Both the position numbers and the translations under genes were made by a program. Shown piece after piece: positions 1 through 64,000 of a stretch of DNA of 64,000 bases (positions within the stretch are counted from its first letter, which is position 1; every line of letters begins with the position of its first letter). The notes beneath the pieces were generated by a model that saw only the letters and a program-made list of their open reading frames with translations, was not told the origin of the DNA and made no database searches. Where the stretch lies: assembly GCF_004339545.1 (NCBI RefSeq), contig NZ_SMGD01000016.1:124001-188000 (forward strand), read 5' to 3'. This stretch comes from Celerinatantimonas diazotrophica. Lineage in GTDB: Bacteria > Pseudomonadota > Gammaproteobacteria > Enterobacterales > Celerinatantimonadaceae.

Positions 1-1
1 G

Positions 2-565
<564 letters not shown>

Positions 566-612
566 TCTTCCAACGTGTAGAATAGCGGGGCCTATTTGGC
601 TCCTTTTTATAT

Positions 613-1050
613 ATGAAAGCAGTAACATTTTATATTATGCCCGATGATGCAGTGTCAGAAAGCGCTAAAATGCTAGATGCTGTTTGCCATGTTATCGCCC
701 GCCACTATTACAATAATGAGCGGGTTTTTGTGTTGTCTGAAACAAAGTCGCAGGCTGAAGCTTTGGATGAGCGCCTCTGGCAGTTCGATGCTGAGAGCTT
801 TGTGGCTCATAATCTGGTCGGTGAGGGCCCTCGAGCGGGTGCTCCGGTAGAGATCGGTTGGCAAAGTGGGCATAATCGGCGCCAAACTTTGGTTCATCTG
901 AATGCTCAGATAGCACCTAATTTAGAGTTATATCAACATATTGTTGACTTTGTACCCGCAGATGAAGCTGGCAAACAACAAGCCCGCGAACGATACAAAG
1001 CATATCGACGACTTGGTCTGATGCCTCAGACTGAATCTTTGGACATTTAG
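613..1050 (+). CDS. holC: DNA polymerase III chi subunit HolC
   Basis: HolC links the clamp loader, through psi, to SSB during lagging-strand synthesis. The 145-residue product has the expected size (E. coli 147) and start (MKAVTFYIM), and carries the family block with NLVGEGPRAGAPVEIGW around residues 68-85. The ATG has no strong Shine-Dalgarno. It sits between pepA and valS as in enterobacteria and vibrios. Two antisense frames inside it are shadows. Confidence 0.95.
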   Translation: MKAVTFYIMPDDAVSESAKMLDAVCHVIARHYYNNERVFVLSETKSQAEALDERLWQFDAESFVAHNLVGEGPRAGAPVEIGWQSGHNRRQTLVHLNAQIAPNLELYQHIVDFVPADEAGKQQARERYKAYRRLGLMPQTESLDI

Positions 1051-1101
1051 ACAATATGAATTTTCATATTGTTAAAAATAACAGTTAGAGTCAGTAATCC
1101 G

Positions 1102-3957
1102 ATGGAAAAAACGTATAATCCGCAATCTATTGAACAAGCTCTTTATCAGCATTGGGAAGCGCAAGGATATTTCAAACCCCATGGTGATACCAGCAAAGAA
1201 TCATTCACTATTATGATCCCACCCCCGAATGTCACAGGCAGTTTGCATATGGGGCATGCTTTTCAGCAGACCATTATGGATACGTTGATTCGTTACCAAC
1301 GGATGCAGGGCAAAAATACTCTATGGCAGGTTGGAACGGATCACGCTGGGATTGCGACTCAGATGGTCGTGGAGCGTAAAATTGCGGCCGAAGAAAATAA
1401 AACCAAACATGACTATGGCCGTGAAAAATTTATCGAAAAAGTGTGGCAGTGGAAAAACCACTCTGGCGGTTCGATCACCAAACAGATGCGTCGTTTAGGG
1501 GATTCGTTAGATTGGGAACGGGAACGCTTTACGATGGATGAAGGGTTTTCGGATGCTGTACAAGAAGTATTTGTACGTCTTTACGAAGAAGGTTTGATTT
1601 ATCGCGGTAAGCGTTTGGTGAATTGGGATCCTAAACTGCATACTGCAATTTCTGATCTAGAAGTGGAAAATAAAGAACAGCAGGGCAAAATGTGGCACCT
1701 GCGATATCCACTGGCCGATGGCGCACAAACTGCTGAAGGAAAAGACTATTTAGTGGTTGCAACCACCCGCCCAGAAACGATGCTGGGTGATACAGGGGTT
1801 GCGGTTAACCCCGCTGATCCCCGCTATAATGGATTGATTGGCAAAGAGATCCTGTTGCCTATCGTGAATCGCCGGATTCCAATTGTAGGCGATGAACATG
1901 CGGATATGGAAAAAGGCACCGGCTGCGTAAAAATTACGCCGGCACATGACTTTAACGACTATGAAGTTGGTAAACGTCATCAGTTGCCGATGATTAATAT
2001 TCTCACTCTCAATGCCGATATTCGCGAGCAGGCTGAAGTGTTCACCACGCAAGGTGAACCCAGTGATGCATATGATAACGTGTTGCCTGAAAAATATCGC
2101 GGTATGGAGCGGTTCGCGGCCCGGGATGCGATTGTCGCTGATTTTGAAGCGGCTGGATTGTTAGTAAAAATTGAAGATCATCCGAATACGGTTCCTTATG
2201 GTGACCGCGGTGGAGTGATCATTGAACCAATGCTGACTGACCAGTGGTATGTCCGGACCAAGCCATTAGCCGAAGAAGCGATTCGTGCTGTAGAAGATGG
2301 TGAAATCAAATTTGTACCACAGCAATACGAAAATATGTATTTTTCATGGATGCGCGATATTCAGGATTGGTGTATTTCCCGTCAGTTGTGGTGGGGCCAT
2401 CAAATTCCCGCTTGGTATGATGAAGCTGGTCAAGTGTATGTCGGCCGCAGTGAGCAAGAAGTTCGCCAGAAACATCAGCTTGACGAAGGTGTGAAGCTGC
2501 GCCGCGATGAGGATGTGCTCGATACCTGGTTCTCATCTGGATTGTGGACGTTTGGTACCTTAGGTTGGCCAGAACAAACCGACGATCTGGCAACCTTCCA
2601 TCCAACTAATGTGCTGGTGACTGGTTTTGATATTATTTTCTTCTGGGTGGCCCGGATGATTATGATGACCATGCACTTTATGAAGGATAAAGATGGTAAG
2701 TCACAAGTTCCGTTCAAAACCGTCTATGTGACTGGACTTATTCGGGATGAAAACGGTGCTAAAATGTCTAAATCGAAGGGGAATGTTTTAGATCCTCTCG
2801 ATATGGTAGATGGGATCGATTTAGAATCATTGGTGACCAAACGTACTGGGAATATGATGCAGCCTCAGTTGGCCCAGAAAATTGAAAAAATTACCCGTAA
2901 AACATTTGCTAATGGCATCGAAGCTCATGGAACGGATGCGTTGCGTTTTACTTTGGCTGCGATTGCATCAACTGGGCGTGATATTAACTGGGACATGCAT
3001 CGTTTAGAAGGTTACCGTAATTTCTGTAATAAATTATGGAATGCTAGCCGCTATGTATTGATGCAGTGCGAGGAGCAGGATTGTGGGCAAAATGATCAGC
3101 CAATGGATTTTTCATTAGCGGATCGTTGGATCCAAGGACAGTATCAGCAAACGGTCAAAGCATGCCGGGAAGCATTGGATAGTTTCCGATTTGATTTAGC
3201 CGCCCAAGCGCTTTATGAATTCACTTGGAACCAGTTCTGCGACTGGTATTTGGAGTTGACGAAACCGATATTATTTAAAGGTAGCGAAGCGCAAATGCGC
3301 GCAACTCGTTATACTCTGGTGAATGTACTGGAAAGTTTGCTGCGATTGATGCATCCAATTATTCCTTTTATTACCGAAACGATATGGCAGCGTGTCGCAC
3401 CGCTTTGTCGCCTCAAAGCTGACACCATTATGTTGGCACCTTATCCACAATATGAAGCGGATAAAGTGGATGAGATGGCGATGAACGACTTGGAATGGCT
3501 TAAACAGTTTATTTTAGCGATTCGTAATATCCGTGGCGAAATGGATATTAGCCCAAATAAACCACTGTCAGTATTATTGCGTTATACCAGTGACAGCGAT
3601 AATCGACGTATAGAAGAAAACAAAGCTTTTTTATCTTCTTTAGCCAAACTTGAGCAAATTCAGCTGTTACAAGCGGATGAAGTAGCTCCTGCTAGTGCGA
3701 CAGCGCTGTTAGGTGAGATGGAAATATTAATTCCGATGGCGGGGCTTATTGATAAAGAAGCTGAATTAGCCCGAATCGGACGCCAGCTTGAAAAAGCGCA
3801 AGGCGATCTCCAGCGGGTGACTGGGAAACTCAGCAACGAAAATTTTGTCAACAAAGCGCCTGCGATGGTTATTGACAAAGAGCGCGCTAAACAGGCCGAA
3901 CTGGAACTGACCGTAGATAAACTGCGCCAGCAACAAGCCACGATTGCTGCGTTATAA
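1102..3957 (+). CDS. valS: Valine--tRNA ligase
   Basis: Class I aminoacyl-tRNA synthetase that charges tRNA-Val in the cytoplasm. The HIGH-type motif is HMGH at residues 49-52, within [15 protein letters not shown], and the KMSKS loop is at about 554-558. A valyl-specific C-terminal coiled-coil arm ends the protein (Lys/Glu-rich, last 70 residues). I start at the ATG of MEKTYNPQ rather than the in-frame codon 33 bases upstream because family members begin MEKTYNP. The length, 951 residues, is that of the E. coli enzyme. The gap to holC is 51 bp, so co-transcription is likely. Confidence 0.97.
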
Positions 3958-3980
3958 ATATTGCGGCGATATAAATAAAG

Positions 3981-4008
3981 ATAAGAGCAATCTGCGGGTT
4001 GCTCTTAT
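3981..4008 (+). terminator. Stem-loop downstream of valS
   Basis: A perfect 10-bp inverted repeat (ATAAGAGCAA / TTGCTCTTAT) with an 8-nt loop starts 23 bp after the valS stop. No T-tract follows on the + strand, so it may be a processing or attenuating structure rather than a classical terminator. It lies just upstream of the acyltransferase ATG at 4035, within that gene's leader. Confidence 0.55.
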
Positions 4009-4034
4009 CCGTAATTCGGATTACTCAAATAATT

Positions 4035-5213
4035 ATGACCAAAGCTGTTTCTAGCGACGATATTTACAAGGATATTCGTCCATATCATGATCATGAAGTG
4101 CCGGCGGTGTTAAAGCGTCTGGCCAATGATCAGCGCTTGATTGGCGCTCTGGCTCAGTTTAAATTTCCACGTTTAAATCGGTTCATCCCCACATTGACTC
4201 GACGCGTGATTCGGGGTTATTTAAACGGTTATGTTAAAAAAGTAAATGGTGTTGATGACGTTCAGATCCGCTTGACTTCCTATATTCAGCGCACGATTGA
4301 AACGACAACAGAATCTTTAACCTATGAAGGATTAAGTGAGCTTGATCCTAAACAGGCTTATCTGTTTATTTCCAATCACCGCGATATAGTGATGGATCCA
4401 ACGTTTGTTAATTACTCGTTGCATTTAGAAGGATTTCCAACAGCTCGGATTGCAGCGGGTGATAACTTGCTCTCCGAGCAATATATTGGCGATTTAATGC
4501 GCCTTAATAAAACATTTATTGTTAGACGTTCAATTAGTAATCGCCGCGAAAAAATGGCTGCTTTAACAAAGCTGAGTCGTTATATCAGTGAATCAATCAA
4601 TGATAGCTGTTCCATTTGGATCGCCCATCGAGAAGGGCGCTCTAAAGATGGTTTGGATAAAACTGATTCGGCTGTTTTGAAAATGTTACAGTTAGGTCAG
4701 CGCCCGGAAACGAAGTCATTTGCGCTGGCGATGCAGAATTTAAAAATTGTGCCAGTTGCAATCTCTTACCAATATGATCCCTGTGATGCGATGAAGGCTC
4801 ATGAGTTGGCAGTGAAAGCGCAGACTGGCGACTATCAAAAAGCGCCAGGAGAAGATACTCGCAGTATTGTGAAAGGAATTATGGGCAATAAAGGGCGAGT
4901 GCATGTGGCATTTGGTCAGCCTCTTGATGAGTTTAGTGAAGATAGTGGCGAAATGGCCTTGATTATCGATAAAGCGATCCATCAATTATATCGTCTGCAC
5001 GATACCAATTATGCGGCGGCTGATTTACTGGTTGGGAAAGAATGTGAAGCGCTTAATGCCGATGCTTTGGCGCATATCCAAAGCCGTTTACAGGGGCTTG
5101 ATGAGGCTGAGCGCCAGCAGCTGCTAGCGATGTATGCTAATCCTGTTTTGCAAAAACAAAATTGGGAAACAGCTGCCGAGAAGACTTTTATCCCCACTAA
5201 CCGGGCTAGTTGA
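4035..5213 (+). CDS. PlsC-domain acyltransferase (1-acyl-glycerol-3-phosphate acyltransferase-like)
   Basis: A 392-residue protein with a central acyltransferase domain. The HX4D catalytic motif is NHRDIVMD, about residue 115, and later blocks include FIVRR and the ...REGRSKDG region, which correspond to the family's substrate-binding motifs. No clear signal peptide or long membrane segment is seen. Family knowledge implies transfer of an acyl chain to a lysophospholipid or related acceptor at the inner membrane; the substrate is not determined. I start at the ATG of MTKAVSS because the longer frame would need a TTG inside the upstream hairpin. It follows valS and ends before a terminator, so it is a monocistron or the tail of the valS transcript. 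Confidence 0.85.
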   Translation: MTKAVSSDDIYKDIRPYHDHEVPAVLKRLANDQRLIGALAQFKFPRLNRFIPTLTRRVIRGYLNGYVKKVNGVDDVQIRLTSYIQRTIETTTESLTYEGLSELDPKQAYLFISNHRDIVMDPTFVNYSLHLEGFPTARIAAGDNLLSEQYIGDLMRLNKTFIVRRSISNRREKMAALTKLSRYISESINDSCSIWIAHREGRSKDGLDKTDSAVLKMLQLGQRPETKSFALAMQNLKIVPVAISYQYDPCDAMKAHELAVKAQTGDYQKAPGEDTRSIVKGIMGNKGRVHVAFGQPLDEFSEDSGEMALIIDKAIHQLYRLHDTNYAAADLLVGKECEALNADALAHIQSRLQGLDEAERQQLLAMYANPVLQKQNWETAAEKTFIPTNRAS

Positions 5214-5235
5214 TGTCCATTCTGTCAATATCTAG

Positions 5236-5270
5236 CATCTGTCCAGTGGCGTGCCGGTCAGATGTTTTTT
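5236..5270 (+). terminator. Rho-independent terminator of the acyltransferase gene
   Basis: CATCTG / CAGATG stem, extended by CC/GG across a T-T mismatch, followed at once by six T. It lies 22 bp after the acyltransferase stop. Confidence 0.8.
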
Positions 5271-5773
5271 AAATTAAGTAATTATTGAGAGATAATTGTC
5301 TCACTTTATTTAGTGAAATCTCTGTAATTAAACTATGAGTTTATTTTCAATAACAGATGGATTGAAGTTTCTGTTGTATTCGGAAATTTTAACTTTCTGA
5401 TTGTTAATGATTTTATCAAAAAAGTTTCATGTTTTTGAGAGTTACTGTTTAATTTGACATTTTTCAATCTTTAGTTTGTATAGTTAGTTCTAGATTGAAA
5501 AGCATTCAAGTTCATGATGCTGTCATGTATTATGCTGTTTTTAATGGCATAATTGAAATAGTTTTGTGAGTAAGAAATGCTGCTTTTAACTAAGCTTTAC
5601 GGATATCAATCGAATTGGTATGTATTGATATACAAATTTGAAACTTCTAAATAGTACTCTATTTGTTATAAAATAGTCTTTTTTAAAGTGTTCAGGTTGT
5701 AGATCTGCTTGGGGCTTCGCATTCTTTCATATAGATCGTGTAGCTAGAAGAATTTTTTTATATTGGGTTATTC
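5271..5773. other. AT-rich intergenic region without a gene
   Basis: About 500 bp of strongly AT-rich DNA between a terminator and the GT2 operon. I see no ORF with a ribosome binding site, no tRNA and no long inverted repeat. It must hold the promoter of the GT2-TVP38-GT39 operon. Base composition is lower in GC than the flanking genes, typical of an H-NS-silenced or surface-polysaccharide promoter, but that is inference. Confidence 0.6.
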
Positions 5774-6505
5774 ATGAGTGTACAAATTTCTGTTGCTATT
5801 CCTGCTAAAGATGAGCAAGGCAACATAGGCCATCTAATTGAAGAAATATATGCTGCTTTACAAGGGCAGTATAGTTACGAGGTTGTGCTGACCGATGATG
5901 GTAGTACCGATGGCACTGTGAATGAGGCATTAACTACTGCAGAACAACTCGGAGTGAGTTTGCATGTAGTTTGCCATGAGCAAAGCTGTGGCCAAAGTAC
6001 CGCCCTTTGCTCTGCAGTGCGTTATTCCCAAGGCGAGTGGATTGCGACCTTGGATGCAGATGGGCAAAATGATCCAGCCGATATTCCAGGAATGTTAGCT
6101 GCAGCTCAGGAGCTGGATAATCCACATTTTTGTATTGCTGGCTATCGTAAAAATCGCAAAGACACGGCTTGGAAAAGATTCCAGTCTCGTTTGGCAAATC
6201 GAATTCGCCAGCGGATGTTACATGATGGCGTGCCAGATTCTGGCTGTGGCCTGAAAGTCTTTCCTCGAGCAACTTTTATGAAGTTACCTTATTTTGATCA
6301 CATGCATCGCTTTTTGCCGGCTCTGATTTGCCGGATTGATGGACAGATTGTGGTACATGAAGTTCATCACCGCGACCGTCAAGCAGGCATTTCAAAATAT
6401 AACGCCTGGAATCGTGCTTGGGTGGGAATTTCTGATATGTTAGGCGTGATGTGGCTGATTAAACGAGCTAAATACCCCAAAGTTAGATCGGTTCAATCAC
6501 GATGA
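5774..6505 (+). CDS. Family 2 glycosyltransferase (polyprenyl-phosphate sugar synthase type)
   Basis: 243 residues, a GT-A fold of the DPM1/ArnC-like branch. The N-terminus VAIPAKDEQGNI, then TDDGSTDGT (about residues 40-48) and the metal-binding ATLDADGQNDP (about 95-105) are clear. Unlike ArnC it lacks C-terminal membrane helices, so it should be a peripheral enzyme. Family knowledge suggests transfer of a nucleotide-sugar residue to undecaprenyl phosphate on the cytoplasmic face. It overlaps the next gene by 4 bp (ATGA) and is followed by a GT39 enzyme, which would use such a lipid-linked donor in the periplasm. The sugar is unknown. Confidence 0.85.
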   Translation: MSVQISVAIPAKDEQGNIGHLIEEIYAALQGQYSYEVVLTDDGSTDGTVNEALTTAEQLGVSLHVVCHEQSCGQSTALCSAVRYSQGEWIATLDADGQNDPADIPGMLAAAQELDNPHFCIAGYRKNRKDTAWKRFQSRLANRIRQRMLHDGVPDSGCGLKVFPRATFMKLPYFDHMHRFLPALICRIDGQIVVHEVHHRDRQAGISKYNAWNRAWVGISDMLGVMWLIKRAKYPKVRSVQSR

Positions 6506-7176
6506 TCCAAAAAACAAAGCGCGGTCTTAAGATAGTCTTGCTGTTAGCTATTTTAGTCGCGATTTTTTTTGAAATTAATAACCCGTTTTGGCAGCATTTA
6601 GCCGACCATCGTTGGATGTCTCATTATATCCGTTCGGGTGGTATGGGGGCGGTGTTATCCGTTTTATTATTTGGTGTGGTTTTCACCGGACTCGGTGGTC
6701 CCAGACAGCTAATGGCAGCAATGTTAGGCTATGTGTTCGGTGCCGTGCTGGGTATCGGTGCGAGTTTGCTTTGTAGTTTGTTAGGGGCGAGTTGTGCGTA
6801 CAGTTTAGCTCGTTTCGGTTTGAGAGCATCGCTCGAACATCGTTTCGGGTCTAAGCTTGGCAAATTTCATAACCTTGTCAAACATCAACCTTTCTTAAAA
6901 GTTTTGCTGCTTAGATTATTACCTGTTGGCAGTAATATTATTACCAATTTACTCTCTGGCTGTGTCGCATTACGGTTTCTACCCTTTATTGCGGGGAGTG
7001 CACTTGGCTATCTTCCTCAAACGATTATTTTTGCTTTGGCTGGTTCTGGCTTCGGTAAGGCGGATAAATATCAATTAACGATCAGTATTGTACTGGGTAT
7101 TGTCAGTTTATTGGTCGGTGGTTGGCTTTATCGAAGTCATATGCAGCGCAAAGTAGAGAACATGATTAAGGACTGA
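6502..7176 (+). CDS. TVP38/TMEM64 (VTT domain, DedA superfamily) membrane protein
   Basis: 224 residues, hydrophobic throughout, with an N-terminal helix (about 8-25), a re-entrant-type segment with FTGLGGPRQLMAAMLGYVFG (about 60-80) and later helices ending near 205. The pattern G..RQ......G and LLRLLPVGSNIITNLLSG is the VTT-domain signature. Members of this superfamily are lipid scramblases or carrier-lipid translocases. Its position between a GT2 and a GT39 enzyme, with a 4-bp overlap upstream and a 4-bp gap downstream, suggests a role in moving or recycling the polyprenyl-phosphate sugar; that is inference. Confidence 0.8.
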   Translation: MIQKTKRGLKIVLLLAILVAIFFEINNPFWQHLADHRWMSHYIRSGGMGAVLSVLLFGVVFTGLGGPRQLMAAMLGYVFGAVLGIGASLLCSLLGASCAYSLARFGLRASLEHRFGSKLGKFHNLVKHQPFLKVLLLRLLPVGSNIITNLLSGCVALRFLPFIAGSALGYLPQTIIFALAGSGFGKADKYQLTISIVLGIVSLLVGGWLYRSHMQRKVENMIKD

Positions 7177-7180
7177 CTTT

Positions 7181-8908
7181 ATGCGTTTATGGACCTCTTA
7201 TCAGAGCGCTCTGCAAGAAGATAATTACCGTAAAGTACTCATATTTATTCTAATCGCTTTTGCTATTGTTTTGTTTGCCGGGGTAGGGTTGCGTTCACCG
7301 TGGCCAGCTGATGAACCTCGGTTTGCGGAGGCTGCTCGTGAGATGGTTGCTTCTGGGCATTGGTTTTTTCCGTTGCGAGGCGGGGAGTTATATCCAGATA
7401 AACCGCCTGTATTTATGTGGGCGATCGCTATTTTTTATGCATTGCTCGGCAACATGAAATTAGCCTTTATGTTGCCCAATATTTTGTGCTCACTGGTTAT
7501 TATCTGGTGTGTGTTTGATTTGGCTGTAAAATTCTGGAATGTCCGTGTTGCAAGCTTCGCTTGTCTAGGACTGCTAGTTGCCCCTCAGTTTATTCTGCAA
7601 GCGAAATCAGCACAGATTGATGCGATGTTAGCAACGTGGGTGACAATCGCCATGTATGCATTGCTCAAACACTTTTTTGTGCGCACTAATTGGAAGCTTT
7701 ATTATCTCGGTTGGGCTTTTATGGGCTTAGGTATCATTACCAAGGGTGTTGGTTTTTTACCGGTCTTCTTGTTGCTCCCAATTTTATTTTTACACTTTAG
7801 TAAACGCTATGATTTTGGTCGTTCGGTGAGTTGGCAATTATGGTTGGGACCAATCGCATTGTTAGCGGTTGTCGCCTGTTGGTTGGTACCGATGGTCTAT
7901 ATCGCCGATCATAGTGCTAATCCTGATTTTATTGCTTACAAAGAAAATATTCTGTTTCATCAGACGATGAATCGTTATGCCCATTCATGGACACATCGGC
8001 ATCCTTGGTACTATTTTTTATTACATTTCCCAATTTTATGGTTTCCGTTGCCGTGGCTGTTGTTAAATAAAACTTTTTGGAAGAAGTGCTGTGACGTCCG
8101 AGTCGCGACATTATTGGCTTGGTGCGTATTAGTGATTGCTTTTTTCAGCTCAACTCCGGGGAAACGCGGCGTTTATATTTTGCCAGCCTTACCGATGTTA
8201 GCAATAGCCGTAGCACCTTATATAGCGCAATTTTCTTGGTCACGCTGGCTTCGTTATTTAACCCGAGCAGTCATTGTTTTGATCTGTGTTGTGTTAGTTA
8301 TCGCCGGTATCTTATTGTGGGTGCACTATCCGGCTGTGATGAAATTAGCAGCCCGTAAAACCAGTGGCATGGATGATGTTTTGCCTCTGGCTAGTAGTTT
8401 TGGTTTGATGCTACTGGTTGGCGGTTTGGTTGCTGGTGGGCTATTGTTGTGGTCGCGCCGGCAATGTGCGCTATATCAATTGGCTATAGTCAGTTTCTGG
8501 GGATGGCTATGGTTTTCTCTGGTGGGATATCCACTTTTAAATCCCCTTAGAACAGCTGCCAGACCGATTATGCAAGAGGCTAGCCAGTTAATTGGCCCTC
8601 AAGGTGAGTTGGCTTTAGTTGATTTTAAAGAGCAATTTTTATTGGCATCGCCAATTAGTTTGACCCAGTTTAGTTACCTTGCCCCTAGGGATGAACAGCT
8701 TGAAAATGCTTGGCTATGGATGAAAGAGAAGCCGCATCGATTTATTTTAGTTCCCGCTCAGTCGGGTGAGCAAAACTGTTTTGATTTTTCCAAAGGTGTT
8801 GAATTGGGACGTGGTTATCGGCGCACTTGGTGGCTGTTAGGAGAAAAGGCATTGGCGAAACAATGCCCAAAACCTGAACAGATTAAACGCTATCATATGA
8901 TTAAATAA
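7181..8908 (+). CDS. GT39/ArnT-like polyprenyl-phosphate-sugar glycosyltransferase
   Basis: 575 residues with about a dozen membrane segments. The N-terminal helix is followed by the first periplasmic loop, with SPWPADEPRFAEAAREM (about residues 41-57), where ArnT/PMT enzymes have their catalytic Asp-Glu. PDKPPVFMW and the later TPGKRGVYILPALPM are typical ArnT motifs. Such enzymes transfer a sugar from a lipid carrier to lipid A or another envelope acceptor in the periplasm. AAGGA lies 8 bases before the ATG. It is the last gene of the operon; a 269-bp repeat begins 5 bp after its stop. Whether it modifies lipid A or another glycan cannot be read from sequence. Confidence 0.85.
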   Translation: MRLWTSYQSALQEDNYRKVLIFILIAFAIVLFAGVGLRSPWPADEPRFAEAAREMVASGHWFFPLRGGELYPDKPPVFMWAIAIFYALLGNMKLAFMLPNILCSLVIIWCVFDLAVKFWNVRVASFACLGLLVAPQFILQAKSAQIDAMLATWVTIAMYALLKHFFVRTNWKLYYLGWAFMGLGIITKGVGFLPVFLLLPILFLHFSKRYDFGRSVSWQLWLGPIALLAVVACWLVPMVYIADHSANPDFIAYKENILFHQTMNRYAHSWTHRHPWYYFLLHFPILWFPLPWLLLNKTFWKKCCDVRVATLLAWCVLVIAFFSSTPGKRGVYILPALPMLAIAVAPYIAQFSWSRWLRYLTRAVIVLICVVLVIAGILLWVHYPAVMKLAARKTSGMDDVLPLASSFGLMLLVGGLVAGGLLLWSRRQCALYQLAIVSFWGWLWFSLVGYPLLNPLRTAARPIMQEASQLIGPQGELALVDFKEQFLLASPISLTQFSYLAPRDEQLENAWLWMKEKPHRFILVPAQSGEQNCFDFSKGVELGRGYRRTWWLLGEKALAKQCPKPEQIKRYHMIK

Positions 8909-8913
8909 TTATA

Positions 8914-9182
8914 CTAGGGACTGTTGACCTTTGGTGGTTGAATTTTGTTCAAATTAAACGCATTTTGAACGCGGCGCGCCCTGCGTCGCTTAATGAGTTA
9001 AGCAAGCCGGGGGCAACAAAGTTCAGGATGCGTTTAAATGAACCCCAAGGGCAGTATCTGAGAGGAATTTATCCAGCGTTAAACGTTCTTTGTGGAGAAT
9101 AACTACACGGCACAACGTTTGCCTTGCCTAAATGCCTCTCAGATTTCTGCAAAACTAATCACAAAAGGTCAACAGTCCCTAG
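8914..9182 (+). repeat. 269-bp MITE-like inverted-repeat element, full copy 1
   Basis: Bounded by CTAG on both sides, with terminal inverted repeats GGACTGTTGACCTTT and its complement. There is no coding capacity. Inside, two large imperfect hairpins are visible: one from about 8949 to 9040 with GCTTAA/TTAAGC at its tip, and one framed by ATCTGAGAGG and CCTCTCAGAT (about 9056-9152). A second copy at 39792-40060, in reverse orientation, differs at about 8 of 269 positions. CTAG is self-complementary, so it may be a target duplication, as in the IS5 subgroup, or part of the terminal repeat. It follows the GT39 gene directly and could end its transcript. Confidence 0.85.
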
Positions 9183-9208
9183 CTATTATTGTTAGATAAT
9201 TTGATTAC

Positions 9209-10219
9209 TTATTGAATGTGGTAGTAATCCAGATACCAGTCAACAAATGATTTAACGCCCTCTAGTACAGAGGTTTGTGGTTTGTAATGCACTAACTCAT
9301 AGAGTTCTTGCGTGTCGGCCCAAGTGGCGTGGACATCGCCTGGCTGCATGGGCAACATATTCTTTTTCGCCGTGCGGCCTAAGGCTTTTTCTAACGCTTC
9401 GACGTAATCCATGAGGGCTACTGGGTTTCCATTGCCAATATTTAGAACCCGATAGGGGGCTGAACTTCGATCCGCTGTACTATTATTAGCATCCCAGTCG
9501 GGATTTTGAGACGGAATATTATCCTGAATGCGGATAACCCCTTCGACAATGTCATCGATATAGGTGAAATCTCGACTGAGATTACCATGATTATAAATAT
9601 CAATGGGCTCGCCGGCTAAGATCGCTTTGGTAAATTTAAATAATGCCATGTCCGGCCGCCCCCATGGCCCATAAACGGTAAAAAATCGTAGGCCGGTGGT
9701 CGGTAGGGCGTAAAGGTGTGAGTAGCAATGTGCCATGAGTTCATTCGATTTTTTTGTGGCAGCATATAATGAAACGGGGTGATCAACTGAATCATGTGTG
9801 GAAAAGGGCATTTTTTTATTTAGCCCATAAACCGAACTGGATGAAGCATAAACCAGATGTTCTACCCCTTGATTACGGCATCCTTCTAGAATATTGACAA
9901 ATCCCAGTAGATTGCTATCCGCATAAGCGAGTGGGTTTTCAATGGAATAACGAACTCCCGCTTGTGCAGCAAGATGGATCACGCGTGAAAACTGTTCTTG
10001 TTTAAACAGGTTGGCAATCGCTTCACGATCGGCTATATCAATGGGAAAAAAGCAAAAATCGGAATTTTGTGAAAGCGGTTTAAGGCGCGCTTTTTTCAGC
10101 TCAACAGAGTAGTAGTCATTGAGATTATCAATCCCGATAACCTGATGACCTAAACTGAGTAAGACCTCGCTTACTTTTGCGCCAATAAATCCTGCTGCGC
10201 CTGTGACTAAATATTTCAT
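9209..10219 (-). CDS. UDP-glucuronate 4-epimerase-like NAD-dependent epimerase
   Basis: 336 residues, extended short-chain dehydrogenase/reductase family. The Rossmann motif GAAGFIG is at residues 7-13, IHLAAQAGVRYSI and the YASSSSVYG block follow, and the YxxxK catalytic pair is YAATK. The Val-Arg-Tyr-Ser segment and the LRFFTVYGPWGRPDMALF block are typical of enzymes interconverting UDP-GlcA and UDP-GalA. I start at the ATG of MKYLVTG, since the 44 codons upstream do not resemble the family. It stands alone, divergent from dedA, with a repeat element immediately downstream. The product would feed LPS or capsule synthesis. Confidence 0.88.
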   Translation of the reverse strand: MKYLVTGAAGFIGAKVSEVLLSLGHQVIGIDNLNDYYSVELKKARLKPLSQNSDFCFFPIDIADREAIANLFKQEQFSRVIHLAAQAGVRYSIENPLAYADSNLLGFVNILEGCRNQGVEHLVYASSSSVYGLNKKMPFSTHDSVDHPVSLYAATKKSNELMAHCYSHLYALPTTGLRFFTVYGPWGRPDMALFKFTKAILAGEPIDIYNHGNLSRDFTYIDDIVEGVIRIQDNIPSQNPDWDANNSTADRSSAPYRVLNIGNGNPVALMDYVEALEKALGRTAKKNMLPMQPGDVHATWADTQELYELVHYKPQTSVLEGVKSFVDWYLDYYHIQ

Positions 10220-10492
10220 GTGACTCTCTTTAATGCAATAATAACGCAGTTTTCTGGCGGCCCGAAATATAAGGCTGCAGTTGCTGTTATTTTCTGTGAA
10301 TATAAAAACACTTCTTCGCTTTAGTTGCTCAAAACGCCCAGAAAAAACCAAAAAGTTACTTTTAACTAATGATGGTTAATTTCGTTTATGGTGATTGACG
10401 CCAACGTATGGTTAAAAGCTATAAACGTTTTCTAGTATACCTTGGAGTTGACCTTCAATGGTATCTCATTGCTCCTATTCAATGTGTGAGAG

Positions 10493-11056
10493 GTGTATTT
10501 GAACTGGCAAGAATTAATTACTCACTATGGTTATTTTGCGATAGTTGTAGGCACCTTTTTCGAAGGGGAGACTATTTTAGTTTTAGCCGGTGTGCTTGCT
10601 CACCATGGCTACTTGAATCTTTATGGTGTGGTGGGGGCTGCGTTCCTAGGGACATTATTTGGCGATCAGTTGTATTTCTTGATTGGTCGACATAAAGGAA
10701 TGAAGTGGATCAATGCCCGTCCAAAGTATAAGCGCAAAGTGAGAAAAATTTTTAGGTTGCTCAACCGCCACCAGATCTTATTGATATTGGGATTCCGCTT
10801 TTTATATGGCATTCGGACTGTGACACCATTTGTGTTGGGGGCGGCAGGGATCTCCCCTAAGTTGTATGTGCCGTTGAATCTATTAGGTGCTGGTGTTTGG
10901 GCAATTGCGGTTGGATTACTTGGCTATTGGTTTGGCCAAGCAATACAGGTTATTTTGGAGCAAATGCACCATTATGAATATTGGTTTTTGAGCATATTAG
11001 TCGTATTTGCTGTCGTTATCGTGCTTGGACTGTATTTAAGACGGCAAAAACGATAA
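10493..11056 (+). CDS. DedA family membrane protein
   Basis: About 187 residues, VTT/DedA fold with five or so hydrophobic segments. Hallmarks are GTFFEGETILVLAGVLAHHGYL near residue 20-40, GDQLYFLIGRHKG, and FRFLYGIRTVTPFVLGAAG. DedA proteins such as UptA-type members translocate undecaprenyl phosphate and support proton-motive-force and drug resistance. The start is uncertain: GTG at 10493 overlaps the only good Shine-Dalgarno, GAGAGG at 10488-10493, whereas TTG at 10499 stands 5 nt behind it and is the better candidate. Divergent from the epimerase gene. Confidence 0.85.
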   Translation: MYLNWQELITHYGYFAIVVGTFFEGETILVLAGVLAHHGYLNLYGVVGAAFLGTLFGDQLYFLIGRHKGMKWINARPKYKRKVRKIFRLLNRHQILLILGFRFLYGIRTVTPFVLGAAGISPKLYVPLNLLGAGVWAIAVGLLGYWFGQAIQVILEQMHHYEYWFLSILVVFAVVIVLGLYLRRQKR

Positions 11057-11249
11057 TTAAAGAAAAAAATTTTAATTTTTTTGTAAAACTAGATGCTATC
11101 CGGTTCCATATTGAATCATAATTTGATTAAATTAGCAGCATATTGTGATGTTGGTCGCATTTTTATCGCAATACTTTAATTGGCGGAATTATAAGCTATG
11201 GCAAATTTCTTGCATTTAAATTCACATCCCCGGATTGTTGGAGAAAATA

Positions 11250-11387
11250 ATGGTTAGATCGTGTTTCCGTGGAGCATCTGGCGTTTCTGTTTCTGTTCGT
11301 CCTTGCTCTCAGTCATCAAATGGTTCAAAAAGCGCGCTCCCTAAGTTAGGGACGTATATTTGTAAAAAGGATATTGCAAAAAAGTAG
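11250..11387 (+). CDS. Small ORF, 45 codons, ending at a -1 frameshift-type slippery site
   Basis: ATG with GGAG 6 nt upstream, then 45 codons rich in Ser, Lys and Arg, and two consecutive TAG stops. I do not recognise the protein. The last codons are GCA-AAA-AAG-TAG, so a zero-frame A-AAA-AAG heptamer (11378-11384) sits on the stop. In the -1 frame translation would continue for 27 codons to TGA at 11465-11467. The 72-residue product would have a basic N-terminal half and an acidic C-terminal half (begins VVDSSDSEDP, ends EPELTTA). A 19-codon ORF (11198-11257) overlaps the start and could couple translation. Alternatives are a decayed gene with a one-base frameshift, or a structured RNA in which the ORF is incidental. 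Confidence 0.5.
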   Translation: MVRSCFRGASGVSVSVRPCSQSSNGSKSALPKLGTYICKKDIAKK

Positions 11388-11455
11388 TAGACAGTTCGGA
11401 CTCTGAAGACCCTCTTGCTCAAAAACCTCTGATTGAGCAATGGGAGCCCGAGCTG
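11378..11455 (+). promoter_or_regulatory. Putative -1 programmed ribosomal frameshift signal
   Basis: Heptamer A-AAA-AAG in the zero frame, 7-nt spacer containing both stops, then a 12-bp stem (11392-11403 with 11444-11455, one G-U and one A-C mismatch). That stem encloses an 8-bp perfect inner stem, TTGCTCAA/TTGAGCAA, at 11415-11422 and 11433-11440. Heptamer, spacer length and downstream structure fit the dnaX and IS3-type pattern. It is read directly from sequence; function is inferred. Confidence 0.5.
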
Positions 11456-11489
11456 ACAACCGCCTGATTAAAGTCGATTATATCCTAAT

Positions 11490-11520
11490 AGCGAAGCCTT
11501 TGAGCTTCGCTATTTTGTTT
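11490..11520 (+). terminator. Strong intrinsic terminator after the small ORF
   Basis: TAGCGAAGC / GCTTCGCTA, 9 bp perfect, 6-nt loop, followed by TTTTGTTT. It shows that the 11.25-11.5 kb segment is a transcription unit of its own. Confidence 0.85.
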
Positions 11521-11585
11521 CTAGCCTTGCCTAAATCCCTCTCAGATTTCTGCAAAACTAATCACAAAAGGTCAACAGTCCCTAG
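11521..11585 (+). repeat. Right-end fragment of the 269-bp element, flanked by CTAG
   Basis: About 61 bp that match the last part of the full element (CCTTGCCTAAAT through CAACAGTCCCTAG), with CTAG also on the inner side at 11521-11524. It starts at the very base where the upstream terminator's T-tract ends. Confidence 0.8.
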
Positions 11586-11682
11586 CTAGATTATTTTTAT
11601 TGAGCTCTTTTAAAAGGAATCTGGCAGATGCTTGATCTGCCAGATTTATTGGTTGTGTCTATTAGTGAGATAAATGAAAAGG

Positions 11683-11859
11683 TTATAGTTCTAACTCGTC
11701 GTCCAACTCGAGTGTTGAATCAATTGACAATAGCTCCTGTTTTAAACGCATCCGCTCCTTGATGGTTTCGATTTCTCGCCAACGTCTTTTTTTACTACCT
11801 TTAGACGCCTTTGTGGTTGGTTCACTCATGCCTAATGTATCAAAATCTAAACGTTCCAT
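11683..11859 (-). CDS. DUF3545 family small protein
   Basis: 58 residues: begins MERLDFDTLGM, has a basic middle (KGSKKRRWREIETIKER, about residues 20-36) and an acidic end (ELDDELEL). This charge layout and the KRRWREIE core are those of DUF3545, a family of short proteins in vibrios, shewanellas and relatives with no known function. GAGGG lies about 5 nt before the ATG. Nothing upstream or downstream on the same strand suggests an operon. Confidence 0.75.
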   Translation of the reverse strand: MERLDFDTLGMSEPTTKASKGSKKRRWREIETIKERMRLKQELLSIDSTLELDDELEL

Positions 11860-12035
11860 AGGACCCTCACTCAGGCTAATAGTGGTTATTTAATTACCAT
11901 ATTGGTTTTCAAAGTAAAGTGTTTTAGTTGCAATTTTTTGACAAGATATAATTATTTCTAAGTAAAAGGTTTCGTTTCTAAACGAAGATGAATTTAACTA
12001 ATGATAGTTCTATGATTTGAAGATGGAGATCTAAA

Positions 12036-12116
12036 ATGGAACATTTATTTAAAAGTTCTGTTGCATTTACGTTAAATTCAGTGAATATCACTGGTTATAA
12101 AATCATTTTTGGCTAA
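12036..12116 (+). CDS. Possible 26-residue small ORF
   Basis: ATG with GGAG about 7 nt upstream, 26 codons, TAA stop. No family is recognised and composition is close to the AT-rich surroundings. The rest of 11860-12173 shows nothing else. Confidence 0.2.
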   Translation: MEHLFKSSVAFTLNSVNITGYKIIFG

Positions 12117-12173
12117 AAATGAGGCTTGAGAGAGAGATGAACAGCTTTGTATTGAAATGCAGAAGTGATTAGA

Positions 12174-12202
12174 TTTTATAGGGGAAAATTTCCCCTATAA
12201 AA
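12174..12202 (-). terminator. Terminator of sbmA
   Basis: Near-perfect inverted repeat TTTTATAGGGGAAA / ATTTCCCCTATAAAA directly after the sbmA stop, symmetrical enough to act in both directions. Confidence 0.75.
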
Positions 12203-12207
12203 TAGGC

Positions 12208-13212
12208 CTATTTAGCCGAGGCTTGCTCACTGCTTTGCAGCGCTTGCTGGATCTGCTTTTCAAAAGCCTTAAGACGTTTATAAATTGAAAGCAGTTCAAC
12301 AATGGTGGTCCATGAGTAGACCAGAAACTGAAACGAATTTTCAACCTTATCGAAAGCTCGCAAAATTTGTTGTAAAACCCCTAGTGTGATGACTCCGGCG
12401 ACAATGGTCGGGCCGAGAAAGACATAGGGTAAAATGGTGGTGTATTGTAGATAAGACCACTTGGCAATATCGAAATAAAGATAGTGTTTATACAGAGTGA
12501 AGTAGTTTTTTCGGATATTTTGGAATAATTCTTTGACTGTCTCAGGATGGGCTCTGTCTGCTTCATCCTCGCCGTAGACTAGCTCTTTACGATAAGCGGC
12601 TTCTACCCTTTGGTTTTTAAACTCCAATCCCGGTAATTTAATGCCGACTAATGCCAATAAAACAGTGCCGAAAATGGCCGAAAGTATAGCTAGGTAGATC
12701 AGCGAGTGGGGGACTGCTCCAATCCATGGTAGTTGAGTGACTTGCTTTGAGAGCACCCACAGAATAGGTAAGAATGCGATGAGTGTCATGATGGATTGGA
12801 CTAGACTCGAGCCTAGTCCTTCAACAATTCTAGCAAAGCGCATAGTATCTTCCTGAATACGTTGAGATGCCCCCTCAATATGGTGAATTTGCGGCCAATA
12901 CTGCATGTAATAATCATTCATGGCTTGGCGCCAGCGAAAGACATAATGGCGGACGAAAAAATCCAGTAAGACGGCAACAATGATGTAAACAGAAACAATA
13001 TTGAAAAAGTCGAGACAACCCATTAATAGGTCGTGGAGAGTGACTGAATGCGATTTGGAAAGAGCATCTTGAATGAGGTTATAAAATGAACCAAACCATT
13101 CATTTACTTTGACATCGATTTCTACTTTGTACCATGTGACTCCCAAAATGAGCAATGTGCCTAGAACAGACCAATGCAACCACCGCTTATTCAAAAAGAA
13201 TGATCGAAACAT
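12208..13212 (-). CDS. sbmA: SbmA/BacA family peptide transporter (short form)
   Basis: 334 residues. SbmA is a proton-driven homodimeric inner-membrane importer of antimicrobial peptides, microcins and related compounds. The family blocks VEAAYRKELVYGEDEADRA, FTLYKHYLYFDIAKW and the closing YSWTTIVELLSIYKRLKAFE are all present. Against E. coli SbmA (about 406 residues) the N-terminus starts alike (MFRSFF) but then joins directly to the region after the first membrane helix, so some 60-70 residues are missing. I start at the ATG behind AGGATTTGGG, nine codons inside the longest frame. Monocistronic, with its own terminator. Confidence 0.85.
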   Translation of the reverse strand: MFRSFFLNKRWLHWSVLGTLLILGVTWYKVEIDVKVNEWFGSFYNLIQDALSKSHSVTLHDLLMGCLDFFNIVSVYIIVAVLLDFFVRHYVFRWRQAMNDYYMQYWPQIHHIEGASQRIQEDTMRFARIVEGLGSSLVQSIMTLIAFLPILWVLSKQVTQLPWIGAVPHSLIYLAILSAIFGTVLLALVGIKLPGLEFKNQRVEAAYRKELVYGEDEADRAHPETVKELFQNIRKNYFTLYKHYLYFDIAKWSYLQYTTILPYVFLGPTIVAGVITLGVLQQILRAFDKVENSFQFLVYSWTTIVELLSIYKRLKAFEKQIQQALQSSEQASAK

Positions 13213-13487
13213 CCCAAATCCTATTATTGTGTAATGCAAAATTGTAACGCTGATATTGTTAGGTCATCAGTAGCGAAAAAAGTGCCATATTGGAAAAAAG
13301 AATTTTGAAAAGTAACTGGCAACTTTGTTTCTATGTAACGCTAACTGAAAATGCCTTCGTTTCACTCAGGCATTGACTATCATACGAATTTCTTTGTAAT
13401 TATGAGTAATCTTTGTGTAAAGATCGCCTGTAGGCGAAATTCCCACATTACCACAACAAAAGGGGAAGAAGTAAATCTACTGGGTGA

Positions 13488-13907
13488 TTAATCTGTTCCT
13501 TGCGCATACCAAGATTCAACAATGACCACGGCACTTGCACTATCGACGGCTCCTTTTCCCAAGGCTCGATAGCCGCCTTTTTCAAATAAAGTGGCGCGAG
13601 CATCGACAGTCGTGAGTCGTTCATCTTGCAAATCAACTGGTAATCCGTAACGGCCATGTAATCGATTGGCAAATTTACGAGCGCGAGTTGTGATGGCTTG
13701 CTCGCTACCATCCATATTTAAAGGTAAGCCCACCACTAAGCGCTGTGGTTGCCACTGTTGGATAATGTTGCCTAGCTCATCCCAATTGGGGATTCCATCA
13801 CGGGCTTTGAGTGCCTTTAATGCACTGGCACTTCCTGTGATGGGGTTGCCAATTGCAACACCAATGCTTTGGGTGCCAAAGTCAAAGCCAAGAATTGATA
13901 CTGTCAT
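13488..13907 (-). CDS. yqgF: RuvX/YqgF RNase H-fold pre-16S rRNA nuclease
   Basis: 139 residues. The RNase H-fold N-terminus [16 protein letters not shown] carries the first catalytic Asp; [14 protein letters not shown] and DERLTTVDA are the other family motifs, with Asp in DQRLTT-type position. YqgF processes the 16S rRNA 5' end and was first predicted to resolve Holliday junctions. It starts 5 bp after yqgE stops and closes the sprT-rsmE-gshB-yqgE-yqgF operon. Confidence 0.95.
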
Positions 13908-13912
13908 AACAA

Positions 13913-14476
13913 TTATGCATGTCCGATATCAGAGGTGAGTTGCCAGGGTTCAAATCCTAACTGACGAGCCGCAGCTTCCCAGCGTTGATGGGTGGGTGTA
14001 TTAAAAATAATATCTGGATCAGCTGGAATATTTAGCCATGCATTGTCGGCTATCTCTTGTTCAAGCTGGCCAGCAGACCAGCCAGCATACCCTAATGTGA
14101 CTAGGTAATGTTCTGGTTGGCTATCCGTTCCCAAGGTATTGAGTATATCTTTAGACGTCGTAATCATAACTTGATTACTTAATGCTAAAGAGCTATTAAA
14201 CCCATCTTGGGGTGTGTGCAGTACGAACCCCCGCTCTTGCGCAACAGGGCCTCCTTGATAGACTTGATGACCAGCCAACTCTTGGAGATCCCGATGGCTA
14301 TCCATCATATCTATTTGGGTCAGTAAGCTATCGATGGTTAAATCGACAGGAACATTGACCACTAGACCCATTGCACCATCTTCGTTATGTTCACAAACGT
14401 AGACAACTGTTTGCTTAAAATAAGGGTCTGTAAAACTAGGCATTGCAATTAAAAACTGGTTTTTTAAATTTTCCAT
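13913..14476 (-). CDS. yqgE: YqgE/AlgH family protein (UPF0301)
   Basis: 187 residues. Starts [20 protein letters not shown], continues with [16 protein letters not shown] and [16 protein letters not shown], then [15 protein letters not shown]: the full set of AlgH/YqgE blocks. The function is not established. Always next to yqgF in enterobacteria and vibrios, as here; 27 bp separate it from gshB. Confidence 0.94.
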
Positions 14477-14503
14477 TGCTCCTCCTCAAGGGAATGCTAT
14501 TCC

Positions 14504-15463
14504 CTAGTGCTGGCGCTCGTTTAAACGACGTTCGATCGCTAGCATTAGTTGCTGCGCAATATCAAACCCAAACGCAGCCTGAATTTCTCGAATGCAGGTC
14601 GGACTCGTCACGTTGATTTCGGTAACATGATCTCCGATGATATCTAGTCCGACGAAAATCAGCCCTTTTTCTTTCAGAGTTGGACCAATAGCTCGGGCAA
14701 TTCGCCAGTCGGATTCTGAGAGCTCCCGAGCTTCTCCACGGCCACCAGCGGCTAAATTACCTCGAGTTTCTCCCTGGGGAGGAATACGGGCTAAACAATA
14801 AGGCATGGGCTCGCCATCGACAATGAGAATGCGTTTATCACCATCCTTAATCTCGGGAAGATAGCTTTGTACCATGCAAAACTGGCTACCTCGCTCAGTG
14901 AGCGTTTCGATAATCACTGATACATTTGGATCTTCTTCTTTTACCCGGAAGATTGACGTTCCGCCCATGCCATCTAACGGCTTCATGATGACATCGCGAT
15001 ATTGCTGATGAAACGCTTTTAACTGCTTGGCATTACGGGTCACCAGGGTTGGCGGTGTAAACTCGCTAAACCAGGCGGTGAATAATTTTTCATTGGCATC
15101 GCGTAAACTTTGCGGCTTATTGACAATCAACGTGCCATTATCCTCTGCTCTTTCAAGTATATAGGTTGCATAAATATATTCAGTATCAAATGGTGGATCT
15201 TTGCGCATTAAGATGACATCGAGTTCTTTAAGCTCGCGTGTTGCGACTTCACCTAATTGATAAAAATCGTCTGGGTTATCGGCAACTGTTATTTCACTCA
15301 TTTGAGCCCAGGCCTGTCCATCGCGCAAAAAGAGATCGCCCATCTGCATATAATATAGCTCGTATCCGCGGCTCTGCGCAGCTAACAGCATGGCCAGCGA
15401 TGTATCTTTTTTAAAATGGATCTCTTCAATTGGATCCATGACAATTCCGAGCTTAATGGTCAT
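14504..15463 (-). CDS. gshB: Glutathione synthetase
   Basis: 319 residues, ATP-grasp enzyme joining glycine to gamma-glutamylcysteine. Starts MTIKLGIVMDPIEEIHFKKD; MKPLDGMGGTSIFR is the ATP-binding glycine loop and GLDIIGDHVTEINVTSPTCIREI the metal-binding end. The ATG overlaps the rsmE stop by one base (TAATG), which sets the start and indicates translational coupling; the longer frame upstream lies inside rsmE. Confidence 0.96.
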   Translation of the reverse strand: MTIKLGIVMDPIEEIHFKKDTSLAMLLAAQSRGYELYYMQMGDLFLRDGQAWAQMSEITVADNPDDFYQLGEVATRELKELDVILMRKDPPFDTEYIYATYILERAEDNGTLIVNKPQSLRDANEKLFTAWFSEFTPPTLVTRNAKQLKAFHQQYRDVIMKPLDGMGGTSIFRVKEEDPNVSVIIETLTERGSQFCMVQSYLPEIKDGDKRILIVDGEPMPYCLARIPPQGETRGNLAAGGRGEARELSESDWRIARAIGPTLKEKGLIFVGLDIIGDHVTEINVTSPTCIREIQAAFGFDIAQQLMLAIERRLNERQH

Positions 15464-16197
15464 TATGCTAAATCTCCAAATTGACTCTGTAGTGCACTTA
15501 TAGCGCAAAGAGCGGCGGTTTCTGTTCTTAAGATACGCGGGCCTAACTGGATTTCTGCAAACGCGAGATCACTCATCTGAGTAATTTCCTGTTCACTCAA
15601 ACCTCCTTCAGGTCCAATTAACAACCGGATCCCTTGTTCTGGTCTCGGTATGCTCTTAATGGTATATGGGGCCTGTGGGTGTAAATTCAACTTCAGTTCG
15701 TTGGTTTGTTCGCTTGCCCATTGGTTTAGTTCCAACACTGGATTGATGGTAGGGATAATGGCTCGGCCACATTGTTCGCAGGCACTAATGACAATTTTTT
15801 GCCACTGTTGGCGTTTTTTCTCCAATCGCTCTGGAGGCAATTTGACGCCACAACGGGCACTGAGTAGCGGGGTAATTTCATCGACGCCTAGCTCCACGGA
15901 TTTCTGTAGCGTGAAATCCATTTTATCACCCCGGGAGATGACTTGACCTAAATGGATATGAAGTGGCGATTCAATCTGGCGTTTATCATTACTCGAATCG
16001 AGCCGGACCTCAACATTGCGTTTCGTTAATGTGGTGATCTCTCCGGCATAATCAAAGCCATCACCACAAAATAAAATAACGGGATGGCCTTCTTTAAGGC
16101 GTAAGACACGAGCAATGTGTCCCGTCGCGTCATCGCTAAGCAATACCTGCTGCTGTGTTGCTAATTGTGAGGGATGGTAGATTCTTGGAATACGCAT
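15463..16197 (-). CDS. rsmE: 16S rRNA (uracil-1498-N3)-methyltransferase RsmE
   Basis: 244 residues, SPOUT-fold methyltransferase. N-terminal PUA-like region with MRIPRIYH, and the SAM-binding knot is LLIGPEGGLSEQE followed by LGPRILRTETAAL near the C-terminus. Co-transcribed with sprT upstream (15 bp) and gshB downstream. In E. coli endA lies between sprT and rsmE; it is absent here. Confidence 0.95.
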   Translation of the reverse strand: MRIPRIYHPSQLATQQQVLLSDDATGHIARVLRLKEGHPVILFCGDGFDYAGEITTLTKRNVEVRLDSSNDKRQIESPLHIHLGQVISRGDKMDFTLQKSVELGVDEITPLLSARCGVKLPPERLEKKRQQWQKIVISACEQCGRAIIPTINPVLELNQWASEQTNELKLNLHPQAPYTIKSIPRPEQGIRLLIGPEGGLSEQEITQMSDLAFAEIQLGPRILRTETAALCAISALQSQFGDLA

Positions 16198-16212
16198 GCG
16201 TTTAGATATCCT

Positions 16213-16710
16213 TTACTGATCGGGCAAACGGGGAACATTGTCATCTTCAACAGCGACTAACACTGCTCCGCAATCTCGGCACAGATAATAGCGGCCACGC
16301 AAAATAGCGCGATGACGTCGTGTTGACAACTGGTAATGACGGCAGTTGCAACGATATGGATAAGTTTGCCCCTGCACACGACCGACATCATACGTGTGCA
16401 AGCGAATAGCAGGTAAGTTAAAAACCTGCTGCATAATTTGTTGCCATTGGCTGCCGTGAGGGCGAACGTTGCCCCAAAGGCAGTAAGCTATCCAATGGGC
16501 GACCTCATGTCCAACGGTCTGTTTAATAAAGTGGTCACGATTTTCTTCATAGAGAATGCGATTAAAGCGCAGCTCGGCTTGATCGAGACGGGCCTGGCCA
16601 GCAGCTTTGCCGCGCAAATTCACTTTAATTGCAGGCCGAGCAAAGGTTCGCTTAAAATATTTTTCTGCCATACGAATATAATTTTCGCAGGCGGCGCTTA
16701 TTTCATGCAT
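16213..16710 (-). CDS. sprT: SprT family zinc metalloprotease-like protein
   Basis: 165 residues. HEVAHW is the HExxH zinc site (about residue 69), and a C-terminal zinc ribbon has CNC and CRDC pairs. SprT-like domains resemble the DNA-protein crosslink protease Spartan; the bacterial role is unknown. First gene of the operon running to yqgF and separated from metK by the metK terminator. Confidence 0.9.
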   Translation of the reverse strand: MHEISAACENYIRMAEKYFKRTFARPAIKVNLRGKAAGQARLDQAELRFNRILYEENRDHFIKQTVGHEVAHWIAYCLWGNVRPHGSQWQQIMQQVFNLPAIRLHTYDVGRVQGQTYPYRCNCRHYQLSTRRHRAILRGRYYLCRDCGAVLVAVEDDNVPRLPDQ

Positions 16711-16719
16711 AAGTATAAA

Positions 16720-16746
16720 AATAAAAAGGCGCCATTGGCGCCTTTA
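16720..16746 (-). terminator. metK terminator
   Basis: AAAGGCGCC / GGCGCCTTT stem with a 3-nt loop, followed on the minus strand by TTTTTATTTTTAT. It separates metK from sprT. Confidence 0.9.
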
Positions 16747-16768
16747 TCGATAGCCTTAAAAAGCGATT

Positions 16769-17920
16769 TTACAGCCCAGCTGCTTCCTTGAGCAAGTTCG
16801 CCTTATCCGTTTTTTCCCAAGGGAACTGATTCCGTCCGAAGTGGCCGAATGTTGCTGTTTCTTGATAGATAGGCCGTTTTAAATCGAGCATTTCGATTAA
16901 TCCGTAAGGACGTAAATCAAAGTTTTCACGAACTAACTGAACCAACCGTTCATCGCTCACTTTGCCGGTCCCGAAGGTATCAACACTAATTGATGTCGGT
17001 TCCGCCACGCCAATTGCATATGACACTTGAAGCTCACAACGATTAGCCAGACCTGCTGCAACGATGTTTTTGGCAACATAGCGTGCTGCATATGCTGCAC
17101 TGCGGTCAACTTTTGATGGATCTTTGCCTGAGAATGCCCCACCACCATGACGAGCCATGCCACCGTATGTATCTACGATAATTTTACGTCCAGTTAGACC
17201 ACAATCCCCCATGGGGCCACCAATGACAAAACGGCCTGTTGGGTTAATAAAGAATTTCGTTTTATCACTGAGCCATTCGCTGGGTAATACGGGTTTGATG
17301 ATGGTTTCCATCACCGCTTCCTGAAGCTCTTTCTGGCTGATGTCCTCGCTATGTTGGGTAGACAAAACGACTGCATCAATCCCTTTGATTTTACCATTTT
17401 CATAGGCGAAGGTGACTTGGCTTTTCGCATCTGGACGCAACCACGGCAGTGTTTTGTCGCGCCGAACTTGTGACTGACGTTCAACTAACCGGTGCGAGTA
17501 AGTGATAGGAGCAGGCATCAAGACATCCGTTTCATCAGTTGCATAACCAAACATCAAACCTTGGTCACCTGCACCTTGTGCTTTTGGATCGGCGCGATCC
17601 ACACCTTGATTAATATCTGGAGACTGTTTGCCAATAGCATTTAATACAGCGCATGAATCTGCATCAAAACCCATTTCAGAGCCGGTATATCCGATTTCAC
17701 GAACAGTTCGACGAGCAATCTCTTCAATATCCACCCATGCTGAAGTCGTAATTTCACCACCCACTAAAACCATACCGGTTTTGACATATGTCTCACAGGC
17801 AACGCGGGCCATAGGATCTTGAGTAAGGATTGCATCAAGGACCGCATCAGAGATTTGATCCGCGATTTTATCGGGATGTCCTTCTGAGACTGATTCAGAT
17901 GTAAACAAATGTGTAGCCAT
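16769..17920 (-). CDS. metK: S-adenosylmethionine synthetase
   Basis: 383 residues, forms SAM from methionine and [22 protein letters not shown] is the N-terminal ATP-binding signature, [12 protein letters not shown] the core motif, and [19 protein letters not shown] the phosphate-binding motif. Length equals that of E. coli MetK (384). Monocistronic with its own terminator; a tandem MetJ-box-like stretch lies about 30-55 bp upstream. Confidence 0.97.
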
Positions 17921-17951
17921 GGAAAACTCTCTTAATCAAAGAATTAGAAAT

Positions 17952-17975
17952 AGATGTGTGCCCATCTGGACGTCT
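17952..17975 (-). promoter_or_regulatory. Candidate MetJ operator upstream of metK
   Basis: Three contiguous 8-mers in register match the MetJ box AGACGTCT at 6/8, 4/8 and 7/8 (AGATGTGT, GCCCATCT, GGACGTCT). MetJ binds such tandem boxes and represses metK when SAM is high. The middle box is weak, so this is a suggestion. Confidence 0.4.
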
Positions 17976-18015
17976 ATTCTAGATTATTCAGCAAAATTAT
18001 CCAGTACTTTCTGTA

Positions 18016-19446
18016 TCATGCATTGCTATCCGAATTGGGCGGTGTACTTTGCTTGACCATGTCTTTTGCTGCTGGTTGCCGATTTTCTTTATTCAGTAGT
18101 GATTGTTTGAGCAGCGCTGAGTATAGCGGACTTCCACCGAGTAACTGAGCAATAAAGGTGGCTCCCAGACAAGTCATTAATAGTGGCAAAATCAGTTGGT
18201 AGTTATCAGTCATTTCGACCACCAAGACAATCCCTGTTACCGGTGCTCGGACAGTTGCAGCAAACAAAGCACCCATGCCAGCCACGGCATAAACGCCAGG
18301 TTCACCCACCAAGTTAGGGAAGAAGTGTGCGGCAATGGCACCATATGCTAAGCCTAACAATGTTCCCAATGTCAGCATCGGTGCGAATACCCCACCAGGG
18401 GCACCTGATGAAAAACATCCGAGTGTTGCAACCATGCGCAAGGCAAAAAACATCACTAGAATCACCCAAGGCATGGGATGTTTTACAAATTCGGTGATAT
18501 GAATGATACCGCCCATGGCCATGGAAGGGTAATAAAGCTGTAGGAATGCAAATATCGCCCCAAAAATAGCGCCGGTAATGGTCATTCGTAACATGTTATT
18601 GCGGTGATAGCGCTTGAACATTGCTGTCAACTGCAAGACCCAGTTATTGAAGTTGATCCCGATAATCCCAAAGATAATTCCCAGCAATAAAAAGAGCCAC
18701 AGCGATCCCAGTGGTGGAATTTGGTAGCTTTGGATCTCCATAATTGCATTTTGACCATGGAAGTAGCGCAATACGATGGTCGACATCAACGTTGCTAGCG
18801 TGACACATTTAAATGAAGTGATGTTATAGCGAAATTGTGGTCGCATCTCTTCAATAATAAATAAGATACCTGCTAAAGGGGCATTAAATGCAGCGGCTAA
18901 CCCGGCAGCGGCCCCAGAGGCGGTGAGCACGTGGGTGGCATGTTGATAACGTTTGGCTGAACCGGCACACATACGCCCGACAGCCCCACCAATTTGTACT
19001 GATGGCCCTTCGCGGCCCAGCACCATTCCGGAGCTTAAAGTGAGGGCCCCGGCGATAAATTTAACCGGTAGTACACGCCACCAACGAATATCATGTAATC
19101 CATCTAGCGCACCCTCAATATGAGGGATCCCACTTCCTGATGACTCTGGAGCGAGTTTCCCCGTTAGCCAGAAGCCGACCGCAGCGAAAATTGCGCCAGC
19201 AATAATAATCAATATAGCGATGACAAAATGGGGCAGTCCCCAGCTATCAAAAAAATGCATGCGATAATGGGCAAGGAAATTAATCGCATATTCAAAAGTT
19301 GACACAATAAGGCCAGAAATAGCACCTACAATTGCAGATAGACCGAGTAGGACGACATAGTCTGCTTGAGTTGTAAATATTTTTGGGGTCGCTCTGTGTT
19401 TGAGGAGCCCGCCTTGAAAAAAACGGAAATTTGGAGATCTGGGCAT
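18016..19446 (-). CDS. clcA: ClcA-type chloride/proton antiporter
   Basis: 476 residues, two-fold pseudo-symmetric CLC membrane protein. All anion-site motifs are visible: ESSGSGIP, GREGPSVQIGG with the gating Glu, and SGAPGGVFAPML. E. coli ClcA is 473 residues and supports extreme acid resistance by exchanging two chlorides for one proton. Divergent from the clcA-tktA gap; no partner gene. Confidence 0.94.
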   Translation of the reverse strand: MPRSPNFRFFQGGLLKHRATPKIFTTQADYVVLLGLSAIVGAISGLIVSTFEYAINFLAHYRMHFFDSWGLPHFVIAILIIIAGAIFAAVGFWLTGKLAPESSGSGIPHIEGALDGLHDIRWWRVLPVKFIAGALTLSSGMVLGREGPSVQIGGAVGRMCAGSAKRYQHATHVLTASGAAAGLAAAFNAPLAGILFIIEEMRPQFRYNITSFKCVTLATLMSTIVLRYFHGQNAIMEIQSYQIPPLGSLWLFLLLGIIFGIIGINFNNWVLQLTAMFKRYHRNNMLRMTITGAIFGAIFAFLQLYYPSMAMGGIIHITEFVKHPMPWVILVMFFALRMVATLGCFSSGAPGGVFAPMLTLGTLLGLAYGAIAAHFFPNLVGEPGVYAVAGMGALFAATVRAPVTGIVLVVEMTDNYQLILPLLMTCLGATFIAQLLGGSPLYSALLKQSLLNKENRQPAAKDMVKQSTPPNSDSNA

Positions 19447-20023
19447 TTGGCCTGAACCTAACAGTTAAATTGTGAGATGGATCATAAAAAATTGACGGCG
19501 TTAAGCTTATGGTCGTCAGGTTTTTTTGCTATGACAAACATCAACAAATCGTTTCTTTCTGTGCACAATCGAGTAGGTGAGTTTATAAACAATTGCATTT
19601 ACAAACGAATTATCGGCTCTGGAGTTAATGAAACGTATTCCCTTCACTATTTAAGGAGCAGTACTAAGACGTTGCCAGTTAATGAAGAGTGTCATAACGC
19701 CTCTCTGGTTGCTAGCTGGCATAACTTGTACGATAAAAGCATAGGGAATTTGACTGAAAAACGGCTCATGAACGCAGAACTAACAATTCATTAGCTTTAA
19801 AAATGTGATGTCAATCATTTTGTAAAGCATACAAATAACCTGGTCAGGAAACAAGCATATTCCATCACTCAGATGTATTTTTTATGTTAAATCGAGATGA
19901 GAATATGTGGCTTGGGAAGGATGAAAAATAGCTTGAAATGGACAATAGCGCTGAAAAATTACCGACAAGAGACGCACGTATTAGCTATCTAATACAATGT
20001 CAAACTATCGAGGCTGTTATCTA

Positions 20024-20185
20024 TTGTAGTTGAATTTTGTTCGAAATACGTTTAAATGAACTCATAAGGCAGTATCTGAGAGTGAATTGTCCAGCGTTAA
20101 ATGCCATTTGTGGCGGACGCAACACAACATAACTAAAACCCTCTCAGATTGCTGTAAAACTAATTACTAAAGGCTAACGGCCTTA
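20024..20185 (+). repeat. Decayed, shortened copy of the 269-bp element
   Basis: About 160 bp that follow the element in the same order (GTTGAATTTTGTTC, CAGTATCTGAGAG, TCCAGCGTTAAA, CCCTCTCAGATT, CTAATTAC, AAAGGCTAACGG) with many substitutions and the GC-rich first hairpin largely deleted. Terminal repeats are degenerate, so it is an old insertion. Confidence 0.7.
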
Positions 20186-20253
20186 ATATAAAGTTGAATT
20201 TAATGGATTATATAGCTATATCGTTGTGATTATTCGTCGATCTTTCTAATTTG

Positions 20254-20262
20254 TTATCCACA
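20254..20262 (+). promoter_or_regulatory. DnaA box TTATCCACA upstream of tktA
   Basis: A perfect consensus 9-mer in the tktA upstream region, about 100 bp before the start codon. One is expected roughly every 130 kb by chance on both strands. Confidence 0.5.
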
Positions 20263-20321
20263 GATCATTTTGTTGATATAAACGTTGAGTCGGTCGTGGG
20301 AGTTTGTGACAATGGGTAGAC

Positions 20322-20336
20322 GTGAGTATTACTATA
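20322..20336 (-). promoter_or_regulatory. Weak HexR-like site at the tktA promoter
   Basis: On the minus strand the 15-mer matches the HexR consensus TGTARTWWWAYTACA at 11 of 15 positions. It overlaps a TATAAT hexamer at 20335-20340. Weak alone; it is listed because a better site lies upstream of pgk. Confidence 0.25.
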
Positions 20337-20364
20337 TAATCAATTCATTCATCAGGAGAAATCA

Positions 20365-22356
20365 ATGTCTTCCCGTCGACAGCTTGCTAATGCGATTCGG
20401 GCGTTAAGTATGGACGCCGTGCAAAAAGCTAAATCTGGTCATCCAGGCGCCCCTATGGGTATGGCTGATATTGCCGAAGTTCTCTGGCGTGACTATTTAA
20501 AACATAATCCACGCAATCCCAAATGGGCTGACCGTGACCGATTTGTTTTATCAAATGGTCATGCTTCAATGCTTCTATATTCATTGTTGCATTTAACTGG
20601 TTATGATTTGCCTATTGAAGAGTTGAAGAACTTCCGTCAATTGCATTCTAAAACTCCAGGTCATCCAGAATATGGTTATACCGCTGGCGTTGAAACAACC
20701 ACTGGCCCTTTAGGGCAAGGAATTAGCAATGCCGTGGGTATGGCGATTGCTGAGAAAACATTATCTGCCCATTTTAATCGTAAAGGGTTTGATATCGTTG
20801 ACCATTATACTTATTGCTTTTTAGGCGATGGTTGTATGATGGAAGGTATCTCTCATGAGAGTTGCTCTTTAGCCGGAACGTTAGGTTTAGGTAAACTCAT
20901 CGCATTTTATGATGATAATGGCATTTCTATTGATGGTGATGTTGAAGGTTGGTTTACTGACGATACCGCCAAACGCTTTGAAGCTTATGGATGGCATGTC
21001 ATCTCTGGGGTCGACGGTCATGATAGTGCGGCAATTAGTCGTGCTATTGAACAGGCTCGCTTGGAACATAACAAACCTACTCTGCTTTGTCTTAAAACTG
21101 TCATTGGTTTTGGTTCACCGAATAAAGCCGGGTCTCATGATAGCCACGGTGCGGCCTTAGGTGATGAAGAAGTCGCCTTAACTCGCAAGCAGTTGGGCTG
21201 GGAATACCCTCCTTTTGAAATTCCAGACGATATTTATGCACAATGGGATGCCAAAGATAAAGGCGAACAATTTGAACAGCAGTGGAATGAATTGTTCAGC
21301 GAATATCAGGAGCAATATCCTGAGTTAGCCAGCGAATTCACCCGTCGTATGGAAGGGAAACTCCCTGAAGACTGGGCTACATTTGCCGATCAAAAAATTG
21401 AAGAGTTACAAGAAACGCAAGAAAAAGTGGCGACTCGTAAATCGTCTCAGATCGTCTTAAATACCTTCGGGCCAAAATTGCCTGAACTGCTAGGTGGTTC
21501 TGCTGATTTAGCACCATCTAACTTAACGATCTGGAATGATTCCAAAGCAATCACGCATGATGATGCCTGTGGTAACTATTTGCATTATGGGGTTCGTGAA
21601 TTTGGGATGTCTGCCATTATGAATGGTATGGCTGTGCATGGCGGGTTGCTGCCATACGGTGCAACTTTCTTGATGTTTATGGAATATGCACGTAATGCTG
21701 TTCGCATGGCTTCATTGATGAAAGCGAAAACTATCTTCGTTTATACCCATGACTCGATTGGTTTGGGAGAAGATGGTCCAACACACCAAGCGGTTGAACA
21801 GACTTCTATTTTGCGTCTGACACCAAATATGCAGACTTGGCGTCCTTGTGATACCGTTGAATCGGCAATTGCGTGGCGTAGTGCTGTTGAGCGCCAAGAT
21901 GGCCCTAGTGCATTAATTTTCTCGCGTCAGGGTTTAGCACCACAAAGTCGTGATGCACAGCAGCTTAAAGATGTTGCTCGTGGTGGGTATATCCTAAAAG
22001 ATTGTGATACTACCCCCGACTTAATTTTGATTGCTACCGGGTCCGAAGTTGAGCTGGCGGTTAACGCCGCAGAGCAATTAGCTGAACAGGGTAAAGCGGT
22101 TCGCGTAGTCTCGATGCCTTGTACGGAATTGTTTGATGCGCAAGATGAAGCCTATCGAGAAGCCGTATTACCAAGTGCTGTGCGTAAACGTGTTGCAATT
22201 GAAGCTGGTATTGCTGATTTTTGGACGAAGTACACCGGTTTTGATGGTGCTATCGTTGGTATGCATACCTTTGGGGAATCAGCTCCGGCTGAAGAACTGT
22301 TTAAAGAGTTTGGATTTACAGTTGAAAATGTCGTGGCGAAAGCTTTGGCGCTGTAA
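20365..22356 (+). CDS. tktA: Transketolase
   Basis: 663 residues, thiamine-diphosphate enzyme moving two-carbon units in the pentose phosphate pathway. [18 protein letters not shown] (near residue 25) and [12 protein letters not shown] (about 154-165), the ThDP/Mg site, are clear, as is the central [13 protein letters not shown] / [18 protein letters not shown] block. AGGAG stands 7 nt before the ATG. Followed by a terminator, so transcribed separately from pgk-fbaA, unlike a single tkt-epd-pgk-fba operon. Confidence 0.97.
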
Positions 22357-22376
22357 TAACTGATTGCACGAAAGAT

Positions 22377-22406
22377 AAAAGCCCGCTTTGATTAGCGGGT
22401 TTTTTA
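22377..22406 (+). terminator. tktA terminator
   Basis: CCCGCT / AGCGGG stem, loop TTGATT, then six T, 20 bp after the stop. Confidence 0.9.
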
Positions 22407-22473
22407 TATCTGAAAAATGTTATTTCTAGCGTAAAAATAGCCGCAAAAGAGCCTCTGTTATGACTCTAAATGT

Positions 22474-22488
22474 GGTAGTATTACTACA
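22474..22488 (-). promoter_or_regulatory. HexR operator candidate upstream of pgk-fbaA
   Basis: TGTAGTAATACTACC on the minus strand matches the gammaproteobacterial HexR consensus TGTARTWWWAYTACA at 14 of 15 positions; the core GTAGTA-T-TACTAC is a perfect palindrome. HexR senses KDPG and controls glycolytic and Entner-Doudoroff genes. It is about 410 bp before pgk, within the 540-bp tktA-pgk gap, where no gene other than an unsupported 64-codon frame was found. Confidence 0.6.
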
Positions 22489-22548
22489 AATGATCGGATT
22501 GAAAGAAATAGATCAATAACAGCATTTTAGGATATGAAACTCATAGAG

Positions 22549-22557
22549 TGTGGATAA
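22549..22557 (-). promoter_or_regulatory. DnaA box upstream of pgk
   Basis: Perfect TTATCCACA on the minus strand in the tktA-pgk intergenic region. Confidence 0.45.
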
Positions 22558-22897
22558 CCTGCGATCTATATCGTATTCATCTAGAGTAAATACCGATAAA
22601 TGGGGTTTAATCACTTTAATTTTCTATCTTTCGCTAATAGTTATCGTGACAAAGATTGATAAAATAATTGCATCTGAACGTAAAAAATTTACAGTTTCTG
22701 ATGTAAATCAAGTCATGTTGGAATGCATTCAAGGTAGATTATAGGTAGCATTGTTTTAACAACATGTTGGTCAAGGCCAATGACTCTACAAGCTTCCATG
22801 ATATGAGTTTGGCAGTAGCCTTGATGGCATCGAATCGAATTAGTCGGCAAGGTCCGGCTAATAAAGTTTAGCTTTAAATATATGAAGAGGACTGATA

Positions 22898-24061
22898 ATG
22901 ACAATTATCAAAATGGCTGATCTTGATCTCAGCGGTAAACGAGTCTTAATTCGTGAAGATCTAAACGTTCCTGTAAAAAACGGTAAAGTAGCCTCTGATG
23001 CACGTATTCTTGCATCTATTCCTACCATCAAACTAGCTCTGGAAAAAGGTGCTAAGTTGATGATTACTTCTCATTTAGGCCGTCCTACTGAAGGTGAATA
23101 CAACCCTGAATTTTCTTTGCAGCCAGTGGTTGATTACCTCAATGAGGCATTAGATGCGCCTGTGCGTTTAGCTAAAGATTATTTAGATGGCATCGAAATA
23201 AATGCTGGCGAAGTCGTAGTTTTGGAAAATGTTCGCTTTAACAAAGGCGAAAAGAAAAATGACGAAGCGTTAGCTAAAAAAATGGCTGCACTATGTGATG
23301 TTTATGTCATGGATGCGTTTGGTACTGCTCACCGAGCTCAGGCATCTACCCATGGCGTAGGCCTGTTTGCACAAACAGCATGTGCGGGTCCTTTATTAGC
23401 AGGCGAACTCGAGGCTCTTGGTAAAGCAATGGATCATCCAGCTCGGCCAATGGTTGCGATTGTCGGTGGATCAAAAGTTTCAACTAAACTGACTGTACTG
23501 AAATCTCTGTCACAGGTTGCTGACCAATTAGTTGTCGGTGGTGGTATTGCCAATACCTTTATTGCGGCTAATGGCGGTAATGTTGGTAAATCTCTATATG
23601 AAGCAGACTTGGTTGATACAGCTAAAGAGTTGATGAATGAATGTTCAATTCCTGTTGCAACCGATGTTGTTGTTGGCAAAGAGTTCGATGAAAAAACGCC
23701 GGCAACGACTAAATCAGTTGCAGATGTGGCTGATGATGACATGATCTTTGACTTGGGGCCTGATTCATCTGCTCAGTTGGCCGATATTCTTAAGAATGCT
23801 AAAACTATTCTGTGGAATGGCCCTGTTGGCGTATTTGAATTTGATCAGTTCGCTGAAGGGACTAAAGTGATTGCAAATGCGATTGCTCAAAGTGATGCAT
23901 TCTCGATTGCCGGTGGTGGTGACACACTAGCAGCTATCGATAAATTCGGTATCAAAGATAAAGTATCTTATATTTCAACTGGTGGTGGTGCATTCCTTGA
24001 ATTCGTTGAAGGTAAAACGCTACCTGCTGTTGCAATGTTAGAAGAACGCGCTAAAAAATAA
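22898..24061 (+). CDS. pgk: Phosphoglycerate kinase
   Basis: 387 residues, the length of E. coli Pgk. Glycolytic transfer of phosphate from 1,3-bisphosphoglycerate to [18 protein letters not shown] (about residues 10-24), [24 protein letters not shown] and the nucleotide-binding [13 protein letters not shown] / TGGGAFLE are present. GAGGA lies 7 nt before ATG. fbaA follows. The gene usually found upstream, epd, is missing. Confidence 0.97.
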
Positions 24062-24069
24062 TATCTAGA

Positions 24070-24093
24070 AGGAACAGCTCATGAGCTGTTCCT
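24070..24093. terminator. 24-bp perfect palindrome between pgk and fbaA
   Basis: AGGAACAGCTCA / TGAGCTGTTCCT without loop bases, 8 bp after the pgk stop. There is no T-tract, so it may act as an mRNA-stabilising or partial attenuating hairpin within a pgk-fbaA transcript. Confidence 0.5.
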
Positions 24094-24186
24094 CTGGTTA
24101 ATTATCTGCCAGCTGATCACAGTGGTCAGGTAATTTGTTAGAATGATTATCTACATTTTAAAAGAGACAGGATGGGAACCCTTACT

Positions 24187-25263
24187 ATGTCTAAAATTTT
24201 TGATGCGGTCAAACCCGGTGTATTAACTGGTGATGACGTCCAGAAAGTATTCAAGATAGCGAAAGAAAATAACTTCGCTCTGCCTGCTGTTAACTGTGTT
24301 AACACGGATACTATCAATGCTGTATTAGAAGCAGCGGCTAAAGTTAAATCGCCTGTCATTATCCAGTTTTCCAACGGTGGTGCGGCATTTTTAGCAGGTA
24401 AAGGCATTAAACTGGAAGGTCAGCAGCCACAGATCTTAGGTGCTATCTCCGGTGCAAAACACGTTCATAACTTGGCCGAACATTATGGGGTTCCAGTTAT
24501 CCTGCATACTGACCATGCAGCTAAAAAATTGTTGCCTTGGATCGACGGCTTATTAGATGCTGGTGAAAAACATTTTGCTGAAACTGGCAAACCATTGTTT
24601 AGCTCTCATATGCTGGATCTTTCTGAAGAGTCTCTTGAAGATAACATCGAAATTAGTTCTAAATATTTAGCTCGTATGGCTAAAATGGACATGACTCTGG
24701 AAATTGAACTGGGTTGTACTGGTGGTGAAGAAGATGGCGTTGATAACAGCCATATGGATGCTTCATCTTTGTACACTCAGCCAGAAGATGTTGCTTACGC
24801 GTATGAAAAATTGCATGCGATTAGCCCACGTTTCACTATTGCTGCTTCATTCGGTAATGTACACGGTGTATATAAACCAGGCAACGTTGTTCTCAAACCA
24901 ACGATTTTGCGCGATTCTCAGAAACATGTGTCTGAAAAATTCAATTTACCAGAAAAATCATTGGATTTTGTATTCCATGGTGGTTCAGGCTCTTCACTAG
25001 AAGAAATCCGCGAAGCAATCAGCTACGGTGTGATTAAAATGAATATCGACACTGATACTCAGTGGGCGAACTGGCACGGTGTATTAGACTATTACAAAGC
25101 TAACGAAGGTTATCTGCAAAGCCAGATTGGTAACCCTAAAGGCGACGACCAACCAAATAAAAAATTCTACGATCCTCGCGTTTGGTTACGTAAAGGTGAA
25201 GAATCAATGGTTAAACGCTTAGAAGAAGCGTTCAATGCTCTGAATGCGATTGATGTACTGTAA
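24187..25263 (+). CDS. fbaA: Class II fructose-bisphosphate aldolase
   Basis: 358 residues, zinc-dependent. I start at MSKIFDAVKPGVLTGDD, matching family members; the ATG five codons earlier has AGG adjoining it and is less likely. Zinc ligands lie in LHTDHAAKK and VFHGGSGSS (class II signature), and ELGCTGGEEDGVDNS is the second signature. It follows pgk with a 125-bp gap. Confidence 0.97.
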   Translation: MSKIFDAVKPGVLTGDDVQKVFKIAKENNFALPAVNCVNTDTINAVLEAAAKVKSPVIIQFSNGGAAFLAGKGIKLEGQQPQILGAISGAKHVHNLAEHYGVPVILHTDHAAKKLLPWIDGLLDAGEKHFAETGKPLFSSHMLDLSEESLEDNIEISSKYLARMAKMDMTLEIELGCTGGEEDGVDNSHMDASSLYTQPEDVAYAYEKLHAISPRFTIAASFGNVHGVYKPGNVVLKPTILRDSQKHVSEKFNLPEKSLDFVFHGGSGSSLEEIREAISYGVIKMNIDTDTQWANWHGVLDYYKANEGYLQSQIGNPKGDDQPNKKFYDPRVWLRKGEESMVKRLEEAFNALNAIDVL

Positions 25264-25295
25264 TCCATTAAGTTAGTTCGTTAGCATTGTGAAGA

Positions 25296-25321
25296 AAACC
25301 GGTCATTTGGCCGGTTTTTTT
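25296..25321 (+). terminator. fbaA terminator
   Basis: AAACCGG / CCGGTTT stem followed by T residues, about 30 bp after the stop. Confidence 0.9.
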
Positions 25322-25703
25322 ATCTTCGATGAGCCGCCAAGGTGCTCATCAGAGTGGATATATGGATAAGAAGCGGGTTATTTTTCTACTATATTTTAGC
25401 AAAGCTGATGTGCCAAGTGACTTTAATTCGACCTGTTGGTAAGTATGGTGTGTCATGGCTAAGCATAAGATCCTAGCGAGTAAAACGACTAAAGGATGTG
25501 GTCACGAAACAAGATGACGGTTTTTACCTAACATCGTCAGCTTGATATATGAAGAATATTCTATTGCTTATTGGATGTGAATTTTCAATGTTTCTATCTA
25601 ATTTGCTGTGGCCTTGCATTTTTTGTATTTATTCTGCGGTTCTGTTGCAACTTCTCGATGGATCGCTAAGCTCATTGATATTGTCCTTATGAAAGAGGTT
25701 CCT
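25322..25703. other. Intergenic fbaA-yggE
   Basis: About 380 bp. A hairpin GATGAGC / GCTCATC (25328-25350) follows the fbaA terminator. Otherwise no gene or clear operator; it holds the yggE promoter. Confidence 0.5.
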
Positions 25704-26372
25704 ATGTTTATGTCACGAATATGGTTTATCGCTACGCTTTGTGGACTACTGCTAAGTGGCCAAGCCTTGGCGACAACATTGACCATAACAGGAAATGCAT
25801 CAATGCAAGTGATGCCTGATATGGCAACCATTATGTTTACAGTGTCTAAGACAGCTAAGACAGCATCCACTGCAAAGCAACAAGCGGATCAGCGTGTGCG
25901 GGCTCTGCAAAATGAACTTGGTCATCAATCATGGCTTCATTTTAGTAGTGGTCAACTTCGAGTCATGCCTGTTTATTCGCTGGATACCAATAAGAACCGT
26001 CAATTGAGCGGCTATCAGGCAAGGCGCCCGGTTATTGTAAAGATTATGAATCTCGCCAAGTTAAGTGATGTTCTCGGAAGCGGGTTGCAAGAAGCAGATA
26101 GCGTGACGCAAATTCGGTATGATAGTTCTAAGCGCGCCAAATTAACTGAGCGAGTTCGCCTTGCAGCGCTTAAAAATGCCCAACTTATTGCCCATCAATT
26201 TGCAAAAGCTCTCAATAAAAAGGTGGTGTCAGTTGATTCGATTGATTATAACAATCGCATGCCCAATCAACCGATTCAATTACTTCGAGAAGCAAAATTC
26301 AGTTCTAATAGTTACCAGAGTGAAAGCCTTCGTATTGATGACTCGGTGTTGGTTCACTTTACGCTCGACTAA
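25704..26372 (+). CDS. SIMPL domain (DUF541) periplasmic protein, YggE-like
   Basis: 222 residues. MFMSRIWFIATLCGLLLSGQALA is a clear signal peptide with cleavage after ALA, then TTLTITGNASMQVMPDMATI, the SIMPL opening. E. coli YggE (246) lowers oxidative stress by an unknown mechanism. I choose ATG 25704 because AGAGG lies 7 nt upstream; the longer open frame would place 32 odd residues before the signal peptide. Convergent with serA and sharing its terminator. Confidence 0.85.
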   Translation: MFMSRIWFIATLCGLLLSGQALATTLTITGNASMQVMPDMATIMFTVSKTAKTASTAKQQADQRVRALQNELGHQSWLHFSSGQLRVMPVYSLDTNKNRQLSGYQARRPVIVKIMNLAKLSDVLGSGLQEADSVTQIRYDSSKRAKLTERVRLAALKNAQLIAHQFAKALNKKVVSVDSIDYNNRMPNQPIQLLREAKFSSNSYQSESLRIDDSVLVHFTLD

Positions 26373-26375
26373 TAA

Positions 26376-26400
26376 AAAAGCCTGCAAAAAGCAGGCTTCA
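26376..26400. terminator. Bidirectional terminator yggE/serA
   Basis: AAGCCTGC / GCAGGCTT stem with A-run before and T-run after on the minus strand, between convergent genes. Confidence 0.88.
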
Positions 26401-26421
26401 AATAAAAAGCAAAGAGTTACC

Positions 26422-27654
26422 TTAATACAATACGCGAGCGCGAATAGTTCCATCAATTGCTTTTAGTTTTTCCAGCGCTGTGTGGCTCTGAGTGGTTTGT
26501 ACATCAATGACCACATAACCAATACCACCGGCTGTTTGCAGATATTGGGCGGCAATGTTGAATTCATCATCTGCAAAGATTTGGTTAATTTTAGTAATCA
26601 CACCGGGCTGATTGTGATGGATATGGAGCAAACGACTCGCGCCATCAGTATTGGCTGGTAGCGACACTTCAGGGAAGTTTACTGCAGACAATGTTGAGCC
26701 ATTATCAGAGTATTTCACCAGCTTGGATGCTACTTCGGTACCGATATTCTCTTGAGCTTCTTGGGTACTTCCCCCAATGTGTGGCGTGAGCAGAACGTTA
26801 TCAAATTCACGAAGCGGTGATACAAACTCTTCTTTATTTGATTTGGGTTCGCTTGGATAGACATCAATCGCTGCACCAGCAACTTTATCTGTTGCTAATG
26901 CTTGAGCGAGTGCATCAATGTCAACGACACTGCCTCGAGATGCGTTAATGAGCATCGCGCCATCTTTCATTTGCGCAATCTCTTCTTGACCAAACATCAA
27001 TTTAGTTTGAGGGGTTTCTGGAACATGTAAGCTGACCACATCAGCACGATTTAAAAGTTCTTTCATCGTGCTGATTTGTCGGGCGTTGCCCAGCGATAAC
27101 TGAGGTTCAATATCGTAGTAAATAACTTCCATTCCTACGGTTTCAGCTAAAATTCCCAATTGTGTTCCAATATGGCCATAACCAATAATCCCTAATGTTT
27201 TACCACGAGCTTCAAAGGCATTATTAGCTGATTTTTGCCACTCGCCACGATGGGCTTTGGCATTACGAGAGGGAATGCCACGTAACAACAAAATTGTTTC
27301 AGCGATGACAAGCTCGGCAACGCTACGGGTATTTGAGAATGGAGCATTAAATACCGGGATCCCCAAGTCCCTTGCCGCGTCTAAATCGACTTGATTTGTA
27401 CCAATACAAAAACAACCGATTGCGACTAGTTTTTCCGCATGAGCTAAAACTTCTTTAGTCAGCTGAGAACGCGATCGAATCCCGATAAAGTGGACATCTT
27501 TAATTTTTTCAATGAGATCTTCTTTGCTCAAGGATGTTTTTAACTGTTCAATATTGGTATAACCCGCACTATGAAAGCTTTCGATAGAGCTGGGGTGTAA
27601 CCCTTCGAGCAACAGAATTTTTATTTTATCTTTATCGAGTGAAAATTTTGACAT
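26422..27654 (-). CDS. serA: D-3-phosphoglycerate dehydrogenase
   Basis: 410 residues, same as E. coli SerA; first step of serine synthesis. Substrate domain, then the NAD site LGIIGYGHIGTQLG (about residues 151-164) and the RGSVVDIDAL and HIGGSTQEAQ catalytic blocks. A C-terminal ACT domain (last 75 residues, HHNQPGVITKINQIF) should bind serine for feedback inhibition. An imperfect hairpin at 27717-27743 lies in its leader. Confidence 0.96.
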   Translation of the reverse strand: MSKFSLDKDKIKILLLEGLHPSSIESFHSAGYTNIEQLKTSLSKEDLIEKIKDVHFIGIRSRSQLTKEVLAHAEKLVAIGCFCIGTNQVDLDAARDLGIPVFNAPFSNTRSVAELVIAETILLLRGIPSRNAKAHRGEWQKSANNAFEARGKTLGIIGYGHIGTQLGILAETVGMEVIYYDIEPQLSLGNARQISTMKELLNRADVVSLHVPETPQTKLMFGQEEIAQMKDGAMLINASRGSVVDIDALAQALATDKVAGAAIDVYPSEPKSNKEEFVSPLREFDNVLLTPHIGGSTQEAQENIGTEVASKLVKYSDNGSTLSAVNFPEVSLPANTDGASRLLHIHHNQPGVITKINQIFADDEFNIAAQYLQTAGGIGYVVIDVQTTQSHTALEKLKAIDGTIRARVLY

Positions 27655-27856
27655 GGTTTCGATCTACTCCGAATGTGTGCTGCATAACAGAGTTATAAAT
27701 TAGCAGAAAAGTGATCCCGGGGAAATGTATCATTTTCCCGGAATTGAGGGGGATAAGTGATAAATTTGGTATATCGCGTAAATGTGATCTGAATCCTTTA
27801 TGTTCAAATTTATATTTAGACATTTACTCTGAATTAGACCGTATTATCCAAATAAA

Positions 27857-27880
27857 AAAGCCAGCGGTAGGCTGGCGGAT
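27857..27880 (-). terminator. rpiA terminator
   Basis: GCCAGC / GCTGGC stem with TTTTTTATTT following on the minus strand, about 15 bp after the rpiA stop. Confidence 0.88.
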
Positions 27881-27891
27881 GGTTCGAGCTT

Positions 27892-28545
27892 TTAGCGTTC
27901 AGTAATGCCTTGGCTGGTTCCAATAATCACTTGGTCAGCGCCACGCAAGGCAAAAATGCCATTGGTGACAACACCAGGAATGTTATTAATGGCTTTTTCC
28001 ATTGCAACTGGGTCAAGGATTTCAAAATTGTGCACATCTAAAATGATATTGCCATTATCAGTGACTACGCCTTGACGGTATTCAGGCATGCCGCCAAGTT
28101 TAACCAACTCGCGAGCGACATAGCTACGTGCCATGGGGATCACTTCAACCGGCAATGGAAATTGTCCGAGTACATCGACCTGTTTACTTTGATCCACAAT
28201 ACAGATAAAAGTTTTTGCGACAGCAGAGACAATTTTTTCCCGAGTCAGTGCGGCTCCGCCGCCTTTGATCATCGCATTGTGTGGTGTTATCTCATCAGCC
28301 CCATCAATATAGATGTCAAGTCGGTCAACACTGTTTAGATCTAACACCTCAATACCAAGTTTGCGCAATCGTTCAGCTGATTGAACTGAACTTGCAACTG
28401 CACCATCAAGTTGGCTGGCAATGGGTTTGAGTGCATCAATAAAATAGTTCACTGTCGAACCCGTTCCGACACCGATGATGGTTCCGGGTTTGACATATTT
28501 TATAGCCGCTTGACCAACGGCTTGTTTTAATTCATCTTGGGTCAT
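27892..28545 (-). CDS. rpiA: Ribose-5-phosphate isomerase A
   Basis: 217 residues. [14 protein letters not shown] start as in family members; [15 protein letters not shown] binds phosphate, DGADEI and [14 protein letters not shown] are the catalytic blocks. It stands 33 bp after ygfA, so it may belong to the 6S-ygfA transcript. Confidence 0.96.
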
Positions 28546-28578
28546 AAAGATTATCTCAATCTGATATTTATTGACCAA

Positions 28579-29205
28579 TTATACCCTTTTATGTGTCCAT
28601 TCCCAGAGTCGTGATGGCGTGATAATACAATCAAGCGGTTGATCCCATGTTTCAATCGGCAGGTTTGGATAGCGTTGACTATCGTGGGCGATACCAATAC
28701 TTGTTACGTTGTTTGATATGCTACTTAACGTCCTGTCGTAAAAGCCGCCTCCCATTCCCAAGCGGTTCCCGTATTGATCAAACGCAACCAGCGGCATTAC
28801 TAAAATATCTAGCTGGTTAGCGGGTAAAATCTGTGAACAATTTAGTTTTGGCTCTAGGATATTAAAGCGATTAGCAACAAGTGGGGTGTGGGCGCTGTAC
28901 TGTTGAAATAGTAAATGTCCGTGGCAAAAAGGATGTAATACTGGCAGATAAAGCTGTTTTCCTTGGCGCCAGAGTGCTTCAATGAGCGGTTTTGTTGACA
29001 ACTCACCATCAAAGCTTAAATACAGCGCGATGTGACGATGCTGTTTGACCTGCGGATGCATGAGTAGTCGTTGGCAAACACATTGGGCAGCATGCTGTTG
29101 TTCACGAGAACTTAATGTTTGTCGCCGCGAGCGGATGTCGCGACGAATCAGCTGTCTGAGCTGCTCGCTACTCTGTGTTTCGTCCATATGACTGTCTTCA
29201 AACAT
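28579..29205 (-). CDS. ygfA: 5-formyltetrahydrofolate cyclo-ligase
   Basis: About 208 residues. Converts 5-formyl-THF to methenyl-THF. RRDIRSRRQTLSS near the N-terminus, GNRLGMGGGFYDRTL (the ATP-binding signature) and GIAHDSQRYPNLPIETWDQPLD are typical. The start may instead be the ATG six codons in; neither has a strong Shine-Dalgarno. In E. coli it is co-transcribed with 6S RNA (ssrS-ygfA); here one gene intervenes. Confidence 0.93.
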   Translation of the reverse strand: MFEDSHMDETQSSEQLRQLIRRDIRSRRQTLSSREQQHAAQCVCQRLLMHPQVKQHRHIALYLSFDGELSTKPLIEALWRQGKQLYLPVLHPFCHGHLLFQQYSAHTPLVANRFNILEPKLNCSQILPANQLDILVMPLVAFDQYGNRLGMGGGFYDRTLSSISNNVTSIGIAHDSQRYPNLPIETWDQPLDCIITPSRLWEWTHKRV

Positions 29206-29216
29206 GATTGATTCAT

Positions 29217-29987
29217 TTAGAAATTATATAACAATGTAACTGACGTGACTGTATCTAAATGTTCTGGCGTATCATCACTATCGTTCAAGGATGGGTGGGT
29301 TTGATGCGTTAATGTGACGCTGGTTTTTAAGGCTAATGGTCCCCAGATACTACTAGTGAGTGATGTTTCACTGCGACTCATTGTATTGTACTGACCAATG
29401 TCACTGGAAAGTGTCTGATGAAAGGAGGCATTGGATGTAATGTTCCAAGTATAATCTAGGCCAAGATGGAAAATACCTTCATCGCGACCATCCGAAGATT
29501 CGTTATGTCGCCAACCTGGACCTAATTCGATGTCCATCGTTTGAGTATCGTTCTGGAATGCCCGAGAACCGTAACCGAGTGATGTGGTAATGGTGTTATC
29601 GATTCCATTAAATCGGTCATTTTCATAGGTGACCAATCCGTATGTATAACGATTTTTGCTCCAATCGCGGTTCACTTTGTAACTTGCATAGTATCTTTCG
29701 GCACTTACTTTTCCTGAATCTTTCGCATAATTGGCTTCAAAATCCGTGTTGTGCCGCCATTTACCATAGAAAAAATCCATGACTAGACGACCGTGGCCAC
29801 TGGATGTATCACTATTGCCTGTGGCGAGATTCACGCCTGCTTCAGCCTCACCCGCATACCCTTTTTTTTGCAAATCAGAGTCGTTAATTTCAAATGCATT
29901 AACTTGGGTTGAATACAATAGCGCCAACAGAACGCCAACTGTTACCTTTTTCAGAATCAACCTCCAGCATGATCGTTCATATTTCAT
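29217..29987 (-). CDS. DUF481 outer-membrane beta-barrel protein (YdiY-like)
   Basis: 256 residues with an N-terminal signal peptide ending STQVNA, then alternating aromatic/polar strands and a terminal ...VTSVTLLYNF, the Phe-ended last strand of an outer-membrane barrel. Motifs GEAEAGVNLATGNSD and GYGSRAFQND fit DUF481. Function unknown. Start ambiguity: the ATG at 29987 has AGGG 8 nt upstream, but a CTG at 29954 sits 6 nt behind GGAGG and would give MKKVTVGVLLALL, an ideal signal peptide. It lies 11 bp before ygfA and after 6S RNA, where most relatives have nothing. Confidence 0.82.
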   Translation of the reverse strand: MKYERSCWRLILKKVTVGVLLALLYSTQVNAFEINDSDLQKKGYAGEAEAGVNLATGNSDTSSGHGRLVMDFFYGKWRHNTDFEANYAKDSGKVSAERYYASYKVNRDWSKNRYTYGLVTYENDRFNGIDNTITTSLGYGSRAFQNDTQTMDIELGPGWRHNESSDGRDEGIFHLGLDYTWNITSNASFHQTLSSDIGQYNTMSRSETSLTSSIWGPLALKTSVTLTHQTHPSLNDSDDTPEHLDTVTSVTLLYNF

Positions 29988-30157
29988 TTACCAGGCCCTA
30001 ATAGCTCCGTTATTGGTGGCACTGGATAAATAAATCAATAGCTTTACTATAACGGAAAGCATAACAATGCTCATCAGTTATCACCAATAAGGTGGGTGAG
30101 ATTTATCTGATGCTGTGAGTTATTCCTGTGAGAAATATCTGTGCAAGAAAGAGAAGA

Positions 30158-30334
30158 GAACCCAGGGTGGCGCTGTCAAGTTTTTCCCTTGAACCGAAAA
30201 GTTCAAGGCGGGCTATAAATTTAGTTACCGTAGGCTTCTCAGTACGTGCTGAGCTTGCTCAATAGCAATAAAGTATAACCCTTATACTGTAGTATCGGCA
30301 GAGGAGCAACTGACTGACGCTCACCCCAGGTATT
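30158..30334 (-). ncRNA. ssrS: 6S RNA
   Basis: On the minus strand, 5' ACCTGGGG pairs with the 3' CCACCCTGGGT end, and between them are the conserved TGCCGAT, a central bubble, GAGCAAGCTCAG, CTGAGAAGCCTACGG and the hairpin GCCTTGAAC-TTTTC-GGTTCAAGG. These are the landmarks of E. coli and Vibrio 6S RNA. It mimics an open promoter and traps sigma-70 RNA polymerase in stationary phase. The position just downstream of zapA and upstream of ygfA is the conserved synteny. Ends are approximate by a few bases. Confidence 0.93.
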
Positions 30335-30341
30335 AAACAGT

Positions 30342-30644
30342 TTAACGATTTATCGAACTATTTTCCAATAATGCCTGTTCGATTGTGTTTTGCAGAGAAC
30401 GAATTCTCTCATCCATATTTTTAGCATACTCGATATTTTTCTGTTTTTCACAAAGAAGTTCAGAACTGAGATTTAGCGCAACCATCATCGCTAATTGTTC
30501 ATTGTTACTTGGCATTTTGGCATGAGCCTCTGCTAGTCGAGCGGCTAGCTCTGCGGCTGCTTCATGCAGTGCTTGTTCTTGTCCTTCAGGACAAGCAACG
30601 CGATATGTTTTTCCTAAAAGGATGATATCTACTGCTTTACTCAT
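30342..30644 (-). CDS. zapA: Cell division protein ZapA
   Basis: 100 residues. Starts SKAVDIILLGKTYRVACPEGQEQ, with a C-terminal coiled coil (last 45 residues). Binds and bundles FtsZ at the division ring. Divergent from ygfB with a 190-bp gap; 6S RNA begins within 10 bp of its stop. Confidence 0.94.
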   Translation of the reverse strand: MSKAVDIILLGKTYRVACPEGQEQALHEAAAELAARLAEAHAKMPSNNEQLAMMVALNLSSELLCEKQKNIEYAKNMDERIRSLQNTIEQALLENSSINR

Positions 30645-30836
30645 CGTGATGGCCTGCCTATCTATGTTGCCGAGACTATATAGTGCCGATGTCTAGCTTG
30701 CAAGCTGAGATGCCTCTTTCAGTTTTTATTTGCCTGCTATATGAACAATATCTTACACTTTTATTCGCTTCAACATAGTGAAAAATCGCTAGCAATGATA
30801 GGATCATAGCTCAATTAAGGTATATAGGCTTATATC

Positions 30837-31403
30837 GTGAAAGAGATGACTTACCCGGATTATGCTGAGTTTGGTGAAATTTTAGCTGAGCATATCATAG
30901 CCACTCCCGCTGAAGTACATGGATTACTCTCTGGATTACTGGCAGGAGGTTTACCTGTCGATGATCAAAGCTGGCATGTCCATCTCAATGACCTATTTAA
31001 CGATGGTTATGCGCTTCCTGTTGCATTGCAACGTAAAATAGAGAAATTGGTTGTGGTGAGTGAGCAGCTATACCGAGACAATCAATTTGCTTTTTATCCA
31101 TGGGTCCCTTCGGACAATGATCCTCTCGATGAGCGTAGTGAAGCACTAGCCCAGTGGGTGCAGAACTTTTTAGTCGGATTCGCGTTGGTCTGTCAGGAAT
31201 TAAGTAAGGCCCCGGATGATATTCAAGAACTGATCAATGACTTTAATCAGATTGCTCAACTTTCGTTAGAGTTTGATAGCGAAGATGAAGTGAATGAACA
31301 GGCGTTCTTTGAAGTCCTTGAGTATGTTCGAGTAGGGGCCATGGCCTGTTTTAACCATTATGCTTTGCGTCCATCTAATCCTGCGAGCAAAACTTTACAT
31401 TAA
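30837..31403 (+). CDS. ygfB: YgfB/UPF0149 family protein
   Basis: 188 residues, helical, acidic. Blocks EVHGLLSGLLAGG (about 22-34) and FLVGFALVCQELSK are the UPF0149 pattern. In Pseudomonas YgfB modulates transcription; in most species the role is unknown. Start is GTG 30837 or ATG 30846, undecided. In E. coli pepP follows ygfB; here ubiH begins after 8 bp. Confidence 0.9.
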   Translation: MKEMTYPDYAEFGEILAEHIIATPAEVHGLLSGLLAGGLPVDDQSWHVHLNDLFNDGYALPVALQRKIEKLVVVSEQLYRDNQFAFYPWVPSDNDPLDERSEALAQWVQNFLVGFALVCQELSKAPDDIQELINDFNQIAQLSLEFDSEDEVNEQAFFEVLEYVRVGAMACFNHYALRPSNPASKTLH

Positions 31404-31411
31404 GTACGTTT

Positions 31412-32626
31412 GTGACCATGCAATCAGAATCTTTTGATATTTTAATTTGTGGCGCTGGCATGGCTGGTGCCTCACTGGCGTTGTTATTAACTAACGTTAG
31501 CTCTAAGCCCGTTAAAATCGCATTAGTTGAAGCGAATTCTCTTGATTACGGACATCATCCTGGTTTCGACGCTAGAGCTATTGCTCTCTCTGCTGGAAGT
31601 ATCGATATTTATAAGCAGGCAGGGATCTGGTCTGAGCTTGGCTGTTATGCGCAACCGATTAAGCATATCCATGTTTCTGATCGTGGTCATATAGGTCAGA
31701 TATCGATTCATCACGATGAATATGCCATTGATCAACTCGGTGCGGTTATTGAATTAGCCCACGCAGGCCGGGTGTTACATCAACATCTGAGACAGCTTGA
31801 AAACGTGACACTGTTTTGTCCGGCCAAAGTTCAGCAAATCGATTCATCCAAAGCGCTACAACGGGTAACGCTAACTGATGGTCGAACTCTTGAAGCGAAA
31901 TTAGTCGTCGGTGCTGATGGGGGGGCTTCTGATGTTGCAGCACAAATGAAGCTTGATTCTAATACGCTCGACTTTGGGCAAAGTGCTATTATTGCGAATG
32001 TGCAATGCAATCATCCTCACCAGAGTCGAGCGTTTGAACGTTTTACAGAACATGGTCCGGTAGCACTGTTGCCAATGCAGGATAACCGTTGGTCATTAGT
32101 TTGGTGTGTCAGCCATGAGCAAGTCGAGCCATTACGACAGTGCACGGATGAAACGTTTTTAACACGCTTACAAACAATGTTCGGATATCGGGTTGGGCGA
32201 TTTGAAGTGGTCGGCAAACGGGATATTTATCCACTTGTTTTAACCACTCGCTGCGCACTATTTAGCCATCGCAGCGTCATTATTGGTAATGCGGCCCATA
32301 GTTTGCACCCCATTGCAGGGCAGGGGTTTAATTTAGGCATTCGTGATGCTGCAACGTTGGCTCAGCTATTAAAAGATACTGACGATCCAGGGGATTTTGC
32401 GTTGCTAAATCGCTATCGGATGATGCGCCGAGAGGATATAGCAACCACGGTTGGTTTAACGAGTGCCTTGGCAATTGGTTTTTCCAGTAGAGATAAGTTA
32501 TCTGTGGTTGCTAGAAATGCCGCTTTAGCCGCTTTGGCTAAGATTCCAGTGTTGAAAACGTCGTTGGTTCGCCAGACATTGGGCATGCTTAAGGTGGAAA
32601 ATAATGAAAGCCATTTCACTCACTGA
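31412..32626 (+). CDS. ubiH: 2-octaprenyl-6-methoxyphenol hydroxylase UbiH
   Basis: About 404 residues, FAD-dependent aromatic hydroxylase of ubiquinone synthesis. N-terminal ILICGAGMAGASLALLL binds FAD; GADGG and NAAHSLHPIAGQGFNLGIRDA, the second FAD motif, are clear. The GTG/ATG choice at 31412 or 31418 is open. It lies 17 bp before ubiI on the same strand. Confidence 0.9.
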   Translation: MTMQSESFDILICGAGMAGASLALLLTNVSSKPVKIALVEANSLDYGHHPGFDARAIALSAGSIDIYKQAGIWSELGCYAQPIKHIHVSDRGHIGQISIHHDEYAIDQLGAVIELAHAGRVLHQHLRQLENVTLFCPAKVQQIDSSKALQRVTLTDGRTLEAKLVVGADGGASDVAAQMKLDSNTLDFGQSAIIANVQCNHPHQSRAFERFTEHGPVALLPMQDNRWSLVWCVSHEQVEPLRQCTDETFLTRLQTMFGYRVGRFEVVGKRDIYPLVLTTRCALFSHRSVIIGNAAHSLHPIAGQGFNLGIRDAATLAQLLKDTDDPGDFALLNRYRMMRREDIATTVGLTSALAIGFSSRDKLSVVARNAALAALAKIPVLKTSLVRQTLGMLKVENNESHFTH

Positions 32627-32643
32627 CAGTTTAAGGAAAAGGA

Positions 32644-33822
32644 ATGCAAACGTTTGATGTTGTGATTTTAGGCGCCGGTATGGTGGGACTGGCCTTAGCG
32701 CGAGGCCTTGAAAAAAGTGCATTAAATATTGCAGTTGTAGAGCCTCACTTACCTGAGCCTTTGGCAGAGCAACGTGACTTTGCGCTTCGAGTGAGTGCAA
32801 TTAGTCCGGCCAGTGAGTTGTTTCTCAATCAGCTAGGGGCCTGGAAACTTATCGAAAAGCAACGTTTGCAGAGTTACCAGCGGATGCATGTATGGGAAAA
32901 AGATAGTTTTGCTAAAATCGATTTTGATTGTCAGCAGGCTATCTTACCAGCATTAGGTCATATTATTGAAAATGAAGTTATTCGAGACAGTCTCTGGCAA
33001 CAGGTCAGTCAGCAGTCCAATGTATCAGTGATCAATGAGGCCTGTGTTAAGTTTGAGCAAGGTCCGCGAGATGCTTGGTTACAGTTTGAACAAACAGGCG
33101 TTGTGACCGCGCAATTGGTCGTCGGGGCTGAAGGGGCTCATTCTTGGTTACGTGAACAATTGGATGTGCCATTAACGTTTTGGGATTATCAGCATCACGC
33201 GCTGGTCGCTACTATTCGCACAGAACTCCCTCATCAGAACTGCGCGAGACAGATTTTTACTCCGCAAGGTCCGTTGGCGTTTTTACCGCTCAGTGATCCA
33301 CATTTGTGCTCGATTGTCTGGTCAGTTGAGCAATCTCGTGCAGAGCAATTGCAATCTTTCGATACGGCTCGTTTTAACCAAGAGCTGACTGTAGCTTTTG
33401 ACGCCCAATTAGGACAATGTCAGAGAGTCTCCGCGCTTGAGTGCTACCCGCTGCGGATGCGCTACGCTCGACAATTTGCCGGGGAGCGTTTTGCGTTAAT
33501 TGGTGATGCTGCTCACACCATTCATCCATTGGCTGGTCAAGGGGTGAATTTGGGACTGGCGGATGCTAAAGCGCTCGCTGCGATTTTGTGTCAGCTGAGT
33601 CAGCAGGGAGAAGATTTGGGTGAGTATAGATTCCTGCGTTCGTGGGAGAGAGAGCGCAAAACTCAGGCAATGGTCATGATTAGCGCCATGGAATTTTTTA
33701 AACAGCTCTTTAGTGGTTCAGCACCAGCTAAGAAATTACTCCGAGGAATAGGTATGCGAGTGACCGATCAATTGCCAATGGTCAAGCAACGCTGGTTAGC
33801 TAAAGCCCTAGATCTGGGATAG
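32644..33822 (+). CDS. ubiI: Ubiquinone C5-hydroxylase UbiI (VisC)
   Basis: 392 residues, paralogue of UbiH. ILGAGMVGLALARGLE at the start, GAEGAHSWLR, and GDAAHTIHPLAGQGVNLGLADAKAL. AAGGA stands before the ATG. Performs the C5 hydroxylation of the quinone ring. Assignment between UbiH and UbiI rests on order and the GDAAHTIHP versus GNAAH pattern, so the pair could be swapped only with low likelihood. Confidence 0.88.
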   Translation: MQTFDVVILGAGMVGLALARGLEKSALNIAVVEPHLPEPLAEQRDFALRVSAISPASELFLNQLGAWKLIEKQRLQSYQRMHVWEKDSFAKIDFDCQQAILPALGHIIENEVIRDSLWQQVSQQSNVSVINEACVKFEQGPRDAWLQFEQTGVVTAQLVVGAEGAHSWLREQLDVPLTFWDYQHHALVATIRTELPHQNCARQIFTPQGPLAFLPLSDPHLCSIVWSVEQSRAEQLQSFDTARFNQELTVAFDAQLGQCQRVSALECYPLRMRYARQFAGERFALIGDAAHTIHPLAGQGVNLGLADAKALAAILCQLSQQGEDLGEYRFLRSWERERKTQAMVMISAMEFFKQLFSGSAPAKKLLRGIGMRVTDQLPMVKQRWLAKALDLG

Positions 33823-33840
33823 TCTTCTCAGTTGCTTATC

Positions 33841-33874
33841 GTTGTCCCTGTTCCCTATCGGCGATGGGGACAAC
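33841..33874. terminator. Hairpin between ubiI and cca (convergent)
   Basis: GTTGTCCC / GGGACAAC stem between convergent stops; weak T content, could serve both genes. Confidence 0.55.
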
Positions 33875-33882
33875 AATGGTCG

Positions 33883-35100
33883 TTAAGCGCGAAGCTCAGA
33901 TAGTCTATGGAGCCTTCGTAAAGTGAGCTGTTCTTTAATTTGCCCGCCCTTATAACCTGCTTGAATGATTTCTTGGATTGGAATTTGCTGTAACTGTTTA
34001 ATATAACTCAGCAAAACTCGTTTTTGGGGATAATCATCTTGCTCATGGCCGGTGCGTCCTCGAATGTCGCTTTGGCAAACATCTAATAACTGTTCGAATC
34101 TCTCTGGTTTTCGCCAGACATCACATTGGTCAAATAAGTTTAGCAATTGCTCGTCACTAAGCTCGGCTTGTTTATGGCACTGAATGTGCCAGCGACAAGC
34201 TAGCACTGCTAAGTTTTGAATATGAGTGGGAACTTTAAGCCGCTGACACAATGCCTTAGTTGGCTGAACCCCGCGTTTATCATGACCATGATGACTTGGC
34301 CATTCATTTGGTGGGGTCAAAGCTTTGCCAAAGTCATGACACAAGGCGGCGAATCGAACCTCTATGTCAGTGCTTACTAGCGCTGCTTGCTCCAAGACCA
34401 GTAGCGAGTGGATGCCCGTATCAATTTCTGGATGCCAGTGGGCAGGGCCTGGAACACCAAATAAGGCATCAAGTTCTGGGAAGATAATAGATAGTGCACC
34501 ACATTGGCGAAGTGTCTCAAAAAACACCTGAGGGGATTGGCTCTTTAGTGCTTTTTCCATCTCTTTATAGATGCGCTCAGCCGTGAGGCTTTGTAGCTCG
34601 CCGGAGTTTGCCATTTCGCTCATCAGTAGTATGGTTTCGTCAGCGATCGAAAAGCCCAAGTGTGCAAAACGAGCCGCAAAGCGAGCGACTCGCAAAACTC
34701 GTAGTGGATCTTCAGCAAAGGCTGGGGATACATGACGCAGTACTCTATCTTCAAGATCCTGGCGACCATGATAAGGGTCAATTAGACTGCCTGATGCACT
34801 TTGAGCAATTGCGTTAATGGTTAAATCACGACGTTGCAGGTCTGTTTCTAATGGGATATCTGGCCCAAATTCGCAGACAAACCCTGTATATCCATGGCCT
34901 TTTTTGCGTTCGGTGCGAGCTAACGCATATTCTTCGCCGGTGTTAGGATGCAAAAACACAGGAAAGGATTTACCAACTTGTTGATACCCCTTATCCCGCA
35001 TTTGCTGAGCGGTCGCCCCAACGACAACATAATCGCAATCATTCACGGGCAAGCCAAGTAACTTGTCTCGCACCGCGCCACCGACTAGATAAATTTGCAC
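33883..35100 (-). CDS. cca: CCA-adding tRNA nucleotidyltransferase with HD domain
   Basis: 405 residues. [26 protein letters not shown] is the class II nucleotidyltransferase head, [11 protein letters not shown] and the D-region follow, and an HD domain at [12 protein letters not shown] gives phosphohydrolase activity. Start: I prefer GTG 35100, which stands 6 nt after GGGAG and gives the family start (VQIYLVGG); ATG 35106 is in frame two codons before. Confidence 0.95.
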
Positions 35101-35174
35101 AAACATCTCCCACTTCGTATTCAGATAGGTATTATACAGACTTTAATTAAGCGCAGGTGTAGGGGAGTGTAAAA

Positions 35175-36743
35175 TTGTATCAGAGCTATTTCAATATGCG
35201 GGAGATGCCGTTTTCGATAGCCCCTAATCCTGATTTTTTATTTATCAGTCCTCGCCATCAAGAAGCCTTAGCCCACCTCAAATATGGTTTAAGTGATACT
35301 GGCGGTTTTGTTTTGTTAACTGGTGAAGTCGGCACGGGAAAGACGACTTTGGCTCGGACGTTGTTGCGTGACTTGGATAGTAAAATAGCCGTCGCAACAC
35401 TGTTAAATCCGCAGCTCAATGGCACCGAACTATTAGCGGCTGTTTGTGATGGGTTTGGTCTCCATTATCCGAAGAAAGCTGGATTAAAAATTCTCACAGA
35501 TGTCTTGGTTGCCTATTTGCAATCGCTACATGACCAAGGTGGTAGTGCGATGCTGCTAATTGACGAAGCGCAGCAATTAAGTATGGAAGCTCTGGAGCTC
35601 TTACGGCTGTTAACCAATCTGGAAACGGATACGCAAAAATTATTGCGTATCGTATTGGTAGGGCAACCTGAATTACAACTCATGTTACGACAAAAAGCGC
35701 TTCGTCAACTTTCGCAGCGCATTACCGCACGCTATCAATTACTGGCTTTTAACGTCGATGAAACGTCAGACTATATTGTCTATCGATTAAAGGTGGCTGG
35801 CTGTGATCGAGCACTATTCTCAGCATCGATTATTCGTAAAGTTCACCAATACAGTGGTGGGATTCCACGCTTGATCAACCTGTTGTGTGACCGAGCCTTA
35901 TTAGAAACATATATGGCGGGAGAAAAACAAGTTTCACTCGCGCTTCTTAAGCAAAGTGCTAGTGAACTGGAATTACTTGGGAATGATAAAATTCCTCAGA
36001 AACGCTATAGGGGCACTTTTTTCGGAACGGTTTTAGTGGTTTTAATGCTTGCTTCATTTGGAATCGCTTGGAAGCTAACCCCTAGAGCTGTCAGTGATCA
36101 GGCTCAGTTAGACTTTAATCAAACTCGCCAGCAAAATAAGCAACGCTGGCAAGATCTAATTTCTCAGTCTTCGCAACCCAAGATAGCGATGGCCCAACTG
36201 ATTCGTTTGTGGGGATATGCTGTGCCGTTATCTCAGGCTCGTTGTGAGTTGTTGCCGGCCATTCATCTAGCTTGCTTTAAGGGACATACTTCACTTTCAC
36301 AACTCATTAAATGGGATTATCCGGTTCAGTTAAGGATCCAGGAGCAAGGGATGCGAGCTTATGCTCTGCTACGTTCAGTTTCAGGGAATTCCGTACAATT
36401 GTATTTAGGTAAGCATTCTCTGTCTGTGACCAAACATTGGCTGCAATCGCATTGGACGGGAGAGTATCAGCTTATTTGGAAGCCTGATCAAGATGATGCT
36501 GATGTCGTGCTAAAACATGGAGATTCGGGACCTAAAGTTCTTGCCTTGGCTCGGCAATTAGCGCTTTTTTACGGTCAAAAAATTCCTGATTCGTCTAAAT
36601 ATAGCAAAAGTTTACAACAACTAGTTGTTCGATTTCAGCGTGAACAAGGGTTAAAAGCCGATGGAGTTGCAACCATTCAAACACGCCTAGTGCTAAGTCA
36701 TTTATTGCATTCAGAACAACCGAACCTAGAGGCCAGCAAATGA
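35175..36743 (+). CDS. exeA: ExeA/GspA-type ATPase with peptidoglycan-binding domain
   Basis: 522 residues. AAA ATPase: Walker A GEVGTGKTT at about 50-58, Walker B LLIDEAQ at 127-133. A membrane helix at about 279-300 (FFGTVLVVLMLASFGIAWKL) and a C-terminal peptidoglycan-binding domain (about 447-513) follow. ExeA with ExeB opens peptidoglycan for assembly of the type II secretin. TTG start, supported by AGGGGAG about 8 nt upstream. Overlaps exeB by 4 bp. The rest of the type II secretion operon is not in the window. Confidence 0.9.
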   Translation: MYQSYFNMREMPFSIAPNPDFLFISPRHQEALAHLKYGLSDTGGFVLLTGEVGTGKTTLARTLLRDLDSKIAVATLLNPQLNGTELLAAVCDGFGLHYPKKAGLKILTDVLVAYLQSLHDQGGSAMLLIDEAQQLSMEALELLRLLTNLETDTQKLLRIVLVGQPELQLMLRQKALRQLSQRITARYQLLAFNVDETSDYIVYRLKVAGCDRALFSASIIRKVHQYSGGIPRLINLLCDRALLETYMAGEKQVSLALLKQSASELELLGNDKIPQKRYRGTFFGTVLVVLMLASFGIAWKLTPRAVSDQAQLDFNQTRQQNKQRWQDLISQSSQPKIAMAQLIRLWGYAVPLSQARCELLPAIHLACFKGHTSLSQLIKWDYPVQLRIQEQGMRAYALLRSVSGNSVQLYLGKHSLSVTKHWLQSHWTGEYQLIWKPDQDDADVVLKHGDSGPKVLALARQLALFYGQKIPDSSKYSKSLQQLVVRFQREQGLKADGVATIQTRLVLSHLLHSEQPNLEASK

Positions 36744-37294
36744 ACTCATCGACTTCTTCTCGCTTTTGGTTTGGCTATAGCGCATTGCTGATAGCTGGGA
36801 TAGTTATTACAGGTTATGGCGGGTATTGGAGTAAAATCCATTTAGCCCAACCTAAACTACTTGCGCCAATTGGGCAGAAAATCGATTTTCCAGCATTGCA
36901 TGCGATCGAACAACCCGAGGCTAAAAAAGTGGATCTGATCGCTCTAAGGGAGCAACAGTTGGCTGAGAAGAGCGGTGATGTCCAAACGGCGGATGCTCAG
37001 CATGTGCCTGTGATAGCGAAGCAGCCATTGTCTGATTCGAGGAAGCGATCTAAGCAACCGATTATCGCTTTAACTGACATAGGTGCAACAATGCATATCC
37101 CGGCATTTGTCTACAATGCACATGTTTTTTCATCAGACCCTAGCTTGAGTTACATTCAGTTGAATGGTCGTACCCTGCATCAGGGAGACCACTTTCTCGG
37201 GATGACCGTGGTGAAAATTTTATATGGTAAAACCATCTTTAAAATAAAAAACCGGCTGGTTGAGCAGCCGGCTTTGGAAGATTTCAAACCATAA
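36740..37294 (+). CDS. exeB: ExeB/GspB-type secretin assembly protein
   Basis: 184 residues: N-terminal membrane helix (about 11-28), a linker, and the C-terminal GspB domain with FVYNAHVFSSDPSLSYIQLNGR and GMTVVKI. Partner of ExeA, ATGA overlap. Its last 20 codons also encode, on the other strand, the terminator of the sugar porter gene. Confidence 0.88.
   Translation: MNSSTSSRFWFGYSALLIAGIVITGYGGYWSKIHLAQPKLLAPIGQKIDFPALHAIEQPEAKKVDLIALREQQLAEKSGDVQTADAQHVPVIAKQPLSDSRKRSKQPIIALTDIGATMHIPAFVYNAHVFSSDPSLSYIQLNGRTLHQGDHFLGMTVVKILYGKTIFKIKNRLVEQPALEDFKP
37241..37275 (-). terminator. Terminator of the sugar porter, inside the exeB 3' end
   Basis: CCGGCTG / CAGCCGG stem, then TTTTTTATTTT on the minus strand; the whole element is within exeB codons. 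Confidence 0.75.
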
Positions 37295-37310
37295 AGTTAT
37301 CTTGAGATGA

Positions 37311-38741
37311 CTAGGCGCTGTGATCGGCGGTTTTGGTGATTGTGGCTGTGATTGGCATCGAGCCATCATCGGTGTCGCCCAGATCCCGCAGTCTTTTTCC
37401 GGCCATTAGATTCGCTTCAATACGTTCTAGTTCAACCCCTTTCGTTTCAGGAACAAATATAATGGTGACGACGATAAAGATGATGTTCAAGGCGGCGTAT
37501 AACCAGAAAGTATTTCCTGTACCAATCCCATTAATCAGGCTTAAGAAGGTTGCTCCTAACACCATGTTTGATACCCAGTTCATTGTGGTTGAACAAGCAA
37601 TCCCAAAGTCACGGCCTTTTAGAGGCTGAATTTCAGAACATAAAATCCAGACCATAGGGGCAGCACTCATGGCGTAACCGATAATACAGATAATTGCCAT
37701 GACAACGGCTAAATAACCAAATAATGGAGCGGTATGGCCGTGTTTAATTAACTCAAGTAGCCCCCCTAAGCAGAACATTCCCGCCCCCATAATGAAGAAC
37801 CCAATTTTAAGTGCGGGTTTGCGTCCCCATGTATCAGTTACGCGAGAGACTAATGTTGTCACAATGACAAATGCTAGCCCGACAAATACGGTGCTGATCA
37901 TTTGCTCCATATGGGTTTCAAATCCAGCCATTTTGAAAATGGTGGGAGCATAGTACATTAGAATGTTCATTCCAGTGAACTGCTGCATAAACTGCAGCGC
38001 AACCCCGAGAGCCACACTACGACGGAAATTTTTATTGCCGCGGAATAAGTCAAATCCAGCTTCTTTTACTTTTAGGCTAGCCATAATATCTTGATATTCT
38101 TGATTCGCTTCTCGGTCTGTTTGGCGTAGCGACAGTAGAATATTTTTAGCTTCAGTGCTGCGGCCTTTAGCGGCGAGCCAACGCGGGCTCTTAGGCATGA
38201 ACCAGACTGCAAAAATTAAGATAACGGCAGGAATAACCAATACTGCAAACATCGCGCGCCAATTACCGAATAAACTAAAGAAAGTATCCGACAAAAACGC
38301 TACCACAATACCGATATTAACCATGACTTGATACATGGCAATTTTTTTACCACGTACTGCTTTATCGGACATTTCTGACAAATACAGGGGAGCCGCGTAA
38401 GATGCGATCCCAATCGAAAACCCTTGGATGACTCGGAAGACTAACATCATGTTAATATTCACCGAGACTGCACAGCCGACCGTACCGATGGCAAACAAAG
38501 CGCCACCCCATAAGAGACTGTGTTTACGCCCCAGACGAGATGACAACCAACTGTTAGCAATTGATCCCAGTGTTGCACCTAACATCATGGTACTGACTAC
38601 CCACTCTTGTTGATGGATCGTAATGTGCCAATCTTGAGTGATAAATGGTAAAGCACCAGAGATAATCCCAATATCCAGACCAAACAACAATCCGGCGAAG
38701 GCTGCTGCAATAGTCACTAAACTTGTTTTAGTTGATGACAT
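37311..38741 (-). CDS. MFS sugar porter, GalP/AraE/XylE-like
   Basis: 476 residues, 12 membrane segments. Sugar porter signatures: LFGLDIGIISGALPFI in helix 1, RLGRKHSLL, the PKSPRWLA motif after helix 6, QQFTGMNILMYYAP in helix 7, and PETKGVELERIE at the end. Proton symport of a hexose or pentose is likely; the substrate cannot be named. I start at the ATG 8 nt after AAGGGG, inside the longer frame. Confidence 0.9.
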   Translation of the reverse strand: MSSTKTSLVTIAAAFAGLLFGLDIGIISGALPFITQDWHITIHQQEWVVSTMMLGATLGSIANSWLSSRLGRKHSLLWGGALFAIGTVGCAVSVNINMMLVFRVIQGFSIGIASYAAPLYLSEMSDKAVRGKKIAMYQVMVNIGIVVAFLSDTFFSLFGNWRAMFAVLVIPAVILIFAVWFMPKSPRWLAAKGRSTEAKNILLSLRQTDREANQEYQDIMASLKVKEAGFDLFRGNKNFRRSVALGVALQFMQQFTGMNILMYYAPTIFKMAGFETHMEQMISTVFVGLAFVIVTTLVSRVTDTWGRKPALKIGFFIMGAGMFCLGGLLELIKHGHTAPLFGYLAVVMAIICIIGYAMSAAPMVWILCSEIQPLKGRDFGIACSTTMNWVSNMVLGATFLSLINGIGTGNTFWLYAALNIIFIVVTIIFVPETKGVELERIEANLMAGKRLRDLGDTDDGSMPITATITKTADHSA

Positions 38742-39013
38742 AATTAAAACCCCTTGAGAAGGTAAGATGTGCTTGTTGCAAGGCGACATCTTATGGGGCT
38801 TTATAAATCAGTAGATTGAGCCGATTCACATAATTTTAGGGGTGGCAATCTTGTCTATCAGTGTAGCTATTTTGTACATACTTTAAATAATGTCTATGTA
38901 ACTAAATGATTTTAATTTTTTAAATCAATTAGTTATATAAATTTTATGGGGTTTTAAAAGAAAGAATATGTTAATAGATAGCGGATTAATCTATATATAT
39001 AGCAATAAAAATA

Positions 39014-39040
39014 ATAGGAGTTGGCTTGACCAACTCCAAA
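39014..39040 (-). terminator. Terminator of the SH3 protein gene
   Basis: GGAGTTGG / CCAACTCC stem, followed by TATTATTTTTATT on the minus strand. Confidence 0.8.
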
Positions 39041-39043
39041 AAA

Positions 39044-39658
39044 TCACATCCAGCGATCACTACTGCGTTTACGTCGGCGAGGCAGATAAGGAATAATTAA
39101 ACCAATAATTAATCCTCCCCCAGCGACAATACCGCCTTTAATCAACCACTGCATCTGCACGTTCTGCTGAATATTGCCTAATTTCATGGTCAGTTTTTTA
39201 TTCTCACTAACAAGTTTATTTAGATGGGTATTCAAGTCAGCCGTGCGCTGTTGTTCCGTTTTTAACTGTTGTTGCAAGTCAGTAATCAGCTTAGTTTTAT
39301 CGCTCGCACTTTGCTCAGATGACTGTTTCAGAGCACTGAGCTTTTGTTGAGTTGATTTAAGCTGCGCGGTTGCGGTGTTAAGTTGCATTTGTAAACTTGG
39401 TGTGTTGGTAAGCTTATCTGCTTCTATCCAACCATCTTTATCTGAATTAGCAACTTTAATGTGGGCAAATTGACTGTCCTTGTCATATTCAATTTCATTG
39501 ACCTTCTCACCAGCGTTGACTGTCCCGACAATCCGGTAATTATTTCCAGGACCAGAATGCATATAAATGAATAAATCATTGGTTACATAACGTGGTGCAG
39601 CTAATGTGCTGAAGCTAAGTCCTGCGGTCAAGACTGAAAGCAGTAGTTTGTATCTCAC
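39044..39658 (-). CDS. TIGR04211 family SH3 domain protein (YgiM-like)
   Basis: 204 residues. Signal peptide (cleavage near LAA-PRY), bacterial SH3 domain (about 22-85, with RYVTNDLFIYMHSGPGNNYRIVG), a long coiled coil (about 90-165) and a C-terminal membrane helix (GGIVAGGGLIIGLIIPYL) with a basic tail. The layout suggests an inner-membrane-anchored periplasmic protein. E. coli ygiM lies near ygiF and cca, which agrees with the neighbours here. Confidence 0.87.
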   Translation of the reverse strand: MRYKLLLSVLTAGLSFSTLAAPRYVTNDLFIYMHSGPGNNYRIVGTVNAGEKVNEIEYDKDSQFAHIKVANSDKDGWIEADKLTNTPSLQMQLNTATAQLKSTQQKLSALKQSSEQSASDKTKLITDLQQQLKTEQQRTADLNTHLNKLVSENKKLTMKLGNIQQNVQMQWLIKGGIVAGGGLIIGLIIPYLPRRRKRSSDRWM

Positions 39659-39791
39659 AAGCTATCTCGTTTTCGTTGCGAATCAAAGGGAATAAAGACA
39701 TTTAGTGTAAGTCTTTCGTGAATGTCGCTCAACCACCATTGATGTAATAGCAAATGATCTCACATCAATTTCAACTGAACGGCAAAGAGCT

Positions 39792-40060
39792 CTAGGGACT
39801 GTTGACCTTTTGTGATTAGTTTTGCAGAAATCTGAGAGGGATTTAGGCAAGGTAAACGTTGTGCCGTGTCGTTATTCTCCACAAAGAACGTTTAACGCTG
39901 GATAAATCCCTCTCAGATACTGCCCTTGGGGTTCATTTAAACGCGTCCTGAACTTTGTTGCCCCCTGCTTGCTTAACTCATTAAGCGACGCAAGGGGCGC
40001 CGCGTTCAAAATGCGTTTAATTTGAACAAAATTCAACCACCAAAGGTCAACAGTCCCTAG
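39792..40060 (-). repeat. 269-bp MITE-like inverted-repeat element, full copy 2
   Basis: Reverse orientation relative to the 8914 copy; same length and CTAG ends, about 8 differences (97% identity by eye). It lies between the SH3 protein start and the pit gene stop. Confidence 0.85.
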
Positions 40061-40123
40061 TGATTCAGGTGTGATTTGACAAATTTAATGCCTAACAACA
40101 CCTGAACCCAAATGTCTGTTTAA

Positions 40124-41386
40124 TTAAAAACAAGCTTTAAGAATATAGTAGAAAATGATTGCAAAAACAGCCCCCGCAGGAAGGGTGATCACCCAGGAGA
40201 TAACAATTTTTCGCACAATACCTAAATTTAATGCCCCAATGCCTCGCGCCATTCCTACTCCAAGAATGGCACCGACCAGTGTCTGAGTTGTCGAAATAGG
40301 TAAACCTGTTCCAGACGCAATGACGACTGTTGTTGCCGCAGAAAGTTCGGCAGCAAAACCACGACTTGGCGTCAGATGGGTAATGCCTTTGCCGACGGTG
40401 GCAATGACGTGATGTCCAAGAATTGCCAAGCCAGCAACAATTCCTAATCCACCAAGCGGGAGAATCCACCAAGCTATTTGTGCTTGAGTTCCGATCACTC
40501 CGCCATGGCCGATAATACTTACTACAGCGGCTAGCGGACCAATCGCGTTAGCGACATCGTTAGAGCCATGAGCAAAAGCCATTGAACAGGCAGTCATAAT
40601 CATCAAAATACCAAAGATTTTTTCGACGTTGGTATAATGCATCTGCTGATCGGCATGGGGGTCAATATGCAGTCGATTAATCAACAATCGACCAATGATG
40701 GCAATCGCCAGACCAATGCCGATGGCCAATAAATAGCCCTGCATATCTCCGACATTTAGCCCAACATGCGATAGCCCTTTTTTGATGGTCACCAGAGACA
40801 GGATGAAACCGGCCATAAACATATAGACCGGGACATAGCGTTTGGCGGCGAGAATGGGATTTTCATGCTTAAAAATAAGTAACTGAGCACTGGTAAACAG
40901 CAGATAAGCAATCACCCCAGCAATAATTGGTGTGACGATCCAACTGCCGATAATGCCGGATAATTTTGACCACTCAACCGTGTGTGGTCCAGCCGTGACG
41001 CAGGCAAAACCGATGATGGCCCCAATGATCGAGTGAGTTGTTGAGACAGGCCAACCTTTATAAGAGGCAATTAATAGCCAAGCCCCAGCCGCTAACAACG
41101 CTGCAATCATGCCAAAAACCATGATATTTGGTTTATCAGCGAATAAGGCTGGATTGATAATCCCGTTACGAACTGTATTGGTGACTTCGCCACCGGCTAA
41201 ATATGCGCCTGAAAACTCAAAGATCATCGCAATGAGTACGGCTCGTTTAATCGTTAAGACACCCGAACCGACCGATGTGCCCATGGCATTGGCAACGTCA
41301 TTGGCACCAATGCCCCAGGCCATAACAAAGCCAAATATAGCGGCAAGCGCCACCAAAATGGCGCCATAATTCGCAATTATTTCCAT
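40124..41386 (-). CDS. PiT family inorganic phosphate transporter
   Basis: 420 residues, about ten membrane segments, with the two PiT repeats GANDVANAMGTSVGSG (near residue 27) and HGSNDVANAIGPLAA (about 270). Sodium or proton-coupled low-affinity phosphate uptake. It starts 24 bp after a DUF47 gene on the same strand; that pair is widely conserved, and the DUF47 protein is thought to modulate the transporter. Confidence 0.92.
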   Translation of the reverse strand: MEIIANYGAILVALAAIFGFVMAWGIGANDVANAMGTSVGSGVLTIKRAVLIAMIFEFSGAYLAGGEVTNTVRNGIINPALFADKPNIMVFGMIAALLAAGAWLLIASYKGWPVSTTHSIIGAIIGFACVTAGPHTVEWSKLSGIIGSWIVTPIIAGVIAYLLFTSAQLLIFKHENPILAAKRYVPVYMFMAGFILSLVTIKKGLSHVGLNVGDMQGYLLAIGIGLAIAIIGRLLINRLHIDPHADQQMHYTNVEKIFGILMIMTACSMAFAHGSNDVANAIGPLAAVVSIIGHGGVIGTQAQIAWWILPLGGLGIVAGLAILGHHVIATVGKGITHLTPSRGFAAELSAATTVVIASGTGLPISTTQTLVGAILGVGMARGIGALNLGIVRKIVISWVITLPAGAVFAIIFYYILKACF

Positions 41387-41410
41387 AATTGAACAACCTG
41401 AAGATAAGAC

Positions 41411-42088
41411 TTAAGCTCGGAAAATCATTAATTCCATACGGGCACCAACGCGAAGCGCTTGATCTGCCAGTTCGCCGACTTTTTCGATCATGTTATATAA
41501 AAACATGACGTCGACCGGATTAAGTTGAGCTTCCAATTGACGAAGTTTGAGTCGAAGACGGATTTGCATGGTATCAGTATCATCTTCGATTTGATCGAGC
41601 TCAGTGACCATTTTGGTGACCAAGTCGACTTCTCGTCCGCGAAAGCCTGTTTCCAGAAGATCTTCTAATTCGTGAATGGTTTCTTGGGCTTTTGCTGTCG
41701 CATCAAGAGAGCGTTTTAGGTAGGGCAAAAAGAGATCATGTAACTCTTTTGGCACATAGAGTTGTCTGCCAACCACTCGACCACTGATATCTTTTGCTTT
41801 ATTTGCAATACGGTCTTGATGGGTTAGCAATTCAAGCAAATCAGATCGTTCAACTGGCATAAAAATACCACCAGGAAGATTCATCCGAATATTCCGTTTT
41901 AAACTATCAGCCTCTTTTTCAAGACGGTTGATCTGTTCCCGGTATTTTCCTGCTGTATCCCAGTTATCAGCGAAAACAGCTTCAAAAAAAGGAACTAAGC
42001 TTTCAGCACATTCATGAACTTTGCTGATATGCTCTTCTAAGGGTTTAATTGGCGATTTGGCAAATAAACCAAGTAATGTATTTGGCAT
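41411..42088 (-). CDS. PhoU-like DUF47 (TIGR00153) protein
   Basis: 225 residues, all helical. MPNTLLGLFAKSPIKPLEEH and the NRLEKEADSLKRNIRMNL block with E...D metal-binding pattern repeated later (DQIEDDTDTMQIRLR) are PhoU-like. First gene of the pair with the PiT transporter. Confidence 0.9.
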   Translation of the reverse strand: MPNTLLGLFAKSPIKPLEEHISKVHECAESLVPFFEAVFADNWDTAGKYREQINRLEKEADSLKRNIRMNLPGGIFMPVERSDLLELLTHQDRIANKAKDISGRVVGRQLYVPKELHDLFLPYLKRSLDATAKAQETIHELEDLLETGFRGREVDLVTKMVTELDQIEDDTDTMQIRLRLKLRQLEAQLNPVDVMFLYNMIEKVGELADQALRVGARMELMIFRA

Positions 42089-42385
42089 AGCGTTTATTCT
42101 GTCTGACTATTGCGCCGCGAATCTTAACCGATATAAGCGTTCATGCAAGTAAATTCTGTACTTTCTTTATGGATTCATAATAGCAAACAGCTCAATAAAA
42201 AGCCATTTTAGGTCACTCGTTATAGGCATGAATATATATTTATATCATGAAGTTAGTATGGATATATCGATATCCAGATAACTAAAAATAGGGATGGTAT
42301 TTTTTTGATATGACGCGATTGTTTAACGAGTATGATATCCTGCGTAAATTGCAATATTATGACTCTCAGCAACACTTGTTGGACT

Positions 42386-43897
42386 ATGAATAGTGAAATT
42401 GAACTAAAGTTCTATCTACGGGATGATTCAGTGGCCCAAATCGAACCGATTTTGGCTAATTTTCCGATCTTACAGCATGAAGTTCGAAACTTGCGCAGTG
42501 TCTATTTTGATACCAAGCAGCGCCAACTTCGACGTTGGCGAATGGGACTTCGAATTCGCAGTGGTGATGAGCAAAATGTTCAGACGGTTAAAACCGCTGG
42601 TCGAGTCGTCGGGGGACTGCATGATCGCCCTGAATATAACCAAGTGATTGAAGGGACTCGGCCGCAACTTAATCGATTTGAAAACTTGCCTTGGCCTGAA
42701 GATGTTGAGCTGACGGAGTTGGAAGATGCGTTACTCCCAATTTTTGTAACCGATTTTCAACGTACGACTTGGCTTGTGGATTTGCAAAATGAAACGCTCG
42801 TTGAAGTTGCTTTGGATTCGGGAAAATTAGAGGTTGATGATCGCCAGGAACCGATTTGTGAATTAGAACTGGAACTGGTCAAAGGTGATGTAGGGCAACT
42901 GTTTTATCTAGCAGAACAACTCAGTTCACTCAATTCGCTAATCTTAGGTTCTACTAGCAAAGCAAAACGAGGTTATACGTTAGCGGATGGCCTTCCTGGC
43001 GAGCAGCCGGTTCGATTAGGATTTGTGCCGCTAGAAAATGACGATTCGTTGCCAACTGCTTTACATAAAAGTGTCGATTATGCGCTTTCACATTGGCAAC
43101 GCCACCAGCAAGTCTATATTGATACTCTTTCTTATCGTGCATTAAGCGAACTCAAACAGGCCGCTCAGTTGATTCACCAAGAGATTTCAATGTACCAAGA
43201 TGTGGTCGAATTTAGTTGTTCCTGGCATGACGACTTATTATGGCTCATTCGCCAGTTGGGATGGCTAGATGAGGCTTGCCATATCCAGGGACTGATCGAT
43301 GATCAGGGTAAATTTATTCGTAAATTGACCAATAAACGGACGATTTTCCGGCAGTTGGAGCAACGTCTGAGCGAGCTTCCTGATTCGGATGAAGTGATAA
43401 AATTATTATCTTGTGAACGTTATAACCGTTTGATGTTAGGGCTGATTCAATGGGTGTATCAAAAAGAAGATATGCAAGCGAAAACGGCGTTGAGCCTGAA
43501 TGAATATGCTAGTACAGCCTTGCAAGAGTGCTGGCAAAAATTGCGTGATTCTGAATTTGGTGAACAACTCTCTTTGGATTTCAATCAGTATACTCGTTTG
43601 GCCGGGCAACTGAAACGGAATATGATGTTGGGCAATTGTTTTGGAGCATTGTTTGAGCCAAGTAGTCGTGATGAGTTTCGTTCCTTGTGGCTAGATTTAC
43701 TCGGCGGTATCGAAGATTTGCGGCTATTGGAACCGATTGCTGAATTAGCTGATGATAGTCGTGAAAATAAAGATGAAATCAAGCAGCTGCATAAATGGCT
43801 CAAACGTAAGCAAGACTCTATTACTGATGCGATGGAATTTACCCGTACCCAAGCGTTAAGCAAAGCCGATTACTGGCTTCTGCATCATGTCTCATAA
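42386..43897 (+). CDS. ygiF: CYTH-CHAD domain protein, YgiF-type triphosphatase
   Basis: 503 residues. CYTH domain opens with the EIELKFYL motif and VYFDTKQRQLRRWRMGLRIR; it hydrolyses inorganic triphosphate in E. coli YgiF. The rest is a CHAD-like helical domain. I start at MNSEIELKF to match the family; the 18 upstream codons in the open frame are not conserved in style. E. coli YgiF is 433 residues, so this C-terminal half is longer. Followed by a terminator and then the chemoreceptor gene. Confidence 0.9.
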   Translation: MNSEIELKFYLRDDSVAQIEPILANFPILQHEVRNLRSVYFDTKQRQLRRWRMGLRIRSGDEQNVQTVKTAGRVVGGLHDRPEYNQVIEGTRPQLNRFENLPWPEDVELTELEDALLPIFVTDFQRTTWLVDLQNETLVEVALDSGKLEVDDRQEPICELELELVKGDVGQLFYLAEQLSSLNSLILGSTSKAKRGYTLADGLPGEQPVRLGFVPLENDDSLPTALHKSVDYALSHWQRHQQVYIDTLSYRALSELKQAAQLIHQEISMYQDVVEFSCSWHDDLLWLIRQLGWLDEACHIQGLIDDQGKFIRKLTNKRTIFRQLEQRLSELPDSDEVIKLLSCERYNRLMLGLIQWVYQKEDMQAKTALSLNEYASTALQECWQKLRDSEFGEQLSLDFNQYTRLAGQLKRNMMLGNCFGALFEPSSRDEFRSLWLDLLGGIEDLRLLEPIAELADDSRENKDEIKQLHKWLKRKQDSITDAMEFTRTQALSKADYWLLHHVS

Positions 43898-43923
43898 ATT
43901 TGTTATTTCTGTCACAGGTTGAT

Positions 43924-43950
43924 AAAAAAAGCTGCTAAAAGCAGCTTTTT
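43924..43950 (+). terminator. ygiF terminator
   Basis: GCTGC / GCAGC stem extended by A-T pairs, loop TAAAA, five T. Confidence 0.9.
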
Positions 43951-44182
43951 CTTTGTTTATTCTAATAAAACTCAGTAGTTTATAAAATAAGTTATAATTT
44001 TCATAATATGATTGGTGTTTATTTTTGATGCTCCCCCGAAAGATGTATTAATCTAAACTAGATTAGGTTTTCTGGAGCGGATCAGTCTGTCTTCTGGGGT
44101 CTAGACATGGGATGTATAAGGCAGCAATGTAAATTGTTTCGCTATTATTGTGAATTTATCGTGAAAACAAGGACTAATCACT
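43951..44182. other. Intergenic region upstream of the chemoreceptor
   Basis: AT-rich, no ORF with a ribosome binding site. It leads into the sigma-28-type promoter at 44183-44209. Confidence 0.5.
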
Positions 44183-44209
44183 TAAACTTTTGCGATATGG
44201 TTCCGATAA
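44183..44209 (+). promoter_or_regulatory. Sigma-28 (FliA)-type promoter
   Basis: TAAACTTT, 11-nt spacer, TCCGATAA: close to the consensus TAAAGTTT-N11-GCCGATAA with two mismatches. It lies about 63 bp before the chemoreceptor ATG. Confidence 0.72.
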
Positions 44210-44271
44210 ACAAACAATAGCGAATAATTTACGACAGTTGTTTTGTTTTAATTAATGCAAAGGACCCTCAG

Positions 44272-45795
44272 ATGAAATCTGCAATGTTGTCACGATGGGA
44301 AAAGTTACTAACTAGGATCAGCCTAAAGCATAAGATTTATCTGCTTATTTTCTCAAGCCTCATTGTGTTAGTTGGTAAATTGTATCTAGATAGTTACTTA
44401 GTTAGGCAGGATGCAATGACGACTCAAGCTCAGACTATGCGTCAGGATGCGCAGAAATTAGCTGATTTGTCCAACCAGCAGTTGCATAACCCGGTTTACC
44501 TGAAAACACTGATTGATTCCAATGTTCATTATCAACTCTCTGTTGTTGACAAGAGTCAGCAGGTCATTGCCGGGGCTGAACTATCTGCCATTCCTAAGTT
44601 ATCTCAGCTCACTTCCTCGGGGAATGTGTTTCGTTACGCTGTAAAACTTAATAATGGAGAGATTTTAGTTTTAAGTCAGCAAGAAGAGCCAATTGTTGCA
44701 GGGGCTAAACGGTTTTTCCAGCGTAGTCTTATTGTGACGTTGGTTATTGCTGTGTTTTTCGTTGTATTTATGGTTGCCGCCGCTAAGGTTTTAATTAAAC
44801 AAGTTGAATTATTACGCCAGCAGTTGCGTCTAATGGCCACTAAAGATTTTACTCAACCGCAGCTGATGCATTCTAATGATGAATTTGGGAGTATTGAAAC
44901 GGCTGCGAATGAGACACGCCTTGATCTTGAGAAGGTCTTGATTACACAGGGTAAAATGACCCAGGAATTACAGACGGTTGCCGACCAGATGACCATTTGT
45001 ATGGATGAGACTAAAGAAGCAACCCAAGAGGAATTTGCGCAGGTTGATCAGCTGGCCACCGCGATGAGTGAAGTAGCGGCAACAGTCAATGATGTGGCCA
45101 ATAATGCTGAACAGGCAGCGACTGCAGCGCAACAGGCCAATGAACTCGCGAGCCAAGGTAATCATGATGTGAACGCTAGTATTCAAACGATCAACCAGCT
45201 GGCAGATAATATTTCTCGCTCCAGTGATTCCGTACAGGCTGTCGAACAACGCGTGAATGAGATTGGCTCGGTCGTTGAAACCATTAACAGTATTTCTGAG
45301 CAGACTAATTTACTGGCACTTAATGCCGCGATTGAAGCGGCTCGGGCAGGTGAATATGGCCGAGGGTTTGCGGTGGTTGCCGATGAGGTTCGTAATCTAG
45401 CGAAAAGTACACAAAACGCAACGGTTGAAATCCATTCGATGATTGCTCAGCTTCGCGAAAGCGCAGGCCTGGCGAGTCAAATGATGGAAGAAAGCGTTCA
45501 ATATGCCCAACGAAGTGTTGAACAGGTCAGCAATGCAGGGGATGAACTCAATCAGATTGTCCAACAGGTCTCGCAGATCACTCAGATGAATACGCTCATC
45601 GCAACGGCCTCGGAACAACAACGTGAGGTGACTCGCGAAATGGATGAGAACTTAATTCAGCTTAAAGATCTGATAAAAGCGAGTGTCACAGTGATTGATG
45701 AATTATATGAAACATCACAGGTGCTCTCTAGCCATGGGCAAGGATTGGGACAAATGGCAGCAGAGTTCCGTCTGGATAGTCGAACTGAATCATGA
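44272..45795 (+). CDS. Methyl-accepting chemotaxis protein
   Basis: 507 residues. TM1 at about 21-36, periplasmic sensor of about 115 residues (small, cache-like in size), TM2 at about 152-172, a HAMP-like stretch, then the signalling domain with [19 protein letters not shown] and [15 protein letters not shown]. No C-terminal pentapeptide for CheR is seen. Ligand unknown. Expressed from a FliA-type promoter; its stop overlaps the glnE start by 4 bp, so glnE may be co-transcribed. Confidence 0.92.
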
Positions 45796-48656
45796 TGTCG
45801 CATTCTCATCAATCGTGGCTTAAGCAACTTCATCATTGGCCAGCGCTTCAGCAACTGGGGATGCAGCGATTTGAACAGTTCACCGAAAAAAAAGATGAAC
45901 CGTTAGTTGTTGAGAAAGATCTTGTCATCGCAGCATTGGCGGTCAGTGATTTTATTTATATGCGGCTGATGCAAAATCCGGCTTGGCATGCTGCCTTGGC
46001 GGCAACGGTCAATGAGCTTGCTGATTGGCTTGATGAGCCATATTGTTGGCAGGCGATTGAGCGACTAGATGAAAAATCAGCCCGTCGTTGGCTCCGAGAA
46101 TATCGCTCGCAATTTATGTTACGCGTTGCCTGGCTTGAGCTTTCAGGCCAGATTGAGGTGACGCAGAGTGTACAATACCTGTCAGAATTTGCCCAGCTAG
46201 CCATTAATGTCGCCCTCAAATGGCTTGTTTGCCATAACCAGCCATTATATGGGATGCCCGTTGACGACCATGGGCAGGTACAAAACCTTCACGTATTGGC
46301 AATGGGGAAGCTTGGAGGGAAGGAACTCAACTTTTCTTCAGATATTGATCTGATCTTTTGTTATCGCGAACAGGGATATACAAAGGGAGGGCGTCGAGAG
46401 TTACCAAACCAACAATATTTTATCCGTTTAGGGCAACAACTCATTAGTTTCTTATCACACCCTGAAATGAGTGGATTTGTTTTTCGAGTTGATATGCGGC
46501 TGCGACCATTTGGAGAGGCCGGACCACTAGCCGTCAGTTATTCCGCGCTTGAAGATTACTACCAAAATCATGGTCGGGATTGGGAACGATACGCTATGGT
46601 CAAAGCCCATTGTATTAACGATACAGTGGCAAATCAGCAACTAAAACAACTATTGCGGCCTTTTGTTTTTCGTCGTTATATCGATTTTAGTGTGGTGGAT
46701 GCACTGCGTCGTATGAAATCTTTGATTCTCTCTGAAGTGCACCGCAAACAACGTTGGGGGGATATCAAGCTGGGGCGCGGAGGTATTCGTGAAATAGAGT
46801 TCATCGTGCAAGCCCAGCAGCTGATTTGGGGGGGACGGCTACCCGCTCTGCAGCAAACGAACCTGCTTAAATCACTTGAGCTGTTACGAAGTGAAAATAT
46901 CATTAGCCAAGAGCATTACCAAGTTTTAAAAGACAGTTATCTGTTTTTACGCCGCATTGAAAATTATCTGCAGGAATTGGATGATCAGCAAACCCAGTTA
47001 TTACCTCAAGATGAGCTCAATCAAACTCGTCTAGCTTGGGTGATGGGGCAAACCGATTGGTCCAGTGCCTATCAGACTATTGAGTCTGTATTGGCTGATG
47101 TTAGCGGTTGTTTTGATGAGCTTTTTGGGCATTCTTTATGTGAATTAACGCCTATTGATAATCGCTATGAAATCCTTTGGCAAGCGAGTTTAGATGCTCA
47201 CAACTCGATATTAACCGATGAGTTAGACGTTGAGATGGCGGCGTCTTTGGTTGAGTTTCGCACTTTGGCTAATCAGCGACTGATCGGGGAAAAAGGTCAG
47301 GTAACGCTTGACCGATTGATGCCGCGGTTGATTCCAATGTTATTAGCCTATGAGCATCCTCAGCGGTTGTGTCAGCGCGTTTTACATTTGCTCGCTCAAA
47401 TTCTGTCTCGTAGTACCTATTTGCAACTGCTGTTGGAAAATCCTGGGGCCCTTAAACAGCTTCTGAAATTATGTGATGCCAGTGCCATGGTGGCAGAGCA
47501 GCTTAGTCGTTATCCTTTATTGTTAGATGAGTTGCTTGATCCACAACTTTTGCACCGAGTCTGTGCTGAAAATTCTTATACGCAAGAGCTTGACCTGTAT
47601 ATGTTACGTATTGCTGCAGATGATCTTGAACTACAAATTGATGCTCTACGTCAGTTTAAACAGGTTCAGATGCTACGCATTGCAGCAGCTGACATCGCAG
47701 ATATGTTGTCTCTTATGAAAGTCAGCGACCATTTAACCGTGCTCGCCGAGGCATTGGTTGCAAAGGTGGTCAATTTAGCATGGCAACAAATGGTGGAGCG
47801 ATATGGTTATCCCTCCGGGGTGAGCGATGATATTCAACGAGGTTTTGCTGTTGTTGGATATGGCAAGCTGGGAGGCATTGAACTGAGTTACAGTTCAGAT
47901 CTAGATTTGGTCTTTATTCATAATTGTGAGACTTATGAACCGACCTCTGGGCCTAAAGTGATTGATAGTAAACAATTTTACCTTCGCTTGGCGCAGCGTA
48001 TTATGCATTTATTTCAGACTCGGACTCGTTCAGGTATTTTGTATGAAGTCGATATGCGTTTGCGTCCATCGGGTAATGCTGGATTATTAGTTAGTTCTTG
48101 GTCAGCGTTTGCCGATTATCAACGGACTCAAGCTTGGACCTGGGAGCATCAGGCGTTAGTACGCAGCCGAATGCTGGAAGGGGATGATATGTTGCGCGAG
48201 CATTTTATTGTGCTGCGCCAAGAAGTGCTATCTCGGCGAAGAGATTTATCAGCATTAGCTGAGCAGATTAAACAGATGCGGGAGAAAATGCGAGCGCATT
48301 TGGACCGCTCTGATGCTCAGCATATTGACTTGAAACATTCCTCTGGGGCGATGGTGGATATTGAGTTTATCGCCCAGTTATTGGTGTTGGCTTATGCTCA
48401 TAAGGTACCTGAATTGCTGCGTTGGCCCGACAATATTCGCATTTTCAGTGCAGCGACAGATGCTGAAATAATTACCAAGGAGCAATCGCAATTACTTTGC
48501 CAAAGTTATATCTATTTACGCCGCACTGGCCATCATCGAGTTCTCGATGGACAAAGCACTTTGGTTCCTAGAGCATTGCTTGATGAGAATGTATCTGTGT
48601 CGATGCATGCGGTACAGCAGCTGTTTCAAACATTGTTAGATGCACTTACTCAGTAA
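45792..48656 (+). CDS. glnE: Glutamine synthetase adenylyltransferase/deadenylylase
   Basis: 954 residues. N-terminal AT domain motif [18 protein letters not shown] at about 171-188 and C-terminal copy [18 protein letters not shown] at about 690-708. The N domain removes AMP from and the C domain adds AMP to glutamine synthetase, depending on PII. The ATG overlaps the chemoreceptor stop; ygiF-glnE is normally adjacent, so the receptor gene is an insertion. Its 3' end overlaps lpxL (convergent) by 7 bp. Confidence 0.96.
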
Positions 48657-49588
48657 GGGTATGCTTCACCGTCAGGGCGTGATTTGAAGCGTCGATGGAT
48701 CCACATGTACTCGGGGATCTGCTGCAAAATTGCTTGTTCGATCTGCTGGTTTACAGCGGTTGCATCTGCTATTTCATCACCACTTGGAAACTCACCATTA
48801 TGTTCAAATGGTTTGATTACGAGTGTATAGCCCGGTTTGGCCTTATTGCGTCGTGCGTAACTAATAATTGGTCGAACCCCTTTGACCCTTGCCAATGTGG
48901 ATGTGCCTTTGACTGTTGCAGCATTGGGTTGGGCAAATAAAGGTGCAAAAATAGACACCTTTTTACCATAATCATGGTCCGGAGCATACCAGAGTGCTTC
49001 GCCTTTGCGCAGCGCCTGCACCATACCGCGGACATCATGGCGATCCACCAAATAATGGTTGCAGCGAATGCGTGCTCGGTGCTGGAAATGCTCATAGACC
49101 GGGCTCCGGTTTGGGCGATAGACCCCAACTCCTGGGTCGAGGGTGCCATACATACGAGCATGCCATTCTAGAGTATAAAAATGCATGCTGATGATGAGGA
49201 TGCCACCCTTAGGCGCGTCACGACGCAGTTTTTCTAAGTAATCGCCTCCTTCAACTTGCATGTGTTTAACAAATCGGTGTTGCGACCAGAACCAAGCCGT
49301 TGCTGTATCGACCATCGCCAGTCCAAAATGCTCAAAAGTCTCATCGACCCATTGTTCGACTTGCTCTTTGCTGGCCTCGGGAAAGCAGATCTCAAGATTG
49401 CGTCGAGCGATATGGCGGCGTGATTTAAGTATTCGTTTGGCTAACCGGCCAATTGCTTTACCCAACGCCCACGAGAGGCGGGAAGGTAAAATTGATAAAA
49501 AATAGAGAAACCCAATGATCAACCAGGCGCCCCAATGTTTTGGCAGAAATGCTTGCCATTTGAGGCGAGGAGGTGTGGTGATTGCCAT
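48650..49588 (-). CDS. lpxL: Lipid A late acyltransferase LpxL/HtrB family
   Basis: 312 residues. N-terminal membrane helix (about 16-35), ARRNLEICFPE, and the HX4E catalytic motif HFYTLEWHARMYG; later VDRHDVRGMVQALRKGEALWYAPDHDYG and IHRRFKSRPDGE at the end. Adds a secondary acyl chain to Kdo-lipid A. LpxL, LpxP and LpxM are hard to separate by eye; LpxL-like is favoured by the closing motif and length. Confidence 0.88.
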   Translation of the reverse strand: MAITTPPRLKWQAFLPKHWGAWLIIGFLYFLSILPSRLSWALGKAIGRLAKRILKSRRHIARRNLEICFPEASKEQVEQWVDETFEHFGLAMVDTATAWFWSQHRFVKHMQVEGGDYLEKLRRDAPKGGILIISMHFYTLEWHARMYGTLDPGVGVYRPNRSPVYEHFQHRARIRCNHYLVDRHDVRGMVQALRKGEALWYAPDHDYGKKVSIFAPLFAQPNAATVKGTSTLARVKGVRPIISYARRNKAKPGYTLVIKPFEHNGEFPSGDEIADATAVNQQIEQAILQQIPEYMWIHRRFKSRPDGEAYPY

Positions 49589-49731
49589 TCAAATACCGTT
49601 TAACCCAAAAAATTTGTCGATCTTGTTTAAAGGGGGCTATTGTAGTTGAAAATTCGCTGTTTTTGAAAGCCCCTATGATAGACTTTGAGCTATTAATAAC
49701 AGAATAAGCGTTTGAAACGATAGGATTGGTA

Positions 49732-51168
49732 ATGCAAGTAGATCTTCCTGAATATGCGCCGGCGAAAGTTCTCGTGGTTGGGGATGTCATGTTAGATAGG
49801 TACTGGCATGGCGGCACCGGGCGAATCTCTCCTGAAGCACCTGTTCCGGTTGTGAATGTTAAACGCAACGAAGAGCGTCCGGGTGGGGCGGCCAACGTTG
49901 CTTTAAACGTCGTGGCTCTGGGCGCAAAGTCAACATTATTAGGAATGACTGGTAATGATGAAGCAGCCGATTCGCTGGATAATATTCTCTCACAAGTTGG
50001 TGTTTGCTGTGATTTTGCCAAATTTGACGATTATCCGACGATTACTAAATTGCGGGTGATGAGTCGCCATCAACAGCTCATTCGTCTGGATTTTGAAGAA
50101 AGTTTTCACGGTGTCGATGCCGCTGAGCTCATTGCTAAATTTAAGTCTCATTTAAGTTGTCATCAGGTCGTGATCTTATCAGATTATAATAAAGGGGCTT
50201 TGGCACAAGTGAAAGCGCTGCTCAGTGCAGCTAAACAGAGCAATATCCCTGTATTAGTTGATCCGAAAGGCACCGATTTTAGCCGTTACTATGGAGCAAC
50301 GTTATTAACACCGAACTTCTCTGAATTTGAGGCCGTGGTCGGGCCCTGTCAAAGTGAACAAGAAATCGCCGATAAAGGGTTTGCTCTGATTGAAAAATTG
50401 GCGTTACAGGCATTACTGGTGACTCGCAGTGAGCATGGGATGACGCTGTTAGAACCGGGGAAAAAGCCACTTAATTTGCCAGCTCAAGCGAAAGAGGTCT
50501 TTGACGTGACAGGGGCCGGCGATACCGTCATTGCCACGCTTGGGGCAAGTCTGTCTGCAGGGCAATCACTGGCTCAGAGCTGCGCATTAGCGAACGCCGC
50601 TGCGAGTATCGTCGTGGGTAAAATGGGGACTTCAACTGTTTCTGCTCAAGAGTTGGCTAAATTTATCTACGGGGGAAATGACAGCGGTTATGGTGTTATC
50701 AGCCAGTTGCAGCTCCAAGAGGCCATACAGATAGCTCACAGTCGTGGTGAGAAAGTGGTGATGACCAACGGTTGTTTTGATATTTTGCATGCTGGGCACG
50801 TCTCTTATTTGAGTAAAGCAAAAAGTTTAGGGGATCGGTTAATTGTTGCTGTGAATGATGATGAATCAGTGCGGCGACTTAAGGGCAGTACGAGGCCCAT
50901 TAATCCGCTCGAACGACGGATGGCAGTACTTGCTGGATTAGCGGCAGTGGACTGGGTCGTTAGCTTTAGTGACGATACCCCGCAGCAATTAATTGCGGAT
51001 CTATTACCAGATCTATTGGTGAAAGGGGGGGATTATCAGGTGGAGCAGATTGCTGGACATAAAGAAGTTCTTGCTAATGGCGGCGATGTTAAAGTGTTGA
51101 ATTTTGAAGATGGCTGTTCGACCAGTAAAATTATTGAAGCGATTAAAAAAACCGGCAAAAACGAATAA
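49732..51168 (+). CDS. hldE: Bifunctional heptose kinase/adenylyltransferase HldE
   Basis: 478 residues. N-terminal PfkB kinase ([21 protein letters not shown], and [13 protein letters not shown] with the catalytic Asp) and C-terminal adenylyltransferase, [16 protein letters not shown] from about residue 345. Makes ADP-heptose for the LPS inner core. ATG chosen with AGGA about 8 nt upstream; the TTG two codons earlier overlaps it. Conserved glnE-hldE neighbourhood. Confidence 0.96.
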
Positions 51169-51185
51169 CTACCCCTTGTTGCCGG

Positions 51186-51217
51186 TAGACCTGAGAATGA
51201 ATTCATTCTCAGGTCTA
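51186..51217. terminator. 32-bp perfect palindrome between hldE and cstA (convergent)
   Basis: TAGACCTGAGAATGAA / TTCATTCTCAGGTCTA, no loop bases, 17 bp after the hldE stop, symmetric, so usable by both convergent genes. There is no long T-tract. Confidence 0.65.
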
Positions 51218-51229
51218 GTTATTGATATT

Positions 51230-52657
51230 TTAATGATTTTCTAATCTTGCTTGTGCATACGGGCCTTTGAATTTAAGCCAAAACGCAATCAGTGCAATCA
51301 GAGTAATGGCCAGCCCTACTGGCGTGGCAATACTCATTGGTAGGTTAAAGCCAATGGTTGCATGCGCAATATAGGTGAATGTCACCGCAGTCATAAAGGC
51401 AGCAGGCAAAGTACAAATCCAATGGAATTTGCCTTCTTTGGCTAAGTAAGCTGCTCCTGCCCATAGCATGATCATTGCTGTGGTTTGATTCGCCCAGCCA
51501 AAGTAACGCCATATAACGCCAAATTGGGCAAGTGTAATCAGATAACCCACTATAAACATCGGAATCGCGATCCATAAACGATGAAATATTGATTTTTGGC
51601 TGAGTTTTAGAAATTCTGCCACAATCAAGCGAGCACTACGAAATGCGGTATCTCCAGAGGTGATTGGTAACACCACAACCCCTAGAATGGCTAAAATTCC
51701 CCCTACGCCACCTAATAGAGCAATGGATACTTGATGCACAACCGCTGCCGGGCCGCCATGGGTAATCGTGGCATTTAAGGCCGTTGTGTCTTGATAGAAC
51801 GAGAGTCCCAAAGTACACCAGATCAGTGCAATCACGGCTTCACCAATCATCGCCCCATAAAAGACAAAACGTCCGGAACGTTCATTCTGCATGCAACGAG
51901 CCATCAGCGGTGACTGAGTGGCGTGAAAACCAGATACAGCACCACAGGCAATGGTAATGAATAATAATGGCCATAAGGGTAAGTCTTTGGGGTGCATATT
52001 CGTGAAAAAATGCAGGCCCTGATTATAGAAATGGTGACCACTTACCACTAACCCGATCATTAATCCAACGGACATGAAGATCAGTAATGCGCCAAAGATG
52101 GGGTAAAAACGACCAATAATTTTATCAATTGGGACGATAGTCGCGAGAATATAATAGGCAAAGATAGCCGCCACCCACCAGCCGACATGCACATTCATCA
52201 TTTTCGCTAGTAATTCTGCTGGCCCTAGGACAAAGACCACACCGACAAGTAGCAGCAAAATCACTGCGAACAGATTCATAAAGTGTTTTGCAAATTGGCC
52301 CAATTCGTTGCCCACAACGGTGGGAACCGAGGCGCCGTTTGCACGTATGGACAGCATTCCAGAAAAATAATCATGGACTGCACCGCCGAAAATACTTCCA
52401 AAAACAATCCATAACATTGCCGACGGCCCATATAGCGCCCCTAAAATGGGGCCAAAAATAGGGCCGAGACCAGCAATATTAAGTAGTTGTACTAGATAGA
52501 TCTTTTTATCGGACATGGCGACATAATCGACACCATCAGCCATCTCTGTTGCAGGAGTTTTACGATTAGGTTGGGGACCAAAAATCCGCTCAACAATTTT
52601 GCCGTAAGTAAAATATCCCACTAATAATAATGCTACACAAAAAATGAACCACAGCAT
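51230..52657 (-). CDS. CstA family (BtsT-like) transporter, short form
   Basis: 475 residues against about 700 in E. coli CstA and BtsT. QLLNIAGLGPIFGPILGALYGP (about residues 57-78), SGFHATQSPLMARCMQNE and GDTAFRSARLIVAE are family motifs; about 12 membrane segments. Relatives take up pyruvate or peptides under carbon limitation. GGAGAG stands before the ATG. The neighbours are BtsR and BtsS, which in E. coli sense pyruvate and activate btsT, so this is the likely target, with three half-sites upstream. Confidence 0.88.
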   Translation of the reverse strand: MLWFIFCVALLLVGYFTYGKIVERIFGPQPNRKTPATEMADGVDYVAMSDKKIYLVQLLNIAGLGPIFGPILGALYGPSAMLWIVFGSIFGGAVHDYFSGMLSIRANGASVPTVVGNELGQFAKHFMNLFAVILLLLVGVVFVLGPAELLAKMMNVHVGWWVAAIFAYYILATIVPIDKIIGRFYPIFGALLIFMSVGLMIGLVVSGHHFYNQGLHFFTNMHPKDLPLWPLLFITIACGAVSGFHATQSPLMARCMQNERSGRFVFYGAMIGEAVIALIWCTLGLSFYQDTTALNATITHGGPAAVVHQVSIALLGGVGGILAILGVVVLPITSGDTAFRSARLIVAEFLKLSQKSIFHRLWIAIPMFIVGYLITLAQFGVIWRYFGWANQTTAMIMLWAGAAYLAKEGKFHWICTLPAAFMTAVTFTYIAHATIGFNLPMSIATPVGLAITLIALIAFWLKFKGPYAQARLENH

Positions 52658-52736
52658 CTTGCACTCTCCATACTTATACAGTTCTCCCTAGACTGATTTA
52701 AGAGCGGTTGGACATGATTTACCATAGACAATTACA

Positions 52737-52786
52737 TGAGCGGTCAGTATGAGAAACCCAGTGGTCGAAATGTCGAGGTTAGCGGT
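52737..52786 (-). promoter_or_regulatory. Three BtsR-like half-sites in tandem, 21-bp period
   Basis: On the minus strand, 5' ACCGCTAA - 13 nt - ACCACTGG - 13 nt - ACCGCTCA. The E. coli BtsR (YehT) motif is ACC[GA]CT[CT]A in direct repeats with 13-bp spacing; matches are 7/8, 6/8 and 8/8. A fourth, ACCGCTCT, lies at 52701-52708 out of phase. They sit about 80 bp before the cstA-like ATG. Confidence 0.65.
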
Positions 52787-52791
52787 TTAGC

Positions 52792-53505
52792 TCATTCCAC
52801 ATTAATGGCTAAAAAAGTTTTGAGTGCACGCATGTAGCGGCGACTAACGGGGATTTTGGCTCCACTATAGGTGACAAGTTCCCCGTTACCATTTTCTGTG
52901 AGCGTCAGGTGATGAATAGCTTGGGGGTCAATAAGATATTGGCGATGACAACGCATTAGTCCCAATTGAGCTTCGAGTGTTTTTAAAGTGAGCTGTGTAT
53001 GTAACAACTGCTGCCCATCAAAAACATGGACGCCACTGAGATCAGAAAATGCATATTCGATATTTTCACAGCGGACCCATTGCTGTTGCTGTTGGCACAA
53101 ACAGGGCAATAAATTCAGAGGGCTATGCCGAGCACTTTGTTTAAGGGATGCTATATTTTCTAGACGCTCGATGGTTTTTGCTAGGCGCAATTCTTCAACT
53201 GGTTTGAGTAGATAATCAAAAGCTGCTGCTTCAAAGGCTTTGAGTGCATAATCATCATAAGCAGTGACTAATACAATTTGTATATTGGGTTCATTTTGCA
53301 TAATCGATAATAGTTCAAGCCCATCAATTTTAGGCATATGAATATCGACAAATAGCACATCTGGTTGATAATCCCGATATTGGCTCAAACAATCGATGGC
53401 ATTATCAAATTCACAGACTACCTTCACTCGTCCATCTTCATCAAGCATTGCTTTGAGCTCTTCTCTGGCCAAAGGTTCATCATCAACTAATATAGCGTTG
53501 AGCAT
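52792..53505 (-). CDS. btsR: LytTR response regulator BtsR
   Basis: 237 residues. Receiver domain with VDDEPLAREEL and phospho-Asp in DVLFVDIHMPKIDG (about residue 54), then a LytTR DNA-binding domain ending VSRRYMRALKTFL. AGGAGA lies 7 nt before ATG 53505, well inside the longer frame. Overlaps the btsS stop by 23 bp. Confidence 0.92.
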   Translation of the reverse strand: MLNAILVDDEPLAREELKAMLDEDGRVKVVCEFDNAIDCLSQYRDYQPDVLFVDIHMPKIDGLELLSIMQNEPNIQIVLVTAYDDYALKAFEAAAFDYLLKPVEELRLAKTIERLENIASLKQSARHSPLNLLPCLCQQQQQWVRCENIEYAFSDLSGVHVFDGQQLLHTQLTLKTLEAQLGLMRCHRQYLIDPQAIHHLTLTENGNGELVTYSGAKIPVSRRYMRALKTFLAINVE

Positions 53506-55186
53506 GATTCTCTCCTGATAGCGGGACACCGACTCGGGTATAAATACCTGGGCAACAATCAATCTCAAGATCGGCTTGCTGACCTAAAAAGTTTTGTAGA
53601 CGGGTCTTGACGATATTCAGTCCTAACCCGTGATTGGGCTGTTCAGGAAATAATCCAGCATTATCCTCAACAATTAAACTATTTTGATCCTCGTCCTGAC
53701 GGATATAAATACTTAATCGAGCATCTTTTAGCTTCTGACTTAATCCGTGCTTGAGGGCATTCTCAACTAAAGGTTGCAATGTAAAATTAGGCAAGGGAGA
53801 AGCCATAAAGCAGGCTGGAATATCCCAGTGAATGCTGAGCCGGTCACCATAGCGAAGTTGCTCGATATGCAGATAAGCTCGTGTCAGTTTAAGCTCATCG
53901 GCCAGAGTGGTCTGCTCTGGTTGTTGCTTGAGACTGGTGCGTAAGAACAGGGCTAAATCATAAATTAATTGGCGAGCTTGATGAGGATCTTTGCGAATCA
54001 CCGCTGTGATGGTATTCAAGGCATTGAATAGAAAATGTGGATGGATTTGGGCGCGGACCAATTTCAGTTCAGCTTGGGTGAGTAAATTTTGCTGTTGGAT
54101 GACTCGCGAACTCACCAGTTGCTCTTCAATAATATGGGCAATGCCTTCGCCTAGCGTTCGGTTAATGGATAAAAACATTTTACGTTTAGATTCATATAAT
54201 TTAACGGTTCCGATCACTTCGCCAGCGCAGCGAAGTGGGATCACCAATGCAGAGCCAAGTGGACAGTTCGTTGAGCATTGGCAGTGATAGTGAATTTGTT
54301 GGCCGTCGGCAAACATAACCTGATTATTGACAATGGCTTGATAGGTCAACTGAGATGTAATAGGCGTGCCAGCTAAGTGGTGGTCGTTACCCAAGCCAGT
54401 AAATGCCAGGACTTGATGACAATTAGTAATGGCCACTGCCGAAACCCCGGTTTCTTGGCGTAATATTTCAGCCATCTGTTTGGCACTGGCGGTATTTAAA
54501 TCAGGTAAGACCCCAACAATGCGCTGTGCTAAGTGCAGCGCCCGCTGAGAGTAATTGGAACTGAATTTCTCATGGATTGATTTTCGGTCCGTGATCATTG
54601 CCATAAATAAAGCGGCTCCGATCGGGTTAGCAATGAGCATGGGCAAATAGATCGTCTTGACCAAGGCGAGTGCTTGCGGATAGGGCTTTGCCAATAGTAA
54701 GAGTAATAACATCTGCATGGCTTCCGCGATAAAAGTGACAATAAATACGAATATAGGCGAATAGGGGCGATCATTTAACGGTCGTCGTTTACGATAAATG
54801 GCATGAATACAACCGGCTAACAGCCCTTCGCAACAGGTTGATATCGCGCACGCAAAATCAGTAAAACCACCTAATTGATAACGATGCAATCCCCCCGTTA
54901 ATCCGACTAAAAAGCCGACCACTGGCCCCCCAAATAACCCCCCTAATACGGCGCCAATTGCACGAGTATTGGCGATGGCCCCATCTACGGGTTTGCCAAA
55001 GTAGGTGCCTAAAATACAAAAAGCTGAAAATAATAAATAAATGCAGATGCGATGCGGGAGTCTTTCGGATAATTGCACGATAGGAATGAATAGCGGTGTC
55101 TTGCTAAGCAAATAAGCGATAACCAGAAATAAACTCATTTGTTGGACTAATGAGAGAATCAAAAATCCGTGAGGCACAAAGTTCAC
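53483..55186 (-). CDS. btsS: LytS-type sensor histidine kinase BtsS
   Basis: 567 residues. 5TM-LYT membrane domain (QQMSLFLVIAYLLSKTPLF start, IANTRAIGAVLGGLFGGPVVGFLVGLTGGLHRYQLGG split over helices), then a GAF-like region, then the His kinase with HPHFLFNALNTI as the phospho-His box and DNAGLFP in the ATP lid. Very close in order to E. coli BtsS, which senses extracellular pyruvate. First gene of the btsS-btsR pair. Confidence 0.93.
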   Translation of the reverse strand: MNFVPHGFLILSLVQQMSLFLVIAYLLSKTPLFIPIVQLSERLPHRICIYLLFSAFCILGTYFGKPVDGAIANTRAIGAVLGGLFGGPVVGFLVGLTGGLHRYQLGGFTDFACAISTCCEGLLAGCIHAIYRKRRPLNDRPYSPIFVFIVTFIAEAMQMLLLLLLAKPYPQALALVKTIYLPMLIANPIGAALFMAMITDRKSIHEKFSSNYSQRALHLAQRIVGVLPDLNTASAKQMAEILRQETGVSAVAITNCHQVLAFTGLGNDHHLAGTPITSQLTYQAIVNNQVMFADGQQIHYHCQCSTNCPLGSALVIPLRCAGEVIGTVKLYESKRKMFLSINRTLGEGIAHIIEEQLVSSRVIQQQNLLTQAELKLVRAQIHPHFLFNALNTITAVIRKDPHQARQLIYDLALFLRTSLKQQPEQTTLADELKLTRAYLHIEQLRYGDRLSIHWDIPACFMASPLPNFTLQPLVENALKHGLSQKLKDARLSIYIRQDEDQNSLIVEDNAGLFPEQPNHGLGLNIVKTRLQNFLGQQADLEIDCCPGIYTRVGVPLSGENHAQRYIS

Positions 55187-55423
55187 GCTAATATCCCTTT
55201 TTAAGCATTACTTTGAGCAATTATTCATCATTCAATGGGCATTCACACCTGAGATTGCAAGAATTGTGCGAAAGTTCAAAAAAACAGCAGTTTCTTTGAG
55301 CTGAGCCAATGAATATTGGCGCTTGCAAAAGCCACCGGCGCTGGTATGGTGAGCTTTCCCAACAATTTTATTCAGAATAAATAATCAGGCTATTAAGGCC
55401 ATACCGAGGAGTGAATAGGTCAG

Positions 55424-56506
55424 ATGCAAACCGATTTGATCAACGATAAACATATCCGTTCAGAACAGGTGATGATCACACCAGCTGAGTTACGTGCTAA
55501 ATTGCCGCTGTCAAAGCAAGCCGAGCAGTTTGTACTGCACTCACGCAAAACAATTGCGGATATTTGTCATAAACGCGATTCCCGTTTTTTGGTGATCTGC
55601 GGTCCGTGTTCCATTCATGATTTAGATGCAGCGAAAGATTATGCTCGGCGTCTTAAAGCGCTTCATGAACGATACCGGGATGAACTGTTTATCGTGATGC
55701 GGGTGTATTTTGAAAAACCTCGAACAACGGTGGGTTGGAAAGGATTTATCAATGATCCTCATATGGATAATAGCTTCGATATTGAAACAGGATTGCACCG
55801 TGCCCGCGAGCTGTTGACATGGATTGCTGAACTGGGCTTGCCAGCTGCAACAGAGGCGTTGGATCCCATTAGTCCACAGTATTTAAGCGAATTATTTAGC
55901 TGGTCTGCAATCGGCGCGCGTACCACTGAGTCACAGACGCACCGTGAACTTGCCAGTGGTTTGTCGATGCCAGTCGGATTTAAAAATGGTACCGATGGCA
56001 GTTTACAAACTGCTATTAATGCGATGCGCTCTGCCGCGGCGTCACATCGTTTTATGGGGATTAACCAGCAAGGGCAGGTGAGTTTATTACAAACTCAAGG
56101 GAATCCGGATGGTCATGTCATTTTGCGCGGTGGTAAACAGCCAAACTATGATTCTGTTAATGTCTCTTTAGCTGAAGATGCAATGCGTGAAGCCGGCTTA
56201 AGACCTTGCATGATTGTTGACTGTAGCCATGGCAATTCCAATAAAGATCATCGTTTGCAGCCTCGTGTTGCAAAAAATGTAGTCAATCAGATTATTGATG
56301 GTAACCGTTCCATCATTGGTTTGATGTTAGAAAGTAATATTCACGAAGGAAACCAGTCTTGCGATCTGCCTATCGAAGAGCTCGCTTATGGCGTTTCTGT
56401 GACAGATGCTTGTATTGACTGGCAATCAACGGAGCAAGTGCTTGAGGAGATGGCGAGCTCGCTGAAAACGGTCTTACCCATACGCTGGGAGTCTGGTGAT
56501 GAGTGA
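55424..56506 (+). CDS. aroF: DAHP synthase, AroF-type
   Basis: 360 residues, first step of aromatic amino-acid synthesis. [50 protein letters not shown], and [13 protein letters not shown] are class I DAHP synthase motifs. Adjacent to tyrA with an 8-bp overlap, as in E. coli aroF-tyrA, so tyrosine feedback and co-transcription are expected. I could not find a good TyrR box upstream. Confidence 0.95.
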
Positions 56507-57638
56507 CAAAGACCCATTAGCAGAGCTGCGTGTTCAAATCGATAGTGTTGATCAGCAATTGATCGATTTATTCGCTCAGCGGCTAAGTTTGGTTAAACAG
56601 GTGGGAGAGGTTAAGAGTCAGCACGGCTTGCCGATTTATGTCCCCGAACGAGAAGCTTCCATGATTGCCAAACGCCGTGCAGAAGCACTCTCTCAAGGCG
56701 TTCCTGAACAGTTGATTGAAGATGTTTTGCGGCGAGTGATGCGCGAATCTTATAGTAGTGAAAATGACAGTGGCTTTAAACAAGTTAACCCAGATGCTGG
56801 ACCGATTGTGGTGATTGGTGGCGCGGGTCAACTGGGGAGCTTATTTGCTCGGATGTTTAAAGCATCTGGTTACGATGTGCGGGTTTTAGAAAAAGATGAT
56901 TGGTCAAATGCCGAAGCCATTTTAGCTGGGGCCTCGTTAGTTGTCGTATCCGTTCCGATTCATACCACCGAAGAGGTGATAGCGAAACTAACGACTCTGG
57001 CTGATGACTGTATTTTGGCAGATTTAACCAGTGTTAAAGCTGGCCCATTAAAAGCAATGTTACAAGCACATAAGGGGCCTGTGGTAGGGTTACATCCTAT
57101 GTTTGGGCCAGATGTGACCAGTTTGGCCAAGCAGGTTGTCGTCTTTAGTGATGGGCGCGCGAGTGAGCGTTATCAATGGCTCATTGAACAGATCCGTATT
57201 TGGGGCGCTCATTTATATCCTGCGCCTGCACCTGCACATGATCATGCAATGTCACTGATCCAGGCACTACGACACTTTACATCGTTTGCCTATGGCGTAC
57301 ATCTATCCAATGAAGCGCCTAATCTGGATCTGTTGATGGATTTAAGCTCACCGATTTATCGCTTGGAGTTGGCCATGGTGGGGCGATTGTTTGCTCAGAA
57401 CCCAGAACTTTATGCTGATATTATTATGGCGCAGCCAGAGAATCTGGCAATGATTCGCCGTTATCATCAGCGTTTCGGTCAGCTAATTGAATTGCTTGAA
57501 CAGCATGATACTCAGGCATTTGTTGCTGAGTTTGATAAGGTTAAAGAGTGGTTTGGCGATTATGCACAACAATTTTTAATCGAAAGTCGTAATTTGCTAG
57601 CTCAGGCACACGATCAGCGCCATCATCAGAGCCGTTGA
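56499..57638 (+). CDS. tyrA: Chorismate mutase/prephenate dehydrogenase TyrA
   Basis: 379 residues. N-terminal AroQ-type mutase (about 1-90, [19 protein letters not shown]), then NAD domain [17 protein letters not shown] (near 103) and [12 protein letters not shown]. Fused architecture usual in this group. ATG 56499 with GGGAG 7 nt upstream; a GTG one codon earlier is also open. Confidence 0.95.
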
Positions 57639-57676
57639 GACCTTTCTTAAAAACAAGCCAGAGGATTCGCTTTGGC

Positions 57677-57704
57677 TTGCATTTTCTTCTAAAAAGAGTA
57701 AAAT
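57677..57704 (+). promoter_or_regulatory. Likely sigma-70 promoter of the rpsP operon
   Basis: TTGCAT, 16-nt spacer, TAAAAT, about 60 bp before the rpsP start. Confidence 0.6.
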
Positions 57705-57767
57705 TTCGCGGCTTCAATTAGCGGGTGCTCCATGTGGAGCAAAATTTACAAACAAGTGAGGAACGAT

Positions 57768-58019
57768 ATGGTTACCATTCGTTTACAACGCGGTGGCGCT
57801 AAAAAGCGGCCATTTTATCAGGTTGTTGTCGCTGACAGCCGTTGTGCTCGTAACAGCCGTTTTATCGAAAACGTTGGTTTTTATAACCCAATTGCTAAAA
57901 ACGAGTCAGAAGAAAATTTGCGTATCGATTTAGATCGCATCAAACACTGGATTTCCCAGGGCGCGACTGTTTCAGTTCGTGTTGAAAAACTGATTAAAGA
58001 CGCACAAGCTGCGGCTTAA
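57768..58019 (+). CDS. rpsP: 30S ribosomal protein S16
   Basis: 83 residues (E. coli 82). [23 protein letters not shown] start; the longer open frame upstream is rejected because S16 begins MVTIRL and GTGAGG stands before this ATG. First gene of rpsP-rimM-trmD-rplS. Confidence 0.97.
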
Positions 58020-58043
58020 TCGTTAGTTAAAAAGGTAAGAGAG

Positions 58044-58571
58044 ATGAGTCATCCGGAAACCGTCATCGTAGGGCGCTTAGGTGCTGTGTATGGCATTAAA
58101 GGTTGGTTGAAAGTGAACTCTTTTACCGAACAGGCCGAAGCAATTTTTGAATACTCGTCATGGATGGTTGGCAAAGATGGTCAGTTTAATCCAGTCGAAG
58201 TAACAGAGTGGCGACGCCATAATCATTCGTTGATTGTTAAACTATCTGGTTTTGATGCTCGCGAGCAATCGCAAACGTTAACCGGGTTAGAGATTGCCGT
58301 TGCGGCGGAACAATTGCCAGAGCTTGCTGAAGATGAATTCTATTGGCGAGATCTGCTGGGCATGCGAGTTGTGAACCGCCAAGGGTATGATCTGGGTAAG
58401 GTGACCGACTTAATGGAAACTGGCTCCAACGATGTATTGGTTGTTAAAGCAAACTTAAAAGATGCGTTTGGCAAGAAAGAGCGGTTAATTCCGTTTGTTG
58501 AGTCGCAAATGGTCGATAGTGTTGATCAATGTGCTCAAATTATTACAGTTGATTGGGACCCTGGTTTTTAG
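58044..58571 (+). CDS. rimM: 16S rRNA processing protein RimM
   Basis: 175 residues. [21 protein letters not shown] in the N domain and the C-terminal PRC barrel with [21 protein letters not shown]. Helps 30S assembly with S19. 24 bp after rpsP. Confidence 0.96.
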
Positions 58572-58579
58572 TGTCCGAG

Positions 58580-59341
58580 ATGACAGAGCTATCACCAACA
58601 CTTTGGATTGGCGTGATTAGTCTATTTCCAGAGATGTTTGATGCCATTAGTGAGTATGGGGTGACAGGGCGGGCCGTGCGTAACGGACTGCTTGAAATTC
58701 AGCGGTTTAATCCGCGTGATTTTACCCATGATCGTCACCACAGCGTGGATGATCGCCCTTATGGCGGTGGTCCAGGAATGTTGATGATGGTTCAGCCGCT
58801 TAAAGATGCAATTAGTGCAGCGAAGCAGGCAGCTGGCTCGGATGCTCGGGTGATTTATCTTTCACCTCAAGGAAAGACTTTTAATCAGGCTAGCGCAGCA
58901 ATATTGGCTAAGAGTGAAAAATTAATTTTTCTCTGTGGCCGGTACGAAGGAATTGATGAGCGATTAATTCGTTCTGAAGTGGATGAAGAGTGGTCGGTTG
59001 GGGACTATGTCCTAAGTGGTGGAGAGCTCCCGGCGATGGCGATAATTGACTCGATCAGTCGACTTGTTCCCGGAGTGTTAGGGGATAAAGCTTCAGCTGA
59101 ACAGGATTCTTTCTCACAAGGGTTGTTAGACTGTCCGCATTACACGCGTCCGGAAGTATTAGATGGGCAGACAGTCCCTGAGGTATTACTCAGTGGCAAC
59201 CATAAAGCAATTGCGCGTTGGCGTTTAAAACAATCACTGGGACGGACATACCAAAGACGACCAGAGTTATTAGAACTTCTAGCTCTGACTGACGAACAGC
59301 AGGCATTGCTTGCTGAGTATATTCGTGAAAATAACGAGTAA
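58580..59341 (+). CDS. trmD: tRNA (guanine37-N1)-methyltransferase
   Basis: 253 residues, SPOUT fold with C-terminal knot: [29 protein letters not shown] and [12 protein letters not shown] start at the ATG that gives [11 protein letters not shown]; a GTG at 58571 overlapping the rimM stop is an alternative. m1G37 prevents frameshifting. Confidence 0.96.
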
Positions 59342-59379
59342 ACACACGACAGTTTCAGTTAATACTAGGATGAGAAATT

Positions 59380-59733
59380 ATGAGTAATATCATTAAAGCG
59401 CTCGAACAAGAGCAAATGAAACAAGATGTTCCTGCATTTTCTGCAGGGGATACTGTAGTTGTTCAGGTTAAGGTAAAAGAAGGTAACCGTGAACGTCTGC
59501 AGGCTTTTGAAGGCGTCGTAATCGCCAGACGTAACCGAGGTTTACATTCATCTTTCACTGTACGTAAGATTTCTAGCGGTGAAGGCGTAGAACGTGTATT
59601 CCAAACTCACAGCCCGTTAATTGACAGCATTACTGTGAAACGTCGTGGTGATGTCCGTCGTGCCAAAATCTACAACCTGCGTAATCTGTCAGGTAAGAAA
59701 GCACGTATTAAAGAAAAACTGGATAAAAAATAA
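59380..59733 (+). CDS. rplS: 50S ribosomal protein L19
   Basis: 117 residues (E. coli 115). Begins [43 protein letters not shown] is the family signature. Last gene of the operon. Confidence 0.97.
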
Positions 59734-59755
59734 GTTTTCTTTTAAACGGATAGTA

Positions 59756-59783
59756 AAAACCAGGCCATGTGCCTGGTTTTTTT
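59756..59783 (+). terminator. rplS operon terminator
   Basis: AAAACCAGGC / GCCTGGTTTT stem with 5-nt loop and T-run, 22 bp after the rplS stop. Confidence 0.92.
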
Positions 59784-59883
59784 ATGCCTGAGTTAAAATC
59801 ACGCTGACACTCACTTTTTAAGGGCTGCAACCAACCTTCCATGTCATCATGGCATTAATCCATAAACGCTAAAACAGATCTGA

Positions 59884-60207
59884 TTAATGAGTCACTGTTA
59901 CAACTGAGTTTTCTTCACCATATACATTTGGATAATACGCATCGGCTTCCCAGTCATTTTCAAACATCTCATGACCATCTGACGAACAGAGCTTATAACG
60001 GAATTCATAGCTTGGTTTTTTATCAGTCGGGAGATTGATAGTGGTTTTAAACTTGCCGTTTTTCAGATGTTCCAACTCAATGGGTGTCCAGTCATTAAAC
60101 TCACCTAACAGATAAACCCGGGCGGCATCATGGGCAGCCTGTTTACTGACCTCGAAAGTAACGCGAACTTCTGGGCGTGATTTCAGGTACTGTTTTTTTA
60201 ACGTCAT
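59884..60207 (-). CDS. Isolated CBM48 / isoamylase N-terminal-type domain protein
   Basis: 107 residues. VYLLGEFNDWTPIELEHLKNGKF and YEFRYKLCSSDG are the glycogen-binding fold typical of isoamylase and AMPK beta N-domains, here without a catalytic partner. Function unknown; probably a soluble carbohydrate-binding or regulatory domain. No glycogen genes are nearby. Confidence 0.78.
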   Translation of the reverse strand: MTLKKQYLKSRPEVRVTFEVSKQAAHDAARVYLLGEFNDWTPIELEHLKNGKFKTTINLPTDKKPSYEFRYKLCSSDGHEMFENDWEADAYYPNVYGEENSVVTVTH

Positions 60208-60437
60208 TGCTTAATGCTCCTCAGCTAAAAACAATTGAAATTAGGTTAAACAGAAATTTTACACTTTATACTCAGTATTATTTGAGCATAGTTCAAGATT
60301 TATCGAAAGGTTAAAATTGTTTAACTCTGGCGTAGCCCACAATACGTAATAAGTCAACGTGGGGGATGTGAAAGGCTATATAACCTAGATAGACTGCGGG
60401 AAAGTGGGCTATCTGGTCTGTACATCACACATTCTTT

Positions 60438-61112
60438 TTAGCTGAGATTGGCAAAATGCTTCTCTAGCAGTGCCTGGGTAAAACTGCGGCGCAAATAGAA
60501 ACCTCGTGGCAAGGTTTCAATCAGTTGGCCATCTCGACCATAGGCTTGGGTTCTGACCTTGCTATTGGCCGCCTTAGGGCGCAGCTGTAAAGCTTGACCA
60601 TGACGAGCGGTGATTTCATCCACGCGACCAAATGCAACCGCTTCCATCAGTTCTTCCCAATCTTGACGAAGTGTTGCCTCTTCTTCTTTATCGGGTGACC
60701 ACAACAGGGCATGACCAATGATCCGCTGAGCAATTGGAATAGAACGTTCTGCTAAAACAGGCACCCATAAAACGTGCGAGAGTTTATTGCGGACACTGGA
60801 TTGTTGCCAGGTTTCGCCATGAGCATGCAATAGTTGAGTCATACATACGTAAGTGCTCTCTAGGGGGCGACCTGAACGGTCAATCGGCAAAGATTTGAGC
60901 TCAACTCCTAGCTGTGGAAAATCTTGTATCGGCTTGCTGCCAGCTGTGGCTCCCAGCGATAACTCGATGAGCTGTCCTGTCCATCCTTTTTCTTTTTTGG
61001 CATTTAGGGGAAGCTCAATTTGCACTTGGTTGGCTAGTTCTTGTAGTGATAAACCAGCGATAGCTTGGGCGCGTTCAAGTAGTTCGGTAATTGATTGTGG
61101 AGCGTTATTCAT
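60438..61112 (-). CDS. mutH: DNA mismatch repair endonuclease MutH
   Basis: 224 residues. Sau3AI-like fold; LGVELKSLPID with the D...ExK-type catalytic residues, and a C-terminal arm (LPRGFYLRRSFTQALL). Cuts the unmethylated strand at hemimethylated GATC, so the organism should have Dam methylation. Divergent from rppH; the DnaA-box cluster lies between. Confidence 0.95.
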   Translation of the reverse strand: MNNAPQSITELLERAQAIAGLSLQELANQVQIELPLNAKKEKGWTGQLIELSLGATAGSKPIQDFPQLGVELKSLPIDRSGRPLESTYVCMTQLLHAHGETWQQSSVRNKLSHVLWVPVLAERSIPIAQRIIGHALLWSPDKEEEATLRQDWEELMEAVAFGRVDEITARHGQALQLRPKAANSKVRTQAYGRDGQLIETLPRGFYLRRSFTQALLEKHFANLS

Positions 61113-61785
61113 AACAACCTAATGATGCAATGCAGACAATTATTGTACAACAGTTAATGGAATTTGAGTGGGGGATTTTTTTATATCAATAGGTATTTTA
61201 AAAATGTATTAAAAACATTAAGTTAAATAAATAAAAATAAAATAGATAACTGACAATTTAACTCGTGCACGGGTTATGCCCGATGACTCAGAGAGAGATC
61301 ACAGACTTATCCACAAATTTATTGAATAACCTAAGTGATGACGGATTTATCGATGTTGAAATGTTGCAAAACTTATTGCTGGTGGATCAATAACCAGTTT
61401 AGTGACAGAAAATTGGGGGATAAGTGCAATTTGGTGTTTTTTTATTCGGTTTTCAGGAAGGCTTTCCTAAAGAGTGATTTACAGCATAATAATTTCAAAA
61501 AATATCTTTTAAAACATAGAGATATATTTTATATAAAAGTGATATAGAGACTACTTTATTCACAGTTAAATAGTTATTTGTGTGTAACTGATAGGTTATC
61601 CAAGTGTTTATCCACAGATTTTTTGGAAAAAGTACAAGTTATTATTGAACATATTCTCGTCAGTGGCTGATTGCCTCTCTTATTCTTGACAATTATTCTT
61701 CTTGATACTCATTATTGGTTTGCTGCCACTGCACAGATGTGAAAGAATCAGTCTATATCTTGGAATTATAACTGAAGGTATTTCA
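61113..61785. other. Intergenic mutH-rppH, AT-rich, with a DnaA-box cluster (DARS2-like candidate)
   Basis: Boxes: TTATCCACA at 61307-61315 and 61608-61616, TTATTCACA at 61556-61564 (fits TTATNCACA), a minus-strand TTACACACA at 61579-61587 (8/9) and TTATCCAAG at 61596-61604 (7/9). Four are within 61 bp in mixed orientation. In E. coli DARS2, which regenerates ATP-DnaA, lies next to mutH. An IHF-like TATCAA at 61184 is weak. There is no supported ORF here. Confidence 0.55.
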
Positions 61786-62325
61786 GTGATTGATGGTGAT
61801 GGTTATCGTCCTAATGTTGGCATCATCATTTGTAACAGACGAGGGCAGGTGTTGTGGGCCAGGCGCTATGGTCAGCACTCTTGGCAGTTCCCCCAGGGAG
61901 GTGTGAACGACGGTGAATCGCCTGAACAAGCGATGTTTCGGGAATTATTCGAAGAAGTTGGACTAAAATCTGATGATGTTCGAATACTTGCTGTAAGCCG
62001 ACATTGGTTACGTTACAAATTGCCAAAACGATTAGTTCGTTGGGACAGTAAACCGGTTTGTCTGGGGCAGAAGCAAAAATGGTTCTTGATCCGCCTTGAA
62101 GGCAAAGAATCTCGAATCTGTTTTGATAGTTGTGGACATCCGGAGTTTGATGATTGGCGTTGGGTCAGCTATTGGTACCCAGTTCGGCAAGTTGTGTCAT
62201 TTAAGCGAGATGTTTATCGCAAAGCACTTAAAGAGTTTGCGCCTCAGTTAATGGGAGGAATGAAAGAACGTCCTAATCGGCGACGGCGAAAAAAGTCCCG
62301 TCAGGTTCGCTCTGCAACTTCATAA
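61786..62325 (+). CDS. rppH: RNA pyrophosphohydrolase RppH
   Basis: 179 residues (E. coli 176). GTG start giving [17 protein letters not shown], matching the family; AAGG lies about 9 nt upstream. Nudix box [22 protein letters not shown]. It removes pyrophosphate from mRNA 5' ends to start decay. The 28 codons before it in the open frame are not part of the family. Confidence 0.95.
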
Positions 62326-62362
62326 CTCCATGTGATGATATTGCGCTTGTGTGATTCCGAGT

Positions 62363-62400
62363 CTTAAGAGTGGTTCCTCATCACTCTTAAGGGAGGTTTT
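62363..62400 (+). terminator. Terminator after rppH
   Basis: CTTAAGAGTG / CACTCTTAAG stem and a T-rich tail (GGAGGTTTTT), before ptsP. Confidence 0.75.
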
Positions 62401-62501
62401 TAGCGGTATCATATAATCTTTCATAAGTTTGTCTGCAAGGATTTCTCGATGGTTTCATGATTCAGACAGGCTTTATTGGCAGCAGTATAAGGAGAGTTCG
62501 T

Positions 62502-64000
62502 TGTTAACCGAGTTGCGAAGAGTCATCGAACGCGTGGCCCAGGCCTCTTCATTGGAACAAGCTATCCAGTTTTTAGTAAGCGAAGTGCGTGCCACGATGC
62601 AGGTTGATTGCTGCAGTATTTATCAAGCTGATAATGAGCATCAGCATTTAGTCTTGCGCGGCAGCGATGGTTTAGCGCCCTCCGCGGTGGGGCGGACTTG
62701 GATCCGTTTCGATGAAGGCGTCGTTGGGTTGGTTGCCCGGCGAGAAGAGCCCCTTAATATTGCCGATGTTTATCAGCATCCGAGTTTTAAATACCTTCCT
62801 GAAGCCAAAGAGGATTCGTTTAAATCGTTTCTGGGGACGCCTATTATTTATCACCGCGAATTGTTGGGGGTCCTAGTTGTTCAGCAATCGGATGTTCGTT
62901 CATTTAGTGATACCGAAGAAGCGTTTCTGGTGACTCTGGCTGCACACCTTTCAAGCACCTTACGCCATGTTAATTTAACTGACATGATGCAAAAATCACC
63001 ATCTTTGCCGCGAGCCACTATTCGTGGTATTGCTGGTGCATCAGGGATTGGTATGGCTCAGAGTTGGGTTTTACAACCGCCGATTGAGCTAACTGAACTT
63101 GAACTTGCGACTACCACACAAATTGATGCAGAGCTTGAGTTGTTGGAGAATGCCTTTGCTAAAACACGCTCTGATCTAGAATCGATGACATTGCGTCTTG
63201 GCAAACAACTTCCGCGAGATGTTTTATCTATCTTTGAAGTTTATCAGGGCATGCTTAATGATGTTAGTTTTGTTAAATCACTGCGCTTAAAAATTAAGCA
63301 GGGGTATAGTGCGTCAAGCTCTTTACAACTGGTCTACAAAGAATATCTTAAACAATTTGAAGCGCTCAGTGACAGTTACCTAAAAGAACGTGCCGTGGAT
63401 CTTAAAGATCTCTGCCAGCGTTTATTAATGCATCTGAATCAACCCCAATTAAATCAATTCCCTGAACGTTCATTCGTCGTCGTGGCTGAAGAAGTGACAG
63501 CAACTATGCTCGGCGACATTCCTCGTGAGCGACTGGCAGGGATTGTCGCGCGAAACGGGACCAGTAACTCACATGCTGCGATTTTAGCGCGAACTATGGG
63601 AATACCTGCGGTGATGGGCGTGAATGTTGAGATTGGCTTGTTGGCACAGCGATTCTTAATCATTGATGGCTATACTGGCAATATATTTGTTGAGCCAGAT
63701 GCCATTTTACGTAGTGAATATCGTCAGTTACTGCGACAGGAAGAGGTGATGAATGCTCAAATTAATCAAGAGCTTCATGAACCTGCAATATCGCGTGATG
63801 GACAAGTGATTGAATTATTGGTTAATGCGGGGTTAAGCAGTGATGCTGATCGCGCGGAAAGTGTTGCTGATGGTGTTGGGTTGTATCGCACTGAGGTGCC
63901 ATTCTTGCTACAAAACCGCTTTCCATCTGAGTCTGAACAATATCAAAGCTATTTAAAAATTCTAGCCAGTTATCATGGTAAACCCGTGTGTATGCGCACC
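62502..64000 (+). CDS. ptsP: Phosphoenolpyruvate-protein phosphotransferase PtsP, N-terminal part (cut at window end)
   Basis: Open frame from TTG 62502 to the window end, about 499 codons. AGGAGA stands 5 nt upstream. N-terminal GAF domain (about 20-160, DEGVVGLVARREEPLNIADV), then the Enzyme I domain with the phospho-His loop SNSHAAILARTMGIPAVMG (about residue 356). PtsP is Enzyme I-Ntr of the nitrogen PTS. E. coli PtsP is 748 residues, so roughly a third is outside the window. rppH-ptsP order as in E. coli. Confidence 0.94.

Follow-up and report, generated by a model that had tools for sequence, protein, structure and literature searches.

A small gene of Celerinatantimonas with the signals of a candidate programmed −1 ribosomal frameshift

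Does translation of a short gene of Celerinatantimonas diazotrophica end at the stop codon that directly follows two of its lysine codons, or do some ribosomes continue in another frame? The gene lies within the window, the whole 64,000-nucleotide stretch of DNA that was analysed, between a DedA-type gene (VTT domain) and, on the opposite strand, a DUF3545 gene and an SbmA-like transporter gene. A preliminary description preferred a programmed −1 frameshift, and this reading is supported by the heptamer, stop codon, spacer and compensatory stem that are found in a second species of the genus. Judged from the two sequences, a programmed −1 frameshift at A-AAA-AAG is the probable explanation, and the single-gene transcript would give rise to a basic 45-residue protein together with a 72-residue, acidic-tailed form. 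The features that enter the argument are as follows, in window coordinates.

10493–11056, forward strand: DedA-type gene, 5′ of the small gene; matched at E ≤ 1e-10 in 3 of 12 family genomes, one of these matches being weak (27% identity)
11199–11214, forward strand: sigma-54-type promoter element TGGCAAATTTCTTGCA (−24/−12); same element in both species
11240–11243, forward strand: Shine-Dalgarno sequence GGAG of the small gene, 6 nt 5′ of the ATG; likewise in the second species
11250–11387, forward strand: zero-frame open reading frame of 45 codons and TAG, MVRSCFRGASGVSVSVRPCSQSSNGSKSALPKLGTYICKKDIAKK; 45 of 45 codons align without a gap to the second species
11368–11371, forward strand: Shine-Dalgarno-like AGGA, candidate 5′ stimulator; at equal distance from the slip site in both species
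11378–11384, forward strand: slip site A-AAA-AAG, directly 5′ of TAG; identical in the second species
11384–11467, forward strand: −1 frame tail of 27 codons and TGA, VVDSSDSEDPLAQKPLIEQWEPELTTA; open in both species
11392–11455, forward strand: candidate stimulatory hairpin, from folding and pairing comparison; outer stem 11392–11403/11444–11455, inner stem 11415–11422/11433–11440
11487–11514, forward strand: intrinsic terminator, an 11-pair stem followed by a T-rich tail
12208–13239, reverse strand: SbmA-like peptide transporter, 343 amino acids (NCBIfam PRK11098, 507 bits, above cut-off; also PRK12369)

The zero frame begins with the ATG at 11250 and comprises 45 codons to 11384, the last of which read GCA-AAA-AAG in the sequence; TAG follows at 11385–11387 and is itself followed by a second TAG. 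The −1 frame opens at the G of the heptamer (11384) and closes with TGA at 11465–11467, and the recoded gene measures 218 nt from the start codon to this last stop. The terminator stem begins 19 nt past the −1 frame stop. The 45-residue protein is rich in Lys and Arg, carries a net charge of +8 in both species and contains three conserved Cys residues, and the tail has a net charge of −6 in the window and −3 in the second species. This layout bears out the preliminary description, which had listed a 45-codon reading frame with a good Shine-Dalgarno sequence, 27 further codons in the −1 frame for a 72-residue product with basic and acidic halves, and a terminator that closes the unit. Most likely, the small gene yields both the basic 45-residue protein and the 72-residue form with the acidic tail.

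One other genome of the genus was searched (G001), and it carries the gene at the same place, with a DedA gene before it and with DUF3545 and a transporter gene, the translation of which was read by eye, after it. Among 60 genomes, including that of the window, this is the one strong homologue outside the window's genome. The two zero frames share 32 of 45 residues. Their differences fall 10, 9 and 26 times on codon positions 1, 2 and 3, and 17 codons differ silently and 13 with an altered residue. Estimates of dN and dS for the zero frame are 0.27 and 1.73 by NG86 and 0.31 and 0.96 by YN00. The codon-position pattern and these ratios argue that the zero-frame codons are under purifying selection and that selection very probably maintains the 45-residue protein as a genuine product.

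The second species keeps the distance of AGGA, the heptamer, the TAG, the 7-nt spacer and a −1 frame that is open to an aligned TGA. As the preliminary description had envisaged, a search of translated relatives uncovers the heptamer and a stem with compensatory changes amid flanking codons that vary; of the two halves of the protein, the zero-frame half is conserved and the tail is conserved only near its two ends, with its middle unaligned. No homologue with an unbroken zero frame was encountered, the only credible one having the same A-AAA-AAG-TAG. Because the slip site and the hairpin are kept in a second species, the arrangement looks programmed rather than like a broken gene. In the aligned sequences of the two species, the 45 codons are under coding constraint and all parts of the signal are conserved; the occurrence and efficiency of the shift, the activity of the promoter and a role of its own for the tailed form are what we infer beyond this.

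The slip site lies in the zero frame on Lys-Lys, is of the X_XXY_YYZ type and is present in both homologues (2/2). Its position on the stop codon and the 7-nt spacer, both stated in the preliminary description, are confirmed (heptamer 11378–11384, stem from 11392). The codon before AAA-AAG is GCA in the window and ATA in the second species, with the heptamer unchanged, and the first Lys codon of the upstream CKK is AAA in one species and AAG in the other. AGGA is located about 6–7 nt upstream of the heptamer, within the 6–17 nt of the rule for the optional Shine-Dalgarno-like element. AAAAAAG occurs at 29 sites on the two strands of the window; a helix of at least eight pairs is present at three of them, a Shine-Dalgarno-like element at four, and both at one, which is 11378–11384. 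Both genomes of the genus have a single instance of the combined motif of heptamer, TAG and stem, and the 10 other family genomes have none (at most two mismatches).

In addition, four tRNA-Lys genes per genome, all perfect matches with anticodon UUU, were found by a pattern search (at most two mismatches) in the window's own genome (G000) and in G001; since this search was pattern-based, a divergent tRNA with anticodon CUU could escape it. The four tRNA-Lys (UUU) genes of G000 are confirmed by ARAGORN, which detects no tRNA in four further stretches that were checked. A sole tRNA-Lys is linked to slippage on A-AAA-AAG in the excerpted text of PMC5009743.

Downstream of the slip site, the outer stem was originally described as 12 bp enclosing a perfect 8-bp stem. 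The inner stem is indeed a perfect 8 bp in the window and is absent from the second species; the outer stem falls short of the full 12 bp because of an A-C mismatch (A11400/C11447), and 11 of its 12 pairs form, one as G-U. The hairpins of both species start 7 nt after the heptamer with a C-G pair, span 64 nt in the window and 67 nt in the second species, and have energies of −24.2 and −21.7 kcal/mol, respectively. Rules for the stimulator hairpins of bacterial −1 frameshifting, as given in an excerpt of PMC4066793, call for a start 4–10 nt past the heptamer, a length of 17–140 nt, a G-C first pair and at least 7.6 kcal/mol, and both hairpins agree with these rules in start distance, first pair, length and energy.

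The stem of the second species has 11 bp and differs from that of the window by two double-sided changes that keep the pairing: G-C in the window versus A-U at column 7, and C-G versus U-A at column 10. Column 4 is U-G in the window and U-A in the second species; column 9, a U-G pair in the second species, is mismatched in the window; and column 12 is paired in the window and unpaired in the second species. Ten of the 11 aligned columns are paired in the window, and all 11 are paired in the second species. When the same three and four arm changes are placed at random, 11 of 11 pairs are kept with a probability of 0.00045 (0.005 if a transition bias is assumed), for a covariation that rests on two sequences. 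The stretch 11385–11520, which takes in the terminator, folds with a z of −4.5 (0 of 200 shuffles as good), and its counterpart in the second species with a z of −1.6 (15 of 200). By chance, a helix of at least the observed length and correctly spaced is formed by 3.8% of 5000 shuffled sequences in the case of the window (eight pairs, G-U allowed) and by 0.7% in the case of the second species (11 pairs); because of a G-U, the helix of the window has three pairs when Watson-Crick pairs alone are counted.

According to the frameshift reading, the transcript would start, probably at the sigma-54 promoter, run to the terminator and encode the basic 45-residue protein. In some ribosomes, the P-site and A-site lysine tRNAs would move back by one base on A-AAA-AAG. 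The upstream AGGA and the hairpin, which begins 7 nt past the heptamer, would aid the slip in the manner of dnaX and IS3-type elements. Ribosomes that do not slip would stop at UAG and release the 45-residue form, and those that slip would pass through the hairpin and add the acidic tail of 27 residues, for a product of 72 residues. The tailed form may have a role of its own; its acidic tail could, for instance, counterbalance the core's charge of +8.

The tail itself bears on the most serious alternative. It comprises 27 codons in the window and 28 in the second species, and the two versions, 3 nt apart in length, end at an aligned TGA. The residues DSS near its start and E-EL near its end are kept, and the middle is unaligned. 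The codons of the kept residues lie within or next to the stem arms, so that RNA pairing could be enough to account for their conservation. A −1 frame open for this length is obtained in 25% of mononucleotide shuffles for the window and in 19% for the second species, in which the openness is not special because the zero frame past its single TAG is also open, for 28 codons. The zero frame of the window meets the second TAG at once and then continues for only 13 codons. A role of the tail as protein is something we infer, and a constraint from pairing alone is a live rival to it.

The gene could accordingly be read as an ordinary 45-residue protein that ends at TAG, followed by a hairpin that serves as a 3′ RNA element (in stability, processing or as a 3′-derived small RNA) and by an incidental −1 frame, an explanation that we hold to be unlikely. 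The poor conservation of the tail outside the stem arms and the ease with which the −1 frame opens by chance are in its favour, and a sigma-54-type promoter with a short transcript would suit a regulatory RNA also. However, it leaves unexplained why A-AAA-AAG, AGGA and the 7-nt spacer are fixed amid changing codons and why the TGA is shared after a length difference of 3 nt. In addition, no Rfam family reaches its gathering score at the small gene.

A transcript with a leader-like or dual function is quite improbable; here the frameshift would act to melt the hairpin or alter the stability of the mRNA, and the tail would have no protein function. With the shift, translation would traverse the entire hairpin and stop shortly before the terminator stem, and the tail sequence is barely constrained; however, there is no co-directional gene downstream, the next gene (DUF3545) being on the other strand, and the 45-residue protein is itself under purifying selection. 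Slippage of RNA polymerase on the A run, by which an extra A in the mRNA would join the −1 frame, is very improbable. Poly-A sites are usable in either way according to the excerpted text of PMC3711429, but the run consists of six A's, versus a length of about 8–9 or more by the excerpted text of PMC1088944 and PMC3711429. In a large share of genomes, selection against slippage-prone runs is evident once a run is nine nucleotides long (PMC1088944, in excerpt). Polymerase slippage would, moreover, not need a conserved hairpin and AGGA.

Hardly any credence is given to readthrough of the zero-frame UAG with the hairpin as stimulator, which would be compatible with the open zero frame of the second species but not readily with the tandem TAG and the short frame beyond it in the window, and which would not need A-AAA-AAG. 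The same holds for an artefact or decayed gene, for which nothing speaks beyond the interrupted frame: a sequencing error at 11378–11384 is very unlikely because the six A's and the stop recur in the separately assembled genome of another species, and the frame-shifted relic that the preliminary description had offered as an alternative is very unlikely too, with the signal present in a second species and the zero frame under purifying selection.

The start of the transcript is suggested by TGGCAAATTTCTTGCA, which lies 36 nt before the ATG, and by TGGCAAATTTTTTGCA of the second species, 37 nt before it. The −24/−12 pattern is the one used for sigma-54 promoters, and in both species a conserved TGGCA-N6-TTGCW is found upstream of the start. 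Genome-wide, G000 contains TGGCANNNNNNTTGCW 45 times, versus 10 times for the reversed control pattern, and G001 contains it 30 times, versus 12. The sigma-54-type element, which like AGGA had not been listed in the preliminary description, probably starts a single-gene transcript; if the promoter is active, the transcript would hold only the small gene. Consensus patterns for NifA, NtrC, GlrR and LuxO were applied to the 400 nt upstream in both species and gave no match, and no perfect IHF consensus was found there. Nitrogen control was considered, since 11 of the 12 family genomes have a nifH match that passes its cut-off, and was set aside with no NifA or NtrC site upstream. A wider reading is that the gene stands for a non-mobile, sigma-54-driven micro-gene family in which a dnaX-like frameshift would set the ratio of a basic isoform to one with an acidic, autoregulatory tail; it is offered tentatively, as possible though somewhat short of probable.

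The distribution of the gene was surveyed with a profile (A2) of 46 columns and two rows, composed of the 45 zero-frame residues and the first −1 residue. Within the family, 2 of 12 genomes match at E ≤ 0.1, both in the genus. For the order and the class a sample of genomes was used, and for some genomes scoring covered only a portion of the first-look candidates. Seven of 394 genomes of the order match at E ≤ 0.01, and the five outside the genus (18.9–22.8 bits) were read and judged to be chance; 2 of 369 genomes of the class match at E ≤ 0.001, namely the window's genome and a 21.8-bit match with internal stops, also judged to be chance. With the 72-residue query, 14 of the 60 genomes (the window's included) match at E ≤ 1, and the 12 outside the genus all have E > 0.1. 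No relative was found in genome contigs (two scans), viral contigs, plasmids (72-residue query) or phages (73-residue query), in collections that may omit records near the window; 14 pattern matches in one genome-contig scan and nine in viral contigs were not confirmed. Around DUF3545 in the 10 other family genomes, neither the promoter pattern nor AAAAAAGTAG or AAAAAAGCAG is present. In the samples and collections searched, there is no credible homologue outside the genus.

The small protein has no match in NCBIfam, PHROGs, PADLOC or PDB sequences (the last searched with A2). In Pfam, NifT is hit by the window protein below cut-off (E = 0.13) and was rejected, and the protein of the second species has no match. 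The statement in the preliminary description that no family with this protein was known agrees with the finding that no family model of Pfam, NCBIfam or PHROGs scores above its cut-off. An AlphaFold2 model of the 45-residue protein alone is uninformative (mean pLDDT 55.8). Among the matches listed from the open PMC literature on bacterial frameshifting and on Celerinatantimonas, no paper on this gene was recognised. As far as these searches go, the gene, its small size and its apparent sigma-54 control are new, and the class of mechanism is known.

In dnaX, the two stimulators are an upstream Shine-Dalgarno-like element, about 10 nt before the heptamer, and a hairpin that is smaller than that of the small gene. 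In the small gene, AGGA lies 6 nt before the heptamer, and the hairpin is larger and branched. Similar to dnaX, the small gene has A-AAA-AAG with two stimulators (PMC3711429, in excerpt). The place of its stop codon is that of the reversed dnaX arrangement of some bacteria: by the excerpted account of PMC5009743, the zero frame of that arrangement ends immediately past the shift site, and the longer product is the one made by shifting. Unlike dnaX, the gene encodes an unrelated small protein, and the shift would add a 27-residue acidic tail.

The OrfA-OrfB arrangement of IS3 and IS911 is also similar, with a Shine-Dalgarno-like element, a heptamer of the A-AAA-AAG type and a hairpin 4–10 nt downstream; the hairpin of IS911 is branched, and the IS3-type product is a longer fusion (excerpts of PMC4066793 and PMC5009743). 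In contrast to these elements, the small gene has no transposase match in Pfam, NCBIfam or PHROGs and has the same neighbours in both species. It occupies a single locus in its own genome, with neither the domains nor the mobile copies of an IS3-family transposase.

The GeneTack survey reports 146 conserved frameshift clusters, several of the largest being transposases, and the small gene resembles these clusters in its disrupted reading frame, conserved slippery heptamer and longer product (PMC3711429, in part). The survey looked for them in clusters with five or more members, and the small gene is so far known from one genus; the same excerpt allows for orphan genes with programmed frameshifts among the cases left unclustered, and one of its section titles asks why most programmed frameshifting is in mobile elements (PMC3711429). 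Small recoded orphan genes can escape both many-member clustering and annotation in which a gene is closed at its first stop codon. A self-contained cellular gene of 218 nt with a complete signal, a hairpin with compensatory changes and apparent sigma-54 control would be a compact natural system for testing the purpose of isoform ratios set by frameshifting.

With regard to the neighbourhood, DUF3545 is present in 12 of 12 family genomes. The DedA gene and the small gene look like a genus-level addition, because the DedA gene is matched in only 3 of the 12. The SbmA-like transporter is located two genes from the small basic Cys-containing protein, with a matching reading, by eye, in the second species. 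A microcin-like role was considered because of this transporter and, with no further evidence, was not adopted. A second strong inverted repeat, terminator-like, with 12 perfect base pairs and a loop of 5, is present at 11617–11647 in the gap before DUF3545. Elsewhere, a 6S RNA (RF00013) at 30155–30335 on the reverse strand, with 78.9 bits, is the window's only Rfam match at gathering score.
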